From: Acidobacteriota bacterium
GTDB lineage: Bacteria > Acidobacteriota > UBA6911
Length of the DNA: 64,000 nt
NCBI GenBank assembly: GCA_012719355.1
Contig: JAAYAM010000214.1
Span: 28,926 to 92,925, forward strand
Direction of reading: 5' to 3'
Shown here: positions 1 to 64,000 of the stretch, piece after piece
Layout of the letters: each line of letters starts with the position of its first letter
Numbering within the stretch: the stretch's first letter is position 1
Position numbers and translations under genes: made by a program
Notes under the pieces: generated by a model
Seen by the model: only the letters and a program-made list of their open reading frames with translations
Told to the model about the DNA's origin: nothing
Database searches by the model: none

Positions 1-2
1 GC

Positions 3-3000
3 GTTCTCCCGGCCAGATCCGAAGAGATCAGATTCAAAGGGCGCCTGCAGCCGGGCCGCATGTTACTCGTCGACATGGAAGCAGGACAGATCGTGCCCGA
101 TAGGAAGCTAAAAGAGGACTTGGCGGCGCGCCGTCCTTACCGGCAGTGGCTCACGGAGAATCAGACTACGCTAAACGATCTTCCGGATCCGCCCCGTTGG
201 CACCCGACCGATTTCGACTCCATCCTGCAGAGGCAGCGATCGTTCGGATACACACGCGAAGACCTTCAGATGATCCTGGTTCCGATGGTTACCCAGGCGC
301 AGGAACCCGTGGGGTCGATGGGAACCGACACTCCACTGGCGTGCCTGTCCGACCGGCCGCAGCTCCTGTTCAACTATTTCAAACAACTCTTTGCGCAGGT
401 GACGAATCCGGCGATCGACCCCATCCGGGAAGAACTGGTGATGTCACTCACCAGCTTTATCGGCAGTCAACGCAATCTTCTGGATGAAACGCCGCAGCAC
501 TGCCATACACTGAAACTCAGCCACCCGATCCTGACCAATCATGATCTGGAGAAATTACGTCGCCTCTCCTGGGGCGATTTCCTTGCCACCACGCTCCCGA
601 TGTTCTGGCGCCCGGACGGAGGAGGTAGGGAGCTGGAGAGAGCTCTTGCGGGGCTCTGCCGCCGTGCTTCGCTGGCGATAAAGTCGGGCTATACAGTCCT
701 GATCCTCTCCGATCGCGGCATAGAGCAGGACTGGGCCCCGATACCAAGCCTTCTCGCCCTGACGGCCGTGCACAACCACCTGGTGCGGGAGAAGACCCGA
801 ACCCAGGCGGGCATCATCGTCGAATCGGGGGAACCGAGAGAAGTCATGCACTTCGCGCTTCTGCTGGGATACGGAGCAAGTGCGGTCAATCCTTACCTTG
901 CCATCGAGACAATCGGGGACCTGCACCGCAAAGGGTGGCTTCCGGAAGGGATGTCGTTGGAGGCGGCCGTCCACAACTACGAGAAAGCAATCAACAAGGG
1001 CCTCCTCAAGGTCCTCTCCAAGATGGGAATCTCGACGCTGCAAAGCTACCAGGGAGCGCAGGCATTCGAAGCAATCGGCCTCAACAGATCCGTTGTCGAT
1101 CAGTACTTCACCGGGACTCCCTCCCGCATCGAAGGGGTCGGACTCGAGGTGCTGGCACAGGAGGTCAAAACTCGGCACGACCACGCGTTTTCTGCCGTGA
1201 GTGAAGCTGAATGCGAACTCGAATCAGGCGGACAGTACCATTACCGGGTCGAGGGGGAATACCACCTGTTCAATCCGGATACCATCAGCAAGCTCAGACA
1301 TTCGGTCAGGTCCTCGAGCCAGGAAACATACCGGGAATACGCACAGCTGGTGAACGATCAGAGCCGGAAGCTCTGCACCCTGCGCGGACTGATGCGCCTG
1401 CGGAAAGCAGTCCATGAATTGCCGCTGGACAAGGTCGAACCGGCAAGCGAGATCGTGAAACGATTTGCCACCGGGGCGATGTCGTTCGGATCGATCAGCA
1501 AAGAGGCGCACGAAACACTCGCGGTAGCGATGAACCGCATAGGTGCGCGTTCAAATACGGGAGAAGGTGGAGAGGATGAAGAGCGGTTCGCACGCGATCC
1601 GAACGGCGACTGGAGGAGAAGCGCAATCAAACAGGTAGCATCAGGAAGATTCGGTGTCACCACCAATTATCTTGTAAATGCCGACGAGCTTCAGATCAAG
1701 ATCGCCCAGGGTGCAAAACCGGGAGAAGGAGGACAACTTCCGGGTCACAAAGTGGATGAGGTCATCGCCAGGGTGCGCCACTCGATCCCCGGGGTACAGC
1801 TGATCTCTCCACCCCCGCACCACGACATCTACTCGATCGAAGACCTGGCACAGCTGATCTACGATCTGAAAAATGTCAATCCGCAGGCGCGAATCTCTGT
1901 GAAGCTGGTCGCCGAGGTGGGAGTGGGGGTTGTTGCCGCGGGAGTCGCAAAAGCTCACGCCGACGCCATCCTGATCAGCGGACATGACGGCGGCACCGGC
2001 GCGTCGCCCCTGACCTCGATCAAACACTCGGGAGTCCCCTGGGAACTCGGGCTTGCCGAAACCCAACAGGTGCTCGTTCTCAACGATCTGCGCAGCCGTG
2101 TCCGCCTCCAGACGGACGGGAAACTGCAGACAGGCCGCGACGTGGTAATTGCAGCGCTGCTCGGCGCGGAGGAGTTCGGTTTCTCGACTGCCCCTCTTGT
2201 TTCGCTCGGCTGCATAATGATGCGCAAATGCCACCTGAATACGTGCCCGGTCGGAATAGCGACGCAGGATCCTCAGCTGCGGAAGAAATTCGAGGGGCAG
2301 CCGGAACATCTCATCAATTACCTCTTCTTCGTGGCGGGTGAAGTGCGGGAATTGATGGCGAGCATGGGCTTCTCATCGATGGACGAGATGATCGGACGGG
2401 TCGACATGCTGGACATGCAGGATACCATCGATCACTGGAAGGCACAGGGGCTCGATTTCTCATCAATTCTCTACGTCCCGCCTGTTCCAGGACGCGTCGG
2501 CCGCCGATGCCTGATACCCCAGAGCCACGGACTCGAGCAGGCTTTGGACTACAGACTGATCGATTACGCAAGAGATGCACTTGAAACCGGAACCCGCATC
2601 GAGATCAAGCTCCCGATCCGTAACATCCATCGCACTGTCGGGGCGATGCTGAGCGGCGAGATCGCGCGTCGCACCGGTTCCGGTGGATTGCCCGACGACA
2701 CTGTCCGGTTCCATTTCACCGGTTCCGCGGGGCAGAGTTTCGGAGCGTTTCTCGTGAAGGGAGTCACCCTCACACTCGAGGGAGACGCAAACGACTATGT
2801 CGGGAAAGGGCTCTCAGGGGGAAGAATCATAGTATATCCTCCGAAGGAATCCACATTCTCCCCCGAAGAAAGCATCATTGTCGGAAACGTGGTCCTGTAC
2901 GGGGCCACCAGCGGCGAGGCGTTTTTCAACGGAATGGCCGGCGAGAGATTCGCAGTCCGGAATTCCGGAGCAACAGCCATTGTCGAAGGTGTCGGAGATC

Positions 3001-3362
3001 ACGCCTGCGAATACATGACGCGTGGAACCGTCGTCGTTCTGGGGGAAACCGGAAGAAATTTCGCCGCGGGAATGACCGGAGGAATCGCGTATGTTCTCGA
3101 TGAGACGGGCGAATTCAGCTCGGGGCGCTGTAACCGCGCCAGTGTCGATTTGGAACAGCTGCAGGAAGACGACATAGCATTGCTCCAGGAACTGATCAGG
3201 CGTCATCACGCTCTCACCGGAAGTCCCCGCGCCCGGCGCATACTCGATGATTGGCGGCAGGTACTGCCACAGTTCGTAAAAGTGTTCCCGCAGGAATACA
3301 GGCGTGTCCTGAATATGGCTGTCGACGACAGCCGGAAAGCGAGTCAGGTCGTCAATGGGTAA
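3..3362 (+). CDS. gltB: Glutamate synthase large subunit, C-terminal part (5' truncated by window edge)
   Basis: The frame is open from the window start ([24 protein letters not shown]...). It contains the FMN-binding synthase domain, the 3Fe-4S motif region [15 protein letters not shown], and a C-terminal GXGXG beta-helix. It is followed by gltD with an 8-nt overlap. Confidence 0.95.
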
Positions 3363-4767
3363 GGTTACCGGTTTTATGGAATACACGAGGGAGACGCCGG
3401 AGAGGCGGCCCGTCAGCGAGCGCATCCAGGACTTCTTTCCCGTTTACATCCCGCTCTCCGGAGAGAGTCTCCGGAAACAGGGGGCGAGATGCATGGACTG
3501 CGGGGTTCCATTCTGTCATACCGGGTGCCCGCTGAATAACCTCATCCCGGACTGGAACGACCTGGTCTATCGTGACAGGTGGCATGACGCGATACGCGCT
3601 CTGCACTCCACAAACAACTTTCCCGAGTTCACAGGGCTTGTCTGCCCTGCTCCATGCGAGGCTTCATGCGTACTGGGCATCAACGAGCCTCCCGTATCAA
3701 TCAAGGCCATCGAACATGCGATAGTCGAGAGAGCTTTCCACGAAGGATGGATTGTTCCGGAAGTACCCGAAATCAGGACGGGAAGACGCGTGGCGGTGAT
3801 CGGTTCCGGTCCTTCAGGGCTTGCGGCGGCTCAGCAGCTGAATCGCGCCGGCCATAACGTGGTCGTGTTTGAAAAGGCCGACCGGATCGGCGGCATCCTC
3901 CGTTACGGCATACCGGATTTCAAACTTGAGAAGGGGGTGCTCGACCGCAGGCTCGACCAGTTGATGAAGGAAGGGATTGAGTTCCAGCCCCGGTCACACG
4001 TAGGTGTCGATCTTTCTATCGAAGTGCTGCGTCGCAAATTCGATGCGGTTCTTCTTGCAGGGGGAGCAGAGCATCCCAGAGATCTGAATGTGCCGGGACG
4101 CGAACTGAAGGGCATACACTTTGCCATGGAATTCCTGACGCAGCAGAACCGGCGCTGCGCCGGCGACCGGGTGGGATCAAAGAACGAAATCCTCGCCACA
4201 GGCAAGCGCGTTATCATCATCGGCGGCGGCGATACGGGGGCTGACTGTCTGGGCACCGCGCACCGGCAACGGGCGCTTTCCGTTCACCAGCTCGAAATCA
4301 TGCCCATGCCCCCCGAGGAGCGGGCTCCCCATACTCCCTGGCCACAATGGCCTCTGATGCTGCGCGTCGAAAGCTCTCACGAAGAGGGTGGCTTGCGGGA
4401 ATGGAGCACCGCGACTCTCAGATTCTCCGGTTATGAGAAGGGGAACGTCGCAAGACTTCACACTACGCGAGTTGGTCCGCCCCCTTCATTCGAACCGATT
4501 CCGGAATCCGAGACCGAACTCGAAGCCGACCTTGTGCTGCTCGCACTCGGATTTGCCGGCCCGTCAAAGAACCCGCTGCTGAATCAGCTCGGGATCTCGA
4601 TGGACTCGCGTGGAAATGTCGCCACAGACGCAAACTACATGACTTCGGTGCCCGGCGTTTTCGCAGCGGGAGATATGCGGCGGGGACAGTCGCTCGTCGT
4701 ATGGGCAATAAGCGAGGGCCGCCAAGCGGCTCACTGCATCAACCAGTATCTGCGGACTATCAGGTAA
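3355..4767 (+). CDS. gltD: Glutamate synthase small subunit (NADPH)
   Basis: 470 aa; N-terminal Cys clusters ([27 protein letters not shown]) and two Rossmann motifs ([20 protein letters not shown]). Coupled to gltB. Confidence 0.95.
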
Positions 4768-4771
4768 GCAG

Positions 4772-4800
4772 GGCAGGAAGCGCTCACTTCCTGCCTTATT
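4772..4800. terminator. Bidirectional intrinsic terminator between convergent gltD and the CoA hydrolase gene
   Basis: GGCAGGAAG-CGCTCA-CTTCCTGCC perfect 9-bp stem followed by TTATT, in the 36-nt gap between convergent genes. Confidence 0.6.
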
Positions 4801-4803
4801 CCA

Positions 4804-6333
4804 TCATTCTTCCGGTGCCGGATCGGGAAAGCTGCGGCAACAGGCATCGTATTCCTTCCACCAGCTGTGCAGCACCTCCATATTGGTGGCCCGCGGTTCG
4901 TCTCCTCCACCGGCCAGCCTCAGATAGTCACGCAGCACGGGCCGGAAATGAGGATGCGCGCATTTCGAAATGATATCTTCGGCGCGACGCCGTGCCGACC
5001 GTATTTCGGTATTCAGGGCGAAACCCTGCTCCGTCACCACACAATGTATGTCATGCTCGGTGTGATCTATGTGGCGCACGTAGGGCATTATGCAGCTGAC
5101 GGTGCGCCCGTTTTTCAGCCGGCGCACGGAAGGAGAATGCACGATGCTCAGATAGGCGTGCCGGAAGAAATCGCCGCTCCCGCCAAGCCCGTTAATTACC
5201 CTGGAACCGTCGACGTGCGTCGAATTAACGTGCCCGTATATGTCCACCTCAATCGGCGTATTCATGGCGATCACATAAAGCCGGGTGATCAGTTCAGCGT
5301 TATTGGAGAGCCACATCGGCCGCAGGACCACCTTTTCGCGGCAGCGCGCAAACAACCGCTGAAATTCCAGCCTGCTCGCTTCAGAAAACGAGAAGGCAGT
5401 CGCAGATGCGCTCTCGAATTTGTCGTCATCCTCGACGTAGCGCATCATCCCATCCTGGAATACTTCAGTCCAGAACCGGATCTTCTGGAACGGCGATTCG
5501 TACAGCTCGCTGACGATGGCATTGGCGACGTTCCCGACGCCGGACTGGATCGGAGGAAGCCGTTTTCCCCAGTTGAATTTCCCCTGGCAGTACAACAGGA
5601 ATTCGATTACGTTTTGCGCGATCTGCTTGTCCGCAGCGGACGTCGGCTTGAAAGCGACCGGGTAGTCAGGCTTGTCGGACTGGATCAGCGCGACTACCTT
5701 GCTCTTGTCGATCTCTACATATGGAGTTCCGACCCTGTCGTTTACATTGACGATAGGGATGGGCCATCCCACTCTCGGATGGACACTCGGCAGCGCAATG
5801 TCGTGAAAGCCCGTGTAATCGGGAATCGATGGATTCACTTCCAAAATGATCTTCTTGGCGATCTTCAACGCTTCGGCGGAGATTCCCACGGAAGAGGACA
5901 GAATCACGCTGCCGTCCTGGCGGATACGGGAAACCTCGACAACAGCCAGATCGATGTCACCGTAGAATCCATAGAGCAGGTTTCGAGCAAAGGAAGAAAG
6001 ATGGACATCGGTAAAATCCATCTCGCCGGCATTGATCATCTTGCGCGATACACTCGACGACATGTACGGTCCGCGCTTACCCACGAATGAAGCGATGGGG
6101 TTCTCCACATCTTCCGAAAGGGACGCGCCGCTAAAAAGTCCTATCTTCGTCTTGGGCGCGTTCTGCGCCAGATGGCGTGCCAGTGCCGGAATAAAAACCT
6201 TCGGCTCGCCTGTCTTCGTAAATCCGCTGATCGCGACTTTGCAGCGATCATGAACATACTTCACGGCTTCTTCAACAGGAACGAGCTTCTCCAGCAATTC
6301 CTTGCATTCAACACGTTCGGTTAATATTGCCAT
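4804..6333 (-). CDS. Acetyl-CoA hydrolase/transferase family protein
   Basis: Long ORF. The likely start is MAILTERVECKELL (ATG at 6333), downstream of the longest-ORF start at 6420. Family-typical text: GLFSGASLSEDVENP, VVTEQGFALN, GLGGSGDFFRHAYLSI. Confidence 0.85.
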   Translation of the reverse strand: MAILTERVECKELLEKLVPVEEAVKYVHDRCKVAISGFTKTGEPKVFIPALARHLAQNAPKTKIGLFSGASLSEDVENPIASFVGKRGPYMSSSVSRKMINAGEMDFTDVHLSSFARNLLYGFYGDIDLAVVEVSRIRQDGSVILSSSVGISAEALKIAKKIILEVNPSIPDYTGFHDIALPSVHPRVGWPIPIVNVNDRVGTPYVEIDKSKVVALIQSDKPDYPVAFKPTSAADKQIAQNVIEFLLYCQGKFNWGKRLPPIQSGVGNVANAIVSELYESPFQKIRFWTEVFQDGMMRYVEDDDKFESASATAFSFSEASRLEFQRLFARCREKVVLRPMWLSNNAELITRLYVIAMNTPIEVDIYGHVNSTHVDGSRVINGLGGSGDFFRHAYLSIVHSPSVRRLKNGRTVSCIMPYVRHIDHTEHDIHCVVTEQGFALNTEIRSARRRAEDIISKCAHPHFRPVLRDYLRLAGGGDEPRATNMEVLHSWWKEYDACCRSFPDPAPEE

Positions 6334-6696
6334 TGGTCCACTCCCACAAAATTCCCCATGCTGCGGGCACGCAGGCCTTCCTCGCCGCGCGTTTCCTGAC
6401 GACACTCCACTTATCGTCACCGCCGAAACTCATAAGTATCTCATATTACCAACTCCGGTTGCGTGCCGCACAGAAAATAGGCCAAAACCGGGAAGAACTA
6501 TGAATTTACGGGTATGAAAAGGCGACTGCGGCGGGGGAACATCAGCTCGGGCAATCGAAGCCTACACCCTGAATCGCGCTGGGGTGCCGGACTGAGGCTT
6601 CAACAGGATCATGAACTAGTATAGCCTTTTCGCAACAATGGCCTCACCCGGCACCGAGCGCATTCTACGTATCCTGGCGGTGTTGTCAAGGACTAA

Positions 6697-7671
6697 TCAA
6701 CTAATAAATTGGCAGATCGTCTCCTCGACAGCCCCCTTGACCATTTCGACCTTGTAGGCATTGTCTTTGAGCGGAGTGGCACCGTCAACGGCGGCTTCCG
6801 CGGCAGCAACAGCGACAGCGGCGTCGATCTTCCGTCCCTCCAGAACCTTTTCGGCTGAAGCAGCCCTCCAGGGATAAGGAGCGACTCCGGCAAGGGCGAT
6901 TCTGGCGGTCCGGACAATACCGTTGTCCAACTGCAGCGCTATCGCGACTCCGGCCTGAGCAAAATCCCACGATCCGCGCGTCCTGACTTTTCGGTAGGCA
7001 CTCTTCATCTCACCCTTGACAGCGGGGAGCTGCACGCCAGTGAGGATTTCTCCGGAAAGAAGAATCGTCTCCCTGTCGATGACGCTGTCGGGCTTAACGA
7101 AGAAACTCTCGATCTTCACGGTCTTGTTGCCAGAAGGCCCTGCAATCGAGACCTGCGCCTGCAAAGCCAGCAGGGCCACCGCCATGTCGGAGGGATGGAC
7201 GGCAAAACAGGGGCCTCCACCAAAGATTGCGTGATACTGACTCTCCCCGTTGTACCCGTAGCACGTGCTTCCTCCCTTCTTGAAGCACCGGAGATCACTA
7301 CGATAGTACCAGCAGCGGAGTTTCTGACAGAGATTCCCTCCGATGGTTCCCTGATGCCTGATCTGGGGAGTTCCGACGGAGTTCGCGGCCATTGCAAGCA
7401 CCGGGTATTTCGCAACGATACCGCTGTCGACGGCAATTTCGGCCAGCGTAGTCATAGCGCCGATTCTCATGCTGCCGTCGGTCCGGGAGGATATGCCTTT
7501 CAACTCCCGGATGTTGCTGATGCTCACGATCTTTTCGGTCTGAAAAATCTCGTCGCGCAGGCAGCCGAGCAGATCGGTCCCGCCCGCATGCAGCCTGGCG
7601 TCCTTTGCACTCGATGCCTTGATTGCCTCAGCGAGCGAGCCGGCTTTGACATATGAGAAGTTGTTCATCAT
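6697..7671 (-). CDS. Molybdenum hydroxylase FAD-binding subunit (XdhB/PaoB/HcrB-like) with Cys-rich insert
   Basis: AGGTDLLG and TIGGNLCQKLRCWYYRSDLRCFKKGGSTC motifs; adjacent MoCo and 2Fe-2S subunits. Confidence 0.88.
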   Translation of the reverse strand: MMNNFSYVKAGSLAEAIKASSAKDARLHAGGTDLLGCLRDEIFQTEKIVSISNIRELKGISSRTDGSMRIGAMTTLAEIAVDSGIVAKYPVLAMAANSVGTPQIRHQGTIGGNLCQKLRCWYYRSDLRCFKKGGSTCYGYNGESQYHAIFGGGPCFAVHPSDMAVALLALQAQVSIAGPSGNKTVKIESFFVKPDSVIDRETILLSGEILTGVQLPAVKGEMKSAYRKVRTRGSWDFAQAGVAIALQLDNGIVRTARIALAGVAPYPWRAASAEKVLEGRKIDAAVAVAAAEAAVDGATPLKDNAYKVEMVKGAVEETICQFIS

Positions 7672-7674
7672 GGC

Positions 7675-9972
7675 TCATCCCCTCCTCTTTCTACTGAGCA
7701 GTTCCAGGATCATCCGGTTGTCCACCGGACCGTCAGTCGGCCGCACCCCAATGGCATTGTAGATTGCGTTGGCAATCGCGGCCGCAGTGGGAACGTGCCC
7801 GGGCTCGCCCAGCCCTTTACATCCGACGTTGTTGCACTCGTTGTCCTTCAGATCGACTGGAACGACCTCGGGGCGTACCGGAACGTCCAGTGCGGTAGGG
7901 ACTTTGTAATCATGCAAATTCGTATTGCACATCTTTCCGGTCTGCGGATCCATTACGCGTTTTTCAGTAAGGGCGTACCCCAGCCCCTGTGTCATGCCGC
8001 CATAAACCTGGTTTTCGTAAGATTTAAGATTAACAACGCGGCCACTGTCGTTCGCCCCGACGAGGCGCACGACTTTCACTTCGCCGGTTTTGGTATTGAC
8101 TTCGACTTCAGCGAACTGCGCGGAAAACGGCATGACGGCCTTGCCGGCAGGGTTGGCTTCCCTGTTCCCTATTGCTATGACATCCAGCACACCTTTTGTC
8201 CTGAATATCTCCTCGAGCGTCTTCTTCTTGGAAGGGTTGCTGCGGCTCACGATTGACTTATCCCTGATTTCCAGATCGTCCGCCGTCACCCCCAGTATCT
8301 CAGCGGCCCAGCCAAAAATCTGGCGCTTGACCAGCCACGCTCCCCTTCGTACCGCCGGCGCGAGGCTCGCCAGGGTCATGCTGCCGCCGCTGCTCGATGC
8401 GTATGGAGTGATGGCTGTATCGGCATTGATCATCCGGATATTTTCCACGGGAATCCCAAGCTCTTCGGCCGCCACCATGGCAGCCGTCGTCTTCGTCCCC
8501 GTGCCCAGATCCATCGCTCCCGTCTTCACGGTCACGCCGCCGTCCGCAAACATCCTGACTTCTGCAGTATACGGCGGTCCGCCGGACCCCATCATCCACA
8601 GTCCGGCAGCCATCCCGACACCCCGTTTAATATGGCCAGACTCAGTCTTCGTCGCCTTGGCTTCGCTCCACCCGAACTTCTTCGCTCCTTCGATAATGCA
8701 GTCCTTCAATCCGGCGCTGGAATAGGGGACACGCCGTGACGGGCTGATCTCGGTGAAATTCTTGAGCCGGAATTCCACCGGATCCATGTTCAGTTTCTCT
8801 GCCAGCATGTCCATCATCTGTTCGAGCGACCATGCAGCAGTCGGGAAACCCGGGGCGCGAAATGCGCGCGATCGTCCGGCATTCGTGTAGATCCCGCTCT
8901 CCAGAACCATCACGTTGGGACATTTGTATAATTCCTGGAACAGGAATCCGACGAACGCCATCGACGAGTAAGCGCCCGGCGTGAATACGCACGTCAGTTG
9001 AAGGGCCGTGAGGGTGCCGTCCTTTTTCACCCCGGCCTTGACCGTCATCTTCGCATTGGGCCTGTTGCCCACGCACAGCATGGTCTCTTCCCTGGTGAGC
9101 ATCAGTTTCACCGGCCGCGATGCCTTGCGCGAGAGAAGCGCGGCGATGATGGTGTATTTCCCCAATTCGAGCTTCGATCCAAAAGCCCCTCCGACGTAGG
9201 GACAGAGAAACCGCACGTTGTTGTAAGGCATATTCATGGTGCGTGCGAATGACATCAGGCCCGCGTCGTAGACCCCCTGGCTGGAATCCCACACCGTGAT
9301 CTTTTCGCCGTCCCATTTCACCACGGATCCGTGTGTTTCAATCGTCGTGTGCATCTGGACTGGAGTGCGAAACGTCTCTTCCAGCACGATATCGGCTTCC
9401 ACGAATCCCTTCTCGACGTCTCCTCTCGTTTGCGGCCTCGGTTTTCCGGCGGCATTGCCGCCAGGATGGATCTCCGGAGCGCCGGGTTTCAACGCAGAAT
9501 CTTCGTCCACCACAAACGGGAGTTCTTCGTATTCCACCTTGATCGCTTTTGCAGCGTCCCATGCCTGATAAGGAGTCTGGGCCGCGACCGCGGCTACTTC
9601 TTCTCCCTGGTGGCGGCAGTGTGGATCGAAAAGCTTGCTTTGAGCCCCGTACCAGCTTATGTCGGCGCCCGGCGTACTGCCGGTTATCACAGCCACTACG
9701 CCAGGCATCTTTTCTGCGGCGCTGGTGTCGATGCGCTTTACCATCGCGTGGGCATGAGGACACCTGAGTATGGCGCCGTAAACCATCTCGGGAAGAATCA
9801 CATCGTAGGTGAATAGGGCTTTGCCCGACACTCGTTCATATGCATCAACCCGGGGAATCCCTTTACCCACGATGCGCGTCTCGCCCCAAGGATCCATGGT
9901 GTCTTCAGAAGGGGCGGGCGGTTCGAAGCTGTTGCGGAAGTTCTCCTCAAGTCTGTCGTAGAATTCGGTCAT
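7675..9972 (-). CDS. Molybdenum hydroxylase large (molybdopterin-binding) subunit, xanthine dehydrogenase/aldehyde oxidoreductase family
   Basis: 765 aa; GGAFGSK, AFRAPGFP and GLGEPGHVPTAAAIANAIYNAIGVR motifs typical of the XDH family. Confidence 0.92.
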   Translation of the reverse strand: MTEFYDRLEENFRNSFEPPAPSEDTMDPWGETRIVGKGIPRVDAYERVSGKALFTYDVILPEMVYGAILRCPHAHAMVKRIDTSAAEKMPGVVAVITGSTPGADISWYGAQSKLFDPHCRHQGEEVAAVAAQTPYQAWDAAKAIKVEYEELPFVVDEDSALKPGAPEIHPGGNAAGKPRPQTRGDVEKGFVEADIVLEETFRTPVQMHTTIETHGSVVKWDGEKITVWDSSQGVYDAGLMSFARTMNMPYNNVRFLCPYVGGAFGSKLELGKYTIIAALLSRKASRPVKLMLTREETMLCVGNRPNAKMTVKAGVKKDGTLTALQLTCVFTPGAYSSMAFVGFLFQELYKCPNVMVLESGIYTNAGRSRAFRAPGFPTAAWSLEQMMDMLAEKLNMDPVEFRLKNFTEISPSRRVPYSSAGLKDCIIEGAKKFGWSEAKATKTESGHIKRGVGMAAGLWMMGSGGPPYTAEVRMFADGGVTVKTGAMDLGTGTKTTAAMVAAEELGIPVENIRMINADTAITPYASSSGGSMTLASLAPAVRRGAWLVKRQIFGWAAEILGVTADDLEIRDKSIVSRSNPSKKKTLEEIFRTKGVLDVIAIGNREANPAGKAVMPFSAQFAEVEVNTKTGEVKVVRLVGANDSGRVVNLKSYENQVYGGMTQGLGYALTEKRVMDPQTGKMCNTNLHDYKVPTALDVPVRPEVVPVDLKDNECNNVGCKGLGEPGHVPTAAAIANAIYNAIGVRPTDGPVDNRMILELLSRKRRG

Positions 9973-10601
9973 CAGGCGCCTCCCTTCTGCTTACGTAATT
10001 CAGCCGCTTTGGCCGCCGCGCTGAAGATGTTCGTGTAGGCTCCGCAACGGCACAGATTGCCGCTCACTGCGGTCCGGATCTGGTCCATGGTCGGGCTTGG
10101 ATTTACCCGCAGCAATCCTTCGACCGCCATGATTTGTCCGGGAGTGCAGAATCCGCACTGGAAAGCGTCCTCTTCAAGGAAAGCCTGCTGGACAGGACCC
10201 AGCCGCTCCCCTTCAAGCAAACCTTCTACAGTGGTGATCTCATGTCCTTCGGCTTCGACCGCGAGGGTCATGCATGAGTAGCGGGGTCTGCCGTCTATCA
10301 GCACGGTGCATGCGCCACACTCACCCCGCTCGCATCCGATCTTTGTCCCGGTCAGGCCAAGCACTTCCCTCAGCACGTATGCCAGCGTCCACCGCGGCTC
10401 AACCAGGACCTTCCGCGTTGCTCCGTTCACGTGCAGACTGACGGTCACAGTGCTGCCGGTCGCTTCAATCTCCTGTGCCGCAGCAGGTGGTGCGTCTTTC
10501 AACGAGACGGCCACTACGGCTCCTGCGCTGACGGAACTTAGGAAACCTCTCCGGGTCAATCCCGGCGTAGAGCCGGGACTGTCATCGCGTTCTTCTGCCA
10601 T
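9972..10601 (-). CDS. Molybdenum hydroxylase 2Fe-2S subunit with Tat signal
   Basis: CERGECGACTVLIDGRPRYSC and CGFCTPGQIMA...GNLCRCGAY motifs; N-terminal LTRRGFLSSVSAGAVVAVS Tat-like signal. The start at 10601 has GGAGGATACAATATG. Confidence 0.92.
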   Translation of the reverse strand: MAEERDDSPGSTPGLTRRGFLSSVSAGAVVAVSLKDAPPAAAQEIEATGSTVTVSLHVNGATRKVLVEPRWTLAYVLREVLGLTGTKIGCERGECGACTVLIDGRPRYSCMTLAVEAEGHEITTVEGLLEGERLGPVQQAFLEEDAFQCGFCTPGQIMAVEGLLRVNPSPTMDQIRTAVSGNLCRCGAYTNIFSAAAKAAELRKQKGGA

Positions 10602-10811
10602 ATTGTATCCTCCACAAGGGTTTGCCGGATGCGGAAATGAAACGCCATACAATCATGAAAGCCAGGCTGCAGTCCGGCTGCGTGGTGTCGATTCTACCAG
10701 CAGGATCGGGGCTGTTCAAAATCCATTTTTGCCCGATCGGCTCTATAAACGCTTTTAACCGGTGTGGGAGGAGTACTATAGTATGCTGTCCAATAGGAGA
10801 GCGGAACACGT

Positions 10812-11891
10812 ATGGCAAGTGTCTTTAACTTCAACGCAGGGCCTGCCGCAATGCCTCGGGCGGTATTGGAAAAAGCGCAGATCGAGTTGATGGAAAACGC
10901 CGGCACAGGCATGTCGGTGATGGAGATGTCCCATAGATCCAAAGAGTTCAGAGAGATCATCGACAACGCGGCATCGGGAGTCAGAAGACTCCTGAGAGTC
11001 CCTGAGACGCATGCCATCCTCTTTCTGCAGGGAGGAGCAAGCCTTCAGTTCGCGATGGTTCCGATGAATCTGAGGCGTCCGGGGAAGAGCGCTGACTATG
11101 TCGATACCGGCGTCTGGGCATCGAAAGCCATCAGGGAGGCGCAGATCACGGGACGGGTAAACGTCGCATGGAGCGGCCAGGAGGACGGATACTCTCGTGC
11201 GCCGAAACCGTCGGAACTGAGTCTGCGATCAGACGCCGAATACCTCCACATCTGCTCCAACGAGACGATCGGAGGAGTGCAATGGACGGGATTGCCCGAA
11301 ACAGAAGCGCCGATCGTCGCAGACATGTCGAGCGAAATCCTTTCCCGAGTCATCGACGTAAGCAGATTCGGCCTCATTTATGCCGGCACGCAAAAGAATC
11401 TGGGACCATCGGGGCTCGCGATAGTGATAATACGCAAGGACCTTGCCGAACGTGCACCCAAAGACGTGCCCATCATCCTGCGCTACTCAACCCACATCGC
11501 CGACGGCAGCCTGTACAATACGCCCAACACCTGGGGCGTCTACATGGTCAGGCTGATCTGCGACTGGACCGAAGCACAGGGCGGAGTGCGGACAATTCAA
11601 GAGCTGAATGAGAAGAAGGCCGCCGCGCTCTATGCAGCGCTCGATTCCAGCAGTTTCTGGCTCTGCCCGGTCGAAAAGGAAAGCCGCTCCACAATGAATG
11701 TCGTGTGGCGCCTGTCGAGCGAGGCGCTCGAAGACAGGTTCGTCACCGACGCCGAGAAGGAAGGACTTTTCGGCCTGAGGGGTCACCGGATTTCGGGCGG
11801 CATTCGCGCCAGCATCTACAATGCGGTTCCCCCGGAAGCCGTCGACACGCTCGTGTCGTTTATGAAGGAATTCGAGAGAAGAAACGGTTAG
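10812..11891 (+). CDS. serC: Phosphoserine aminotransferase
   Basis: FNFNAGPAAMPRAVLE, LFLQGGASLQFAMVPMNL, YAGTQKNLGPSGLA (PLP Lys), RASIYNAV. Confidence 0.96.
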   Translation: MASVFNFNAGPAAMPRAVLEKAQIELMENAGTGMSVMEMSHRSKEFREIIDNAASGVRRLLRVPETHAILFLQGGASLQFAMVPMNLRRPGKSADYVDTGVWASKAIREAQITGRVNVAWSGQEDGYSRAPKPSELSLRSDAEYLHICSNETIGGVQWTGLPETEAPIVADMSSEILSRVIDVSRFGLIYAGTQKNLGPSGLAIVIIRKDLAERAPKDVPIILRYSTHIADGSLYNTPNTWGVYMVRLICDWTEAQGGVRTIQELNEKKAAALYAALDSSSFWLCPVEKESRSTMNVVWRLSSEALEDRFVTDAEKEGLFGLRGHRISGGIRASIYNAVPPEAVDTLVSFMKEFERRNG

Positions 11892-11906
11892 CGGACGACC
11901 CGGAGG

Positions 11907-13043
11907 TCACTCGTTTACGTGTACCACCTTTGCCGGCGGAAATCCGTTGAACCAGGTCGAAGACGCGTGACTGTAGGCGCCGATGTTTTCCGTATAGACC
12001 AGATCTCCCAGCTTCAGGTCCGGCAGCGCTTCGGCCTGAGAAATGGTGTCAAGCGCGTCGCAGGTCGGCCCGAAGACCGCGGAGATCTGTTTGGGTCCTT
12101 TCCTGAACGACTTGATCTCGTATTGGCAGTGATCGAACAGTATCCCGGAATACGTGTGGTAGATGCCGTCATTGATGTAATAGCAGGGTTTGCCGTCACG
12201 TTCCGATTTTCCGATCACCTCGGCAACAAGTGTCGCCGCGCTTCCGACCATGAATCTGCCCGGTTCGGCTAGAATTTCCAGTTCTTTCGGAAAAAGCCGG
12301 TCGAGCTCCCGCCGGAGGATTCGCGCTAATTCCCGGAAAGGCCTGACATGCGGATCATAGCGCACCGGAAATCCGCCTCCGATGTCGAGCAGCTTCAGGC
12401 TGTATCCGCGCGTCTGCGCTTCTTCCATTATTGCAGCTGAAGTCGAAAGCGCCTGGACGTAGTTTTCGAAATTGGCGCACTGGCTCCCCACATGAAACCC
12501 GAGACCCTCAACCACGAGCCCGGCATCGGAAGCCATGGCGATCAGATCCACCGCTTCGGCTGGAGAAGCGCCGAACTTGCTCGACAATTCGACCATCGAT
12601 CCCGTGTTGGGAACGCGGATCCGCAAGGCGAGTCCCGCATTGGGCGCATACCTGCGGATCTTCGTTATCTCCTCGCTGTTGTCAAACGCGACAAGCGGTT
12701 TGTACTGATCCAGCTCCTGCAGCGTGCGCCTGTCCTTGATCGGATTCGAGTAGATAACCTTGTCCCAGATGTAATTCTGGCGTTCTTCGGCCGGCAGGTC
12801 GCGGATGTTGTCGTAGACCAGGTTGAATTCGGCTATTGAAGCCACATCAAAGCTTGAGCCGATCACAAAGAGTGTTCGTATGATCGCAGGATCGGAGTTC
12901 GCCTTGACAGCATAGTAAGGGTGCACCCGTGGAAGATATCGCCTGAACTCCGCGTAGTTCCTGCGTATCGCATCATGATCGACGACAAAGATGGGCGTGC
13001 CGTGAGTGTGCGCCAGTTCTTTCAATAGCGATAATCTGATCAT
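11907..13043 (-). CDS. Group III (alanine-racemase fold) PLP decarboxylase, ornithine/arginine decarboxylase-like
   Basis: YAVKANSDP PLP-Lys motif, HVGSQ, FGPTCDALD, C-terminal YTENIGAYSHASSTWFNGF; located beside DHS-like and agmatinase genes. Confidence 0.85.
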   Translation of the reverse strand: MIRLSLLKELAHTHGTPIFVVDHDAIRRNYAEFRRYLPRVHPYYAVKANSDPAIIRTLFVIGSSFDVASIAEFNLVYDNIRDLPAEERQNYIWDKVIYSNPIKDRRTLQELDQYKPLVAFDNSEEITKIRRYAPNAGLALRIRVPNTGSMVELSSKFGASPAEAVDLIAMASDAGLVVEGLGFHVGSQCANFENYVQALSTSAAIMEEAQTRGYSLKLLDIGGGFPVRYDPHVRPFRELARILRRELDRLFPKELEILAEPGRFMVGSAATLVAEVIGKSERDGKPCYYINDGIYHTYSGILFDHCQYEIKSFRKGPKQISAVFGPTCDALDTISQAEALPDLKLGDLVYTENIGAYSHASSTWFNGFPPAKVVHVNE

Positions 13044-13052
13044 GACCTGTCG

Positions 13053-14210
13053 CTACAGCGTCTTGTTATTCTTCCAGTACTCGGTTGTGACCAGTTCCAT
13101 GATCTTCGGGAGCTTGTCATACAGGCGTTTATGTTTCCTCGGCTTTACCTTGGACATGGCGTAGTGCGCGAGGAGCGGGAACGCTACAGTCGAATCGACG
13201 TAGCAGACAACCGCATCGGGAAGCTGGGTCGGATCGACCTTGCCCCAGGTCACCGCCTCGTGCGGAGTGGCGCCTGAAAGCCCTCCGGTATCGGGCCGGG
13301 CATCGGTGAACTGGATGAAGTAATCATGCCCTTCTTCTTTCACGCGCAGCACCTCCTGGATCTGAGGTTCTGTCTGCAGCGTGAAATTCTTGGGAGATCC
13401 GCCACCGATCAGCAGCGTCCCCGTCTTCTGGCCCGAGCGCTTGGCGTCGAGCACGATGCCGGTGGTTTCATTGACGTCCCGCGACGGATTGATGCGTAAT
13501 CCGTTATCTCGCAATTCGAGGCCCGCGATGTTCATCCCGATCGTCGAATCGCCCGGAGACGGACAGTAGCATGGAACTCCTGCACGATAGGCGGCGGCGA
13601 GTACCGAGCTGTTCTCGCGTCCCGTCTGCTTCTCGAATTCTGCACAATACTTGCCCAGGAGATAGTGCAGTTCGGCCGTTCCCATCTCATGTTGGAACTC
13701 GGGCTGCATCAGCACCTGCCGCAGAACGTGGTCCGTCGCCATCAGAACATCGTTGTAATCGAGCAGGATGTCGTAGATACGGACAACCCCGAGTTTCCGG
13801 AGTTCCGGATCCGGGGAGAAAGGAGATCCACGGAACAGCGGCATGTTCATCGCGTGGTGCATGTCGTGATACAGGTTCGCCCCGGTGGAAACGATCCAGT
13901 CAATGAAGCCCGCGTTGATCAGAGGCACGATTACACCGGAACCGAGTCCGGCTGGAGTCATGGCACCTGAAAGGCTCATCCCGACCGTCACATTGGGTTT
14001 GAGCATTTTTTCAGTAAACAGCCGGCATGCTTCCTGCAGCCGTCCCGCGTTGTACGCAAGAAACGTGTTGTCGATCAGCTCCGCCAGCGGTTCCTTTCCT
14101 GTAACCGGATTCGGGAGAATTCGTTGTCCCCGCAGGAACTGCTGCTTTCCCTTGGAAAACTTGTGCGGGTATTTGCTGACAAATCTCTTGGGAAGCTTCA
14201 CTTCGCCCAT
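13053..14210 (-). CDS. Deoxyhypusine synthase-like protein (possibly a polyamine synthase)
   Basis: DHS-family text: GMSLSGAMTPAGLG, DWIVSTGANLYHD, GGGSPKNFTLQ, ATPHEAVTWGK (catalytic-Lys-like WGK), YVDSTVAFPLL. Confidence 0.88.
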   Translation of the reverse strand: MGEVKLPKRFVSKYPHKFSKGKQQFLRGQRILPNPVTGKEPLAELIDNTFLAYNAGRLQEACRLFTEKMLKPNVTVGMSLSGAMTPAGLGSGVIVPLINAGFIDWIVSTGANLYHDMHHAMNMPLFRGSPFSPDPELRKLGVVRIYDILLDYNDVLMATDHVLRQVLMQPEFQHEMGTAELHYLLGKYCAEFEKQTGRENSSVLAAAYRAGVPCYCPSPGDSTIGMNIAGLELRDNGLRINPSRDVNETTGIVLDAKRSGQKTGTLLIGGGSPKNFTLQTEPQIQEVLRVKEEGHDYFIQFTDARPDTGGLSGATPHEAVTWGKVDPTQLPDAVVCYVDSTVAFPLLAHYAMSKVKPRKHKRLYDKLPKIMELVTTEYWKNNKTL

Positions 14211-15151
14211 TGCTGTTGTCTCCTCTTATCAGTTGCCTTCTTCTTCCCAGCCAGAGCATAGGAGAAAAGCTTGTATACCAGTTTAGCCGCCAGGAAATCC
14301 GGCGCCCGGAAGCCTGGAATCGGGGCCAGTTCCACAACATCAAACACCGGCACACGCCCGGCATTGCCGAAAACGGTGCGTGCAATATCGAGCATTCGTT
14401 CCCATGATATGCCGCCCGGTTCAGGGGTCCCGACGGACGGCATGATTGACGGATCCAGGCCGTCCAGGTCAATCGTGAAAAACACCTGCTTGTTCTTCAC
14501 AAACCTGGCCAGGTCCCGCAGATACTTCCCTGACGGATCGGCCGCCTCCTCCGAGTAAACCGTCTTCACCTGAGAACAGCCGCGCAGGAATGAGGCTTCC
14601 TGGATGGAAAGATTGCGAATCCCGATCTGGAAGACCGGGCAGACATCCAAAATGCGCTTGGCGGCGCACGCGTGACTGTAAGGAGATCCCTCATACTCCT
14701 CACGCATGTCCGAGTGCGCATCGACGTGTACGGCCACAAGCGAATCAGAACCGTCAACCTTCGCCAGTCCCCGCACCACTCCGGCGGAAATCGAATGTTC
14801 CCCTCCGAGCACGCCCAGTACCTCGGGCCTCTGCGGCCCCGACAGGAGTGCGGCGACAGCCGACTCCACCGACTGGATCATCGCTTCGGGAGAGCTATGC
14901 ACAAGATTGAGCGGGAGAGTAGTATGGATACCGTACTCCATCACGGGTTCAGAATCAAACTCCCTATCGTAGAGCTCAACCTGACGGGAGGCCGCGATGA
15001 TCGCCGCCGGCCCTTCACGAGTGCCCGCGCCATAGGAAGTTGTCGCTTCATAGGGTATCGACAGTAACCATCCCCTGGAACGGTCCGGAGCAGAAATCTC
15101 ATCGGGCAGTCCCAGGAAATTCCAAGGAGTCTGGAACAGTTCGTTTGTCAT
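14198..15151 (-). CDS. speB: Agmatinase (ureohydrolase)
   Basis: GGEHS, HVDAHSDMR and TIDLDGLDPSIMPSVGTPEPGG metal-binding motifs; overlaps the DHS-like gene by 13 nt. Confidence 0.92.
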   Translation of the reverse strand: MTNELFQTPWNFLGLPDEISAPDRSRGWLLSIPYEATTSYGAGTREGPAAIIAASRQVELYDREFDSEPVMEYGIHTTLPLNLVHSSPEAMIQSVESAVAALLSGPQRPEVLGVLGGEHSISAGVVRGLAKVDGSDSLVAVHVDAHSDMREEYEGSPYSHACAAKRILDVCPVFQIGIRNLSIQEASFLRGCSQVKTVYSEEAADPSGKYLRDLARFVKNKQVFFTIDLDGLDPSIMPSVGTPEPGGISWERMLDIARTVFGNAGRVPVFDVVELAPIPGFRAPDFLAAKLVYKLFSYALAGKKKATDKRRQQQWAK

Positions 15152-15187
15152 GTCAGTGCTTGGATAACTTGGATAATTTGTATGTTG

Positions 15188-15221
15188 CAGCCCCGACGGC
15201 CCTTTACGGATCCGCCGGGGC
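15188..15221. terminator. Stem-loop downstream of ilvC (putative terminator, no clear T-run)
   Basis: AGCCCCG...CGGGGCT inverted repeat in the 118-nt gap between the ilvC stop and the agmatinase start. Confidence 0.35.
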
Positions 15222-15269
15222 TCATCAACGAAGGAGGTAAACTATTCTACGGGCGCACCCGCGCCAACG

Positions 15270-16370
15270 TCAGTTGGCAGCCCGACCTACGATCCCCTTT
15301 GTCTTTGACGAGATTTTCTTCGCAGGCTCTTTGGGACGCAAGGTGCGGGTCGCCTTTCCCGCCAGCCACATTTCCGAGTTGGCCATTGCATTCAATTCTT
15401 TTGTCAGCTGCTTCTTGTAATCCCGGCGCCCGCAGCTCTTGAGAACACGCTCAGTCTCTACACCCGAGGCCACGCTTTTGTACAGTTCGTTGAATACCGG
15501 CATCACAGCTTTCTTGAACCTAGGCTTCCAGTCAAGTGCACCGCGCTGTGCCGTGGCCGAGCAGTTGGCGTACATCCAGTCCATCCCGTTTTCCCCGACG
15601 AGCCGGATCAGGCTCTCGGTGAACTCTTCGACCGTTTCGTTGAAAGCTTCGCTGGGACTGTGGCCGCGTTTGCGCAGCACGTCATACTGCGCTTCCATCA
15701 TTCCCGCAATTGCGCCCATCAGAACTCCGCGCTCGCCGGTCAGATCACTGTAGACCTCTTTCTTGAAGGTTGTGGGGAACAGATACCCCGAACCGATCGC
15801 GATGCCGAGCGCAAGACACCTCTCGCGCGCTTTTCCCGTCGCGTCCTGTTCGACCGCAAAACTGGCGTTGATTCCCGCGCCCGACAGGAAGTTGCGACGC
15901 AGCGATGTCCCGGATCCCTTGGGAGCAACCATGACCACGTCAACGTCCTGCGGCGGAACAACACCCGTCTGATCCTTGTAGACTATTGAAAATCCGTGAG
16001 AGAAATAGAGCGTGTCACCAGGTTCCAGCCGTTCCTCGACAATGGGCCAGATCGCCCTCTGGGCTGCATCTGAAACCAGCATTTCGATGACGGTACCCCG
16101 CTCGCAAGCCTCTTCAATGCTGAACAGATCTTTGCCCGGTATCCATCCGTCCTTCCTGGCGCGGTCCCAATCCGCGGGATACTGCTTGGATTGTCCGACG
16201 ATTACTTTGAATCCGTTGTCTTTCATGTTCAAGGCCTGCGCCGGCCCCTGGACGCCGTAACCGATCACCGCGATCGTGTCGCCCTTGAGCACGCTGCGCG
16301 CCTTGGCCATAGTAAACTCTTTTCGAGTGACAACTTCTTCCTTGATGCCTCCGAAGTCAATGAGCGCCAT
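15270..16370 (-). CDS. ilvC: Ketol-acid reductoisomerase
   Basis: IAVIGYGVQGPAQALNMKDNG, VVMVAPKGSGTSLRRNF, SDLTGERGVLMG, EEFTESL; basic C-terminal tail. Confidence 0.95.
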   Translation of the reverse strand: MALIDFGGIKEEVVTRKEFTMAKARSVLKGDTIAVIGYGVQGPAQALNMKDNGFKVIVGQSKQYPADWDRARKDGWIPGKDLFSIEEACERGTVIEMLVSDAAQRAIWPIVEERLEPGDTLYFSHGFSIVYKDQTGVVPPQDVDVVMVAPKGSGTSLRRNFLSGAGINASFAVEQDATGKARERCLALGIAIGSGYLFPTTFKKEVYSDLTGERGVLMGAIAGMMEAQYDVLRKRGHSPSEAFNETVEEFTESLIRLVGENGMDWMYANCSATAQRGALDWKPRFKKAVMPVFNELYKSVASGVETERVLKSCGRRDYKKQLTKELNAMANSEMWLAGKATRTLRPKEPAKKISSKTKGIVGRAAN

Positions 16371-16428
16371 TTAATACCTTTCCTCCCTCGTTATAATGGT
16401 AGTCCTCTAAGCCAAACGCGGAATGATA

Positions 16429-16457
16429 CTTATAAGTCATTCATACGGCGTGTTCAA
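16429..16457 (-). promoter_or_regulatory. Putative sigma70 promoter for ilvC
   Basis: Minus strand TTGAAC-N17-TATAAG, about 60 nt upstream of the ilvC start. Confidence 0.5.
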
Positions 16458-16520
16458 GGCGAAAGCGCATCAGACGGGCATCAGACACTGATTTCATCAG
16501 TGCGTGAGGCTGTCCCGCGA

Positions 16521-18176
16521 CTATGACTTGGAGACTGAATCTGATTCGCCGGTGCAATCAGAGGACAGGCCGGGATTGCCATGCCTGGGACCTGCACGCA
16601 TCAATCCTCCGGTCGGTTTCGCGTGCGAGACCCCACCCTCCCACCCCAACTCAGGATCCGAGATCCTCCCGAGCGGAGCGACGATCGTGCAGTTGGTTCC
16701 GTGCCCGGGAGTACTACTGACTTCGAGTCGTCCGCCCACCAGACCAAGCCGCCCCTTGATGCTGAACAGACCGAATCCGTTCTGCGAATCCTCGGTGTCG
16801 GCTTTCCCCGGATCGAATCCGACGCCCTCATCCGTAACAACAATCTCCACGAGGTTGCCCTTCCCCTTCCGCATCGTTACCTTAGCCGTTTCGGCCCGAG
16901 CGTGTTTGACGACATTGAAAAGGAGCTCACGGGTGGCCTGGAAAAGCAGGACCCGCAGATCCTCGGCCTCAGGTTCAGCCTGCTCGTCCGCGTTTACGGT
17001 CACCGACAATCCGTGGACTGATTCCATGCGCCGGGCCAGATAATGCAGCGCCCGCGCCAGTCCCGCATCGTGGAGAACGGGCGGGCTCAATTCAAACGTG
17101 AGGGAACGGGAGCTTTCAATCGCCTTGTTCAGAATTTCATTCAGCTGAAGCGCCGATTCCCGCAGTTTCGGATCCTTGACGCCGTTCAGCAGCGAATCGG
17201 CACAGAACCTTGCTCCGACAAGGAGTTGTTGAAGATCGTCGTGTATAGCCTGCGCAAGGCGCTTCCGCTCACGTTCTTCCGCGTTCGTCAACTCAGAGGC
17301 GAGAGTGCGCAGCTGAGCTGTGCGCTGCCGCAGGTCCTGCAGCGCCACGTTCAGTTCACACCGGGTGCGCAGAGCGTTGATCCTGAACGCAAGATCACCC
17401 GCCAATTCTCTCAACAGGCGGATCCGGCTGTGTTCAAAGGCAGTGTCGGACGAATCGCATATGACGAGTGCCCCAAAGGCGCGGCCGCCAGCCTTCATCG
17501 GCAAAACTATTGTTGAGCGGCAACTACACCCGGATGGCCGCAGGCAGCACGACTCCCCTCTCGCCGCATAGAACACCCGTGCTTCAGAACCAGCCGCCTG
17601 GTCCATCTCGATTGCTCTGACACAAGCTTCCCCAGGATCGCAGGAAGCGGCACAGACAATGCAGGATTCGTCGTCGCAGCAAAACCCTACCCACGCAGAG
17701 CTGTAGCCTCCCTTAGCCACAAGGATATGGCAGACGCTCGACAAAAGCATTTCTTCTGAAGTCGCGCGCACGACAAGCTTCCGGCATTCAGCCATCAGTT
17801 CGGACGTACGGTTGAGACTCACCCCGGCAATGGCTCGGGCTATGGTGCGCGAAATTGCCCCGAGATCCTTGCGGCCGACAACAGATAACCCTGTTCCCTG
17901 AGCAAGCCCGCCCCTGCGTGTAAGACAGATGACCGGAATCTTTTGGATGAGATGAAGAGCCTGAACTGCCTTCCTTGCTTTTCTGCCCGAAAGGGGAAGA
18001 TCGAGCAATACAATATCGTATTCAGTGTTCTGCAACTGGTTCTGTGCTTCCTCCAGCCCTCGGGTACACGAGATTTCGTACGCCTGCAGAGACGCATACC
18101 TTTGCAGCCGCCTTTTCAGGACAGTGCTGCCATGCAAGCCGCTGACGAGAAGCACTCGGAGCGATCGCGTCATCAT
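16521..18176 (-). CDS. Hybrid sensor: receiver-like N-terminus, Cys-rich GAF domain, NarX/HisKA_3-type histidine kinase
   Basis: DIVLLDLPLSG receiver-like region, GAF-like central region with clustered Cys, ERKRLAQAIHDDLQQLL H-box, NGFGLFSIKGRLGLVGG G-box. Confidence 0.85.
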   Translation of the reverse strand: MMTRSLRVLLVSGLHGSTVLKRRLQRYASLQAYEISCTRGLEEAQNQLQNTEYDIVLLDLPLSGRKARKAVQALHLIQKIPVICLTRRGGLAQGTGLSVVGRKDLGAISRTIARAIAGVSLNRTSELMAECRKLVVRATSEEMLLSSVCHILVAKGGYSSAWVGFCCDDESCIVCAASCDPGEACVRAIEMDQAAGSEARVFYAARGESCCLRPSGCSCRSTIVLPMKAGGRAFGALVICDSSDTAFEHSRIRLLRELAGDLAFRINALRTRCELNVALQDLRQRTAQLRTLASELTNAEERERKRLAQAIHDDLQQLLVGARFCADSLLNGVKDPKLRESALQLNEILNKAIESSRSLTFELSPPVLHDAGLARALHYLARRMESVHGLSVTVNADEQAEPEAEDLRVLLFQATRELLFNVVKHARAETAKVTMRKGKGNLVEIVVTDEGVGFDPGKADTEDSQNGFGLFSIKGRLGLVGGRLEVSSTPGHGTNCTIVAPLGRISDPELGWEGGVSHAKPTGGLMRAGPRHGNPGLSSDCTGESDSVSKS

Positions 18177-18354
18177 TTTGGGGCTCCAAGGGAAACTGGT
18201 TCATTGTACTACCGTAGCGCCTCTCTTCTGAAGACAAAAGTATGATCAAACATCCAATTGGTGAAACACGCACGATTCGGCATTCCGGCACAATACGGGG
18301 TAACACGCATCCCTGATCTCTGTCACAATGGAGAGAGCTGGTGGAGGAAAGTGT

Positions 18355-19356
18355 ATGAAGGCATACGAAATGAAGAAGTTCGGGTTCGATGGACTGACCG
18401 TCGTCGATCATCCTGTCCCACAGCCTGCAGCCGATCAGGTGTTGGTGAAGATGCACGCATGGTCCCTCAACTATCGCGACCTGATGACGGTGACGGGGAG
18501 CTACAACCCAAGGCTGAAGATCCCGCAGGTCCCGCTGTCGGACGGCGCCGGCGAAGTCGTTGCAGTAGGGCAGGAAGTGAAAAGATTCAAACCGGGAGAC
18601 AGGGTAGCCAATACTTTTTTTGAACGATGGACTTCAGGAACCCAGACCGACGAGCATGCCAGGACGGCGCTTGGAGCGGGAAGGGATGGAGTTCTGGCTG
18701 AGTACGTCGCGCTGCATCAGGACGGACTCGTCACAATTCCGGAACACCTGGACTATGTCGAAGCCGCGACTCTCCCATGTGCGGCGTTGACGGCATGGAA
18801 TGCGGTCGTCATACAGGGGAAAGTAAAGCCCGGCGATTCAGTTCTTACTCTCGGGACAGGTGGAGTCTCCATTTTTGCGCTGCAATTCGCCCTGCTGTGT
18901 GGAGCCCGAGTCATCATAACATCGAGCAGCGACGAAAAACTCAAAAGGGCGGCCGAACTGGGCGCGCACATGATGGTCAATTACAGGAAAGTGCCGGAAT
19001 GGGGAAAACACGTCCGGGAACTCAACGGGCGCGGCGTCGACCTCGTTGTCGAGGTAGGAGGCAAGGGCACGTTCAACCAGTCGGTTGCTGCTCTGAGACG
19101 CGGGGGAACGCTCAGCCTTATCGGAGTCCTCTCGCGTGAGGGCGAGGCAAACATCGTGCCCGTCCTTATGAATGCAATCCGGGTCCAGGGTATCTTCGTA
19201 GGTTCCCGCGAAATGTTCCTTTCGATGACTGAGGCGATCACCCTTCATCGTATGCGTCCCGTGGTAGACAGGGTGTTCCGATTTGAGGAATTCCCCGAGG
19301 CATTGAAGATGATGCAAAAAGGAGGGCATTTCGGCAAAATCTGCATCATGGCGTGA
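18355..19356 (+). CDS. Zinc-type/MDR-family NAD(P)-dependent alcohol dehydrogenase
   Basis: MKAYEMKKFGFDGL..., GDRVAN, AALTAWNAVV, LGTGGVSIFALQ; GGAGGAAAGTGTATG start context at 18355. Confidence 0.88.
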   Translation: MKAYEMKKFGFDGLTVVDHPVPQPAADQVLVKMHAWSLNYRDLMTVTGSYNPRLKIPQVPLSDGAGEVVAVGQEVKRFKPGDRVANTFFERWTSGTQTDEHARTALGAGRDGVLAEYVALHQDGLVTIPEHLDYVEAATLPCAALTAWNAVVIQGKVKPGDSVLTLGTGGVSIFALQFALLCGARVIITSSSDEKLKRAAELGAHMMVNYRKVPEWGKHVRELNGRGVDLVVEVGGKGTFNQSVAALRRGGTLSLIGVLSREGEANIVPVLMNAIRVQGIFVGSREMFLSMTEAITLHRMRPVVDRVFRFEEFPEALKMMQKGGHFGKICIMA

Positions 19357-19400
19357 CAGCAGCCGGTGGCGGCGGAAAAGAAATCTGGTAAAGTACGGCG

Positions 19401-20564
19401 ATGAGCATGCCAATTTCGCGCTTCTTGATATTCGTCTCGGTCTTCTTTCTCGTAATGGGGCTGGTCAGCCTTTACATCTACATTCGCGGCCTGCAGGCAA
19501 TTCCGTCAGATTCCCGGTTTCGCGGCCTGTATACGATTGTCTTCTGGACTATCGCCGCATCATTCCTCGGCGGCCGCCTCCTTGAAAGCGCCTGGCGTTC
19601 TCCGCTCTCGGACGTGCTGGTCTGGACCGGTTCCTTCTGGATTGCGGCGATGCTCTACTTTTTTCTTGCTGCACTGCTCTTTGACGTCGTCAGAGTGGTC
19701 AACCACTTCCTTCCCTTCTATCCCTCCGCCGTCACGAATGATTATTCCAGGGCAAAGCTTATTGCTGCCGGAAGCGTCGTAACAGTCGTGGCACTGCTCC
19801 TGCTCGTTGGGCATGTGAATGCGCTTTTTCCGAGGATCAGGACTCTTGACCTGACAGTCACAGGGAAGGCCTCTGAAATGAAGGGACTCCGTATTGTCGC
19901 AGTAAGCGACATCCATCTCGGCTCCATCGTGGGACGATCGCGAGTCAACAGGATCGTTAGCATGATCAACTCCCTTGAACCCGATGTGGTACTCCTGCCG
20001 GGAGACATTGTCGATGAAGACCTTGCACCGGTCATCAGCAGAAATCTCGGAGAAGCGCTTCGCAACATAGAGTCGCGTTTTGGCGTATTCGCAGTCACCG
20101 GCAACCATGAGTACATAGGGGGAGTGGAGCCGGCGTCTGCATATCTGATGGACCACAACATCATCATGCTGCGCGACCAGACCGTCAAAGTGAACGATTC
20201 CTTTTTTCTCGTCGGCCGCGAAGACCGCTCGCTGGGACGGTTCAATGGGGGACGGCGGAAGGACCTTTCAGAACTGATGAAGGAAGTCGACTGCAAGCTT
20301 CCGGTCATCCTGATGGATCATCAGCCGTTCGGACTGTCCGAAGCGGCAAGGTATGGGATCGATCTGCAGTTGTCAGGCCATACCCATTACGGGCAGCTCT
20401 GGCCCGTCAACTACATCGTCGAACAGGTGTACGAAGTCGCCTGGGGATACAGGAAGATCGACGGGACTCATTACTATGTCTCCAACGGCGCCGGGACCTG
20501 GGGTCCGCCGGTGCGGCTGGGAAATCGTCCCGAGATCGTTCAGATCCGCCTCCGCCTCGAATGA
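19401..20564 (+). CDS. Membrane-anchored calcineurin-like metallophosphoesterase
   Basis: Several N-terminal TM segments followed by SDIHLGSIVG, PGDIVDED, TGNHEY, MDHQP, LSGHTHYGQ. Confidence 0.92.
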   Translation: MSMPISRFLIFVSVFFLVMGLVSLYIYIRGLQAIPSDSRFRGLYTIVFWTIAASFLGGRLLESAWRSPLSDVLVWTGSFWIAAMLYFFLAALLFDVVRVVNHFLPFYPSAVTNDYSRAKLIAAGSVVTVVALLLLVGHVNALFPRIRTLDLTVTGKASEMKGLRIVAVSDIHLGSIVGRSRVNRIVSMINSLEPDVVLLPGDIVDEDLAPVISRNLGEALRNIESRFGVFAVTGNHEYIGGVEPASAYLMDHNIIMLRDQTVKVNDSFFLVGREDRSLGRFNGGRRKDLSELMKEVDCKLPVILMDHQPFGLSEAARYGIDLQLSGHTHYGQLWPVNYIVEQVYEVAWGYRKIDGTHYYVSNGAGTWGPPVRLGNRPEIVQIRLRLE

Positions 20565-20638
20565 GTATCCTGGAAGAGAAATTCTGTTTACATCATGAAA
20601 ACGATATGGCAATGTTACGTATCTTGGTATAAGGAAAC

Positions 20639-20710
20639 ATGGCTCAGCGCACCATAACCCATATCGGCATCGCCATTATTATCATCACCGGGGTATCGCC
20701 CGGCGGGTAA
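20639..20710 (+). CDS. Ile-rich leader peptide (MAQRTITHIGIAIIIITGVSPGG) of a cimA attenuator
   Basis: Short ORF with AAGGAAAC ribosome-binding context, 7 Ile codons in 23 including four consecutive, immediately upstream of a terminator hairpin and cimA. Confidence 0.8.
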   Translation: MAQRTITHIGIAIIIITGVSPGG

Positions 20711-20735
20711 AGGCTTGCAATGGTGCATGCACCGA

Positions 20736-20769
20736 GCCCTCATCCGCCAGGCGGGTGAGGGCTTTTTTT
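20736..20769 (+). terminator. Intrinsic terminator/attenuator upstream of cimA
   Basis: GCCCTCATCCGCC-A-GGCGGGTGAGGGC stem (one G-U) followed by TTTTTTT; the 5' arm can alternatively pair with GGCGGGT at 20702-20708. Confidence 0.85.
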
Positions 20770-20798
20770 GTTAGAGAAGCTGATAACGGAGAGCTCGC

Positions 20799-22361
20799 GT
20801 GAAAATACGGATCTACGACACCACATTGCGGGACGGGACGCAGGGAGAGAGCGTCGCCTTCTCGGTGCAGGACAAACTCAGGGTAGCTCGCAGGCTGGAC
20901 GAGTTCGGGGTCGACTACATCGAAGGAGGATGGCCCGGCTCTAATGAAAAGGATGTCGAGTTCTTCAGTCGCGCAGCATCCCTGTCTTGGCGGTCGGCCA
21001 GAATCGCGGCATTCGGCAGCACAGCGCTGGCAAAGAACAGCCCGGATGAAGACGCCAATCTGAATGCACTGATCGCAGCCGACACCCCGGTCGTCACGAT
21101 CTTTGGTAAGTCCTGGGACTTCCATGTTCACACTGCCCTGAGAATCTCCCTTCATGCAAACTGCGACCTTATCAAAGCCTCAGTCGCTTACCTGAAGTCG
21201 AAAGGGAGGGAGGTCATTTACGATGCGGAGCATTTCTTCGACGGCTTCGCCGCAAATCCCGAGTATGCACTCCAGACACTGCGGGCCGCCGAAGCCGGAG
21301 GAGCCGATCTCATCACGCTTTGTGATACAAACGGCGGTACTCTACCGCACCAGCTGCAAGAGGCGATCCACCGGGTGAAAGCAACGGTAAAGGTTCCTCT
21401 CGGCATTCACTGCCACAATGACTCCGACCTGGCTGTAGCCAATACGCTTGCCGCGGTCCAGGCGGGCGTGGTTCACGTCCAGGGGACCATGAACGGCTAT
21501 GGCGAACGCGCCGGAAACGCCAACCTCTGCTCGATCATACCTAATCTGGAACTCAAACTGCGATATACCGTGGTCGGCCCCGAGCGGCTGCAGCTTCTGA
21601 CCAACACATCCAGATTCATAAGCCAGATCGCCAACCTGCCCCATCGCAAGGACCTCCCGTTCGTGGGTGAAAGTGCTTTTGCACATAAGGGGGGCATCCA
21701 CGTCAGTGCCATCATAAGAGACGCAAAGACCTACGAGCATGTCGAACCGGAGATGGTGGGAAACACCCGCAGAGTCCTCGTCTCCGAGCTTTCGGGCAAG
21801 AGCAATCTCATGTACAAGGCGCGTGAGATGAACGTGGACATCGCCGAACACGAAGAAGAGCTCAGGCCTGCGTTGAACCGGATTAAGAAACTCGAGAACC
21901 AGGGCTATGAATTTGAAGCAGCCGAAGCATCAATACGGGTCTTGATGGAAACCGCGCTCAACGGCGAACGGGAGTTTTTCAGAATTGACAATTTCCGCGT
22001 CGTCACCGACATGCACAGGACAGGCGAAGTCACTTCCGAGGCGACGGTCAAGATACGGGTAGGCGACCGCTCTGTCCACACTGTGGCCGAAGGAGATGGT
22101 CCGGTTCACGCACTCGACAGAGCTCTTCGGCTTGCTCTCAATCAGTTCTTCGAACCGCTTCGTTCCGTACAGCTGACCGACTACAAGGTCCGGGTGCTTG
22201 AAGGAAGTCACGGGACCGGATCCAAAGTACGGGTCCATATCCAGCAGAGCGATGGCGACGAGAACTGGACGACGGTCGGAGTATCGGAAAACATCCTCGA
22301 AGCAAGTTATATTGCACTGGCCGACGGCATACGGTACAAGCTGCTGAAGGACCGCCTGTAA
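20799..22361 (+). CDS. cimA: (R)-citramalate synthase (2-isopropylmalate synthase family)
   Basis: IYDTTLRDGTQGESVAFS, GIHCHNDSDLAVANTLAAVQAG, NGYGERAGNANL, long C-terminal LeuA dimer domain; GTG start. Confidence 0.9.
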   Translation: MKIRIYDTTLRDGTQGESVAFSVQDKLRVARRLDEFGVDYIEGGWPGSNEKDVEFFSRAASLSWRSARIAAFGSTALAKNSPDEDANLNALIAADTPVVTIFGKSWDFHVHTALRISLHANCDLIKASVAYLKSKGREVIYDAEHFFDGFAANPEYALQTLRAAEAGGADLITLCDTNGGTLPHQLQEAIHRVKATVKVPLGIHCHNDSDLAVANTLAAVQAGVVHVQGTMNGYGERAGNANLCSIIPNLELKLRYTVVGPERLQLLTNTSRFISQIANLPHRKDLPFVGESAFAHKGGIHVSAIIRDAKTYEHVEPEMVGNTRRVLVSELSGKSNLMYKAREMNVDIAEHEEELRPALNRIKKLENQGYEFEAAEASIRVLMETALNGEREFFRIDNFRVVTDMHRTGEVTSEATVKIRVGDRSVHTVAEGDGPVHALDRALRLALNQFFEPLRSVQLTDYKVRVLEGSHGTGSKVRVHIQQSDGDENWTTVGVSENILEASYIALADGIRYKLLKDRL

Positions 22362-22497
22362 CCTCTCGCATTTGTTGCAGGCTCTGCCGGAGCGTGCGCA
22401 GAAAACGCTTGCCTGCCTTGTTCCAACAGCCTATAAGAAGGGGTGATCCGTGCACCCGGTTCATGCATGCCGGGAGCGGTCATCTGGAGGGAATCAA

Positions 22498-23559
22498 ATG
22501 CGAATATTTCGAGGCATGGCCCGCTGCAGTCTTTTTCTTTCGGTTCTTCTGCTTTCCCAACCCGCTCTTATGGCGGATCAGGTGATACTCAAGAACGGCG
22601 ACCGCTTAACCGGCACGATCGTAAAAAAAGAGGGGAACAAACTCACCATCAAAACCGACCAGTTCGGCGAAGTCATCACTCCCTGGAGCCAGGTGGAATT
22701 CGTCGCGGCCGACAAACCGCTGCATCTGGTTCTCCCTGACGGCAAGACAATCAACGGGGTTTTCAGCCTTAAGGAACGAAAAGTCGAACTGACCGGATCC
22801 CAGTCATCAGTCGCGTTGACACCTGACGATGTGGTCATCCTGCGCAGCGAGGATGAGCAGCTTGCGTTCGACCGGCTGACGCGTTCAGGATGGGGCAGAC
22901 TATGGGAAGGAATCGGCACGATCGGGTTCGCAGGGACTGCCGGCAACTCAAGAACCCTGACATACACGGCTGCGCTGACGGCAAACCGCACTACCGCCAC
23001 TGACAAAACCTCCGTTCATTTCAACGCTATCAAGAGCACTGCCCTGATAAACGGCATAAATGAGGATACTGCCGAAGCCATTCGAGGAGGAATAGGTTAT
23101 AGTCACAATGTCGGTCCCCGGCTGTTTCTAAACGGTTTCAACGATTATGAATATGACCGTTTTCAAAACCTGGATCTCCGCTTCGTCATCGGCGGAGGCC
23201 TCGGCTTCCGTGCCCTGAAGACCGAACGCAGCGCCCTGGAACTGTTCGGGGGCGCGGCGTACAATCGCTCGAGTTTCGACGCAGTCGGATCGCAGAAGGA
23301 CGCCGAATTCTATTGGGGAAATGAGTACACCCTGAAACTCAATTCCTCCACGAGCCTGACTCAGAGCTATCGAATGTTCAACAAGATCAATGAACCAGGG
23401 TACAGGGTGAATTTTGATCTGGGGCTGGGGACCAGGATATTGAAATGGCTCTCCTGGAACATGTCGGTAAGCGACCGTTACCTGAGCCGGCCGGTAGCCG
23501 GGCGCAAGACCAACGATTTCCTCTATACGACCGGAATCGGGATCTCATTCTCGAGGTGA
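22498..23559 (+). CDS. DUF481/YdiY-like outer-membrane protein with signal peptide
   Basis: Signal peptide, then DQVILKNGDRLTGTIVKKEGNKLTIKTDQFGEV and a beta-barrel-like C-terminus; start at 22498 preceded by GGAGGG. Confidence 0.8.
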   Translation: MRIFRGMARCSLFLSVLLLSQPALMADQVILKNGDRLTGTIVKKEGNKLTIKTDQFGEVITPWSQVEFVAADKPLHLVLPDGKTINGVFSLKERKVELTGSQSSVALTPDDVVILRSEDEQLAFDRLTRSGWGRLWEGIGTIGFAGTAGNSRTLTYTAALTANRTTATDKTSVHFNAIKSTALINGINEDTAEAIRGGIGYSHNVGPRLFLNGFNDYEYDRFQNLDLRFVIGGGLGFRALKTERSALELFGGAAYNRSSFDAVGSQKDAEFYWGNEYTLKLNSSTSLTQSYRMFNKINEPGYRVNFDLGLGTRILKWLSWNMSVSDRYLSRPVAGRKTNDFLYTTGIGISFSR

Positions 23560-23573
23560 GAATTCAGCGAGCG

Positions 23574-25394
23574 TCAGTCCAGGCTGCCCGTCGCCCGGCC
23601 CAGTTCCACAAGGGCTTTGGCATAGTCGACGCGCGCCCTGACCTCAGCCAGCTGCGCTGATCTCAGATCACGCTGCCGTGTTATCACTTGATACGGTATG
23701 GACGCGCCGGCAAGAAGTTTGTTCTCTTCCGCAGCCAGCAATTCGGTGCTCAATTCGACCGCCTTGTGAGCAGCTTCGACTTGAGCCTTCGACTGAACCA
23801 GTCCTATAAGGGCCTTGCGCACCTCGAGTTCGATTCTGGTGCGGGTGCGCTGCAGAGTAGTCTCGCTCTGTCGCTTCTCGAGCCTGGCTCTGTACACGTC
23901 TGCTTCCGCGGCGCGGTTCCGGATGTTGATCGAAAACGAAATTCCCACGGCATAATCCGGATAACTCCAATTCCTCACCTGCCGCAGGGCCTGCGACAAG
24001 CCTCCGGGGAGCACGACGGTGGCACCGCTCGAATCGGTGAAGATGCGGTTGCCGTACAGTCCCGAGCTGTTGAAATTGGCAAAGAGAAGCAGGCTGGGAC
24101 GCAGAGCATCTTTGGCGTACCGTATCGCGATATCCTGAATATTCAGGTTGATTTGACCCTGTCGCAGTTCGGGTCTGTTTTTCTGCGCGACTGACAGCGC
24201 ATCAGCAAGCCTTGGAATATCGCTTTCGCGCGGTTCGGGAAGAGGGTCCACCGCTTCGATCTGGACGGAATCCAGCAGCCCGGCAAGATCACGGCTCATT
24301 ACGTTCTTCAGCTCAACCTCGCGCAACTGCAGCGCTGTCCTGGATGCAACGAGATCGCGCTCCCTCATTGCGACCTCGGACTCCGAAGTGATAACGTCGA
24401 GTCCGGAAAGGGTCCCGATTTCCTCTCTCTGCCGGTTCTCTTCCAGGAGCCGCCGAGCGACTGCAAGAGACTGCTCGGCGACCTTTACATTCTCACGGGC
24501 GGCAACCAGTTCCCAGTAGATGCCCTGCGCCTGCGCCTGCGTTGTGTTTACCTGCAGTCGCACATTCTCCTTCATGATGTCTTCTTCGTTCTCGGCGACT
24601 TCTATGAAACGCCGCCCGACCGATCTGCCGAAACCGCTGAGCAACTGCTGAGTGAAGTTGATGGAGAGCTGCGAGACCACGTCCGGATTGTACCGGAGAA
24701 AACGCTGGGTGGAGCTCTGACGCATATTGTTGAGACTGACACTCAGACTCGTACCGGTGCTAAACGCCTGCGAATAACGAGCCTGCAGAGCAACAGACCT
24801 GGTCTCCACCTCGGGCAACCCCGCCACCACGATCGAGTTCAGAGGACTGTTGGTACGGTCGATGCTGAAGCCGATTGCCAGCGACGGGTCATAGGTTCCT
24901 CTTGGAAATCCGAAAACCTGCCTGGCACCTCCAGTGATACCGCCCGCGGATCCGAAACCTCCTACGCCACCGCCACCTCCGAGACCGGCTCCGATCGCCC
25001 CTGAGAAAAGACCGCTCGGGATCTGCATTCCCGCGCCCCCGCGAGGAGCCCCGCCCCCTTTGACCCTCAGGAGATCTGTCCAGGCATAATTGGCGCTGTT
25101 CCTCGTCGCCATTATGTCAAGGTTGTTTTCACTGACGGCGCTTTTCAGGTTTGTCAGCGATACCCGCAGCCTGCCGTCCTCGATCATCCGGAGGAGCTCC
25201 AGTGAATTCGACAGCTCCGATTGTGGGACTTTCTGCATCAGGTAAGGTTTGTAAAACCGCGGGAACCATTCCGGATTCCGGCTGAGGTTCGGCATAGCTA
25301 ACCTCTCCTGCGCGGCGGATATCACAGAAAAGCTCACCAGCAGAAGAGCCGTAAGAGCGGCCCGGACGAAGGGAATTGTCCTGGAATGCATCAA
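23574..25394 (-). CDS. TolC-family outer membrane efflux protein (copy 2) with Gly-rich insert
   Basis: Two TolC/OEP repeats, signal peptide, periodic helical heptads; Gly-rich SGAIGAGLGGGGGVGGFGSAGG insert. Confidence 0.85.
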   Translation of the reverse strand: MMHSRTIPFVRAALTALLLVSFSVISAAQERLAMPNLSRNPEWFPRFYKPYLMQKVPQSELSNSLELLRMIEDGRLRVSLTNLKSAVSENNLDIMATRNSANYAWTDLLRVKGGGAPRGGAGMQIPSGLFSGAIGAGLGGGGGVGGFGSAGGITGGARQVFGFPRGTYDPSLAIGFSIDRTNSPLNSIVVAGLPEVETRSVALQARYSQAFSTGTSLSVSLNNMRQSSTQRFLRYNPDVVSQLSINFTQQLLSGFGRSVGRRFIEVAENEEDIMKENVRLQVNTTQAQAQGIYWELVAARENVKVAEQSLAVARRLLEENRQREEIGTLSGLDVITSESEVAMRERDLVASRTALQLREVELKNVMSRDLAGLLDSVQIEAVDPLPEPRESDIPRLADALSVAQKNRPELRQGQINLNIQDIAIRYAKDALRPSLLLFANFNSSGLYGNRIFTDSSGATVVLPGGLSQALRQVRNWSYPDYAVGISFSINIRNRAAEADVYRARLEKRQSETTLQRTRTRIELEVRKALIGLVQSKAQVEAAHKAVELSTELLAAEENKLLAGASIPYQVITRQRDLRSAQLAEVRARVDYAKALVELGRATGSLD

Positions 25395-27277
25395 TTCCCC
25401 TCCTTGAGCCTGTCCGGGCCTAACGGAGGCGCTGGAACGCGGGAGAGTTTGCCGCTTAAGGCATCGGAATAGTCGATCCTGTTCCGCTCCAGTGTAATCC
25501 CTCTTGCCCGGTCCATTTCCACGAGTGCTTTTGCATAATTCGCCATGGCCGCGACTTCAGCCTGGCGCGCATTCGTGAAATCCCGTTCGCGCAAAATGAC
25601 CTGATAGGAAGTGGATGCGCCGGCTTCCAGCTTTATCTTTTCTCCTTCCCACATTTCGCGTGCCAGTGAGGCGGCCTTGCGCGCAGCCTCGACCTGGGCC
25701 TTGCCTTGGATAAGCCCAATTACAGCCTTGCGAACCTCCATCGCGATGGTGTTGCGGGAACGCTGCCTGTTTATCAGAAGCTGGTTCTTTTCAAGCTGGG
25801 AGCGGAGATTGTCGGCCTGCGCCGTCCTGTTGCGCAGCGGTACCGAGAGACTGAAGCCCCCGGCATATTGCGGATACTTCGCCCTGAAGCTTTGAGCGAA
25901 CGCGTCCGCCAATCCCGTGCTGGAGTTCTCACTGGAGCCCTGCAGCCCTGAACCGGCGTAAAATCCGAATACCGAAACACTCGGTTTAAGGTTCTGATCG
26001 GTGAAGCGAACCGAGACATCCTGGTTCTGCAGGCCGATCTCCGCCTGGCGGAGTTCGGGCCTCATCTCAAAGGCGGCCGCCAGGGCAGTCTGAGTCTCCG
26101 GAATGTCGGACTCCTGAGGGTTCGGCATCGGATCCCTGATGACTATCTGAGCGGCATCGAGTACTGGATCGACCCGCATGGCCAGCATATTCTTCAACGT
26201 GGCTTCCTGCAGTTGCAGGTTTGTCCGCGCCACAGTGAGGTCTCTTGTCCGGGCGGCAACTTCCGATTCAGCCGATGTCACGTCAAGCGGAGACATGGTG
26301 CCGACTTCAACCCGTATCTTGTTGTCCTTGTAGAGCTGCTCGGCGACGGCCAACGCCTGCTCGGCCACCTTCACATTCTCCTGGTGAGCGGCCAGCTCCC
26401 AATAGGCATTCTCAACCGCCACGATGGTGTTGATGACCTGGAGGCGGAACACGTCCTCTGCGACTTTCGTGTTGTTGCGCGCAACAATGATATACCGCTC
26501 ATTGTAGAGCCGGCCGAAGCCGTTCAGGAGCGGCTGGTTCACCCCGATCGCGAATCTGGTCACCGAAGCCGGGTTGTACAGGAGATTCTGCTGAGTCGAG
26601 CTCTGCCGCTGCCCGTTTAGAGTCAGCGAGTAGCTGGTCCCGAGTGAAAACAGTTGCGCATAGCTGGCCGTGAAGGCCGTATTCTCACCTACCACATTGA
26701 AGATTCCGGAGACAACATTGGTATTGAGAGGAGAGGTGACCCGGTTATAGCTGAAATTTACGTTCAGGGTGGGGTCGAAGTTCCCGGCGGATCCCACCTG
26801 GACTGCTCCCCCTCCGCCGGTGATTCCGCCGGCGGAACCGACGCCGGATCCCGCCCCCGATCCGCTTATTCCCGCCCCAAGAGCACCTGACGTCAATCCT
26901 CCAGGGGTTGAACCGCCGGAAAAGCCGCGCGGGGATTGTCCCGCCTTGCTGCGAAGCAGGTCTGTCTGGGAGTACTCCGGTATGTAGCGTTGCACGGCAA
27001 TATCAAGATTGTTCTCCAACGCAAGAGCCAGGGCGTCGGCAAGCGTGAGGTTGAGTTTGCCGTTATCAATGAGATCTTCAATTCTTGCGGTGTTGTCGAG
27101 CACCACCGGCGGAAGTTCTCGTCCACTATAAATGCTGAAAGGATTGGAGAAAAACCCTGATCCGGCGCGGTGCATCACCAGGCTCACATCCTGTTGGGCA
27201 AAGAGCGCCGGCCGCAGAATCAGCCCCGAGATCATGCAGGCTACCAGCAGGGCCGATCGGAACGTATGCTTTGTCAT
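25391..27277 (-). CDS. TolC-family outer membrane efflux protein (copy 1) with Gly-rich insert
   Basis: As the downstream paralogue; 4-nt overlap with it; Gly-rich SGALGAGISGSGAGSGVGSAGGITGGGG insert. Confidence 0.87.
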   Translation of the reverse strand: MTKHTFRSALLVACMISGLILRPALFAQQDVSLVMHRAGSGFFSNPFSIYSGRELPPVVLDNTARIEDLIDNGKLNLTLADALALALENNLDIAVQRYIPEYSQTDLLRSKAGQSPRGFSGGSTPGGLTSGALGAGISGSGAGSGVGSAGGITGGGGAVQVGSAGNFDPTLNVNFSYNRVTSPLNTNVVSGIFNVVGENTAFTASYAQLFSLGTSYSLTLNGQRQSSTQQNLLYNPASVTRFAIGVNQPLLNGFGRLYNERYIIVARNNTKVAEDVFRLQVINTIVAVENAYWELAAHQENVKVAEQALAVAEQLYKDNKIRVEVGTMSPLDVTSAESEVAARTRDLTVARTNLQLQEATLKNMLAMRVDPVLDAAQIVIRDPMPNPQESDIPETQTALAAAFEMRPELRQAEIGLQNQDVSVRFTDQNLKPSVSVFGFYAGSGLQGSSENSSTGLADAFAQSFRAKYPQYAGGFSLSVPLRNRTAQADNLRSQLEKNQLLINRQRSRNTIAMEVRKAVIGLIQGKAQVEAARKAASLAREMWEGEKIKLEAGASTSYQVILRERDFTNARQAEVAAMANYAKALVEMDRARGITLERNRIDYSDALSGKLSRVPAPPLGPDRLKEGN

Positions 27278-27388
27278 CTGAACCTCCTGAACGTCGGCCG
27301 ATTGTACAACGAAAAGGACGCTTGCGAAAGCAACAGACTGCTCGGATTGCCGCTGCGCAAGTGTTGAGATCGGTGCTATCTGGAATTA

Positions 27389-27685
27389 TCAGGATGGGTT
27401 GCTTGCATACTTCCGGGCGGTTTCGTACACCGGATCCTCCACCTTCAATCCGACCAGGAACTCTTCCCTGTGAGGCTGGCAGTAGATGAGCTCTCCCGTG
27501 AAATTCACGCTACCCCATTCAACCGTCACTGTAGCGGATTCAGGAAGTTTGTGTTTCATGATGAGACTGAGACCGTGAACCGAAAGGTCCGCGAGCCGCG
27601 CCTTGCATGTACCGCCGGGAAGGTCCGAAGAGGTCACGTTTACTGTCAGATCGGTCTTGAATCGTGTGCGACTTCGCCTGTTCAT
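27389..27685 (-). CDS. PilZ domain protein
   Basis: 98 aa; MNRRSRTRFKTDLTVNVTSSDLPGG...ARLADLSVHGLSL pattern (RxxxR ... D/NxSxxG). Confidence 0.8.
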   Translation of the reverse strand: MNRRSRTRFKTDLTVNVTSSDLPGGTCKARLADLSVHGLSLIMKHKLPESATVTVEWGSVNFTGELIYCQPHREEFLVGLKVEDPVYETARKYASNPS

Positions 27686-27791
27686 GTGTTGCTCAATCGG
27701 TTGAAAGCCGCCGACACCTTAGCACAAACAGGCAGCAGGACCGGCGGATAGTTGTTCCGTTTTCAAAAGAGCTTTGTCAATGGATATCGGT

Positions 27792-27818
27792 TTGACAAAA
27801 AGCTCTTCTCGCTACTAT
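27792..27818 (+). promoter_or_regulatory. Putative sigma70 promoter overlapped by an inverted repeat, upstream of nitroreductase gene
   Basis: TTGACA-N15/16-TACTAT; the -35 lies in one arm of AAGAGCTTTGTCAA ... TTGACAAAAAGCTCTT. Confidence 0.5.
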
Positions 27819-27897
27819 GCTCTGCCCGTTTCAGGACACCTTCTTATCACAGATTTTCTCTGATATAAACGGATACGCAGAAGGAGGATTGAGGATC

Positions 27898-28719
27898 ATG
27901 GGGTTTTTGAGAATCGACCGGAACATATGCAAACGAGACGGTTTCTGTGTCCGGGAATGCCCGGGAACGATCATTCGCATGTCGGCAGACGGGATTCCGG
28001 AAGTCACGCCCGGACGTGAAGCTGGTTGTTTCGATTGCGGTCACTGCGTAGCGGTCTGTCCCTACGGCGCTCTGGAACATGAGCGGATTCCGTCGGGGAA
28101 TTCCCCAGCGATCCGGGAAGAACTGCGGATCAGCGAGGAGCAGGCGCTGCAGTTCCTCCGCTCCCGAAGATCGATAAGGCATTTCCTGAACAAGCCGGTG
28201 GAAAAGGAACGTATCTTGAAGCTGATTCATGGCGCGCGCTACGCTCCCACGGCGGGCAACGGCCAGCTTGTCGAGTGGCTCGTAGTCAGCGACAGAACAC
28301 GCCTGAAGGAAATCTCCGGACTCACGGTAGACTGGTTGCGTGAATTGGTGAAGGATCCGCAGGTTCTGGCGACGAGTCCCTATCTCCCTGCAGCGGTGGC
28401 GGCTTGGGACGCAGGGTATGATTCGGTGCTTCGAGATGCCCCTGTCCTCGTGATCGCCACTGCACCGAAGGAGGCAATCAACGGTATGGTCGATCTTACT
28501 CTGGCTCTTTCATATTTCGATCTGCTTGCGCCGGCGATGGGATTGGGAACCTGCTGGGCGGGACTCCTCCAGGGAGCACTGCTGCACCTTCCTTCACTGA
28601 AGCGCTTTGCCGGAATACCAGAGCGAAACCCGCACCATTACCCCATCATGCTTGGGTACCCCGATGCCAAATACTACCGGGTACCGGAAAGAAAAGAGCC
28701 GAAAGTACGTTTCGTGTAG
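27898..28719 (+). CDS. Nitroreductase family protein with N-terminal 2x[4Fe-4S] ferredoxin domain
   Basis: CKRDGFCVRECPG and CFDCGHCVAVCPYGA ferredoxin motifs, then RSIRHF...ARYAPTAGNGQ nitroreductase motif. Confidence 0.92.
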   Translation: MGFLRIDRNICKRDGFCVRECPGTIIRMSADGIPEVTPGREAGCFDCGHCVAVCPYGALEHERIPSGNSPAIREELRISEEQALQFLRSRRSIRHFLNKPVEKERILKLIHGARYAPTAGNGQLVEWLVVSDRTRLKEISGLTVDWLRELVKDPQVLATSPYLPAAVAAWDAGYDSVLRDAPVLVIATAPKEAINGMVDLTLALSYFDLLAPAMGLGTCWAGLLQGALLHLPSLKRFAGIPERNPHHYPIMLGYPDAKYYRVPERKEPKVRFV

Positions 28720-28733
28720 AGTTTGAGGGGGGA

Positions 28734-28761
28734 AGAGCCACAGGAGATCTCCTGTGGCTCT
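28734..28761. terminator. Bidirectional terminator between convergent nitroreductase and malic enzyme genes
   Basis: Perfect 28-nt palindrome AGAGCCACAGGAGATCTCCTGTGGCTCT between convergent genes. Confidence 0.6.
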
Positions 28762-28784
28762 CTCTCCAACTACGTCGTCCCAGC

Positions 28785-30173
28785 TTACTCGGGTGCGGCC
28801 AGGATCACTCTTTCCTGCATTTTCACCTGCGTCTCGCTCCTGGCGCGGCTGATCATCAGTTCCGCCGTTCTATAGAGTTGATCGCGGGTGAGAATCCTGC
28901 GGGCGACTCCCTGCTCGATCGCCTTCATCCCGACAGCCACCGCCTCTCGAATGAAAACATCCGGCTCGTCCATTTTCGGGATGATGTAATCCGGGCTGAG
29001 GCCTTTGTCTTCAGCGCATTTCGCAAGTTCTTTCGCCGCCGCGATGCACATCTGATCGGTAATCGTCGTGCCGGCGACATCAAGGCAGCCACGGAAGATT
29101 CCGGGGAACCCCAGCGAATTGTTGATCTGGTTGGGAAAATCGGAGCGCCCGGTGCCGACAACAACCGCGCCCGCCTCTTTGGCATCCCAGGGCCACATTT
29201 CCGGGATCGGGTTCGCCGTCGTGAAGACGATGGGATCCTTCGCCATCTGGGCAACCCATTCCTTCTTAAGAGTATCCGGACCGGGGGTCGATGCAGCTGA
29301 AACCACGTCAGCTCCCCGCATCGCCTCTTCGATTCCACCGACGAGCTGATCTCTATTGGTAAGCTGACACATCTCCCATTTTTCTCTGTGGGTCTTCTGT
29401 AACTCGGTGCGGCCTTTGTGCAGAGTACCCTTGGAATCAACAAAGATAAGATTGCCAGGCTTGGCGCCATAGGCCATGTAGAGTGCACCGATGCGGATAT
29501 TGGCTGCTCCCGAACCAACTAGAGTTATCCTGACATCCTCGATGCGTTTTCCGACGACTTTGAGAGCATTGATCAGCCCGGCCAGGCAAACCGTGGCCGT
29601 CCCCTGCTGGTCATCATGCCACACAGGGATTTTGCAGCGCCTGCGCAGTTCGGCCAGAATATAGAAACACTTGGGCTGCGCTATATCTTCGAGATTGATT
29701 CCGCCGAAAGAGGGCTGAAGAAGCTCAACGGTCCTGATGATTTCATCCGGGTCCTTGGTGTCCAAACAGATCGGAAACGCATCAACGCCACCAAGGTACT
29801 TATAAAGGATGCCCTTTCCTTCCATCACCGGCATACCGGCCTCGGGGCCGATATCACCCAGGCCAAGAACACGAGTTCCGTCCGTGACCACCGCTACCGT
29901 GTTCCCTTTGTTGGTATGCTCGTAAACCTTTTCGGGATTCTTATGAATATCTTTGCAGACTTCCGCCACACCCGGCGTGTACCAGATGGCGAAATCATCG
30001 AAATCACGGATACAGCATTTCGGCGAAGTCTCCAGCTTGCCCTTGTAAAATGGATGCAGTTTCATCGCATCTTCCGCGGGCTTATACGCCTTGGCTAGCA
30101 ACTCCTCCTTGGTCACTCTCTTCGTTTCTGGTGTCTTGACTGCTTGTGCGGCCGGATCTGAATTGATGGCCAT
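28785..30173 (-). CDS. NAD(P)-dependent malic enzyme
   Basis: [55 protein letters not shown]. Start at 30173 (MAINSD, GGAGGATACAATG) rather than 30383. Confidence 0.93.
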
Positions 30174-30502
30174 TGTATCCTCCATCTGTTTTTGCTTAAA
30201 CCGGGCGCGGTCCTCTGCTCCCGGGGTGGGTGCTAATAATAATATATCTCTTTGCTCAATCTGTGCGAGGGGATCAGCTGCCGCACTTCTGAAAAAGATC
30301 TCATCCACGGCAAGCGCCTTCTGCCACTCTATCCGCTCAAAGAAGACGTGCACACCATACTCTCGTATGCATCCTGAATTCAAGTCATATCTGATTAGCG
30401 CTTCTAATCACAGCCGAAACATGATTAGTTTCTGCTCACAACTCGTTGGACTTCAATTTGATACATCCCGGGGTGGAATTGAATCTCCGAGTCAACCGGG
30501 AA

Positions 30503-30544
30503 CCGGGAGATGGGCCGCATCCTTGTCTGCGGCCCATCTCCCGG
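30503..30544. terminator. Strong 17-bp stem-loop downstream of porin-like gene (putative terminator/transcript-end structure)
   Basis: CCGGGAGATGGGCCGCA-TCCTTGTC-TGCGGCCCATCTCCCGG perfect stem; no T-run seen. Confidence 0.5.
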
Positions 30545-30572
30545 GAGTGGGGGGGTGCGAGACCTTGATGTT

Positions 30573-31931
30573 CTAGAAAGCGAGTACGGCGTCGAACATC
30601 GGCCCGTGGAAATGGCCGCCGCTGCGTATGTCGGCAGCCGGAAACCCATGGTAATTTTGAATGACGTATTCACCCTTCATCAGCAGATGCCGATTCAGGA
30701 ACCAGCCCGCACCCAACTGGGTCCGGTTGACGCTGACGGTGTTCGGGATATCCGCAAACCTGCCCTTCGCAACGTTGTGCCGGGCGCCCACAAAGAAGTT
30801 CTCGTCGCCGAACCGGTACACAACCTCTGCTCCGAACTGCCTCCAGACACGCTCTTTAAGCTCGTTCGCCGATTTCCCTTTGGCGTATTCCGCGACTCCG
30901 AAAAACTCCAGCCCGCGGTATTTCACGAACGGGTTCAGCTGGTAGGCGGAGACCTTCTCCCGGAACCCGGGATTGATCGTTCCCGAGGTTGCCTGGGCAG
31001 TGGCAGTCGCCTGCGTATTCTCCAGAACATAGAAGTACGGAGATCCGGCCCGGTCACCCGCAAACAGGGTCTGCGAGGGCGACTTCTTGATCTGGTAATT
31101 CGACCCCGTCAGCCGGAAGCGAAGATCGGACGTGAGCTGCCGGTCGAAGCCGAGTTTGGTGATGATCGCCGGAGATCTTTGATCAGGAGAGGTCACGTTC
31201 CCCTTGATCTCTCCACCCGTTATCGCCGCCATGGCCAGAACTCCGCCGGCGCGCAGGTAGACTTCTCCGCCTATCTCGGTGGTGAAGGCGTCAAGAAGGT
31301 AATTGCCGATGAAGGGATTGTAGATACCATTGCCGTTGTCGGTACGCCGGAAGTGGGCATCGCCGTAGTTCACCTCGAAGTGACCGACTTTGACGGTGAT
31401 GAACTTCGCCCACAGTATGTTGGCGATTCCATTCATCATCGGTATGTCGACTGGAGATTTATCCATAAGGACGTATCCGTCCTTCACCCACACTTCATTA
31501 TGATGCCTCGAGGAAAGATAGGTAGTCAGGGAGAGACGAATCCCATCCGCAAGCTGTGCGTTCAGGTATAGATTGGCCGCCGCCAGGTTGAAACCCGGGC
31601 CGATTCTCATCAACTGATTGACATTCGATCCATTGACGAATCTCGGCGCCGCCGCATTGCGATGTTTCAGCGCCTGGATGCTCTGCGAGAAAGCTGCTCC
31701 CCAGTCGATCTTCAGACCTTCAAACGGAATCTCCTCTTCATCTTTCGGAGGTTCAAACATATTGATGCCGCACTGGTCTGCAGGCCGGAAATTCTGGATC
31801 TTCGAAGCCGGGCATTTCCGCTTGTCCTGAATTGCCGCTTCGGTATCAGTGTCGTCCGCTGCCTGCGCAAGCCCAAAGCCGGCGGCCAGCAGAAGCACGG
31901 CGATCAGCAGTGCAAGTCTTTGCGTGTTCAT
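30573..31931 (-). CDS. Predicted outer-membrane beta-barrel (porin-like) protein
   Basis: Signal peptide, alternating beta-strand-like pattern, C-terminal aromatic residue (DAVLAF); 1-nt overlap with the YceI-like gene. Confidence 0.65.
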   Translation of the reverse strand: MNTQRLALLIAVLLLAAGFGLAQAADDTDTEAAIQDKRKCPASKIQNFRPADQCGINMFEPPKDEEEIPFEGLKIDWGAAFSQSIQALKHRNAAAPRFVNGSNVNQLMRIGPGFNLAAANLYLNAQLADGIRLSLTTYLSSRHHNEVWVKDGYVLMDKSPVDIPMMNGIANILWAKFITVKVGHFEVNYGDAHFRRTDNGNGIYNPFIGNYLLDAFTTEIGGEVYLRAGGVLAMAAITGGEIKGNVTSPDQRSPAIITKLGFDRQLTSDLRFRLTGSNYQIKKSPSQTLFAGDRAGSPYFYVLENTQATATAQATSGTINPGFREKVSAYQLNPFVKYRGLEFFGVAEYAKGKSANELKERVWRQFGAEVVYRFGDENFFVGARHNVAKGRFADIPNTVSVNRTQLGAGWFLNRHLLMKGEYVIQNYHGFPAADIRSGGHFHGPMFDAVLAF

Positions 31932-32584
31932 CAGTTGCCACCTCCCACCGCTTCCTGCGCCTTCGAAGCCGGGAAGAGCGCCTGAGTCATCTCATTGGGA
32001 AGCCGCACCACCGTATCGAAGGTAACCGTTACAACCTTGGCCACCTTGAGCGTTCCGAAGAAAAGACTCGGCGGTTTGACTCCGTATTCGGCCATGTCTA
32101 TCTCGACTTTTCCCACGACGCGGGCTCCCCCCTCGGGAAGAGGTATCAGTTTGGCGCCGACTCCGACCGGTTTCGTGACTCCCGCAATTGTAAGTTCGCC
32201 TGATGTCTGGACCGCCTGGTCGTCGTCAATAAGGGTATATTTGTTGGCTATATATTTGATCTCCGGGTGCTTGTCCATTTTCAGCGCTTTTCTCAGGTGC
32301 TTGTTCATGGTTCCGTCGCCGCAATCGATCTGGGGGACCGAGGCCACTACCGTTACAACCTGCACACCGGCCGCCAGTCCCGGTACCGGCTCTGCGGCAT
32401 CGGCAGGGACTGCACTCACCGCGGCATCGCCGCCGCAGGCCCAGCCGCCCACGATCGTCGCGGTTCCATCAATGGTGAGGGGATACTTCTTGGTGAGAGG
32501 TTTCTGCTTCTGGGGACCCTGGGCAAAAACCGTTGCTGCCATCGACAGCACCACGATCAAGGCAACAGCCGATCTGAAGATCAT
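31931..32584 (-). CDS. YceI-like periplasmic lipid-binding family protein
   Basis: Signal peptide (MIFRSAVALIVVLSMAATVFA), HPEIKY and TIAGVTKPV patterns, KVEIDMAEYGVKPPSLFFGTLKVAKVVTVTFD. Confidence 0.7.
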   Translation of the reverse strand: MIFRSAVALIVVLSMAATVFAQGPQKQKPLTKKYPLTIDGTATIVGGWACGGDAAVSAVPADAAEPVPGLAAGVQVVTVVASVPQIDCGDGTMNKHLRKALKMDKHPEIKYIANKYTLIDDDQAVQTSGELTIAGVTKPVGVGAKLIPLPEGGARVVGKVEIDMAEYGVKPPSLFFGTLKVAKVVTVTFDTVVRLPNEMTQALFPASKAQEAVGGGN

Positions 32585-32767
32585 CTTGTCTCTCCTTGCG
32601 AATTGCATCAATCGGTCAGGCGACCCGATCAAGCGGCCCGGCCGATTGATAGCTGTTTTCGATGCTCAAGTTATAGAAGAGGGTGAGATGGATAGAAATC
32701 CGGTGAACTTCTGAATTCGCAGGGCGGAAGGTCAGGGAAAACTACTGAGGCCTCGAAGCTAATACGG

Positions 32768-33424
32768 TCAGGAAAGCTTCAGCATTCCGTGATCTATGGC
32801 AAAACGAACCAATTCGGCACGGCTTTTGAATTCCAGTTTGCTCATTATGTTGTTGCGGTGGCTTTCAACGGTCCGTTCCGAAATGCACAGCTTGTCTGCA
32901 ATCTCGGCGTTTGTATGGCCGTACGCCAGAAGCGTGAGAACCTCAAGTTCACGCGGAGTCATGAGGTCTACTCCTTTCGCTCCCTTCGCTTTCCGGGGCT
33001 GGCGGCCGACATATGAGGAGATGACAAGGCTCGCCAGTGCAGGGTCAATGTACTGCTCGCCTTTCTTCGCAGCCCTTATCGCCTGAACGACGTCGGTACC
33101 GGTCGATTTCTTAAGGACATAACCCCGCACACCCATTCGGAACAATTCCTGCAGGTAGTATTCGTCTTCGTTCATCGTCAGAACAACTATCGCCACCTGC
33201 GGCTTCTCTTTCAGCACGGCCTCGGCGACTTTCGATCCTGACAGCCCGGGCATCGCCAGGTCCAGAAGCAGGATGTCCAGATCCATCTCGGAGACCGCTC
33301 GTATCGTGTCAAAGCCGTTGCCGGTCTCGCCGACGACCTCCATGTCGGGCTCTTTCTCAAGCAGCACCCTCAGGCCGTTGCGGAAGACTGCATGATCGTC
33401 AGCTATCAAAATTCGTATCGCCAT
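32768..33424 (-). CDS. NarL/FixJ (LuxR-HTH) response regulator
   Basis: ILIADDHAVFRNGLRVLL, LLLDLAMPG, LTPRELEVLTLLAYGHTNAEIADKLCISERTVESHRNNIMSKL. Confidence 0.95.
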   Translation of the reverse strand: MAIRILIADDHAVFRNGLRVLLEKEPDMEVVGETGNGFDTIRAVSEMDLDILLLDLAMPGLSGSKVAEAVLKEKPQVAIVVLTMNEDEYYLQELFRMGVRGYVLKKSTGTDVVQAIRAAKKGEQYIDPALASLVISSYVGRQPRKAKGAKGVDLMTPRELEVLTLLAYGHTNAEIADKLCISERTVESHRNNIMSKLEFKSRAELVRFAIDHGMLKLS

Positions 33425-34877
33425 CGTGTTCCTCGCTCAACGGTATCCTTACCCGTATGGTCGTTCCTTCGCCGGGAGCAGATTCGATCACGAAGCTCCC
33501 CCCCAGAAGGGTAACGCGTTCCTTCATGCCGATCAGCCCAAGGCACTGGTTCCCTTTCTCCTGAACCATGGACATTTCAAATCCCTGTCCGTCATCCTCG
33601 ACCAGCATGGTAATTTCGTGCAGTTGCCTAAGGATCACAACACTGGCATGAGTGGCCTTCGCATGTCGGATCATATTTGTTATTGCCTCTTGTGCGATCC
33701 GGAACAGCGGCACTTCAATCCGGCTGGGGAGCCGTTCCAGCCCTTCAGGTGAAATGAACTGGTAATCTATATCCAACCCGGCCGTCTTGGTTATCTCTTC
33801 TATATGCCGGGCCAGCGCGGAGTCGAGGCCATAATCGTCGAGAATGGACGGTCGCATTCCCCATGCCAGCCGATGCACATCTCCTATGATCTGCCGTATG
33901 GTGTTCTCGGCGCAGTGGCAGAGCGAGCCCGGCGTATGGACGTAAGCGCATTTGGCCGGGCTGTATTTGCAACCGGACTGCACCTGCAGCAGAAGCGCAA
34001 GAAGCGACTGCCCGAAATGGTCGTGCAGCTCGCGGGATATGCTCTTACGCTCATCCTCCTGTACCTGCACGGTTCTCTCGATCAGGGACAGGCGCGCCTT
34101 CTCTTTTGCCTGAACTTCTCGACGGTAGCGCATGAGGGCTTCCCCCATCTGGTTGAACGCTACGGCAAGGCGCCCGATTTCGTCATTCGAGAAAACCCTG
34201 GCTCTCGTTTCAAATGCCCCTTCACGGACCTTGTTTGCTGTCTGAACAAGGTGGTGAATCGGCCGGGTCAGTATCCCGGTCAGCAGAATCGCCAGACAGA
34301 TTCCAACCGCAGTACAGAGGATCAGGCCCCAAAGAACGGTCCGTGTCAGAAGCGCAAGCTCCCGGCTCACCATCCGGTCCAGGACGCCGAGTTGAATTGT
34401 CCCGGCATACCCGCCGACGACGGGAAAATTCACATCAATAATCAGCCCTTCGGAGCTGCCCAGGATTCTGGCCGAACACTCTGGAGGACACGGCTTGGAA
34501 GATGTCTTCATGAGATCCGGCGGCACCCGCCCTCCAAAAGTGGACGCCACGATTCTGTTGCGTTCATCGCGCACAATCGCGTAGCGGATCTCCGGAAAGG
34601 TATCCTTTGCATCCTGCAGATAGCGCTCGACCTCGTAGAAGTTGCCGATACTAGCCGACCGCTCGATCGTATCCGCGAGCGCCCGTCCCATTGAAAGCGT
34701 CCTCTGTTCCAACAGCTGATAGAGAATGTGAGAAGTGCTGGCCCGGGTCTGAAGCAGGGTCACCGCCCCGAACAGGATGGCGGTCAAGAATCCTATGCCC
34801 AGAATCTTCAGGAATATGGGGATCGACAACACCCGCCAGGAGAAGGCGGAGAGGAGCCTGCGGAACATCACTTCCAT
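33399..34877 (-). CDS. Membrane sensor histidine kinase (HAMP, HisKA_3) with Cys-rich insertion in the DHp region
   Basis: Two TM segments, HAMP, ERKSISRELHDHFGQSLLALLLQVQSGCKYSPAKCAYVHTPGSLCHCAEN, C-terminal ATPase. Confidence 0.92.
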   Translation of the reverse strand: MEVMFRRLLSAFSWRVLSIPIFLKILGIGFLTAILFGAVTLLQTRASTSHILYQLLEQRTLSMGRALADTIERSASIGNFYEVERYLQDAKDTFPEIRYAIVRDERNRIVASTFGGRVPPDLMKTSSKPCPPECSARILGSSEGLIIDVNFPVVGGYAGTIQLGVLDRMVSRELALLTRTVLWGLILCTAVGICLAILLTGILTRPIHHLVQTANKVREGAFETRARVFSNDEIGRLAVAFNQMGEALMRYRREVQAKEKARLSLIERTVQVQEDERKSISRELHDHFGQSLLALLLQVQSGCKYSPAKCAYVHTPGSLCHCAENTIRQIIGDVHRLAWGMRPSILDDYGLDSALARHIEEITKTAGLDIDYQFISPEGLERLPSRIEVPLFRIAQEAITNMIRHAKATHASVVILRQLHEITMLVEDDGQGFEMSMVQEKGNQCLGLIGMKERVTLLGGSFVIESAPGEGTTIRVRIPLSEEHDGDTNFDS

Positions 34878-35884
34878 CCTTCCAGCTTGCCGACTGCCTG
34901 CCGAAGACTGTTAAAAAGGCCATCCTCCGGGACAACGAACCGCTCGATCCCCATCTTCTCGAGAATCGGTTTTCCCTTCGGATCGTCGTCCATCTTAACC
35001 AGGATGGTCCGCAGCACCTTCTTCAGCTCAGGATCCAGATCGGGATGGACGACCAGAGGCTGAATTCCAAATGGCGGGGATTTCGAGAGAATCCTCGTCT
35101 TCTCGCCGATTGAAGGATCTTCGGAAAGCATCTGGTCATATACGACCCCATGGACCGCCACACCATCCACAAATCCGTCGATGAGCGCCTGCACCGAACG
35201 GTCGTGACTGCCTGTAATAATATGCTCGCCGAAGAAATGCTTGGGATCCTCTCCCCGCTCCATCAGAATCATGGCAGGATAAAGCCATCCCGTCGTTGAT
35301 ATGATGTCCGCTGAGCCGAAACGCTTCCGGCGCAGATCCAGCAGCGACTCGGCAGGACTTTCGCGGCGGACCACGATGAAAGACTGGTACGTGATTTCCC
35401 CTTTGATGCGCGGAACGACCAGCGCCTCCATCCCGAACTCTCTCTCTCCCCGGATAAAAGGATAGGTGCATATCACCGCAATATCGCATCTGCGGTAGCG
35501 GACCAGATCGCTGGTTTCAGAGTAGGTGGGACGGTAGAGCGAGACCGGCCTCCGCTCAAGTTTGTCGGCTATGTAATTAATCAGATCCCGGTAGGTTTCG
35601 AGCGATTTCTCCGGAGAGACGATCGGCGCAATCCCTATCCGGAAAACCGGTACACCCTCGGATTCGTGGTCGGCTGCGGCGGAAGCGGAGGGGATTTCCT
35701 CGTCAAGGTTTACCCAGGCGCTCGGCAAAAATTTCGAGATCTGACGGTCAAGATAGGTCGATTTTATAACATTATAGAGGCCGAGCCCCACGCCAACGGT
35801 CAGGACCCCGGCCAGCAACATCTTCAAGATGCGGACTAATGAAGGTCGTTTCATCTCCGCACTGCCCTTCTTTCGAAAACGCAT
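34868..35884 (-). CDS. PhnD-like periplasmic substrate-binding protein, membrane anchored
   Basis: N-terminal TM, then FRIGIAPIVSPEKSLETYRDLINYIADKL and FGSADIISTTGWLYP; overlaps the HK gene; no ABC permease/ATPase nearby. The start may instead be the internal ATG at 35854. Confidence 0.85.
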   Translation of the reverse strand: MRFRKKGSAEMKRPSLVRILKMLLAGVLTVGVGLGLYNVIKSTYLDRQISKFLPSAWVNLDEEIPSASAAADHESEGVPVFRIGIAPIVSPEKSLETYRDLINYIADKLERRPVSLYRPTYSETSDLVRYRRCDIAVICTYPFIRGEREFGMEALVVPRIKGEITYQSFIVVRRESPAESLLDLRRKRFGSADIISTTGWLYPAMILMERGEDPKHFFGEHIITGSHDRSVQALIDGFVDGVAVHGVVYDQMLSEDPSIGEKTRILSKSPPFGIQPLVVHPDLDPELKKVLRTILVKMDDDPKGKPILEKMGIERFVVPEDGLFNSLRQAVGKLEGWK

Positions 35885-36044
35885 ATCGTTACGGACCTCA
35901 CGCGAGGGCGGAGCTGCGATGTGCGATACTGTGCCAGATGAACGTTATCCGCACCTGATGAAATAGAATTCCAATTAACGATATACGAACAAAGACGTCC
36001 GGGGAAGCAGATCTTTGAAGATATTTTAGTGAGGGCCCCGTTTG

Positions 36045-36677
36045 CTAGCTTTGGAACTGTGCCCGCTCGCCCTCCAGAATGGCAACGTGCTCCTCTTCTT
36101 CGGCGGCCAGTTCCCGATAGATCTCCCTTTGCGGTCCCGGGGGAAGTGCGGCGGCATGAGTCAGAAACCGGTCCCTGGTTCTGCGCTCCATCGCGATCGC
36201 CTTGTCATAGACTCTTGTAACGTGTTCACCCGCATCCTGGAAGTCGATCCCGTCGAATATCCAATCGGCGACTGCCTTTTCCTTCTGTTCAGGTAGTTTC
36301 CTGAGTTCGGCATCCAGATGCAGATGGTATTTCTCCTCGAGTTCGGAAAGATGGTCTTCTTCCTTATGGAAGAGCTCTTCCAAAACGGCTTTCAGAACGG
36401 TGTCTCGGGTTCGTTCCATGGCGAGCCGATAGAAATGGTACATGTCGATTTCGTACTGCACCGCCTCCTGCACTATCGCGACAAGTTCAGGCTGCATGCC
36501 AGAGTAACCTTCGACGACACTGTTCTCGCCGCCACACAGAAAGCACCTCCCGTAAGGGATGACAAATCCGGTCGAAAGCTTCCCACAGGAACTGCACTTC
36601 CAGGTGTACTTGATGTCGGCGCAGCAGACACTTTCCGAGTCGATAACCTGATGGCATTTGGGGCAGGTTGAAGCCAT
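36045..36677 (-). CDS. Rubrerythrin-like ferritin-fold protein with N-terminal Cys-rich (rubredoxin/zinc-ribbon-like) region
   Basis: CPKCHQ..CC..WKCSSCGK..CFLCGGE N-terminus; helical region with EEDHLSELE and EEEEHVAILE. Confidence 0.75.
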   Translation of the reverse strand: MASTCPKCHQVIDSESVCCADIKYTWKCSSCGKLSTGFVIPYGRCFLCGGENSVVEGYSGMQPELVAIVQEAVQYEIDMYHFYRLAMERTRDTVLKAVLEELFHKEEDHLSELEEKYHLHLDAELRKLPEQKEKAVADWIFDGIDFQDAGEHVTRVYDKAIAMERRTRDRFLTHAAALPPGPQREIYRELAAEEEEHVAILEGERAQFQS

Positions 36678-36736
36678 GAATCCTCCAGAAAGAAGAGTTG
36701 ATGCGGATTTGCCGTGACTGAACCCCTGCGCAGATT

Positions 36737-39127
36737 CTAAATACCTTCGGCTGTTGCCGGCGCAGGCTCATTCTCAGGCACAAGCCCCATGTACTGCAGC
36801 ATTCCGCGCGCCGCGCGCCGGCCTGCGCCCATTGCCAGAATAACGGTCGCAGATCCGGTAACGATATCGCCGCCGGCAAACAGGCCCGGTACGGAGGTCA
36901 TTCCGGTATTTTCATCAACCTCGATATACCCCCAGCGGTTCACTTTCAAGCCCGGCGTGCTTTGAGCAATTATGGGATTGGCGGTCGTGCCCAGGGCATA
37001 TACAACCATGTCGACATCGAGAATGTATTCGGTCCCTTTCTTGGGAACCGGACTCCTTCTGCCCGAGGCATCAGGTTCCCCGAGTTCCATCTCGATCACT
37101 TCCATCCCCGTGACCCAGCCGGCGTCATTGCCGATGATCCGTACCGGGTTGGTGAGCCATTTGCAGATGATTCCTTCTTCTATGGCATGGTGCAGTTCTT
37201 CGGCGCGGGCGGGTGATTCCTTGATGCTCCTGCGGTAAACGAGGTAGACCTTCTCGGCCCCCATGCGCAGCGACACCCTCATTGCATCCATGGCGGTGTT
37301 GCCGGCGCCGATCACGGCCACGCGCTTCCCCATCCCCACCGGAGTGTCGTACAGCGGCTGCCGGAAACCCTGCATCAGGTTGATGCGGGTCAGTAGTTCA
37401 TTTGCCGAAACGACTCCGTTGTACGCTTCTCCCGGAATCCCCATAAACTTCGGGCTCCCTGCGCCTGTAGCGACGAAAACGGTATCGTATCCCATCTCGT
37501 CCAGAAGCTGTGGAATAGTGAAGAGCTTTCCGATGATGCAGTCGAGCTCGAATTTGACTCCCAGCTTCGCAAGCGCTTCGATCTCGATGTCGATCGTATC
37601 GTTCGGAAGACGGAATTCGGGAATGCCGTACTTCAGCACGCCACCGGCGACATGCAACGCTTCATAGACTGTCACGTCGACACCTGCCTTGATGAGGTCA
37701 CCGGCACAGGCCAGCCCTGCGGGACCCGACCCGACAATCGCGGCCTTCTTGCCCGTGGGCGCCGCCTGCACGCTCCTGTCCCATCCGCGCCCGACCGCAA
37801 AATCGGCCACAAACCTTTCGAGACGCCCTATAGCCACCGGTTCGAGCTTGTTTCCTACGACGCAGGTCGCCTCGCACTGTACTTCCTGCGGGCAGACACG
37901 GCCGCACACCGCCGGCAGCGCGTTGGAGTTCTTGAGAATCCGGTACGATTCCTTTATGTCCTTGCCGGCCAGGGCGGATATGAATCCGGGAATATCGATT
38001 CCAACGGGACAGCCGGCTACGCACCTTGGTTTCTTGCACTGCAGGCAGCGATCGGCTTCAGCAAGCGCCATGTCCACTGTGTAGCCACGGGCGACCTCTT
38101 CGAAGTTCCTGCTGCGCACCTGTGGATCCTGTTCCGGCATCGCGGTGCGGCTTGGAGCAATGGTGCGGATATTCTTCACCGGCCTTGCCTCAGACGCCGG
38201 ATCCGGTTCGGGAACTGCTGGAAGATCGCTGATGGCGGGCCTTTTGCGCGCAGGGAGAACCGCGGGATTCAGGCCGCCTTCTCCGAGTTTCACAAGGCGC
38301 GCGCGCTCTTCTTCATACCGCTTCAGGCAGCCTTTCTCCTCACACTCGAAACGCTTCTGCCTCAGCATAAGTTCATCGAAATTCACCAGATGGCCGTCAA
38401 AGTCAGGGCCGTCGACGCACGCAAACTTCATCTTATCGCCGATCGTGACGCGGCATGAGCCGCACATCCCCGTCCCGTCAACCATGATCGAATTAAGGCT
38501 GACCATCGTCCGGATGCCCATCGGACGCGTCAGCTCAGAGCAGGCCTTCATCATCGGCAGAGGACCGATAGCTATGACTTCTTCGACGTCCTTGTGTTCC
38601 CTGAGAACCTGGTCGAGGACAACGGTGACAAATCCTTTGGTTCCGTATGAACCATCGTCAGTTGCGACGCGGAATTCATCCGAGTATCTTGCGAAGCGGT
38701 CTGCCCAGAACATAAGGTCCCTGTTACGGAAACCGATCACGGAAACAGTGTATGAACCGAGTTCCTTGAGCAGGCGCAATTGAGGAAACACAGGCGCAAC
38801 ACCCAGTCCGCCCCCTACCAGCACTACCTTATTTCTTCTTTCCAGATGCGAAGCCACTCCGAGCGGGCCGATGAAATCCAGCACCTCGGACCCCTCCGGG
38901 AGTGCCATCATCTGAAAGGTCGTCTTCCCAACGGCCTGCACAACAATGGTCACGGTCCCCCTAACGCGGTCGAAATCCGCAACGGTCAGCGGGATGCGCT
39001 CGCCGGTCTCGTCAATTCGAACCATGACAAAGTGCCCCGGCTGGCAGGATCTGGCCACCTCTGGAGCAGCAACCTCCCACAGGAAAGTGACAGGACCAAA
39101 CTGTTCACGTTTCACAATTCGATACAT
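36737..39127 (-). CDS. Fused NfnA-NfnB-type flavoprotein (SudB/DHODB-like + GltD-like) NADPH/ferredoxin oxidoreductase
   Basis: 796 aa. N-terminal FNR-like domain with GMCGSCRVTIGDKMKFACVDGP 2Fe-2S motif. C-terminal GltD-like domain with CLQCKKPRCVAGCPVGIDIP, CGRVCPQEVQCEATC, GSGPAGLACAGDL, GAGNTAMDA. Confidence 0.85.
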   Translation of the reverse strand: MYRIVKREQFGPVTFLWEVAAPEVARSCQPGHFVMVRIDETGERIPLTVADFDRVRGTVTIVVQAVGKTTFQMMALPEGSEVLDFIGPLGVASHLERRNKVVLVGGGLGVAPVFPQLRLLKELGSYTVSVIGFRNRDLMFWADRFARYSDEFRVATDDGSYGTKGFVTVVLDQVLREHKDVEEVIAIGPLPMMKACSELTRPMGIRTMVSLNSIMVDGTGMCGSCRVTIGDKMKFACVDGPDFDGHLVNFDELMLRQKRFECEEKGCLKRYEEERARLVKLGEGGLNPAVLPARKRPAISDLPAVPEPDPASEARPVKNIRTIAPSRTAMPEQDPQVRSRNFEEVARGYTVDMALAEADRCLQCKKPRCVAGCPVGIDIPGFISALAGKDIKESYRILKNSNALPAVCGRVCPQEVQCEATCVVGNKLEPVAIGRLERFVADFAVGRGWDRSVQAAPTGKKAAIVGSGPAGLACAGDLIKAGVDVTVYEALHVAGGVLKYGIPEFRLPNDTIDIEIEALAKLGVKFELDCIIGKLFTIPQLLDEMGYDTVFVATGAGSPKFMGIPGEAYNGVVSANELLTRINLMQGFRQPLYDTPVGMGKRVAVIGAGNTAMDAMRVSLRMGAEKVYLVYRRSIKESPARAEELHHAIEEGIICKWLTNPVRIIGNDAGWVTGMEVIEMELGEPDASGRRSPVPKKGTEYILDVDMVVYALGTTANPIIAQSTPGLKVNRWGYIEVDENTGMTSVPGLFAGGDIVTGSATVILAMGAGRRAARGMLQYMGLVPENEPAPATAEGI

Positions 39128-39249
39128 GTTCTCCTCTGGTCGCTCGCAATATGTTGAGACAGAAAACTGTGCAGTTGAGCAAAAACTCGATTCACTCTCG
39201 TTGATTCGTCAGGTGGGTTCATGATTACATATATTCGCCGAATTTCAAA

Positions 39250-40290
39250 TCAGATTTTCCGCCGCCTCCCCCCGGGGCCTTTTCCCGGAACACGGCCGAT
39301 CGACCGTATGCGCCGCTCCATGCAGCTGCTGCAGACCAGCGCGGTTTCGTGCATGCAGGCCTTCCCCGGATAGATCTCGTACAACACCCGGTATTTTGTA
39401 GGAGTCACGTTCGGCATCACGACGTTTGCGCCGCGCATGAGGCCGAGTTCGCGGCCCGACTGCGGATCTACAGTGGCGAGGGCGGTGGTGGAAGGGATGT
39501 TGGCCTCAGGACATACGAGCCGTGTAAGAGCAACAGTCTTCAAAGTGGTAAGTTCATCGTTCGGCACCTGGTCCTGCGGACTGAGGTAGAAATCAGCGGC
39601 TTCCGGACCGCCCAATAGTGTCCTGGGTGAAGGCAGGAACGGCCCGACGCCTATCATGTCCATGTCGTAATAGCGGAAGGTATCGATGTCCGCTGCCAGA
39701 GTTATCCAGGACTGTCCGGGAATCCCGACCATGACCCCAGTCCCTATCTCGTACCCCATGTCACGCATGCGCTCGAGCTGAGCGAAACGGTCCGACACTT
39801 TTCCCGGCAGCGCCGGGTGGATACGTTCATAAAGCTCCGGATCAGAAGTTTCGAAACGCAGCAGGTACCGGTCGGCTCCCGCATCTTTCCAGGCCCGGAG
39901 TTCATCATCTTCCCGTTCGCCGAGCGAAAGCGTGACCGCGAGGTCGGTTTCCTCTTTGATTGTCCTGATGATGCCCGCAATAAAAGCGACGGTAAGTCCC
40001 GGGTCCTCGCCCGACTGCATCACTACGGATCCATATCCGAGGCGGACGGCTTCGTGAACGGCCTCCAGGATTTCGTCGCGGGTCATCCTGTATCTGGTGA
40101 TTCCTGATGAGCAGGCGCTTATCCCGCAATAGCGGCACTGGCGAATACAGTAGTTGCTGATTTCGATCAGTCCGCGCTGGTGCACCTCGTCGCCGACGGA
40201 AGCCTTTCGCTGCTCATCGGCTTTCTTCCACAGTTCCTCCAGCCGGGATTCATCCATCTCCTGCAGCCAGCGAAGGATTTCGCCACGTTC
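39250..40290 (-). CDS. hydE: [FeFe]-hydrogenase maturase HydE-like radical SAM protein
   Basis: CIRQCRYCGISA radical SAM motif; HydE-like text (NVTPTKYRVLYEIYPGKACMHE, C-terminal CSSCMERRIRSIGR). Confidence 0.8.
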   Translation of the reverse strand, partial: ERGEILRWLQEMDESRLEELWKKADEQRKASVGDEVHQRGLIEISNYCIRQCRYCGISACSSGITRYRMTRDEILEAVHEAVRLGYGSVVMQSGEDPGLTVAFIAGIIRTIKEETDLAVTLSLGEREDDELRAWKDAGADRYLLRFETSDPELYERIHPALPGKVSDRFAQLERMRDMGYEIGTGVMVGIPGQSWITLAADIDTFRYYDMDMIGVGPFLPSPRTLLGGPEAADFYLSPQDQVPNDELTTLKTVALTRLVCPEANIPSTTALATVDPQSGRELGLMRGANVVMPNVTPTKYRVLYEIYPGKACMHETALVCSSCMERRIRSIGRVPGKGPGGRRRKI

Positions 40291-40358
40291 CATCAGATCG
40301 GTGCTCCTTTGAGTCAAAGTACGATTGTAGCAGAAGAACCTCGGGTGCGAGGGCGCTA

Positions 40359-42134
40359 CTAACGGGTCCGCAAAGTGACCACAAACCAGCGGCCGGGCAT
40401 GTTTACCCCCGAGACTTCCTGGTACCGGCTGTTGAGGAGGTTCGTAAAATCGACGGAGGCGGTGAAGCGGCCGATATGACGTTCCAGCCTGCTGTCGAGA
40501 ATGCAGTAGTCGCGACCGTCAGCACGCCTCTTGTAGTTCAGAGTCTGCCGGTACAGGAAAGAAAGCGGAATCGGAAAGTAGGTCGACGCCGACCATGAGT
40601 CGCGCGCATAGTCGAGCACGTATTTGGAGATGAAGCCGACCGAGCCGGCATTGGCCGAGATGCGGCTGTAACGTGCGGAAAAGCCCGCCGTCTCGCCCAG
40701 AGAATGCTCGAGACCGATCTCGATGCCTGCGGTGCGCAGACGTCTCAAATTCGAACTGCGCCATTTCTGCGCCGCCGTCTCCCGGATCCAATCAATCACG
40801 TTGCTTTCACGCCTGGCAAACACCGTAACCGAGGCCATCCAGTTCCTGGCCGGGACGAAATCTGCGCCGGCATCCGCCGCCCACGAACTCTCCGGCTTCA
40901 GGGTCGGACTCGCTTCATTATTCGGATCCCGATAATAGAGCTCGGTGAAAGTAGGGATCCTGAACGCTCTTCCGACTGACGAACGCAGGCGGATCCGCGG
41001 CCGTACCCACCAGCTTCCGCTGAGTGTGGGATTCACTGCAGTGCCGAAACTCGAATAGTAATCCAGTCGGATTCCGGGATAGACCACCGCATCGTCCCCC
41101 AGATTCTGCTGCAGTTCGGCAAAGACGCTGGCGCGGAGGAACTCGTGCCTGCCCAGCGTATTTGACCTTATCCAATCTCCCCCCGCTTCTCCGCCGATCG
41201 TGACATAGCCGTCGCTCCACGATTGAAGGCATGTCTTGGCGAGCATGCCTGCGGAATGAGTCCGGTGGCGGCTCTCGAACATACCCGGCGACCGGATATC
41301 ATAAATGAAACGGTCGCTATGGGTTCGGTAGTAGCCGTGGAGAATCGATTCGTTTCCGGGCCTGTGTTCGAATGATACCAGGGTCTGGTCGGTCCACTCC
41401 TTCGATGGTGACGGGCCGTAAAAGCCGTTCGCGCCGAACTCCTTGTCAATATGCGAGACGAACACAGAGGAGCGATTGCCGATCCCGGTGCGGGAACTGA
41501 TTGCAAGAGTCCGGAACTCCCTGTCGTACTCAAACCCTGCCGAGCGGTTTCCGGTTACGCTTATCCTCTGGGTGATGTTTCCTGCAGCGAAGCCGGTGGA
41601 CGCAGAGGCCTCGAAAAGCCCGTTCTGTCCGGCCGACACTGAGGCCCTGATCCGCTCCAGGTCGCGGCGCGTTATGATGTTGATGATGCCGCCGAATGCG
41701 TCCGCTCCATAGATGGATGATCCGGGCCCGAGGAGTACTTCGATGCGCTCGACATCCTGCAGCTGGACCGGAAAATCCGAATTATGGTGCGCTGTCTGGG
41801 AATCGTTGATCCGAACCCCGTCGACGAGTACCAGAACCTGCGAGTAGGCGGAACCTCGTATCGACAGATCGGTTTGCAGGCCGAACGGTGATCGGGTGCG
41901 CAGATCAACTGCTGACACCTGGGTAAGCACATCCGCAATCGAGCGGACTGGGAGGCGATCAATATCTTCGCGGGTGAGGACGGTCACCGTCCTGGAAAGA
42001 TTCTCGAAAGCTACCGGGTATGCATTTGCAGTGACGACTACCTTATCATCCGGCGGCTGCTGCACTGCAAATGAAGGGAAAGCATAAAACAGCAGCGCCA
42101 CGGTCAAGGATATCTTAATCATACAGGCAGGCAC
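40359..42134 (-). CDS. TonB-dependent outer-membrane receptor (BtuB-like)
   Basis: Signal peptide, plug domain (VTVLTREDIDRLPVRSIADVLTQV, VLVDGVRIND, IEVLLGPGSSIYGADAFGGIINIITRR) and barrel. Confidence 0.9.
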   Translation of the reverse strand: MPACMIKISLTVALLFYAFPSFAVQQPPDDKVVVTANAYPVAFENLSRTVTVLTREDIDRLPVRSIADVLTQVSAVDLRTRSPFGLQTDLSIRGSAYSQVLVLVDGVRINDSQTAHHNSDFPVQLQDVERIEVLLGPGSSIYGADAFGGIINIITRRDLERIRASVSAGQNGLFEASASTGFAAGNITQRISVTGNRSAGFEYDREFRTLAISSRTGIGNRSSVFVSHIDKEFGANGFYGPSPSKEWTDQTLVSFEHRPGNESILHGYYRTHSDRFIYDIRSPGMFESRHRTHSAGMLAKTCLQSWSDGYVTIGGEAGGDWIRSNTLGRHEFLRASVFAELQQNLGDDAVVYPGIRLDYYSSFGTAVNPTLSGSWWVRPRIRLRSSVGRAFRIPTFTELYYRDPNNEASPTLKPESSWAADAGADFVPARNWMASVTVFARRESNVIDWIRETAAQKWRSSNLRRLRTAGIEIGLEHSLGETAGFSARYSRISANAGSVGFISKYVLDYARDSWSASTYFPIPLSFLYRQTLNYKRRADGRDYCILDSRLERHIGRFTASVDFTNLLNSRYQEVSGVNMPGRWFVVTLRTR

Positions 42135-42195
42135 CCCTTTGCAGGGGCGCCTTTTATCCTCGCTGTAAACCGGTTGATGTTGTCTGGACTATCCG

Positions 42196-43506
42196 CTATG
42201 CCTGCAGATCCATGCTGCCGGCAAGATACGACTCGTAGGCCGCGAGATCGAAATGCCCGTGTCCTGAAAGGTTGAAGAGGATCACCTTTTTCTCGCCTGC
42301 TTCACGGGCCTTGAGCGCATGGACAATCACGCTGTGGATCGCGTGCGCGCTCTCGGGAGCTGGAATGGTCCCCTCGCACTGGGCGAATTTCACGGCGCTG
42401 GCGAAGACTTCTCCCTGGGGATAAGCTTCCGCCTCAACCAGTCCGGCAGCCAGAAGATGGCTTACAAGCGGCGCGGAGCCATGATATCGGAGACCACCGG
42501 AATGGACCGGAGGAGGAATGAACTTGTGTCCGAGGGTATGCATCATCATGAGAGGCGTGTTGCCAGCAACATCTCCGAAATCATACTCACGCCTGCCGGC
42601 GGTCAGGGAAGCACAAGACCGCGGCTCAACAGCAATTGCACGGAGATTCTTCCTGGTGCCGCTGATTTTGTCTCTGAGGAACGGAAACGCGAGTCCGCCG
42701 AAATTGCTCCCGCCGCCATGGCAGCCGATAATGATGTCCGGATACTCCCCGGCGATTTCCATTTGCTTGATCGCCTCCTGCCCGATAATTGTCTGGTGCA
42801 GCAGGACGTGGTTGAGGACGCTTCCCAACGCATACCTCGTATCGTCGCGCTTCACTGCGTCCTCGACCGCCTCCGAGATCGCGAGCCCCAGGCTTCCGCT
42901 GCAGTCGGGATCTTCGGTCAGAGCCTTTCGTCCTGCTTCAGTCAGGTTGGACGGACTGGCAACCACGTCCGCACCGTAAGTCTTCATCATCACACGACGG
43001 TAGGGCTTCTGGTTGAAGCTGACTTTGACCATGTAGACCATGCACTCCAGTCCCATCAGCTTGCAGGCGCAGGCGAGAGCGCTTCCCCACTGTCCCGCTC
43101 CGGTCTCGGTGGACAGTCGCTTCACACCCTCCTTCTTGTTCAAATATGCCTGCATCAGGGCCGTGTTCAGCTTATGGCTGCCGACCGGACTGACGTGCTC
43201 GGATTTGTAGTAGATCCTTGCGGGTGTATCCAGCGCTTCTTCAAGCGCCCGCGCGCGGAAAACGGGACTGGGCCTGTACAGCCGGTAAATGTCGCGTACC
43301 TCGTCGGGAATTTCGATCATTCGTTCCTGAGTGATCTCATGCTCAATGACGCCCATGGGGAAAATCGGAGCCAGCATGTCCGGATTGATCGGCTCCCGTG
43401 TCGCCGGATGTAACGGAGGAGGAAGCGGGGTCGGCATATCCGGCTGGATATTGTAGAAGTGTGTCGGAATTTCGGATTCCGGCAAAGTGATCTTGGTGTC
43501 AGTCAT
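42196..43506 (-). CDS. TrpB2-type tryptophan synthase beta-like protein
   Basis: 436 aa; [25 protein letters not shown] (PLP Lys), [21 protein letters not shown]. Confidence 0.93.
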
Positions 43507-43692
43507 GAGAGTCCTCCTTAAGTGAGAATTCCGAGGATAACATATGATGACTCTGAGATTTCAGAAATTTAACCGAGATCCTCTTTTGACACAGCTGTCG
43601 GCCGTTCGCCTGCGTAGTTCTACGCACCGGTCATTGAGTATTTGCACGAATTGAAGAATTGTATAACCGGATGTTTAATGGCCATCGCTCAT

Positions 43693-43892
43693 GTTCGTCC
43701 GGTCCACGTCGCGATAGCACACCGTATGATTTGCTATGGCGAGGTGGACCCTGACGAGGAGGGTCACAAAGGAGCGCGAGCAAACACTCCGCATACCCGG
43801 CGGTCGCATCCCCGTGAGACCGCTCCTGCCTGAAAAACCTGCTGCGAACACACGGGGTTCCGGTCTCCTGACCGGAACCCCGGTTCTCTTTT
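43693..43892 (+). ncRNA. Putative structured intergenic RNA ending in a terminator-like hairpin
   Basis: Long hairpin 43701-43750, competing hairpin 43747-43765, hairpin 43800-43823, and a 12-bp perfect hairpin 43854-43881 followed by GGTTCTCTTTT; no protein family recognised. Confidence 0.4.
43854..43890 (+). terminator. Hairpin terminator (GGGGTTCCGGTC-TCCT-GACCGGAACCCC)
   Basis: Perfect 12-bp stem, tetraloop, pyrimidine/T-rich tail on + strand; may also serve the minus-strand cox operon. Confidence 0.55.
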
Positions 43893-43901
43893 CGGCACTG
43901 T

Positions 43902-44852
43902 CTACTTGAGATTTTTGATGAAATCGACCACCTGTGCCAGTTCGTCTTCGCTCAGGGAAGTCTTGGGCATGGAAGGAGGATAGCCTTTCAGGATGTCCGC
44001 CGCAGGATCCTGTATCGCCCGTACCAGATAATCGTCATCCACGACGATCTCCCGCGCGTTCCCCTTCGAATCGAGAACAGTCTGGGTCGTTGCGTAAATC
44101 CCCTTGAAACTGGGTCCTACCAGAGGGCTTCCATCAAAGGAATGACATGTGAGGCAGAATCTCTGATTCAGTACGTTGACGGCCGGATGAGCCGCAATCT
44201 CCGGAGGAAGGGTTGGGATTGTCCGCCCGGGAGTCGGCACAGTCTCGTCACCGAAGTACCATTCCTTGAACTCGTCAACGGGAACAACCACCGCCTTGCC
44301 AAGCATGTTCGCATGGCTTACCCCGCAAATGACCGTGCATTCAATGTCGAACGATCCGAGTTGGGTTGGAGAAAACCAGGTGTAGTTCTCCTTTCCCGGA
44401 ACGACGTCCTCCTTGATCCGGAAAGCCGGAATGAAGAATCCGTGGATTACATCGGCAGAACGAAGCACCAGCTTCACCGGCTTGTCCACCGCCAGAATCA
44501 GCTCGGTAGACTGCTTGCCATTAGGGTATTTGAACGACCATGCCCACTGGCGGCCGGTGACTTCTATCACCATCGCTTCCCGCGGCACCTCACGCATATA
44601 GCGGAAATCTGTCCACCCATAGACGAACATCATCAGGAACAGAATTGTCGGGACGATTGTCCATACCGTCTCGACCCATTTGTTGCCCTCGATATCGACG
44701 GCCCTGGGATGCCGCTTCCTGTTGTACTTGATCACGAAGTAAATCAAAGCCGCCGTGAGAAGAACCAGAAATACGGCGCACAACACGAAGATGAAGAGGA
44801 AGACCGAGTCAACCCTTCCAGCGGCGCTTGAAGCCTGGGGTATTATCGGCAT
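43902..44852 (-). CDS. coxB: Cytochrome c oxidase subunit II fused to cytochrome c domain (caa3-type)
   Basis: Two TM segments, CuA motif CTVICGVSHANM, then FCLTCHSFDGSPLVGPSFKG heme c domain. Confidence 0.95.
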   Translation of the reverse strand: MPIIPQASSAAGRVDSVFLFIFVLCAVFLVLLTAALIYFVIKYNRKRHPRAVDIEGNKWVETVWTIVPTILFLMMFVYGWTDFRYMREVPREAMVIEVTGRQWAWSFKYPNGKQSTELILAVDKPVKLVLRSADVIHGFFIPAFRIKEDVVPGKENYTWFSPTQLGSFDIECTVICGVSHANMLGKAVVVPVDEFKEWYFGDETVPTPGRTIPTLPPEIAAHPAVNVLNQRFCLTCHSFDGSPLVGPSFKGIYATTQTVLDSKGNAREIVVDDDYLVRAIQDPAADILKGYPPSMPKTSLSEDELAQVVDFIKNLK

Positions 44853-44856
44853 GATG

Positions 44857-45189
44857 TCACCTGTCCAGAATGTCGAAAAAGAGAATGCCTATAAACAAAG
44901 TCAGGACTCCCAAAGTAAGAAACACCAACGCTCTCAGGTAGGGCTTCTCATAATTGAGGTGCATGAAATAAAAAAGCACGAGCCCCGCCTTGAGGGGCGT
45001 CACAATCAGCATGGCCCACACCGAAAGAGCTTCGTGCCACAGAGTGCTCGTCGCCACAAGGATTCCGGTCAGGACCAGCAGCAGAAGCCACACGCGAACG
45101 AATACCCGGTAGGGAACGATGTGCACGTGTGTCTCGTGTCCCATAGCTGCTTTCTCAGGGACTGTATGAGGATCTGGAGAAATCGACAT
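44857..45189 (-). CDS. coxD: Cytochrome c oxidase subunit IV
   Basis: Small three-TM protein between CoxB and CoxC genes; start placed at MSISPDPH (45189). Confidence 0.75.
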   Translation of the reverse strand: MSISPDPHTVPEKAAMGHETHVHIVPYRVFVRVWLLLLVLTGILVATSTLWHEALSVWAMLIVTPLKAGLVLFYFMHLNYEKPYLRALVFLTLGVLTLFIGILFFDILDR

Positions 45190-45197
45190 GCGCACCC

Positions 45198-45818
45198 CTA
45201 GGCCGCCAGGTAGAACAACGGCAGCAGAAATATCCAGATTACGTCCACAAGGTGCCAATAGAGACCGGCGTTTTCCAGTTTGTTAAAGTCGGTCCGGGTG
45301 ACTTTGTGCCTGAGCACGAACCCAAGCATCACCGACAGAGCGATAATTCCTGCTATGACGTGAAGGCCGTGCAGCCCGGTCATCGTGTAATACAGCCCGA
45401 AGAAAATCTGGTCCCCCTGCGGCCGCTGGGCCATCAAGGGTGAGTTAGGATACAGCCCGTGGCTGATCTCTCCGCTCCATTCGATGTACTTGTTGACCAG
45501 AAACCCGAGGCCCAACACTATCGTGGCAGCCAGGCAAAGGAGCGATCGCCTGCGCTCACCCTTCTGGAGAGCCGTGAGCGATATAGCCACCGTAAGGCTG
45601 CTGGTAAGCAGGATCAGGGTATTGGCAATCCCGATCACAGCGTTCAGGTGCTGCCCCCCTTCGTGAAACTCGAGCGGATAACGGGCCCGGTAGGCCGAAT
45701 ACAGGATAAACAGTCCTCCGAAAAGAAGGATCTCGGTGAAAAGGAACAACCACATCCCAAGTTTGCCGCCCTCATAGTCCTTGTGAACAAGAGACGGGGT
45801 GGATGAGGAAGTGCTCAT
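45198..45818 (-). CDS. coxC: Cytochrome c oxidase subunit III
   Basis: KLGMWLFLFTEILLFGGLF, FGLYYTMTGLHGLHVIAGI, YWHLVDVIWIFLLPLFYL. Confidence 0.95.
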   Translation of the reverse strand: MSTSSSTPSLVHKDYEGGKLGMWLFLFTEILLFGGLFILYSAYRARYPLEFHEGGQHLNAVIGIANTLILLTSSLTVAISLTALQKGERRRSLLCLAATIVLGLGFLVNKYIEWSGEISHGLYPNSPLMAQRPQGDQIFFGLYYTMTGLHGLHVIAGIIALSVMLGFVLRHKVTRTDFNKLENAGLYWHLVDVIWIFLLPLFYLAA

Positions 45819-47407
45819 CAGGAACCCTCCGGATTAAATCGATAGGGCCTGTCGTCGATCCTGGGAATAATGCTGAAGTTTTCCAGCGGAGGCGGAGTCG
45901 GTATCTTCCATTCCAAGGTTACCCCGCCCCATGGATTCTGCTCAGCCTTCCTCCCTCTCTTAAGCGCAACGACGAGGTTGGCGAAGAACATCACCAGCCC
46001 GACGGCAAGAATGAAGCCACCGATCGAAGCGATGATATGCCCAGTACGGTATTGCGGCAGATGGGTAAAGTACCGCCTCGGCATACCCATATACCCCAGG
46101 ACCAGCATTGCAAAATAGAGCATGTTGAAGCCGATGAAGATGGGGACCCATGCAAACACCGCGATCTTCTCGTTGTAGGTCTTGCCGAACATTTTGGGGA
46201 ACCAGTAGAGAAGTGCGGCGAAAAACCCCATACCGGTACCGCCGAACATCACGTAATGAAAATGCCCCACAATGAAGTACGTATCGTGGAGCTGCACATT
46301 GACCGCGAGGGCACCCTGCATGAGACCCGTCAATCCTCCGATGGCGAAGAGAAACACGAAAGTGAGAGCATACAGCATGGGCGGCCTCACTTCGATCGAG
46401 CCCTTGTACAGAGTGGCTGTCCAGTTGAAGACCTTGATCGCACTCGGAACAGCCACAATGAACGTCAGGAGCGAGAATACCAGGTTGGCTTTCTCAGACA
46501 TGCCGCTCGTGAACATGTGATGTCCCCAGACGAGAGACCCAAGAAACGCAATCGCGAGAGAGGAATACGCAATAGCCTTGTATCCGAAGATCGTCTTGCG
46601 GGCAAACGTAGGAATGATCTCGGTGATCGCTCCCATCGCCGGCAGGATCATTATGTAAACAGCCGGATGTGAATAGATCCAGAAAAGGTGCTGGTACAGC
46701 AGGGGATCGCCTCCCTTGGCGGGATCGAACACGCCGATGCCGAACAGGCGTTCGGCGATGACCAACAGCAGCGTTATGCCGATGATGGGGGTCGCCAGAA
46801 CCTGGATCCAAGCGGTGCCGTACAGAGACCATGCAAACAGCGGCATGCGGTGCCATTTCATGCCAGGCGCACGGAGTCTGTGTATCGTGGTAATAAAGTT
46901 AAGTCCGGTCAGGATCGACGAAAACCCAAGCACAAACGCGCCGAAGACACCGAGTGAAACATTTGTGCCACTGGTAAGGCTGAAAGGCGCGTAGAAAGTC
47001 CAGCCGGTATCCGGCGGTCCGGCTCCCGTAAAAAGCGATGCGACCACGAGCCCGGTGCCGGCTATGAAGAAATACCAGGACAACAGGTTCAGCCGGGGAA
47101 ACGACACGTCCTTAGCCCCGATCATGATGGGAAGGAAGAAATTGCCGAACACCGCAGGAAGCCCGGGCAGCACAAACATGAAGATCATTATGACGCCGTG
47201 GACCGTGAAGAAGGCATTGTAGGTCTGCGGCTCGAACATCGGCGTTTCAATGGTGAGCTGCTCAATTCTCATGAGTACGCCGATCAGGACTGCGATGAAA
47301 AAGAGCGATACCATCGAGACAAGATAAAGCACACCGATTCGCTTATGATCGGTTGAGAGAATCCAGCTTCGGATCCCTTTGCGCCTCCCCTCAGTCAAGT
47401 AACTCAT
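45818..47407 (-). CDS. coxA: Cytochrome c oxidase subunit I
   Basis: STDHKRIGVLYL, HGVIMIF, FWIYSHPAVYIMILP, WGHHMFTSG, DTYFIVGHFHYVM; start at 47407 (MSYLTEGR). Confidence 0.96.
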   Translation of the reverse strand: MSYLTEGRRKGIRSWILSTDHKRIGVLYLVSMVSLFFIAVLIGVLMRIEQLTIETPMFEPQTYNAFFTVHGVIMIFMFVLPGLPAVFGNFFLPIMIGAKDVSFPRLNLLSWYFFIAGTGLVVASLFTGAGPPDTGWTFYAPFSLTSGTNVSLGVFGAFVLGFSSILTGLNFITTIHRLRAPGMKWHRMPLFAWSLYGTAWIQVLATPIIGITLLLVIAERLFGIGVFDPAKGGDPLLYQHLFWIYSHPAVYIMILPAMGAITEIIPTFARKTIFGYKAIAYSSLAIAFLGSLVWGHHMFTSGMSEKANLVFSLLTFIVAVPSAIKVFNWTATLYKGSIEVRPPMLYALTFVFLFAIGGLTGLMQGALAVNVQLHDTYFIVGHFHYVMFGGTGMGFFAALLYWFPKMFGKTYNEKIAVFAWVPIFIGFNMLYFAMLVLGYMGMPRRYFTHLPQYRTGHIIASIGGFILAVGLVMFFANLVVALKRGRKAEQNPWGGVTLEWKIPTPPPLENFSIIPRIDDRPYRFNPEGS

Positions 47408-47441
47408 AGATACCCCTGTGACCACGGCAGGTGTGCCGCGT

Positions 47442-48215
47442 CTATTTGTGACGGCGTGGTTTTTTCCTGAACACAAAGATCAGGAACACGCCCGCTACCA
47501 CCAGTGTGACGGCACCGGCAAACCGGGTAACACTGAACACATATCCGCGCCCCTCCGGGTCGTAGGTGTAACAGAAGGCCAGCATTCTCGACACGGTGGG
47601 ACGCACCTGGCCGCCTGCAGCTTCCTTTATCGCCATCTCGACGTCTGCGGTCACAAAGGTGTTTCCATAAATGTAGCGGCTCAGGACGCCCTCGGGAGTC
47701 AGCAGCATGATGGCACCCGGATGTACGAACATGTCCCCTTCCTGGCGGTACCTGAATCCGGCCGAATCGGCCACGATTCTGGAATTGGCGGCCGTGCCGG
47801 TGAGAAAATGCCAGTCTCCGGGCGAAAACGGGCGCTGCAGCTGGTTGAGGTAATTCGCCTTCTTTTCTCTGGCCAATTCAGGCGTGTCCGAGGGGTCGAA
47901 ACTCACGGCTACCAGCCTGAAATCCTTTCCCGGCTCGAGTTTCGTCTCGTTGATCACCTTCGCCAGGCTGTTGATCAGGACCGGGCACACGCCTGGACAG
48001 CGCAGGTAGACAAACGTCAGAATCGTGGGCTTATCCACATAATCGCGCAATCGAACGTCGTTCCCCTGCTCGTTCTTGAGCACCGTGTCAAGCGCGACCG
48101 GAGCCCCTAGCTTTTCATCAATCCCCACATCAGGGGAAGCCTTCATCTGGGCCTTGCCCGAAAGGCTCAGGCACACAACCAGAAAGGCTGCCGAAATCAG
48201 ACGGACGGCCATCAT
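47442..48215 (-). CDS. SCO1/SenC family copper chaperone
   Basis: FVYLRCPGVCPVLINSLAKV motif, C-terminal TM segment; adjacent to coxA. Confidence 0.9.
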   Translation of the reverse strand: MMAVRLISAAFLVVCLSLSGKAQMKASPDVGIDEKLGAPVALDTVLKNEQGNDVRLRDYVDKPTILTFVYLRCPGVCPVLINSLAKVINETKLEPGKDFRLVAVSFDPSDTPELAREKKANYLNQLQRPFSPGDWHFLTGTAANSRIVADSAGFRYRQEGDMFVHPGAIMLLTPEGVLSRYIYGNTFVTADVEMAIKEAAGGQVRPTVSRMLAFCYTYDPEGRGYVFSVTRFAGAVTLVVAGVFLIFVFRKKPRRHK

Positions 48216-48240
48216 TCCTCCATATCTTCTGCGTTCTCCC

Positions 48241-49152
48241 TCATTTCGTCTTGACCCTCTGCAAAAGCTCAGAATGCAGCAGCCGCCACTCCGGAATGCT
48301 CAGAGTGGCCGACGAGGGGGAGAAACCGTTTGCCGGCATATCACGCACGACGGCTGCGGCCAGGTCGCGATAGCTGACGCGCCATAGTCGCGACTGGGCA
48401 AGGAACTGGGCCGCGCGCGCCGGATCGGTGACAACCCGTTGAAGCACTTCGCATCCCGGGCTGTCGCTATCCTCCAGAGAAACAGGTGGCGACGGGGCAA
48501 ATTCCTTCTCCAGCCGGTTCATTGCCATACTCACAGGTATTTTGTTGGGAACGACTTCTCCTGTCGATGCAAGTTCCTTTGAGAGAGCCTCCATGCCCGG
48601 CCCGTCTCCTTTGTGCGAAAACGCCGCCAGGCTCTGCACGTAGTGGACCAGCGCCATGCGGTCTCTTCTGGAAAGAAAGTCAAATGCCGACATCGAGGTG
48701 CCGGCGATCCCTTCGGTGATTGTTCTGAACACGGCAGGCATCTCATAGCCGTTCTTCCATCCGTCCGGTTTCGTCAGGTCGCGCGGCTTCTGAGCCATGG
48801 CAGCGGCAGCCGGTCCATTCCCTTCCCCCCGCAACCCGTGACAGGTAACGCAGTTTGCCTCGTACAGGTCCTTTCCGAGCGACGTCAATCCGGCCGAGGG
48901 CTCTATCAGGGTCTTCGGATCCACCGGAGGTATCACGCGCATTCTGGAAGGCTGGTATTCGGTCGGATCGAGCCATCCGGATTCGCCCACCACGGGAGCG
49001 ATTGCCGTCGGTGTCGCCGGCCGATTGGCATTTCGAAGACCGGGGACGACAATGCTGGCAAAAAGACCTCCAATGATCAGACACCCAAGGATCACTACGA
49101 GTGTCGAAAGAAGCCTTCTGAGTTCCTCCTGGTCGACATATCTTTCAATCAT
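48241..49152 (-). CDS. Membrane-anchored monoheme cytochrome c
   Basis: N-terminal TM; LYEANCVTCHGLRGEGNGPAAAAMAQKPRDLT heme motif; start MIERYVDQ at 49152, overlapping the ActF stop. Confidence 0.9.
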   Translation of the reverse strand: MIERYVDQEELRRLLSTLVVILGCLIIGGLFASIVVPGLRNANRPATPTAIAPVVGESGWLDPTEYQPSRMRVIPPVDPKTLIEPSAGLTSLGKDLYEANCVTCHGLRGEGNGPAAAAMAQKPRDLTKPDGWKNGYEMPAVFRTITEGIAGTSMSAFDFLSRRDRMALVHYVQSLAAFSHKGDGPGMEALSKELASTGEVVPNKIPVSMAMNRLEKEFAPSPPVSLEDSDSPGCEVLQRVVTDPARAAQFLAQSRLWRVSYRDLAAAVVRDMPANGFSPSSATLSIPEWRLLHSELLQRVKTK

Positions 49153-50312
49153 AAGCGGAACTCCAGCCCTTCGCTGAGCAGAGGATCCCCTGCCGGCATG
49201 TCGGCGCCCCTGGTCATCGAAAACCGTATCCACAGAAGCGCCGCCGAAACAAACAGGATGGAAAACGATATCTCAGGCAACCCAAACAGGGGGCCGAGGT
49301 CCAGTACGGGGAATATCATCCAATAGAGGTCCAGCCAATGCGAGAAGAGCATTATGGCGGCCGTCCAGAAAAGGAATCTCGGATCACGTTTGGCGTCGCG
49401 GGGGATGAGAAGGAAGAACGGCACCAGAAAATGAAACACTGCGAGACCGAGTAGTATCGGTCCCCATGCTCCCTCGATGCGTTCCTGGTACCAGAACACT
49501 TCTTCCGGGATATTGGCATACCACATAAGCATGTACTGGGCAAAACCGATGTAAGACCAGAACACCGTGAATGCGAAGAGAAATCCTCCCAGGTTGTACA
49601 TGTGGTCGCGCGTAATATCCTTGAGGCGCCCCCGGCTCTGCAGATACAGCAGCGCAAGAGTCGTGGCAGCCAAACCCGCAAGGAAAGTGCCGGCGAATAT
49701 ATAGACGCCGAAAATATCGCTGTACCACTCCGGCTCCATGCTGGAAATCCAGTCGAAAGCGACAATCGTAATTGTAATGCCGAAGATGATCATGAACAGC
49801 GGCGCAAAGCGTCGTGCACGCAGGTTGAAGCGCGCATCACGGGTTTTATCCTGCTTGATCGAACCCCGAACCAGGATCCACCACGCCAGCCCCCAGAGGA
49901 GCAGGCAGGCGATCACTCGCGCGATGAAGAAAGGAACATTGAGCCAGGGCCGCTTCCCCGCGATGATCGGATTGGCCAGGGCCTCGGGACTCGTCCACGA
50001 ATAGAGGGAGTCCAGAGACAGCAGCGCAAGAAGGGCAATGGGCGCAACAATGAGGACGAGACTCGACAGGCGTTCGGGGACGCGCCGCAAAGGTATGCTC
50101 CAGCGCGCTCCCACGACGTGTTCGAGCGCGACAATGAAGAGACTGCCGAGTCCGATTGTCAGCAGGAACAGAAACCACAGAATCCAGTTGGCCCAGAAGC
50201 GCTCGCCTCCGGAGACAATCCAGCTCACCACAATTCCTACAAGCCCTGCTCCGGCGAGCACAATCAACTTTCTGTCGGCGCCCATGCCTCTCACTCCAGG
50301 CTGCTTGTTCAT
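49149..50312 (-). CDS. actF: Alternative complex III subunit ActF (NrfD/PsrC-like membrane protein)
   Basis: About ten TM segments, position in operon after the ActD-E fusion. Confidence 0.88.
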   Translation of the reverse strand: MNKQPGVRGMGADRKLIVLAGAGLVGIVVSWIVSGGERFWANWILWFLFLLTIGLGSLFIVALEHVVGARWSIPLRRVPERLSSLVLIVAPIALLALLSLDSLYSWTSPEALANPIIAGKRPWLNVPFFIARVIACLLLWGLAWWILVRGSIKQDKTRDARFNLRARRFAPLFMIIFGITITIVAFDWISSMEPEWYSDIFGVYIFAGTFLAGLAATTLALLYLQSRGRLKDITRDHMYNLGGFLFAFTVFWSYIGFAQYMLMWYANIPEEVFWYQERIEGAWGPILLGLAVFHFLVPFFLLIPRDAKRDPRFLFWTAAIMLFSHWLDLYWMIFPVLDLGPLFGLPEISFSILFVSAALLWIRFSMTRGADMPAGDPLLSEGLEFRL

Positions 50313-51445
50313 TTCGGAATGTCCTCGTCTCTCGCGTTCGCCGCCCTCTGGAGGACGCGCAGGTAGTGAACGGTCGCCCAGCGCTCGTCTTCTCCAAGCT
50401 CGGCCGAGTACGATGCCATCGCGTTCTTCCCTGCCACAATCACATGGTAGAGCTTCCCATCAGGAAGACCGGCAATGCTCTGGGACACCAGATTCGCCGG
50501 CTTCGCGCCGTACGCTTTCGTGAGCGACGTCTTCCCGTCGCCAAGCACTCCATGGCAGACCGAGCAATTGTTCATATACGCCTGCCTTCCCTGTCTGAGT
50601 ACAGTCTCGGTGCGGTAAAGGGGATTCACCAGATCGCCGGCAAGTTCCTGATTCCTGATCGTGTATGGAACGCTTCCGCGGGCAACCGTCCCTGAAACGG
50701 GCATGCGCATTCCGGAACCGTCGCTGAAGTACCTGCTGGGACTTTGGGGGTTGAGCCGCGGCTGATCAAGCATGTGGACCATCGGTTTCACAATGGGGAA
50801 GAGTTTCATTGTCCAGTAGGTAATGAACCCGGCGAGGATGCAGACGATCCCTATCGCGGTCAGAGTTCTCAGGAAGAACTTCGGCGACGCGACTCCTGCA
50901 GGTGCCGGCTCCTCCACAACTTCCACGCTTTTCGCCCCGAACTCCTGCAGCAACCGGGTGATCTTCTCAACGTCGATCTCCGCACCACGTGCTTCAACGG
51001 CCAGCGCGAACCTGTCGCGGGTCACGAGCGGCAGAGAACTCGAACGAAGCATCGGGTGGCGAAACATCGGAAGTCGGTTCAGCAGCAGAAGCATTCCGAG
51101 TCCGGCGGTGAATGCAGCAAACAGAACCGTCACTTCGAACATGATCGGAACGAATGCTTCCCAGGAAAACAGCGGCTTCCCCGCCGTCACCTGTGGATAA
51201 TCCCTGCCGCTCGTCCACAACTCAAATCCAAGGGCCGACAAGGCGCCGATAATCCCCATCACGAGGACCATGCCTCCTACCGGGGATTTTCTGTGACCGA
51301 GAAGTTTGTCCAGCCCTTCGACCGGATAGGGAGTGTAGGCCTCCAGCGGCGCGTTCACCCTCTTCCTAATATCCGGTATGGCATTCATCAGGTGCTGCGC
51401 ACTGTCAAATATTCCAACCACAGAGAAGATCTTCCGGTCACTCAT
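50309..51445 (-). CDS. Fused ActD (DUF3341) - ActE (monoheme cytochrome c) of alternative complex III
   Basis: N-terminal DUF3341-like two-TM segment (VVGIFDSAQHLMNAI...) followed by TM and YMNNCSVCHGVLGDGKTSL cytochrome c domain in one 378-aa frame. Confidence 0.88.
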   Translation of the reverse strand: MSDRKIFSVVGIFDSAQHLMNAIPDIRKRVNAPLEAYTPYPVEGLDKLLGHRKSPVGGMVLVMGIIGALSALGFELWTSGRDYPQVTAGKPLFSWEAFVPIMFEVTVLFAAFTAGLGMLLLLNRLPMFRHPMLRSSSLPLVTRDRFALAVEARGAEIDVEKITRLLQEFGAKSVEVVEEPAPAGVASPKFFLRTLTAIGIVCILAGFITYWTMKLFPIVKPMVHMLDQPRLNPQSPSRYFSDGSGMRMPVSGTVARGSVPYTIRNQELAGDLVNPLYRTETVLRQGRQAYMNNCSVCHGVLGDGKTSLTKAYGAKPANLVSQSIAGLPDGKLYHVIVAGKNAMASYSAELGEDERWATVHYLRVLQRAANARDEDIPK

Positions 51446-52844
51446 GGCGTCCTCCCTTGTGGGCCGGCTGCGATCCGGGCAAGACCATCTTCATTTCAGA
51501 CGTGGCTATCACAGGGAGCACTCTCGCGAAGAGAAGAACCAGCGTAAAGAAAAGACCGAATGAGCCCAGCAGTATCCCGTAATCGACGAATGTGGGCTTG
51601 TAGATCTGCCATGAAGAAGGGAGGAAATCCTGGTGCAGCGAACTTACGATAATGACGAAACGTTCAAACCACATCCCTACTGTGACCGCGACCGCAACCA
51701 GTATCATCCCTGAATAGCTCCGGCGGATGGGGCGCAGCCAGAGAAGCTGCGGGATCAGGACATTGCATGTTATGGTCAGCCATCCCGCCCACCAGTAACT
51801 CCCGGTTATGTACTGCATGAACGTGTGGTGGATGTAAGGATTCATGCTGTACCAGGCGGTGAAACCTTCGAGGAGATACGCATATCCCATCAGGCAGGAA
51901 CAGGTGAGGATCACCTTGTTCATGACCTCGAGGTGATAGTCGGTTATCAGGTTCTCCAGCCGCATCGTCTTCCGGACGACAACCATGGCCATCACTACCA
52001 TGGCGAATCCGGCAAAAATCGCGCCCGTGACGAAATATGGCGGGAAGATCGTCATATGCCACCCAGGCACGAGCGACACTGCGAAGTCGAACGAAACGAC
52101 GCTGTGGACTGAGAGCACCAGGCCGGTTGCCAGACCGGCTATGATCAGATAGGCGCGCTCATAGTGATGCCAGTGCAATGAAGCGCCGCGCCATCCGAGT
52201 GCCAGGACCGTGTAGACCGCCTTCTTGACTCTGTTCGTGGTGCGGTCCCTCAGCGAAGCGAGATCCGGAATCAGGCCGATATACCAGAAGAGGAGCGACA
52301 CCAGGAAATACGTATTGACGGCAAACACGTCCCACAGCAGAGGAGAACGGAAATTCGGCCAGATCGCCCGCTGGTTGGGGTAGGGTGCGAGCCAGAATGC
52401 GAGCCAGGGCCTTCCCACGTGAATCAGCGGGAAGAGGGTGGCGCAAATGACGGCGAAAATCGTCATAGCCTCCGAGAAGCGCGAAATGGCGTTGCGCCAG
52501 CGTGCCCTGAACAGCAGGAGGATCGCCGAAATCAGAGTCCCGGCATGACCGATCCCGACCCAGAAAACGAAATTGATGATGTCGAAAGCCCACGCGACCG
52601 GAACGTTATTCCCCCACACTCCGATGCCGGTTGCGATCGTGTAGGCGATCAGGGCGATCCCGATAAGCGTCGCCGAAAGGGTTACAGAAAAAGCCACGAA
52701 CCAGGCCAGGGGCGGCTTGGTTCCTACGGGCGTCAGCACCTGATCGTCGAGCCCTCCGATCGTCAAATGGCCCGTAACCACTGAAGGCGGTTTCAGAAGC
52801 TGCAGAGTCGATTCAGCTGTTGTAAGTGTCGATCCCGATTTCAT
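51438..52844 (-). CDS. actC: Alternative complex III subunit ActC (NrfD-like)
   Basis: Polytopic membrane protein with NrfD-family text (FVFWVGIGHAGTLISAIL, RAIWPNFRSPLLWDVFAVNTYFLVSLLFWY). Confidence 0.93.
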   Translation of the reverse strand: MKSGSTLTTAESTLQLLKPPSVVTGHLTIGGLDDQVLTPVGTKPPLAWFVAFSVTLSATLIGIALIAYTIATGIGVWGNNVPVAWAFDIINFVFWVGIGHAGTLISAILLLFRARWRNAISRFSEAMTIFAVICATLFPLIHVGRPWLAFWLAPYPNQRAIWPNFRSPLLWDVFAVNTYFLVSLLFWYIGLIPDLASLRDRTTNRVKKAVYTVLALGWRGASLHWHHYERAYLIIAGLATGLVLSVHSVVSFDFAVSLVPGWHMTIFPPYFVTGAIFAGFAMVVMAMVVVRKTMRLENLITDYHLEVMNKVILTCSCLMGYAYLLEGFTAWYSMNPYIHHTFMQYITGSYWWAGWLTITCNVLIPQLLWLRPIRRSYSGMILVAVAVTVGMWFERFVIIVSSLHQDFLPSSWQIYKPTFVDYGILLGSFGLFFTLVLLFARVLPVIATSEMKMVLPGSQPAHKGGRHE

Positions 52845-55747
52845 GCTTTGTCCTCAGCGGCCACCGGGTTTGCTATGTCGGCGAGATAGGTCACGGACGG
52901 CTTGATTCCGAGCTCTTCCAGGAGACGATAGTGCCGGTCCAGTTTTGATACTTTCGAGACCGCACTCTCAGGATCGTTCAGATCGCCGAAGACGATTGCG
53001 CCTGAGGGACACGCCGCCACGCACGCCGGTGTGATTTCCCCGTCGCGGACCTGCCGCGCCTCATGTTTGGCATTCTGCTTTGCGTCCTGGATGCGCTGTA
53101 TGCAGAAGGTGCATTTCTCCATGACTCCGCGCGGGCGCACCGTGACTTCCGGATTGAAGACGAGAGTCTCCGGCTCCTTTTTTGTCGAAGTGTAATCGAA
53201 GAAGTTGAACCGCCTCACTTTGAACGGACAGTTGTTCGAGCAGTACCTCGTCCCTACGCACCGGTTGTAGGTCATCTGGTTCAGTCCGTCGGGGCTGTGG
53301 GTGGTGGCGTTGACGGGACATACGATTTCGCATGGAGCATCATCACACTGCTGGCAGAACATCGGCTGGTGACGGACTGAAGGAGACTGCTGATCTCCTT
53401 CATAGTAGCGGTCGATGCGTATCCAGTGCATCTCCCTGCCCATCAAGACCCGTTCCGGCCCGACCACCGGGATATTGTTTTCCGACTGGCATCCAATCAC
53501 GCAGGAGCTGCACCCGACGCACTTTGACAGATCAACCGCCATACCCCACTTCTGCCCGGGAAACTTCTGTTCAGGAATCAGTGATGCAGTGTGAGCGTGG
53601 TGTGTTTTCCCACCATCCACCGTTTTTGCATATTCAGCCAGCGCCCAAGAACGCGCCAGATCGCGCCCCTCCATGCGGTGATGATCCTGGGTCCGGGGGA
53701 TCGCGCTGCGTGAGTTCGACCTGCTGATCCTGGCCGAGCGGATTACAAAGGAATCGCCTGTCAGGCCCTTGAGCAACTGATAGGCGTTTGCCCCGATCGC
53801 CAGCGCGACATTTCCGGTCCGGCGGCCATACCCGAGGGCGATGCCGGCAACACCGGACGCCTGTCCGGGCTGAACGAGTACGGGAGCATCAACGGTGGCG
53901 GTTCCGCTTGAAACCGTCACGACATCTTCGTCCTTCAATCCCAGCCTTTCGGCATCAGCAGGTGAGATGAGGAGCGGATTGCTCCAGGTGGCCTTGGTCA
54001 CCGGGTCGGGAAGCTCGTTGAGCCAGCCGTTATTCGAGTATCGCCCGTCATGGACTCCTGCGGCCGGAGCAAGCACCAGTTCGAGCCCGCCCGAATCCGC
54101 CTCTGCTCTTACCGATTCGAGCGCTTTCCGGAGCGGTTCCGGATTAAGCTGAAGGGAAGCCTGCTGCGCGCTATCCCGTCTCACTCCACCGTCGTGCAGT
54201 GCCGAGTTCCAGAAAGACTCAAACGGAACAGGCATCCCGGGCACATATACTCCCGAGCGCCATCTGGCCTTCAGATATTCGAGATAGGTGCTCTGGGTCT
54301 GGATTCTCATCCCTCTCAGGCACGCCAGCAGCAGATCTTCCGCCTGGCGGGTGTTGTGCAGCGGACCCGAAACCGGCTGCCTGATACCTATGAAACCGGG
54401 ACTCTCGAAATCGCCCCACGACTCCAGCCAGTGATGCTCAGGAAGTCTCCACGCGCAATCGAGCGCCGTTTCATCTTCATAGAGCCCGATACGGAAGGTC
54501 TCGGGAATCCCGTTAATCGCTCTTTTCCACAGTGCGGGATCCGGGAAAGCGTACGCGGGATTGGCTCCCCAGAATATGCCGACGGCAAACTCCCCACGCG
54601 CCGCCTGTTCCAGGATCTCTTTCAATTCAACGTTTCCTGCAAGGTCGAACGGTTGCGCCCGATCCATGATGTGCTTCTCCGACCCGAGCATGAAATTCAA
54701 CAGATGGCACGCCGCGTGCGCTTCCATCGGGAGAGGAGCACCGGCCAGAACTACTCCCGATTGGCCTGCGCGGACAAGATCGCGCGCGAGCAGTCTCATC
54801 GTAGATGCTTTAACGCTGGAGGCAGCGGAAACCCTGTCGAGATCGAAATAGTCGAGTTCGGCCGGGTCAAGACCTGCAGGCAGCGGGAGTGAATGCTCCC
54901 GGTGCAGCAGTCTCGCCAGGGCAAATGCGAGCGAGGTCATCCTGGACGGGCGTGCCTGTATCCTTTCATCTGCATTGGCCCCGGTGAGCGTCATATGGCC
55001 TTCCACCACCCAGAGACGGTTCATCGGATCAGTAGGAGTCGAAACGCCTCGCCTGGAAGCGAAGTCGTTGATCAACACCGGAGCATCCGGTTCGACGCCG
55101 AGAAAGTCGGATTGAAAAGAAAGGATGACATCGGCGCGGCGGAGGTCGGGTCGCGAAATCATCGGTTTGCCGAACAAAGCCCTTGCGGCGGCCAACTGTG
55201 CGACGGGAGCGGCCGGTTCCCAGGCAACGTGTCGCAGTCCCGGCAAGGCAAGCCGCAGGTCGTACAGCAGCGCCTTAAGGGAGGGAGAAGCCGAAGCCCC
55301 TGTAAGCAGAAGTACGCGTTTGTCCATGAGCCGGGCATCCGACAGCACATTGTTCAACGCCTTCGTTGCATCCTGCCAGTTTGACCGCACGCCTTTGTGC
55401 ACGGGTAAGCCGAGCCGGTCGGGGTCGTAAAGCCCAAGCAGGTCGCCCGTGGCGCGAAGGCTGAGCATTCCACGTGAATCCGCATGTTCCGGGTTGCCTT
55501 CCAGATGTATTGGACGGCCTTCGCGAGTCCTCACCAGAACGCCCTGTATCGCAAGTCCTTCCTGGAAGGTGCTCGCATAAAAAGCGCTGACTCCCGGAAT
55601 GCCCCTCGCAGGTTTCCGGGTATACGGCACGATTTTCCCGCGATCGATTCTGGAACAGGACGAGCCTGCCGTCAAAGCCATGGAAGCGGCAAGAAGGCTC
55701 AAGAACCTGCGTCGTGAAATCGCATCGATTCCTTCAGGCAGACGCAT
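52841..55747 (-). CDS. actB: Alternative complex III subunit ActB (molybdopterin-oxidoreductase-like domain + Fe-S domain)
   Basis: Tat-like SRRRFLSLLAASMALTAGSSC N-terminus; C-terminal ferredoxin-like clusters CVGCSSCVIGCQSEN, CQQCDDAPCEIVCPVNA, CVGTRYCSNNCPF, CTFCIQRIQ. Confidence 0.94.
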   Translation of the reverse strand: MRLPEGIDAISRRRFLSLLAASMALTAGSSCSRIDRGKIVPYTRKPARGIPGVSAFYASTFQEGLAIQGVLVRTREGRPIHLEGNPEHADSRGMLSLRATGDLLGLYDPDRLGLPVHKGVRSNWQDATKALNNVLSDARLMDKRVLLLTGASASPSLKALLYDLRLALPGLRHVAWEPAAPVAQLAAARALFGKPMISRPDLRRADVILSFQSDFLGVEPDAPVLINDFASRRGVSTPTDPMNRLWVVEGHMTLTGANADERIQARPSRMTSLAFALARLLHREHSLPLPAGLDPAELDYFDLDRVSAASSVKASTMRLLARDLVRAGQSGVVLAGAPLPMEAHAACHLLNFMLGSEKHIMDRAQPFDLAGNVELKEILEQAARGEFAVGIFWGANPAYAFPDPALWKRAINGIPETFRIGLYEDETALDCAWRLPEHHWLESWGDFESPGFIGIRQPVSGPLHNTRQAEDLLLACLRGMRIQTQSTYLEYLKARWRSGVYVPGMPVPFESFWNSALHDGGVRRDSAQQASLQLNPEPLRKALESVRAEADSGGLELVLAPAAGVHDGRYSNNGWLNELPDPVTKATWSNPLLISPADAERLGLKDEDVVTVSSGTATVDAPVLVQPGQASGVAGIALGYGRRTGNVALAIGANAYQLLKGLTGDSFVIRSARISRSNSRSAIPRTQDHHRMEGRDLARSWALAEYAKTVDGGKTHHAHTASLIPEQKFPGQKWGMAVDLSKCVGCSSCVIGCQSENNIPVVGPERVLMGREMHWIRIDRYYEGDQQSPSVRHQPMFCQQCDDAPCEIVCPVNATTHSPDGLNQMTYNRCVGTRYCSNNCPFKVRRFNFFDYTSTKKEPETLVFNPEVTVRPRGVMEKCTFCIQRIQDAKQNAKHEARQVRDGEITPACVAACPSGAIVFGDLNDPESAVSKVSKLDRHYRLLEELGIKPSVTYLADIANPVAAEDKA

Positions 55748-55809
55748 TTGACTCCTCCGGCGCCGGCCCTTCAGATAACCCTGCAGGAAGGTTTTGAAGA
55801 ACCGTCAGC

Positions 55810-56394
55810 TCAGCGGTGGCAGGCATAGCAGTGTTCCGGCCCCTTTACTATTGTGGAGCCGGCTTGCAGTGCGTATTCGGGATCCCTGTGGCATCCCAGG
55901 CAGTTGCTCATCCGCATGGACATATTCTGGTATACGACATCCATTGTCTGTACTTCACCATGACAAGTCTGACAGAGGATCCCCGCATTCACATGCGGTC
56001 TGTGATCGAAATAAGCATGGTCGGGAAGTGAATGGATCCTCTCCCACTGCAGGGGCTCGCCCGACTCGTAGAGAGCCGCCAGTTTCCTGATCTCCGGGCT
56101 GTCGGTCCTGGTCACGCTATGGCAATTCATGCACTTCTCTACCGCCGGAATGCCGGCATAGCGAGATCCTGCAGCACCTGAATGGCAGTACTGGCACGGT
56201 ATCCTGAGGGTGCCGGGATGAAGTGCGTGCGAGTATGGGATCGGCTGAACCGGCTCATATCCGCGAACGAAACGATCGGGCTGCGTATACCAGCCTACAC
56301 CGAGCACGGTCGCCAGAACGGCAACGAGTCCAACGGGCAGAATGAATTTCGAATACTGGAGGAAATTCCGGCTCACTTCCCATTTGAATCGCAT
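55810..56394 (-). CDS. actA: Alternative complex III pentaheme cytochrome c ActA
   Basis: Five CXXCH motifs (CQYCH, CMNCH, CQTCH, CLGCH, CYACH), N-terminal TM. Confidence 0.94.
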   Translation of the reverse strand: MRFKWEVSRNFLQYSKFILPVGLVAVLATVLGVGWYTQPDRFVRGYEPVQPIPYSHALHPGTLRIPCQYCHSGAAGSRYAGIPAVEKCMNCHSVTRTDSPEIRKLAALYESGEPLQWERIHSLPDHAYFDHRPHVNAGILCQTCHGEVQTMDVVYQNMSMRMSNCLGCHRDPEYALQAGSTIVKGPEHCYACHR

Positions 56395-56644
56395 CTGTGC
56401 AGTTCCCGAACGAAGGTTTGTACCTTCTGTCGACCTGTTAAATTTCCTTTTCCGTTTCTGGGCCTAATCTTTAAACACGAAATAGGGCAAGTCAAGTGAC
56501 CCCCCGGCATAGGAATCAGAAGTGCGGGACAGGATTTGCCCACAGGCGCGCAATGGAGTATTGTCGGAAAACAATGCTTCCCGGTCAGGGCTTTACCGCT
56601 GAACCGGCAGCTGTTATTCTGAGTCATCCGGAGGTCAAGATTAT

Positions 56645-57691
56645 ATGTCCCGCCAGGATGGAAATGACCGGGTGCCTTCGCGGTATTCGCGCCAGGTGCT
56701 CTTTGCAGGAATCGGAAAAGAAGGCCAGGAACGGATCATAGCCGCCCGGGTCGCTCTTGTCGGCTGCGGAGCCTTGGGTGCGGTGCAGGCGTCGCTCCTG
56801 GTACGTGCGGGCGTCGGCACCTTACGGATTATCGACCGCGACTTTGTTGAGGAAAGCAATCTTCAAAGGCAGATCCTTTTTGACGAGGAAGACGTCAAGG
56901 GTATTCTGCCGAAGGCGATAGCCGCCGAAAAGAAGCTCCGAGCGGTCAACTCGCTGGTGAAGGTCGAAGGCCTTGTCGAAGATGTCAACGCCACATCGAT
57001 AGGCAGGCTGCTGGACGGTTTCGATTTGATCATAGACGCCACCGACAATTTCGACGCCCGCTTTCTGGTCAACGACTATTCGATCAAGGCCGGAATCCCG
57101 TGGGTCTACGGCGCCTGCGTCGGCTCGTATGGCCTGACGTTCCCGATCCTTCCGGGAGAAGGGGCATGCCTGCGATGCGTGTTCGAAAATGCCCCTCCTC
57201 CGGGAGCGTCTCCTTCATGTGACACGGCGGGAGTTATCGGACCTATAGTATCGACGATCGCATCGCTGCAGGTAGCGGAGGCCCTGAAGATCCTTTCCGA
57301 TAGGCGCGACAGGGTAAACCGCAGGATAACCATGATAGACCTTTGGGAAAACCGGCACGATACAGTCGATCTTCCGCGGCCTGATCCCGAATGCCCCTGC
57401 TGCGGAAAGCGCGAGTTCCATTATCTGGACGGCTCGATGGGAGCGGACGCGACAACGCTCTGCGGCAGGAATTCGGTGCAAATACGGAGAAGAGAGGGAG
57501 CAGCCATCGATCTTGAAGACCTTGCGAGGAGGTTGGAGCCGATCGGCCGCATGGAAAAGAACCGGTTCCTCCTCAGAGCATCGATTGACGGCTATCAGCT
57601 CACTGTTTTCGCAGACGGGCGCGCAATCGTGAACGGCACTTACGATATTGCAGTCGCAAAATCGCTGTATTCGCGATATATAGGTAATTAG
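56645..57691 (+). CDS. ThiF/MoeB/HesA-family E1-like adenylyltransferase
   Basis: RYSRQVLFAGIGKEGQERI, VGCGALGAVQASLLVRAG, DRDFVEESNLQRQ, CPCCG zinc Cys pair, about 80-aa C-terminal extension. Confidence 0.9.
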   Translation: MSRQDGNDRVPSRYSRQVLFAGIGKEGQERIIAARVALVGCGALGAVQASLLVRAGVGTLRIIDRDFVEESNLQRQILFDEEDVKGILPKAIAAEKKLRAVNSLVKVEGLVEDVNATSIGRLLDGFDLIIDATDNFDARFLVNDYSIKAGIPWVYGACVGSYGLTFPILPGEGACLRCVFENAPPPGASPSCDTAGVIGPIVSTIASLQVAEALKILSDRRDRVNRRITMIDLWENRHDTVDLPRPDPECPCCGKREFHYLDGSMGADATTLCGRNSVQIRRREGAAIDLEDLARRLEPIGRMEKNRFLLRASIDGYQLTVFADGRAIVNGTYDIAVAKSLYSRYIGN

Positions 57692-57697
57692 TAACAC

Positions 57698-58858
57698 ATG
57701 ATTTATCTCGACAATGCCGCAACTTCGTTTCCCAAGCCCGACCAGGTGTTCCGAGGCATGGATGCATTCGTCCGTTCAACGGCCGCCAATCCGGGACGCA
57801 GCGGACACCGCCGTGCGGTCGAATCCGAAGCCATGATCAATGAGACGAGAATCCTTCTCGCCCGTCTCTTTGGATTCCGTTTTCCTGAACGGATCGCTTT
57901 CACCCTGAATGCGACCGATGCGCTCAACATGGCCATCAAAGGGACCGTGCGTCCGGGGGATCACGTAATTACGTCAGTGCTCGAGCACAATTCGATTTCA
58001 CGCCCGCTGAACCAGCTCGAAAAAGACGGGGTAATTACCCTGACCCGAGTGCCGGCAGACCAGGAACATCGGATCGATCCGGACGAAATCAGGAGGGCAT
58101 TCACTCCGTCGACGAGGCTCGTCGCCCTTACTCATGCATCGAACGTGACCGGAACAATTCAGCCGATCGAAGTGATCGGCCCGCTGGTCAGGGAAAGAGA
58201 TGCCTTGCTGCTTGTCGATGCATCGCAAAGCGCCGGTGCGGTGCCGATAGAGTTCGAAAGAGACTGTCTCGACCTGCTGGCATTCACAGGACACAAATCG
58301 CTCCTCGGGCCGACCGGCACGGGCGGCCTGGTCGTAGGGGAACGGGTAGATGTCTCTCCCTGGCGTGAAGGAGGGACCGGCGGTGATTCGTCTTCTCCGG
58401 TTCAACCTTCTGAGTTTCCGCACCGGCTCGAAGGAGGAACCCCGAACGTATTTGGAATCGCAGGTTTGCGCGAGGGGGTACGTCTCCTGCTGCAGCACGG
58501 GGTCGAGAATGTGCTGAAACATGAAAGAGCACTGATGCGGGAGTTCTACCTTGCCCTGAAGGATCCTTCCGTCTTCTCGTGGTACGGCGCCGACAGGGTT
58601 ATCTCGGAACGGGGAGGAGAGGGACGGCTCGGACTGGCCGGAATCAATCTGAGCGGATTTTCTCCGGCGGAACTTGCGGCAATCCTCGATGAGCAGTTCG
58701 ATATCGCCGTTCGTGCAGGATTACACTGTGCGCCCTATGCTCATAAGCATCTGGGAACCTTCCCGGAAGGATTCGTACGGTTCAGCGTCGGTTTCCTGAC
58801 AACTGCCGATGACGTGCGGCAGGCAGCCTCGGCCCTGGATCAAATCGCTGAAAGCTGA
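57698..58858 (+). CDS. Cysteine desulfurase (class V aminotransferase, SufS/CsdA-like)
   Basis: [46 protein letters not shown] (PLP Lys), [16 protein letters not shown] (catalytic Cys). Confidence 0.93.
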
Positions 58859-58868
58859 CGACAAGAAC

Positions 58869-59573
58869 ATGTTCAAAAGGCTGCGAGAGGACGTACAGGC
58901 CGTTTTTGACCGGGATCCGGCGGCCAGGTCCTGGATTGAAATCCTTACTTCTTATCCCGGTCTGCACGCAATCTGGTTCTATCGCATCTCCCATTGGTTC
59001 TGGATCCACCGTATGCCCTTGATCGGAAGGTTCATCTCACACATCGGAAGATGGCTCTCCGGCATAGAGATACATCCGGGAGCAACCATTGGGCCCGGCT
59101 TTTTCATAGATCACGGCATGGGGGTGGTGATTGGAGAGACGGCCGAGATAGGACCTGATGTTACGCTTTATCATGGCGTCACGCTCGGCGGCACCAGCTG
59201 GAAAAAAGGGAAGCGTCACCCGACTCTGGAGGAGGCTGTCGTGGTGGGTGCCGGCGCAAAGATCCTGGGTCCCATCACGATCGGGGCACGCACACGCGTC
59301 GGCGCCAACGCAGTCGTTGTCAGGGATGTTCCTCCCGATTCGGTGGTGGTAGGTATCCCTGGACGCGTCACCCACAGACACGGAACGAGGGTGGCGCTCG
59401 ATGAGGCCGGACACATACACCCGTACGATCTTGAACACGGAGCTCTGCCTGACATGACGGGACGAGCGCTGCGGCATCTCGCGGAACGGATCAGAAGGCT
59501 CGAGCAGAACGCAGGTCTGGCTGTCGGCACCAGCGGAGAAGAGGAAGAAGAATTCTGGTTTTATCAGATCTAA
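58869..59573 (+). CDS. cysE: Serine O-acetyltransferase
   Basis: Hexapeptide-repeat protein: [45 protein letters not shown]. Confidence 0.94.
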
Positions 59574-59639
59574 TCGCTTTTGCTACTTCTGTAAACGGTG
59601 TCCGGCTCTCACAAGGAGGGATCCCGGGGCTCCGTTCGA

Positions 59640-59831
59640 CTAACGGGCGTCCTGCCGTCCTGCCTCAACTACACCGCCTCCTCTTGCCGCATAAAGAAAC
59701 ATGGTCGAAACCACCTGCATCAGGTTAAGACGAGCCCGGGGAGTCAGGCTTACTGTGAAAAGCAGGATGCAAATCACTATCGACAGCAGGACAAAAAGGG
59801 CGGTTTTCCAGCAGCCCCTCGACAAAAACAT
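59640..59831 (-). CDS. Possible small single-TM membrane protein
   Basis: MFLSRGCWKTALFVLLSIVICILLFTVSLTPRARLNLMQVVSTMFLYAARGGGVVEAGRQDAR; AGGGAA upstream; alternative to non-coding. Confidence 0.3.
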   Translation of the reverse strand: MFLSRGCWKTALFVLLSIVICILLFTVSLTPRARLNLMQVVSTMFLYAARGGGVVEAGRQDAR

Positions 59832-59870
59832 AGATTTTCCCTGGATTTGAAGAGCAAACGGCCCAATATA

Positions 59871-59906
59871 GGGTGAAAAAGGTGCCTGCCACCCTTTTTG
59901 TTTTTT
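59871..59906 (+). terminator. Terminator-like hairpin / short palindromic repeat
   Basis: GGGTGAAAAAGGTGCCTGCCACCCTTTTTGTTTTTT: GGTG-CCTGC-CACC (or GGGTG/CACCC) followed by T-rich tail. Confidence 0.4.
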
Positions 59907-59939
59907 GGTATGATGCTGGGTTCTCATGGGAGCTTTTTG

Positions 59940-61049
59940 ATGGGTGGAGATCGAATCGTCATAATCGGCGCAGGCATGGCTGGAGTTGCGACGGCCTATT
60001 TTCTGACACGTAAAGGCCATGACACAGTCTCGATAATCGAGAGAGAAAAGATCGCGGGCACTCAGTCGACCGGCCGCAACGCGGCGATTCTGCGGACAAT
60101 GATCCCCAACCCGCTTCTGAATCGGCTTGCGAGAGAATCAGCGGAGTTCTACCGCAATCCTCCGGAGGGATTCTCCACCGAGCATCTGGTTGATTGCGTC
60201 GGCGTATACCTCGCTGCCAGAAAAGAGCACGCCGCAACGCTGCAGAAATGGTGCGACGACAATCCAGAGGCGGGACTGGAGCTCAGTGATGCGTCACAGA
60301 TCTACGACAAGATCCCGGTCCTGGCGCCTGGTCTGACGCTGGCAGCATACAAGCATGACGACGGAGTACTCGATGTGCATACAATCCTCCAGGGTTTCCT
60401 GCAAGGAGCGACGCAGGCCGGAGCGGAACTGTGCATCGGCCGGGAATTCACACGCCTGGAGATCAGGGATGGCCGGGTAGTCGGAGTTCAGACAGCGGAA
60501 GGTTTCATGGAGGCATCAAAAGTCGTGGTCGCAAACGGCGCCTGGGCCTCGCTGTCGGAGACTTTCAGCGGCTATTCCCTGCCGTTTAAACCCTATCGGA
60601 GACACCTGCTCGTCACCGACCCGCTGCCCCAGGTCAATCCACGCTGGCCGGTGGTATGGATCGTGGGGGAAGAATTCTATTTCCGTCCGGAAAGCGGCGG
60701 CCTGCTCATGAGCGGCTGCGATGCTGTGCCTGTGACCCCCGATCAGGGAGAAATCACAGATCCTTCACAGGTGGAACGGATCGCGGCAAAAGCGGAATTC
60801 TGGCTGCCCACGCTGGTTGATGCCCGGATCGCCCGGGCGTGGGCAGGCATGCGGACGTTCGTGCCCGACGACCTGTTTGTGATCGGTCCGGATCCCCGTG
60901 CGCAAGGTCTGTACTGGGTTGCCGGCCTCGGCGGCCACGGCATCACCTGCGCACCCGTAGTCGGCAGAATGGCGGCCGAGTGGATAGCCGAAGGGGAATG
61001 CAGACACCCCGCGGCCGAAAGCCTTGCACCGAAGCGCCTTTTAAAATAG
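59940..61049 (+). CDS. DadA/glycine-oxidase-like FAD-dependent oxidoreductase
   Basis: IVIIGAGMAGVATAYFLTRKG FAD motif; C-terminal GLYWVAGLGGHGITCAPVVGRMAAE. Confidence 0.9.
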   Translation: MGGDRIVIIGAGMAGVATAYFLTRKGHDTVSIIEREKIAGTQSTGRNAAILRTMIPNPLLNRLARESAEFYRNPPEGFSTEHLVDCVGVYLAARKEHAATLQKWCDDNPEAGLELSDASQIYDKIPVLAPGLTLAAYKHDDGVLDVHTILQGFLQGATQAGAELCIGREFTRLEIRDGRVVGVQTAEGFMEASKVVVANGAWASLSETFSGYSLPFKPYRRHLLVTDPLPQVNPRWPVVWIVGEEFYFRPESGGLLMSGCDAVPVTPDQGEITDPSQVERIAAKAEFWLPTLVDARIARAWAGMRTFVPDDLFVIGPDPRAQGLYWVAGLGGHGITCAPVVGRMAAEWIAEGECRHPAAESLAPKRLLK

Positions 61050-61094
61050 ACATAAGTTCACCGTAATCGTTAATACCACAGGGAGAAGACTGAC

Positions 61095-61592
61095 ATGCCT
61101 ACAACCGAGACGAATCTGAAAGAAGCCTTCTCAGGAGAAAGCCAGGCCAACCGGAAATATCTGGTATTCGCCAGGAAAGCCGAACAGGACGGGTTTCCGA
61201 ATGTGGCGCGCCTCTTCAGGACCGCGGCCGAGGCCGAAGCCATTCATGCAACCGGTCATCTGAGTGCCCTGGATATGATCGGGTCGACTGCCGAAAACCT
61301 GCAAGTCGCGATTGAAGGCGAAGTGTATGAATACACCGAGATGTACCCGCCGATGCTCGAGCAGGCCAAGGTTGAAAACCACAAGGCGAAAAAGATGTTT
61401 GGATATGCAGTGAAGGCTGAGGAAGTCCATGCCAGGCTCTACCGGATGGCGCTTGAAGCCGTGAAACAGGGAAAGGATCTGGCCGAAACCAACTTCTATC
61501 TCTGCCCCATATGCGGCCACATCGAACTGGGGACTCCGCCCGACACCTGCCCGATTTGCGGAGTCGGGAAGGCGCAGTTCGTGCAGGTGTAG
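61095..61592 (+). CDS. Rubrerythrin
   Basis: AFSGESQANRKY, ferritin-fold E residues, C-terminal rubredoxin CPICGHIELGTPPDTCPICG. Confidence 0.95.
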   Translation: MPTTETNLKEAFSGESQANRKYLVFARKAEQDGFPNVARLFRTAAEAEAIHATGHLSALDMIGSTAENLQVAIEGEVYEYTEMYPPMLEQAKVENHKAKKMFGYAVKAEEVHARLYRMALEAVKQGKDLAETNFYLCPICGHIELGTPPDTCPICGVGKAQFVQV

Positions 61593-61668
61593 ACAGAGTT
61601 CAGGGTTCCCGGTTCACAGTTCCCGGTCCTGGTCACTGCGAACCGGGAACAGGTCCCGGGAATCCACG

Positions 61669-62658
61669 ATGACACTTCGCTTCAAACTGATCCTTTCATT
61701 TGTCGCGATCGCGATTCTCGCGGGCGTCTTCTCTGCACCGGTAATCACTTTCATCGTCCTGGCGCTTGCGGCGGTCGTTTCATATGCTCTGCTGAACCAG
61801 GCGCTCAAACCGATCGGTTCTCTCGTAACCGCCATCAATGAAATCGCTACCGGTCCCAACCTGCGCGAGATAAAAATTGGCCGCGCCCCGCAGGAAATCG
61901 AAGTGCTGGTCGCCTCATTCAACCGGATGCAGCAGGCCATTCGTGAACGCAGGCGCCAAAACGAAGAAAAACTGATGCGGTCGGACCGGCTCGCCGTGAT
62001 AGGGCAGCTGGCAGCAGGCGTAGCTCACGAAATCAACAATCCTTTGGGAAGCATCCTGTTGTTTACGCGCCTGGTTGCGCAGCAGAGTCCCAAGGAGGGG
62101 CAGATACACGATAACCTGGTGCGGATTGAGAAGGAAACCAAGCGCTGCCACTCGATTGTTCAGAATCTGCTGGATTTCGCCCGCCAGCGTAAACCGAATG
62201 TGGAACAGGTAGATGTCAACGAACTCCTTGATGCCACGATACAGTTTTTCGAAAGGCAGTTCTTCTTCCAGAACATCGAAGTCGTGCGGCGGTTTGACTC
62301 AAAGCTGCAGCTGATCCAGGCAGATGAGCTGCAGCTGCAGCAGGTTTTCATGAATCTCATCATCAATGCCGTGGACGCGATGGACGGCAAGGGCCTTTTG
62401 ACGCTCGAGACAGAGGACAAGGTCACCAACATGGAAGTACGGGTATCGGACACCGGATGCGGAATCCAGCCGGAGAATCTCGAGCGCATCTTTGATCCTT
62501 TCTTCACCACCAAAGACGTTGGACGCGGAACGGGACTGGGCCTTTCGGTCAGCTATGGCATCGTCCAAAACCACGGTGGCGAGATCAAGGTCACCAGTAC
62601 TCCGGGCTCCGGGAGCCGGTTTACCGTTGTCCTGCCGATAGCCAGGGAGAGCGCGTGA
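61669..62658 (+). CDS. Sensor histidine kinase (HAMP, HisKA, HATPase), NtrB-like
   Basis: IGQLAAGVAHEINNPLGSILLF H-box, FMNLIINAVDAM N-box, GRGTGLGLSVSYGIVQNHGG G-box. Confidence 0.94.
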   Translation: MTLRFKLILSFVAIAILAGVFSAPVITFIVLALAAVVSYALLNQALKPIGSLVTAINEIATGPNLREIKIGRAPQEIEVLVASFNRMQQAIRERRRQNEEKLMRSDRLAVIGQLAAGVAHEINNPLGSILLFTRLVAQQSPKEGQIHDNLVRIEKETKRCHSIVQNLLDFARQRKPNVEQVDVNELLDATIQFFERQFFFQNIEVVRRFDSKLQLIQADELQLQQVFMNLIINAVDAMDGKGLLTLETEDKVTNMEVRVSDTGCGIQPENLERIFDPFFTTKDVGRGTGLGLSVSYGIVQNHGGEIKVTSTPGSGSRFTVVLPIARESA

Positions 62659-64000
62659 TGACAGGCCAAGGCAAGGTTCTTATCATTGATGACGAAGAAT
62701 CGATGAGGATCGCGTGCCGTCAGACGCTCGAGATGGCGGGCTACAGCACAGTCACTGCGGAGAACGGCGAGTACGGGCTGGAACGTTCGCGCCAGGAATC
62801 GTTCGACGTAGCGCTGCTTGATCTGAGGATGCCCGGCCTGCCCGGGATAGAAGTGCTGAAGAAGCTCAGGCAGGAATCTCCAAACACAGCCGTGATCATT
62901 ATTACCGGGCATGGATCAATAGAATCGGCGGTGCAGGCGATAAAGCTGGGCGCGTACGATTACCTTCCCAAGCCGTTCACGCCCGAGGCATTGATTGCCC
63001 AGGTCCGCCGGGCCGAGACCGCCGCCCGCAGGGCGCTCGAAAACGCCTGCGTAGGAGAAGGGCTCGAGAGGAAGATGCTGTCAAAGGTTCTGATCGGGCG
63101 GTCCGAGGCGATGAGTCACGTGCTCCGACTCGTCCAGAAAGCGGCGCCCGCGGATTCGACAGTACTGATTACCGGTGAAACCGGCGTCGGCAAGGAAGTA
63201 GTGGCACGGGCGATCCATCGCCTGAGCCGGAGGGCCAACCAACGCTTTGTCACGGTCGATTGCGGCACACTCGTCGAAACCCTCTTCGAGAGCGAACTGT
63301 TTGGCCACGTCAAAGGAGCGTTTTCCGGCGCTATTGAAAACACTACCGGGAAGCTCGAACTGGCTGATAGGGGTACGCTCTTTCTTGATGAGATCGCCAA
63401 TATCAGCGTAAACATGCAGGCGAGACTCCTCAGGGCGGTGCAGGAACGAGAGATCTCGAGAGTAGGAAGCACGGCAAGGAAGAAGATCGACGTACGTATC
63501 ATCTCCGCCACCAACCGGGATCTGCAGGAGGCGGTGCGGGACGGAAAGTTCCGGGAAGACCTCTACTACAGACTCAACGTGATTCACATCGCCGTCCCTC
63601 CCCTGCGCGAACGACTGGAAGACATACCGGCGCTTGTCGACTTCTATCTCAGGAAACTGGCGGCGGAAAAGGGACGTCCGGTCACCGGGGTTTCGGACGA
63701 AGCAATGAGATTCTTAAAGAGGTGCGACTGGCCGGGCAACGTCCGCGAGCTTATCAATGCGCTGGAATACGCTGTCGTGACCTGTGAAGGCAGGATACTC
63801 GGGCTCAAGGATTTTCCCGCAGCGATGTCCGGGTCTTCGGCGCCGGGGACGACGGCAGGCGGAAGTCTTGCCCGGCTCGAGCAGAACGAAATCGTCAACG
63901 CGCTCGAGATGTTTCAGGGCAACAAGACCAGGGCTGCGCGACATCTCGGGATCAACCGCAAAACCCTCCGCGAAAAAATGCAGAAGTACGGGCTCAAGTA
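62658..64000 (+). CDS. NtrC-family sigma54-dependent response regulator (3' end cut at window edge by about 1 nt of the stop codon)
   Basis: ATG overlaps the HK TGA (TGATG). Receiver VLIIDDEES..LLDLRMPG; AAA+ GETGVGKEVVARAIH, ELFGHVKGAFSGA, FLDEIA; C-terminal Fis-type HTH NKTRAARHLGINRKTLREKMQKYGLK followed by TA at the window end. Confidence 0.95.
   Translation, partial: MTGQGKVLIIDDEESMRIACRQTLEMAGYSTVTAENGEYGLERSRQESFDVALLDLRMPGLPGIEVLKKLRQESPNTAVIIITGHGSIESAVQAIKLGAYDYLPKPFTPEALIAQVRRAETAARRALENACVGEGLERKMLSKVLIGRSEAMSHVLRLVQKAAPADSTVLITGETGVGKEVVARAIHRLSRRANQRFVTVDCGTLVETLFESELFGHVKGAFSGAIENTTGKLELADRGTLFLDEIANISVNMQARLLRAVQEREISRVGSTARKKIDVRIISATNRDLQEAVRDGKFREDLYYRLNVIHIAVPPLRERLEDIPALVDFYLRKLAAEKGRPVTGVSDEAMRFLKRCDWPGNVRELINALEYAVVTCEGRILGLKDFPAAMSGSSAPGTTAGGSLARLEQNEIVNALEMFQGNKTRAARHLGINRKTLREKMQKYGLK

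Follow-up and report, generated by a model that had tools for sequence, protein, structure and literature searches.

What is encoded in the gap between a TrpB-like gene (42196-43506, minus strand) and coxB (43902-44852, minus strand), both confirmed by NCBIfam, in the 64,000-nucleotide stretch of an Acidobacteriota genome analysed here (the window)? An earlier note on this DNA had proposed a structured plus-strand RNA ending at a terminator. This was borne out by the promoter-to-terminator layout, the predicted fold and compensatory changes among relatives, and we read the gap as a small-RNA (sRNA) gene on the plus strand (Table 1). The plus strand from 43660 to 43895 folded at −103.7 kcal/mol, compared to −79.5 ± 5.0 kcal/mol in dinucleotide shuffles (z = −4.8, 0/200 shuffles). 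A promoter read from sequence only, an intrinsic terminator, a conserved structure and the lack of a coding frame point to an independent intergenic sRNA gene, with transcription probably starting near 43686.

Table 1. Features of the sRNA locus (window positions).
Feature	Position	Strand	Remarks
Promoter region	43610-43679	+	
Dyad 1, CTGCGTA-GTTC-TACGCAC (family TGRGTA-N4-TACYYA)	43610-43627	+	Putative NarL/FixJ-type regulator site; aligned in relatives
Dyad 2, TTGAGTA-TTTG-CACGAAT	43634-43651	+	24 bp downstream of dyad 1, touching the −35
−35, TTGAAG	43651-43656	+	Sequence-based; spacer of 17 bp to TTTAAT; aligns among relatives
−10, TTTAAT	43674-43679	+	TNTAAT aligned in most relatives
sRNA gene body	43686-43892	+	~205-207 nt; delimited from promoter to terminator, with fold z, covariance-model matches and no common reading frame
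Copy-specific 5′ hairpin	43701-43750	+	Occupies the place of the GTGGGG/CCCCAC hairpin of ten relatives
Conserved domain: P1 (43774-43781 / 43822-43829) enclosing hairpin P2 (43800-43808 / 43815-43823)	43774-43829	+	
Unpaired linker, AACCTGCTGCGAACA	43836-43850	+	Highly conserved; candidate seed or protein site
Intrinsic terminator	43853-43892	+	13-bp stem, T-rich tail; ends 9 bases from the coxB stop codon (convergent)

Searching 60 related genomes at the DNA level, we recovered the 3′ half of the gap in four genomes of the genus and at a second place in the own genome. Using a covariance model of the 3′ domain across the genus, we observed six copies in the own genome (G000): the window copy on C140, one on C191, two on C186, and one each on C303 and C304. 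G001 carries copies on C179, C301 and C328, a weak one on C731 and a degraded one on C40; G003, G005, G007, G008 and G009 have one copy each. The same search found zero copies in G002, G004 and G006, and the RNA is present in 7 of the 10 genomes of the genus. The locus is one of a family of sibling sRNA genes with at least six diverged copies in the own genome. Tail-to-tail placement with coxB was seen in five genomes, including two of the relatives from the DNA search and two recognised later; other copies lie elsewhere, and the siblings' loci have unrelated neighbour genes. Directly after the terminator of one sibling (L051 from ~9450; G000 C186:61452 onward) lies GTGCGCCCGGCAGGGCGCAC..., which we take to resemble the start of a group II intron at its 5′ end, perhaps one of a class that inserts behind terminators.

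A survey of 396 genomes from the phylum gave no convincing member beyond the genus, apart from a possible one in G012. This match (same taxonomic family; 39 bits with R2) has a NarL-type regulator next to it and is perhaps a distant homologue; its upstream DNA lacks the promoter of the RNA family (15 of 27 consensus positions). Weak matches beside the regulator in G003 (37 bits) and G005 (33 bits) may be diverged copies. A match on C650 of G001 (36 bits) looked like a terminator only and was left uncounted, and phylum-wide matches of ≤33 bits were rejected on reading as mostly terminator-like. Viral contigs, searched for a phage origin, gave no match.

We assessed covariation in 13 copies using a three-helix model (P1, P2 and the terminator). 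In an alignment fitted to this model, which favours it and which misaligns the C303 and C304 copies (long insertions) in P2, 94.4% of pair cells were kept, and both-sided changes occurred in 16 pairs and 40 cells, compared to 7.9 and 12.1 in shuffles (0/500 as high). Sliding the partners as a control lowered pairing to 33-55%. The covariation signal is carried by P2 (92.7% of cells paired; 6 of 8 pairs changed on both sides) and the terminator (96% paired; 10 of 12 pairs changed on both sides). P1 was paired in 93.3% of cells; because its changes are one-sided only (for example, G-C to G-U), this long-range helix is likely real and not proven.

The earlier note had named compensatory substitutions as a check, and such changes were found in the homologous copies. 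Its hairpin GCGGTC/GACCGC (43800-43805 / 43818-43823) is present and conserved in relatives with compensatory changes. The same holds for its perfect hairpin at the 3′ end, with one correction: the stem has 13 bp (43853-43865 / 43870-43882, followed by GTTCTCTTTT) and not 12. A proposed alternative pairing, GGAGCG/CGCTCC, occurs where it was placed and is private to the window copy; what is conserved there is the long-range helix GCG-C-GAGC / GCTC-C-TGC (43774-43781 / 43822-43829). Between the P1/P2 domain and the terminator, the linker CCUGCUGCGAACA is unpaired and nearly invariant across most copies.

Two overlapping hairpins described earlier for the 5′ part of the RNA are found in the window, the first with arms 43701-43719 / 43732-43750 (17 of 19 positions complementary) and the second formed by GACCCT (43747-43752) and AGGGTC (43760-43765), which overlaps the 3′ arm of the first. 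Their interpretation as a competing-hairpin regulatory switch is unsupported because neither is conserved: both are private to the window copy, and in most relatives another hairpin takes their place. Ten copies have an upstream hairpin closed by GTGGGG/CCCCAC, and 9 of 14 copies carry 7-10 consecutive G in its apical loop or next to it; in the tenth hairpin copy, G1_328, the loop is degenerate. This upstream hairpin is absent from four copies, namely that of the window, G1_179, G1_301 and G0_186b. The inner stem shows little covariation alone (3 of 16 pairs). A pattern search for the G-run hairpin returned the same nine copies plus the degraded copy on C40 of G001, after exclusion of six further matches, which fell in G-rich or unrelated sequence; the reversed control pattern had no match. 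The degraded copy (L144; G001 C40:6194-6254, minus strand) has intact promoter dyads, a G-run hairpin and a decayed 3′ domain, lies upstream of an ECF-sigma-like gene and, by its hairpin, looks like an orthologue of the C191 copy. At another locus (L088; G009 C33), ~100-base tandem repeats with GGGGGG runs adjoin a promoter-pattern match.

Nearly every copy is preceded by the same promoter. The shared upstream block consists of TGRGTA-N4-TACYYA, eight bases and TGRGTA-NTT-NNN-CGAATTG, followed after ~17-18 bases by TNTAAT. It comprises two 18-bp dyads, both imperfect, whose centres are separated by 24 bp; the downstream one has the family form TGRGTA-N4-YACGAAT. In a comparison with shuffles that is partly circular and overstates independence, because the consensus was drawn from these copies, the window promoter matched the two-dyad consensus at 25 of 27 positions (best of 300 shuffles, 18), the 14 copies matched at 19-27, and 13 of 14 outscored every one of the 300 shuffles made from their respective upstream DNA. 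G1_328 was a weak match (3/300 shuffles as good). The fixed dyad-to-(−10) spacing across diverged siblings is, as we read the alignment, a stronger point than the shuffle scores. A sigma-54 promoter was considered and rejected on unfit spacing.

The dyads resemble NarL/FixJ response-regulator sites, and their half-sites are similar to the NarL heptamer TACYYMT, which offers a lead. Within the own genome, the perfect form of the first dyad has just two occurrences, one at C191 and one inside a coding sequence. In several RNA-bearing genomes, the second dyad element is also found ahead of protein genes; by eye, these encode a short CxxC protein, a mannose-1-phosphate guanylyltransferase-like protein and a receiver-like protein. 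The occurrence of this element before both RNAs and protein genes looks like a regulon. The same upstream element precedes the gene of a ~65-aa protein (MTTCSFRNLV..., CPIC motif) in five genomes of the genus (L090, L101, L096, L112 and L116), and the mannose-1-phosphate guanylyltransferase-like gene in three (L086, L098 and L113), which hints at a polysaccharide link.

Signalling genes occur near several copies: three LuxR-HTH response regulators in a run (L050), receiver proteins (L054 and L055) and histidine kinases (L044 and L048). Only some copies adjoin such genes, and a regulator- or kinase-type neighbour was seen at about five of a dozen locus types, which we judged to be more than chance. 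The C186 regulator at L050 (L050:7647-8297) resembles VraR and NarL. Its orthologues (79-100% identity) were present in exactly the 7 RNA-bearing genomes and none passed the cut-off in the other 3, a co-occurrence that is confounded by ancestry because the same 3 genomes are also without coxB. Two-component signalling thus seems to have the RNA family as its output. In L050, the three regulators are followed by a gene that, by eye, is polysaccharide-export-like.

We consider it probable that this locus belongs to a family of trans-acting sibling sRNAs activated by a NarL-type regulator. A NarL/FixJ (LuxR-HTH) regulator would bind the two dyads upstream of and touching the weak −35, and would activate RNA polymerase at TTGAAG-17-TTTAAT. 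The resulting ~205-nt RNA would fold into the 5′ hairpin, the P1/P2 domain and the terminator, leaving CCUGCUGCGAACA unpaired. It would then act in trans, most likely by pairing of the linker and, in most siblings, the G-run loop with mRNAs. Such pairing may be aided by Hfq, which is encoded in 10 of 10 genomes. Siblings with different neighbours would let one signalling system yield a shared RNA output from many loci.

A possible alternative, to which we give perhaps a quarter of our belief, is that the RNAs act as decoys and titrate a regulatory protein, as RsmY/RsmZ or CsrB do, with the linker and the G-run loop as protein sites. The layout is GacA-Rsm-like, with several diverged RNAs behind NarL/FixJ-type palindromic upstream sites, and CsrA was found in 5 of the 7 RNA-bearing genomes. 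A search of the own genome for the exact 12-nt complement of the linker matched only the RNA genes themselves, which counts against the pairing model and fits a conserved unpaired protein site. However, we observed no CsrA match in two carriers, G003 (96% complete) and G005 (98% complete), with incompleteness of these metagenome-assembled genomes as a caveat, and G004 has CsrA and no RNA. Nor did ANGGA motifs show a consistent excess: each RNA has 0-4, close to the number in shuffles. Because CsrA is missing in two carriers and ANGGA stands at shuffle level, trans pairing is favoured over a Csr-type decoy. Titration of CsrA is unlikely; decoy action on another protein is the main rival. In a bolder version, which we regard as rather doubtful, a hitherto undescribed signalling output system would consist of a NarL-type regulator and the six or more structured sibling RNAs that it drives. 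These RNAs, the majority of which expose a G-run loop, would sequester or recruit a non-CsrA protein, and a Gac/Rsm-like architecture would have evolved independently in Acidobacteriota.

A role in cis is far less probable. The RNA might serve the cox operon and trpB2 as a bidirectional terminator or as an antisense RNA, or it might be, as also proposed earlier, a minus-strand leader of trpB2. Its terminator lies close to the coxB stop codon, the tail-to-tail arrangement recurs in the five genomes mentioned above, and the minus strand of the whole gap also folds well (z = −4.1). However, G008 carries the RNA without a coxB match, and the role of the RNA is thus not tied to cytochrome oxidase; the siblings also lie near unrelated genes. 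The conserved dedicated promoter and the T-tail are oriented for the plus strand, and most copies are away from trpB2, which argues against the leader. A riboswitch or attenuator leader on the plus strand was rejected, as the gene that comes next is coxB, which lies on the opposite strand with its 3′ end facing the RNA, and the contexts of the siblings vary. A small protein gene, either the 63-aa ORF at 43642-43833 or its 51-aa part, is open in the window copy and, on the alignment, as good as refuted: the 51-aa frame is not conserved, no frame is shared among the relatives (indel lengths break the triplet pattern, and every frame contains stops), substitutions follow base pairing, and the 63-aa ORF starts upstream of the −10. 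With no common frame and convergent orientation to coxB, the favoured trans-acting sRNA is neither a leader nor a protein gene.

We compared the family with known RNAs. The earlier failure to match the locus to 6S RNA, SRP, tmRNA, RNase P or riboswitches was repeated in our searches: Rfam 15 gave nothing above the gathering threshold in the window, only a neighbouring tRNA gene passed among six loci searched at a permissive E-value, and ARAGORN found no tRNA or tmRNA. 6S RNA, suspected from a similar 3′ stretch and a size of ~200 nt, was rejected; the similarity is superficial, the RF00013 model did not match, and the genuine 6S RNA lies on another contig (82.5 bits). BjrC68 (RF02353) shares a terminator-like 3′ end with the family. 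The relatives score 17.5-19.6 bits, which is far below the gathering score of 39, and the match is essentially the terminator hairpin.

Regulator-driven sibling sRNAs are a known kind; for this family, its dyads and its structural domain, Rfam holds no match. A brief search of the open literature found no description of the family, which is weak evidence of absence. A 2022 review lists only four distinct annotated sRNAs in Acidobacteria (PMC9029176). A well-supported multi-copy family with a recognisable promoter offers a concrete, testable sRNA regulon for this phylum.

Sibling sRNAs such as PrrF1/2, OmrA/B and Rfr are likewise encoded by two or more related genes at different places in one genome (PMC4211561). 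The present family differs from them in having at least six copies and strong divergence between siblings, and Rfam searches detected no relation to known families. In layout the family is like GacA-RsmX/Y/Z, UvrY-CsrB/C and LetA-RsmY/Z, whose sRNAs are activated by NarL/FixJ-family regulators: there are several diverged sRNA genes per genome, each with an upstream palindrome, here the putative site of a LuxR-HTH regulator, and an intrinsic terminator. In contrast to those systems, the family has no consistent ANGGA enrichment, two of its carriers are without CsrA, and P1/P2 and the linker match no Rfam Rsm/Csr family. The TGRGTA-N4-TACYYA palindrome also differs from the GacA box. The family may represent an independent case of a response regulator feeding many sibling RNAs, in some genomes without CsrA.
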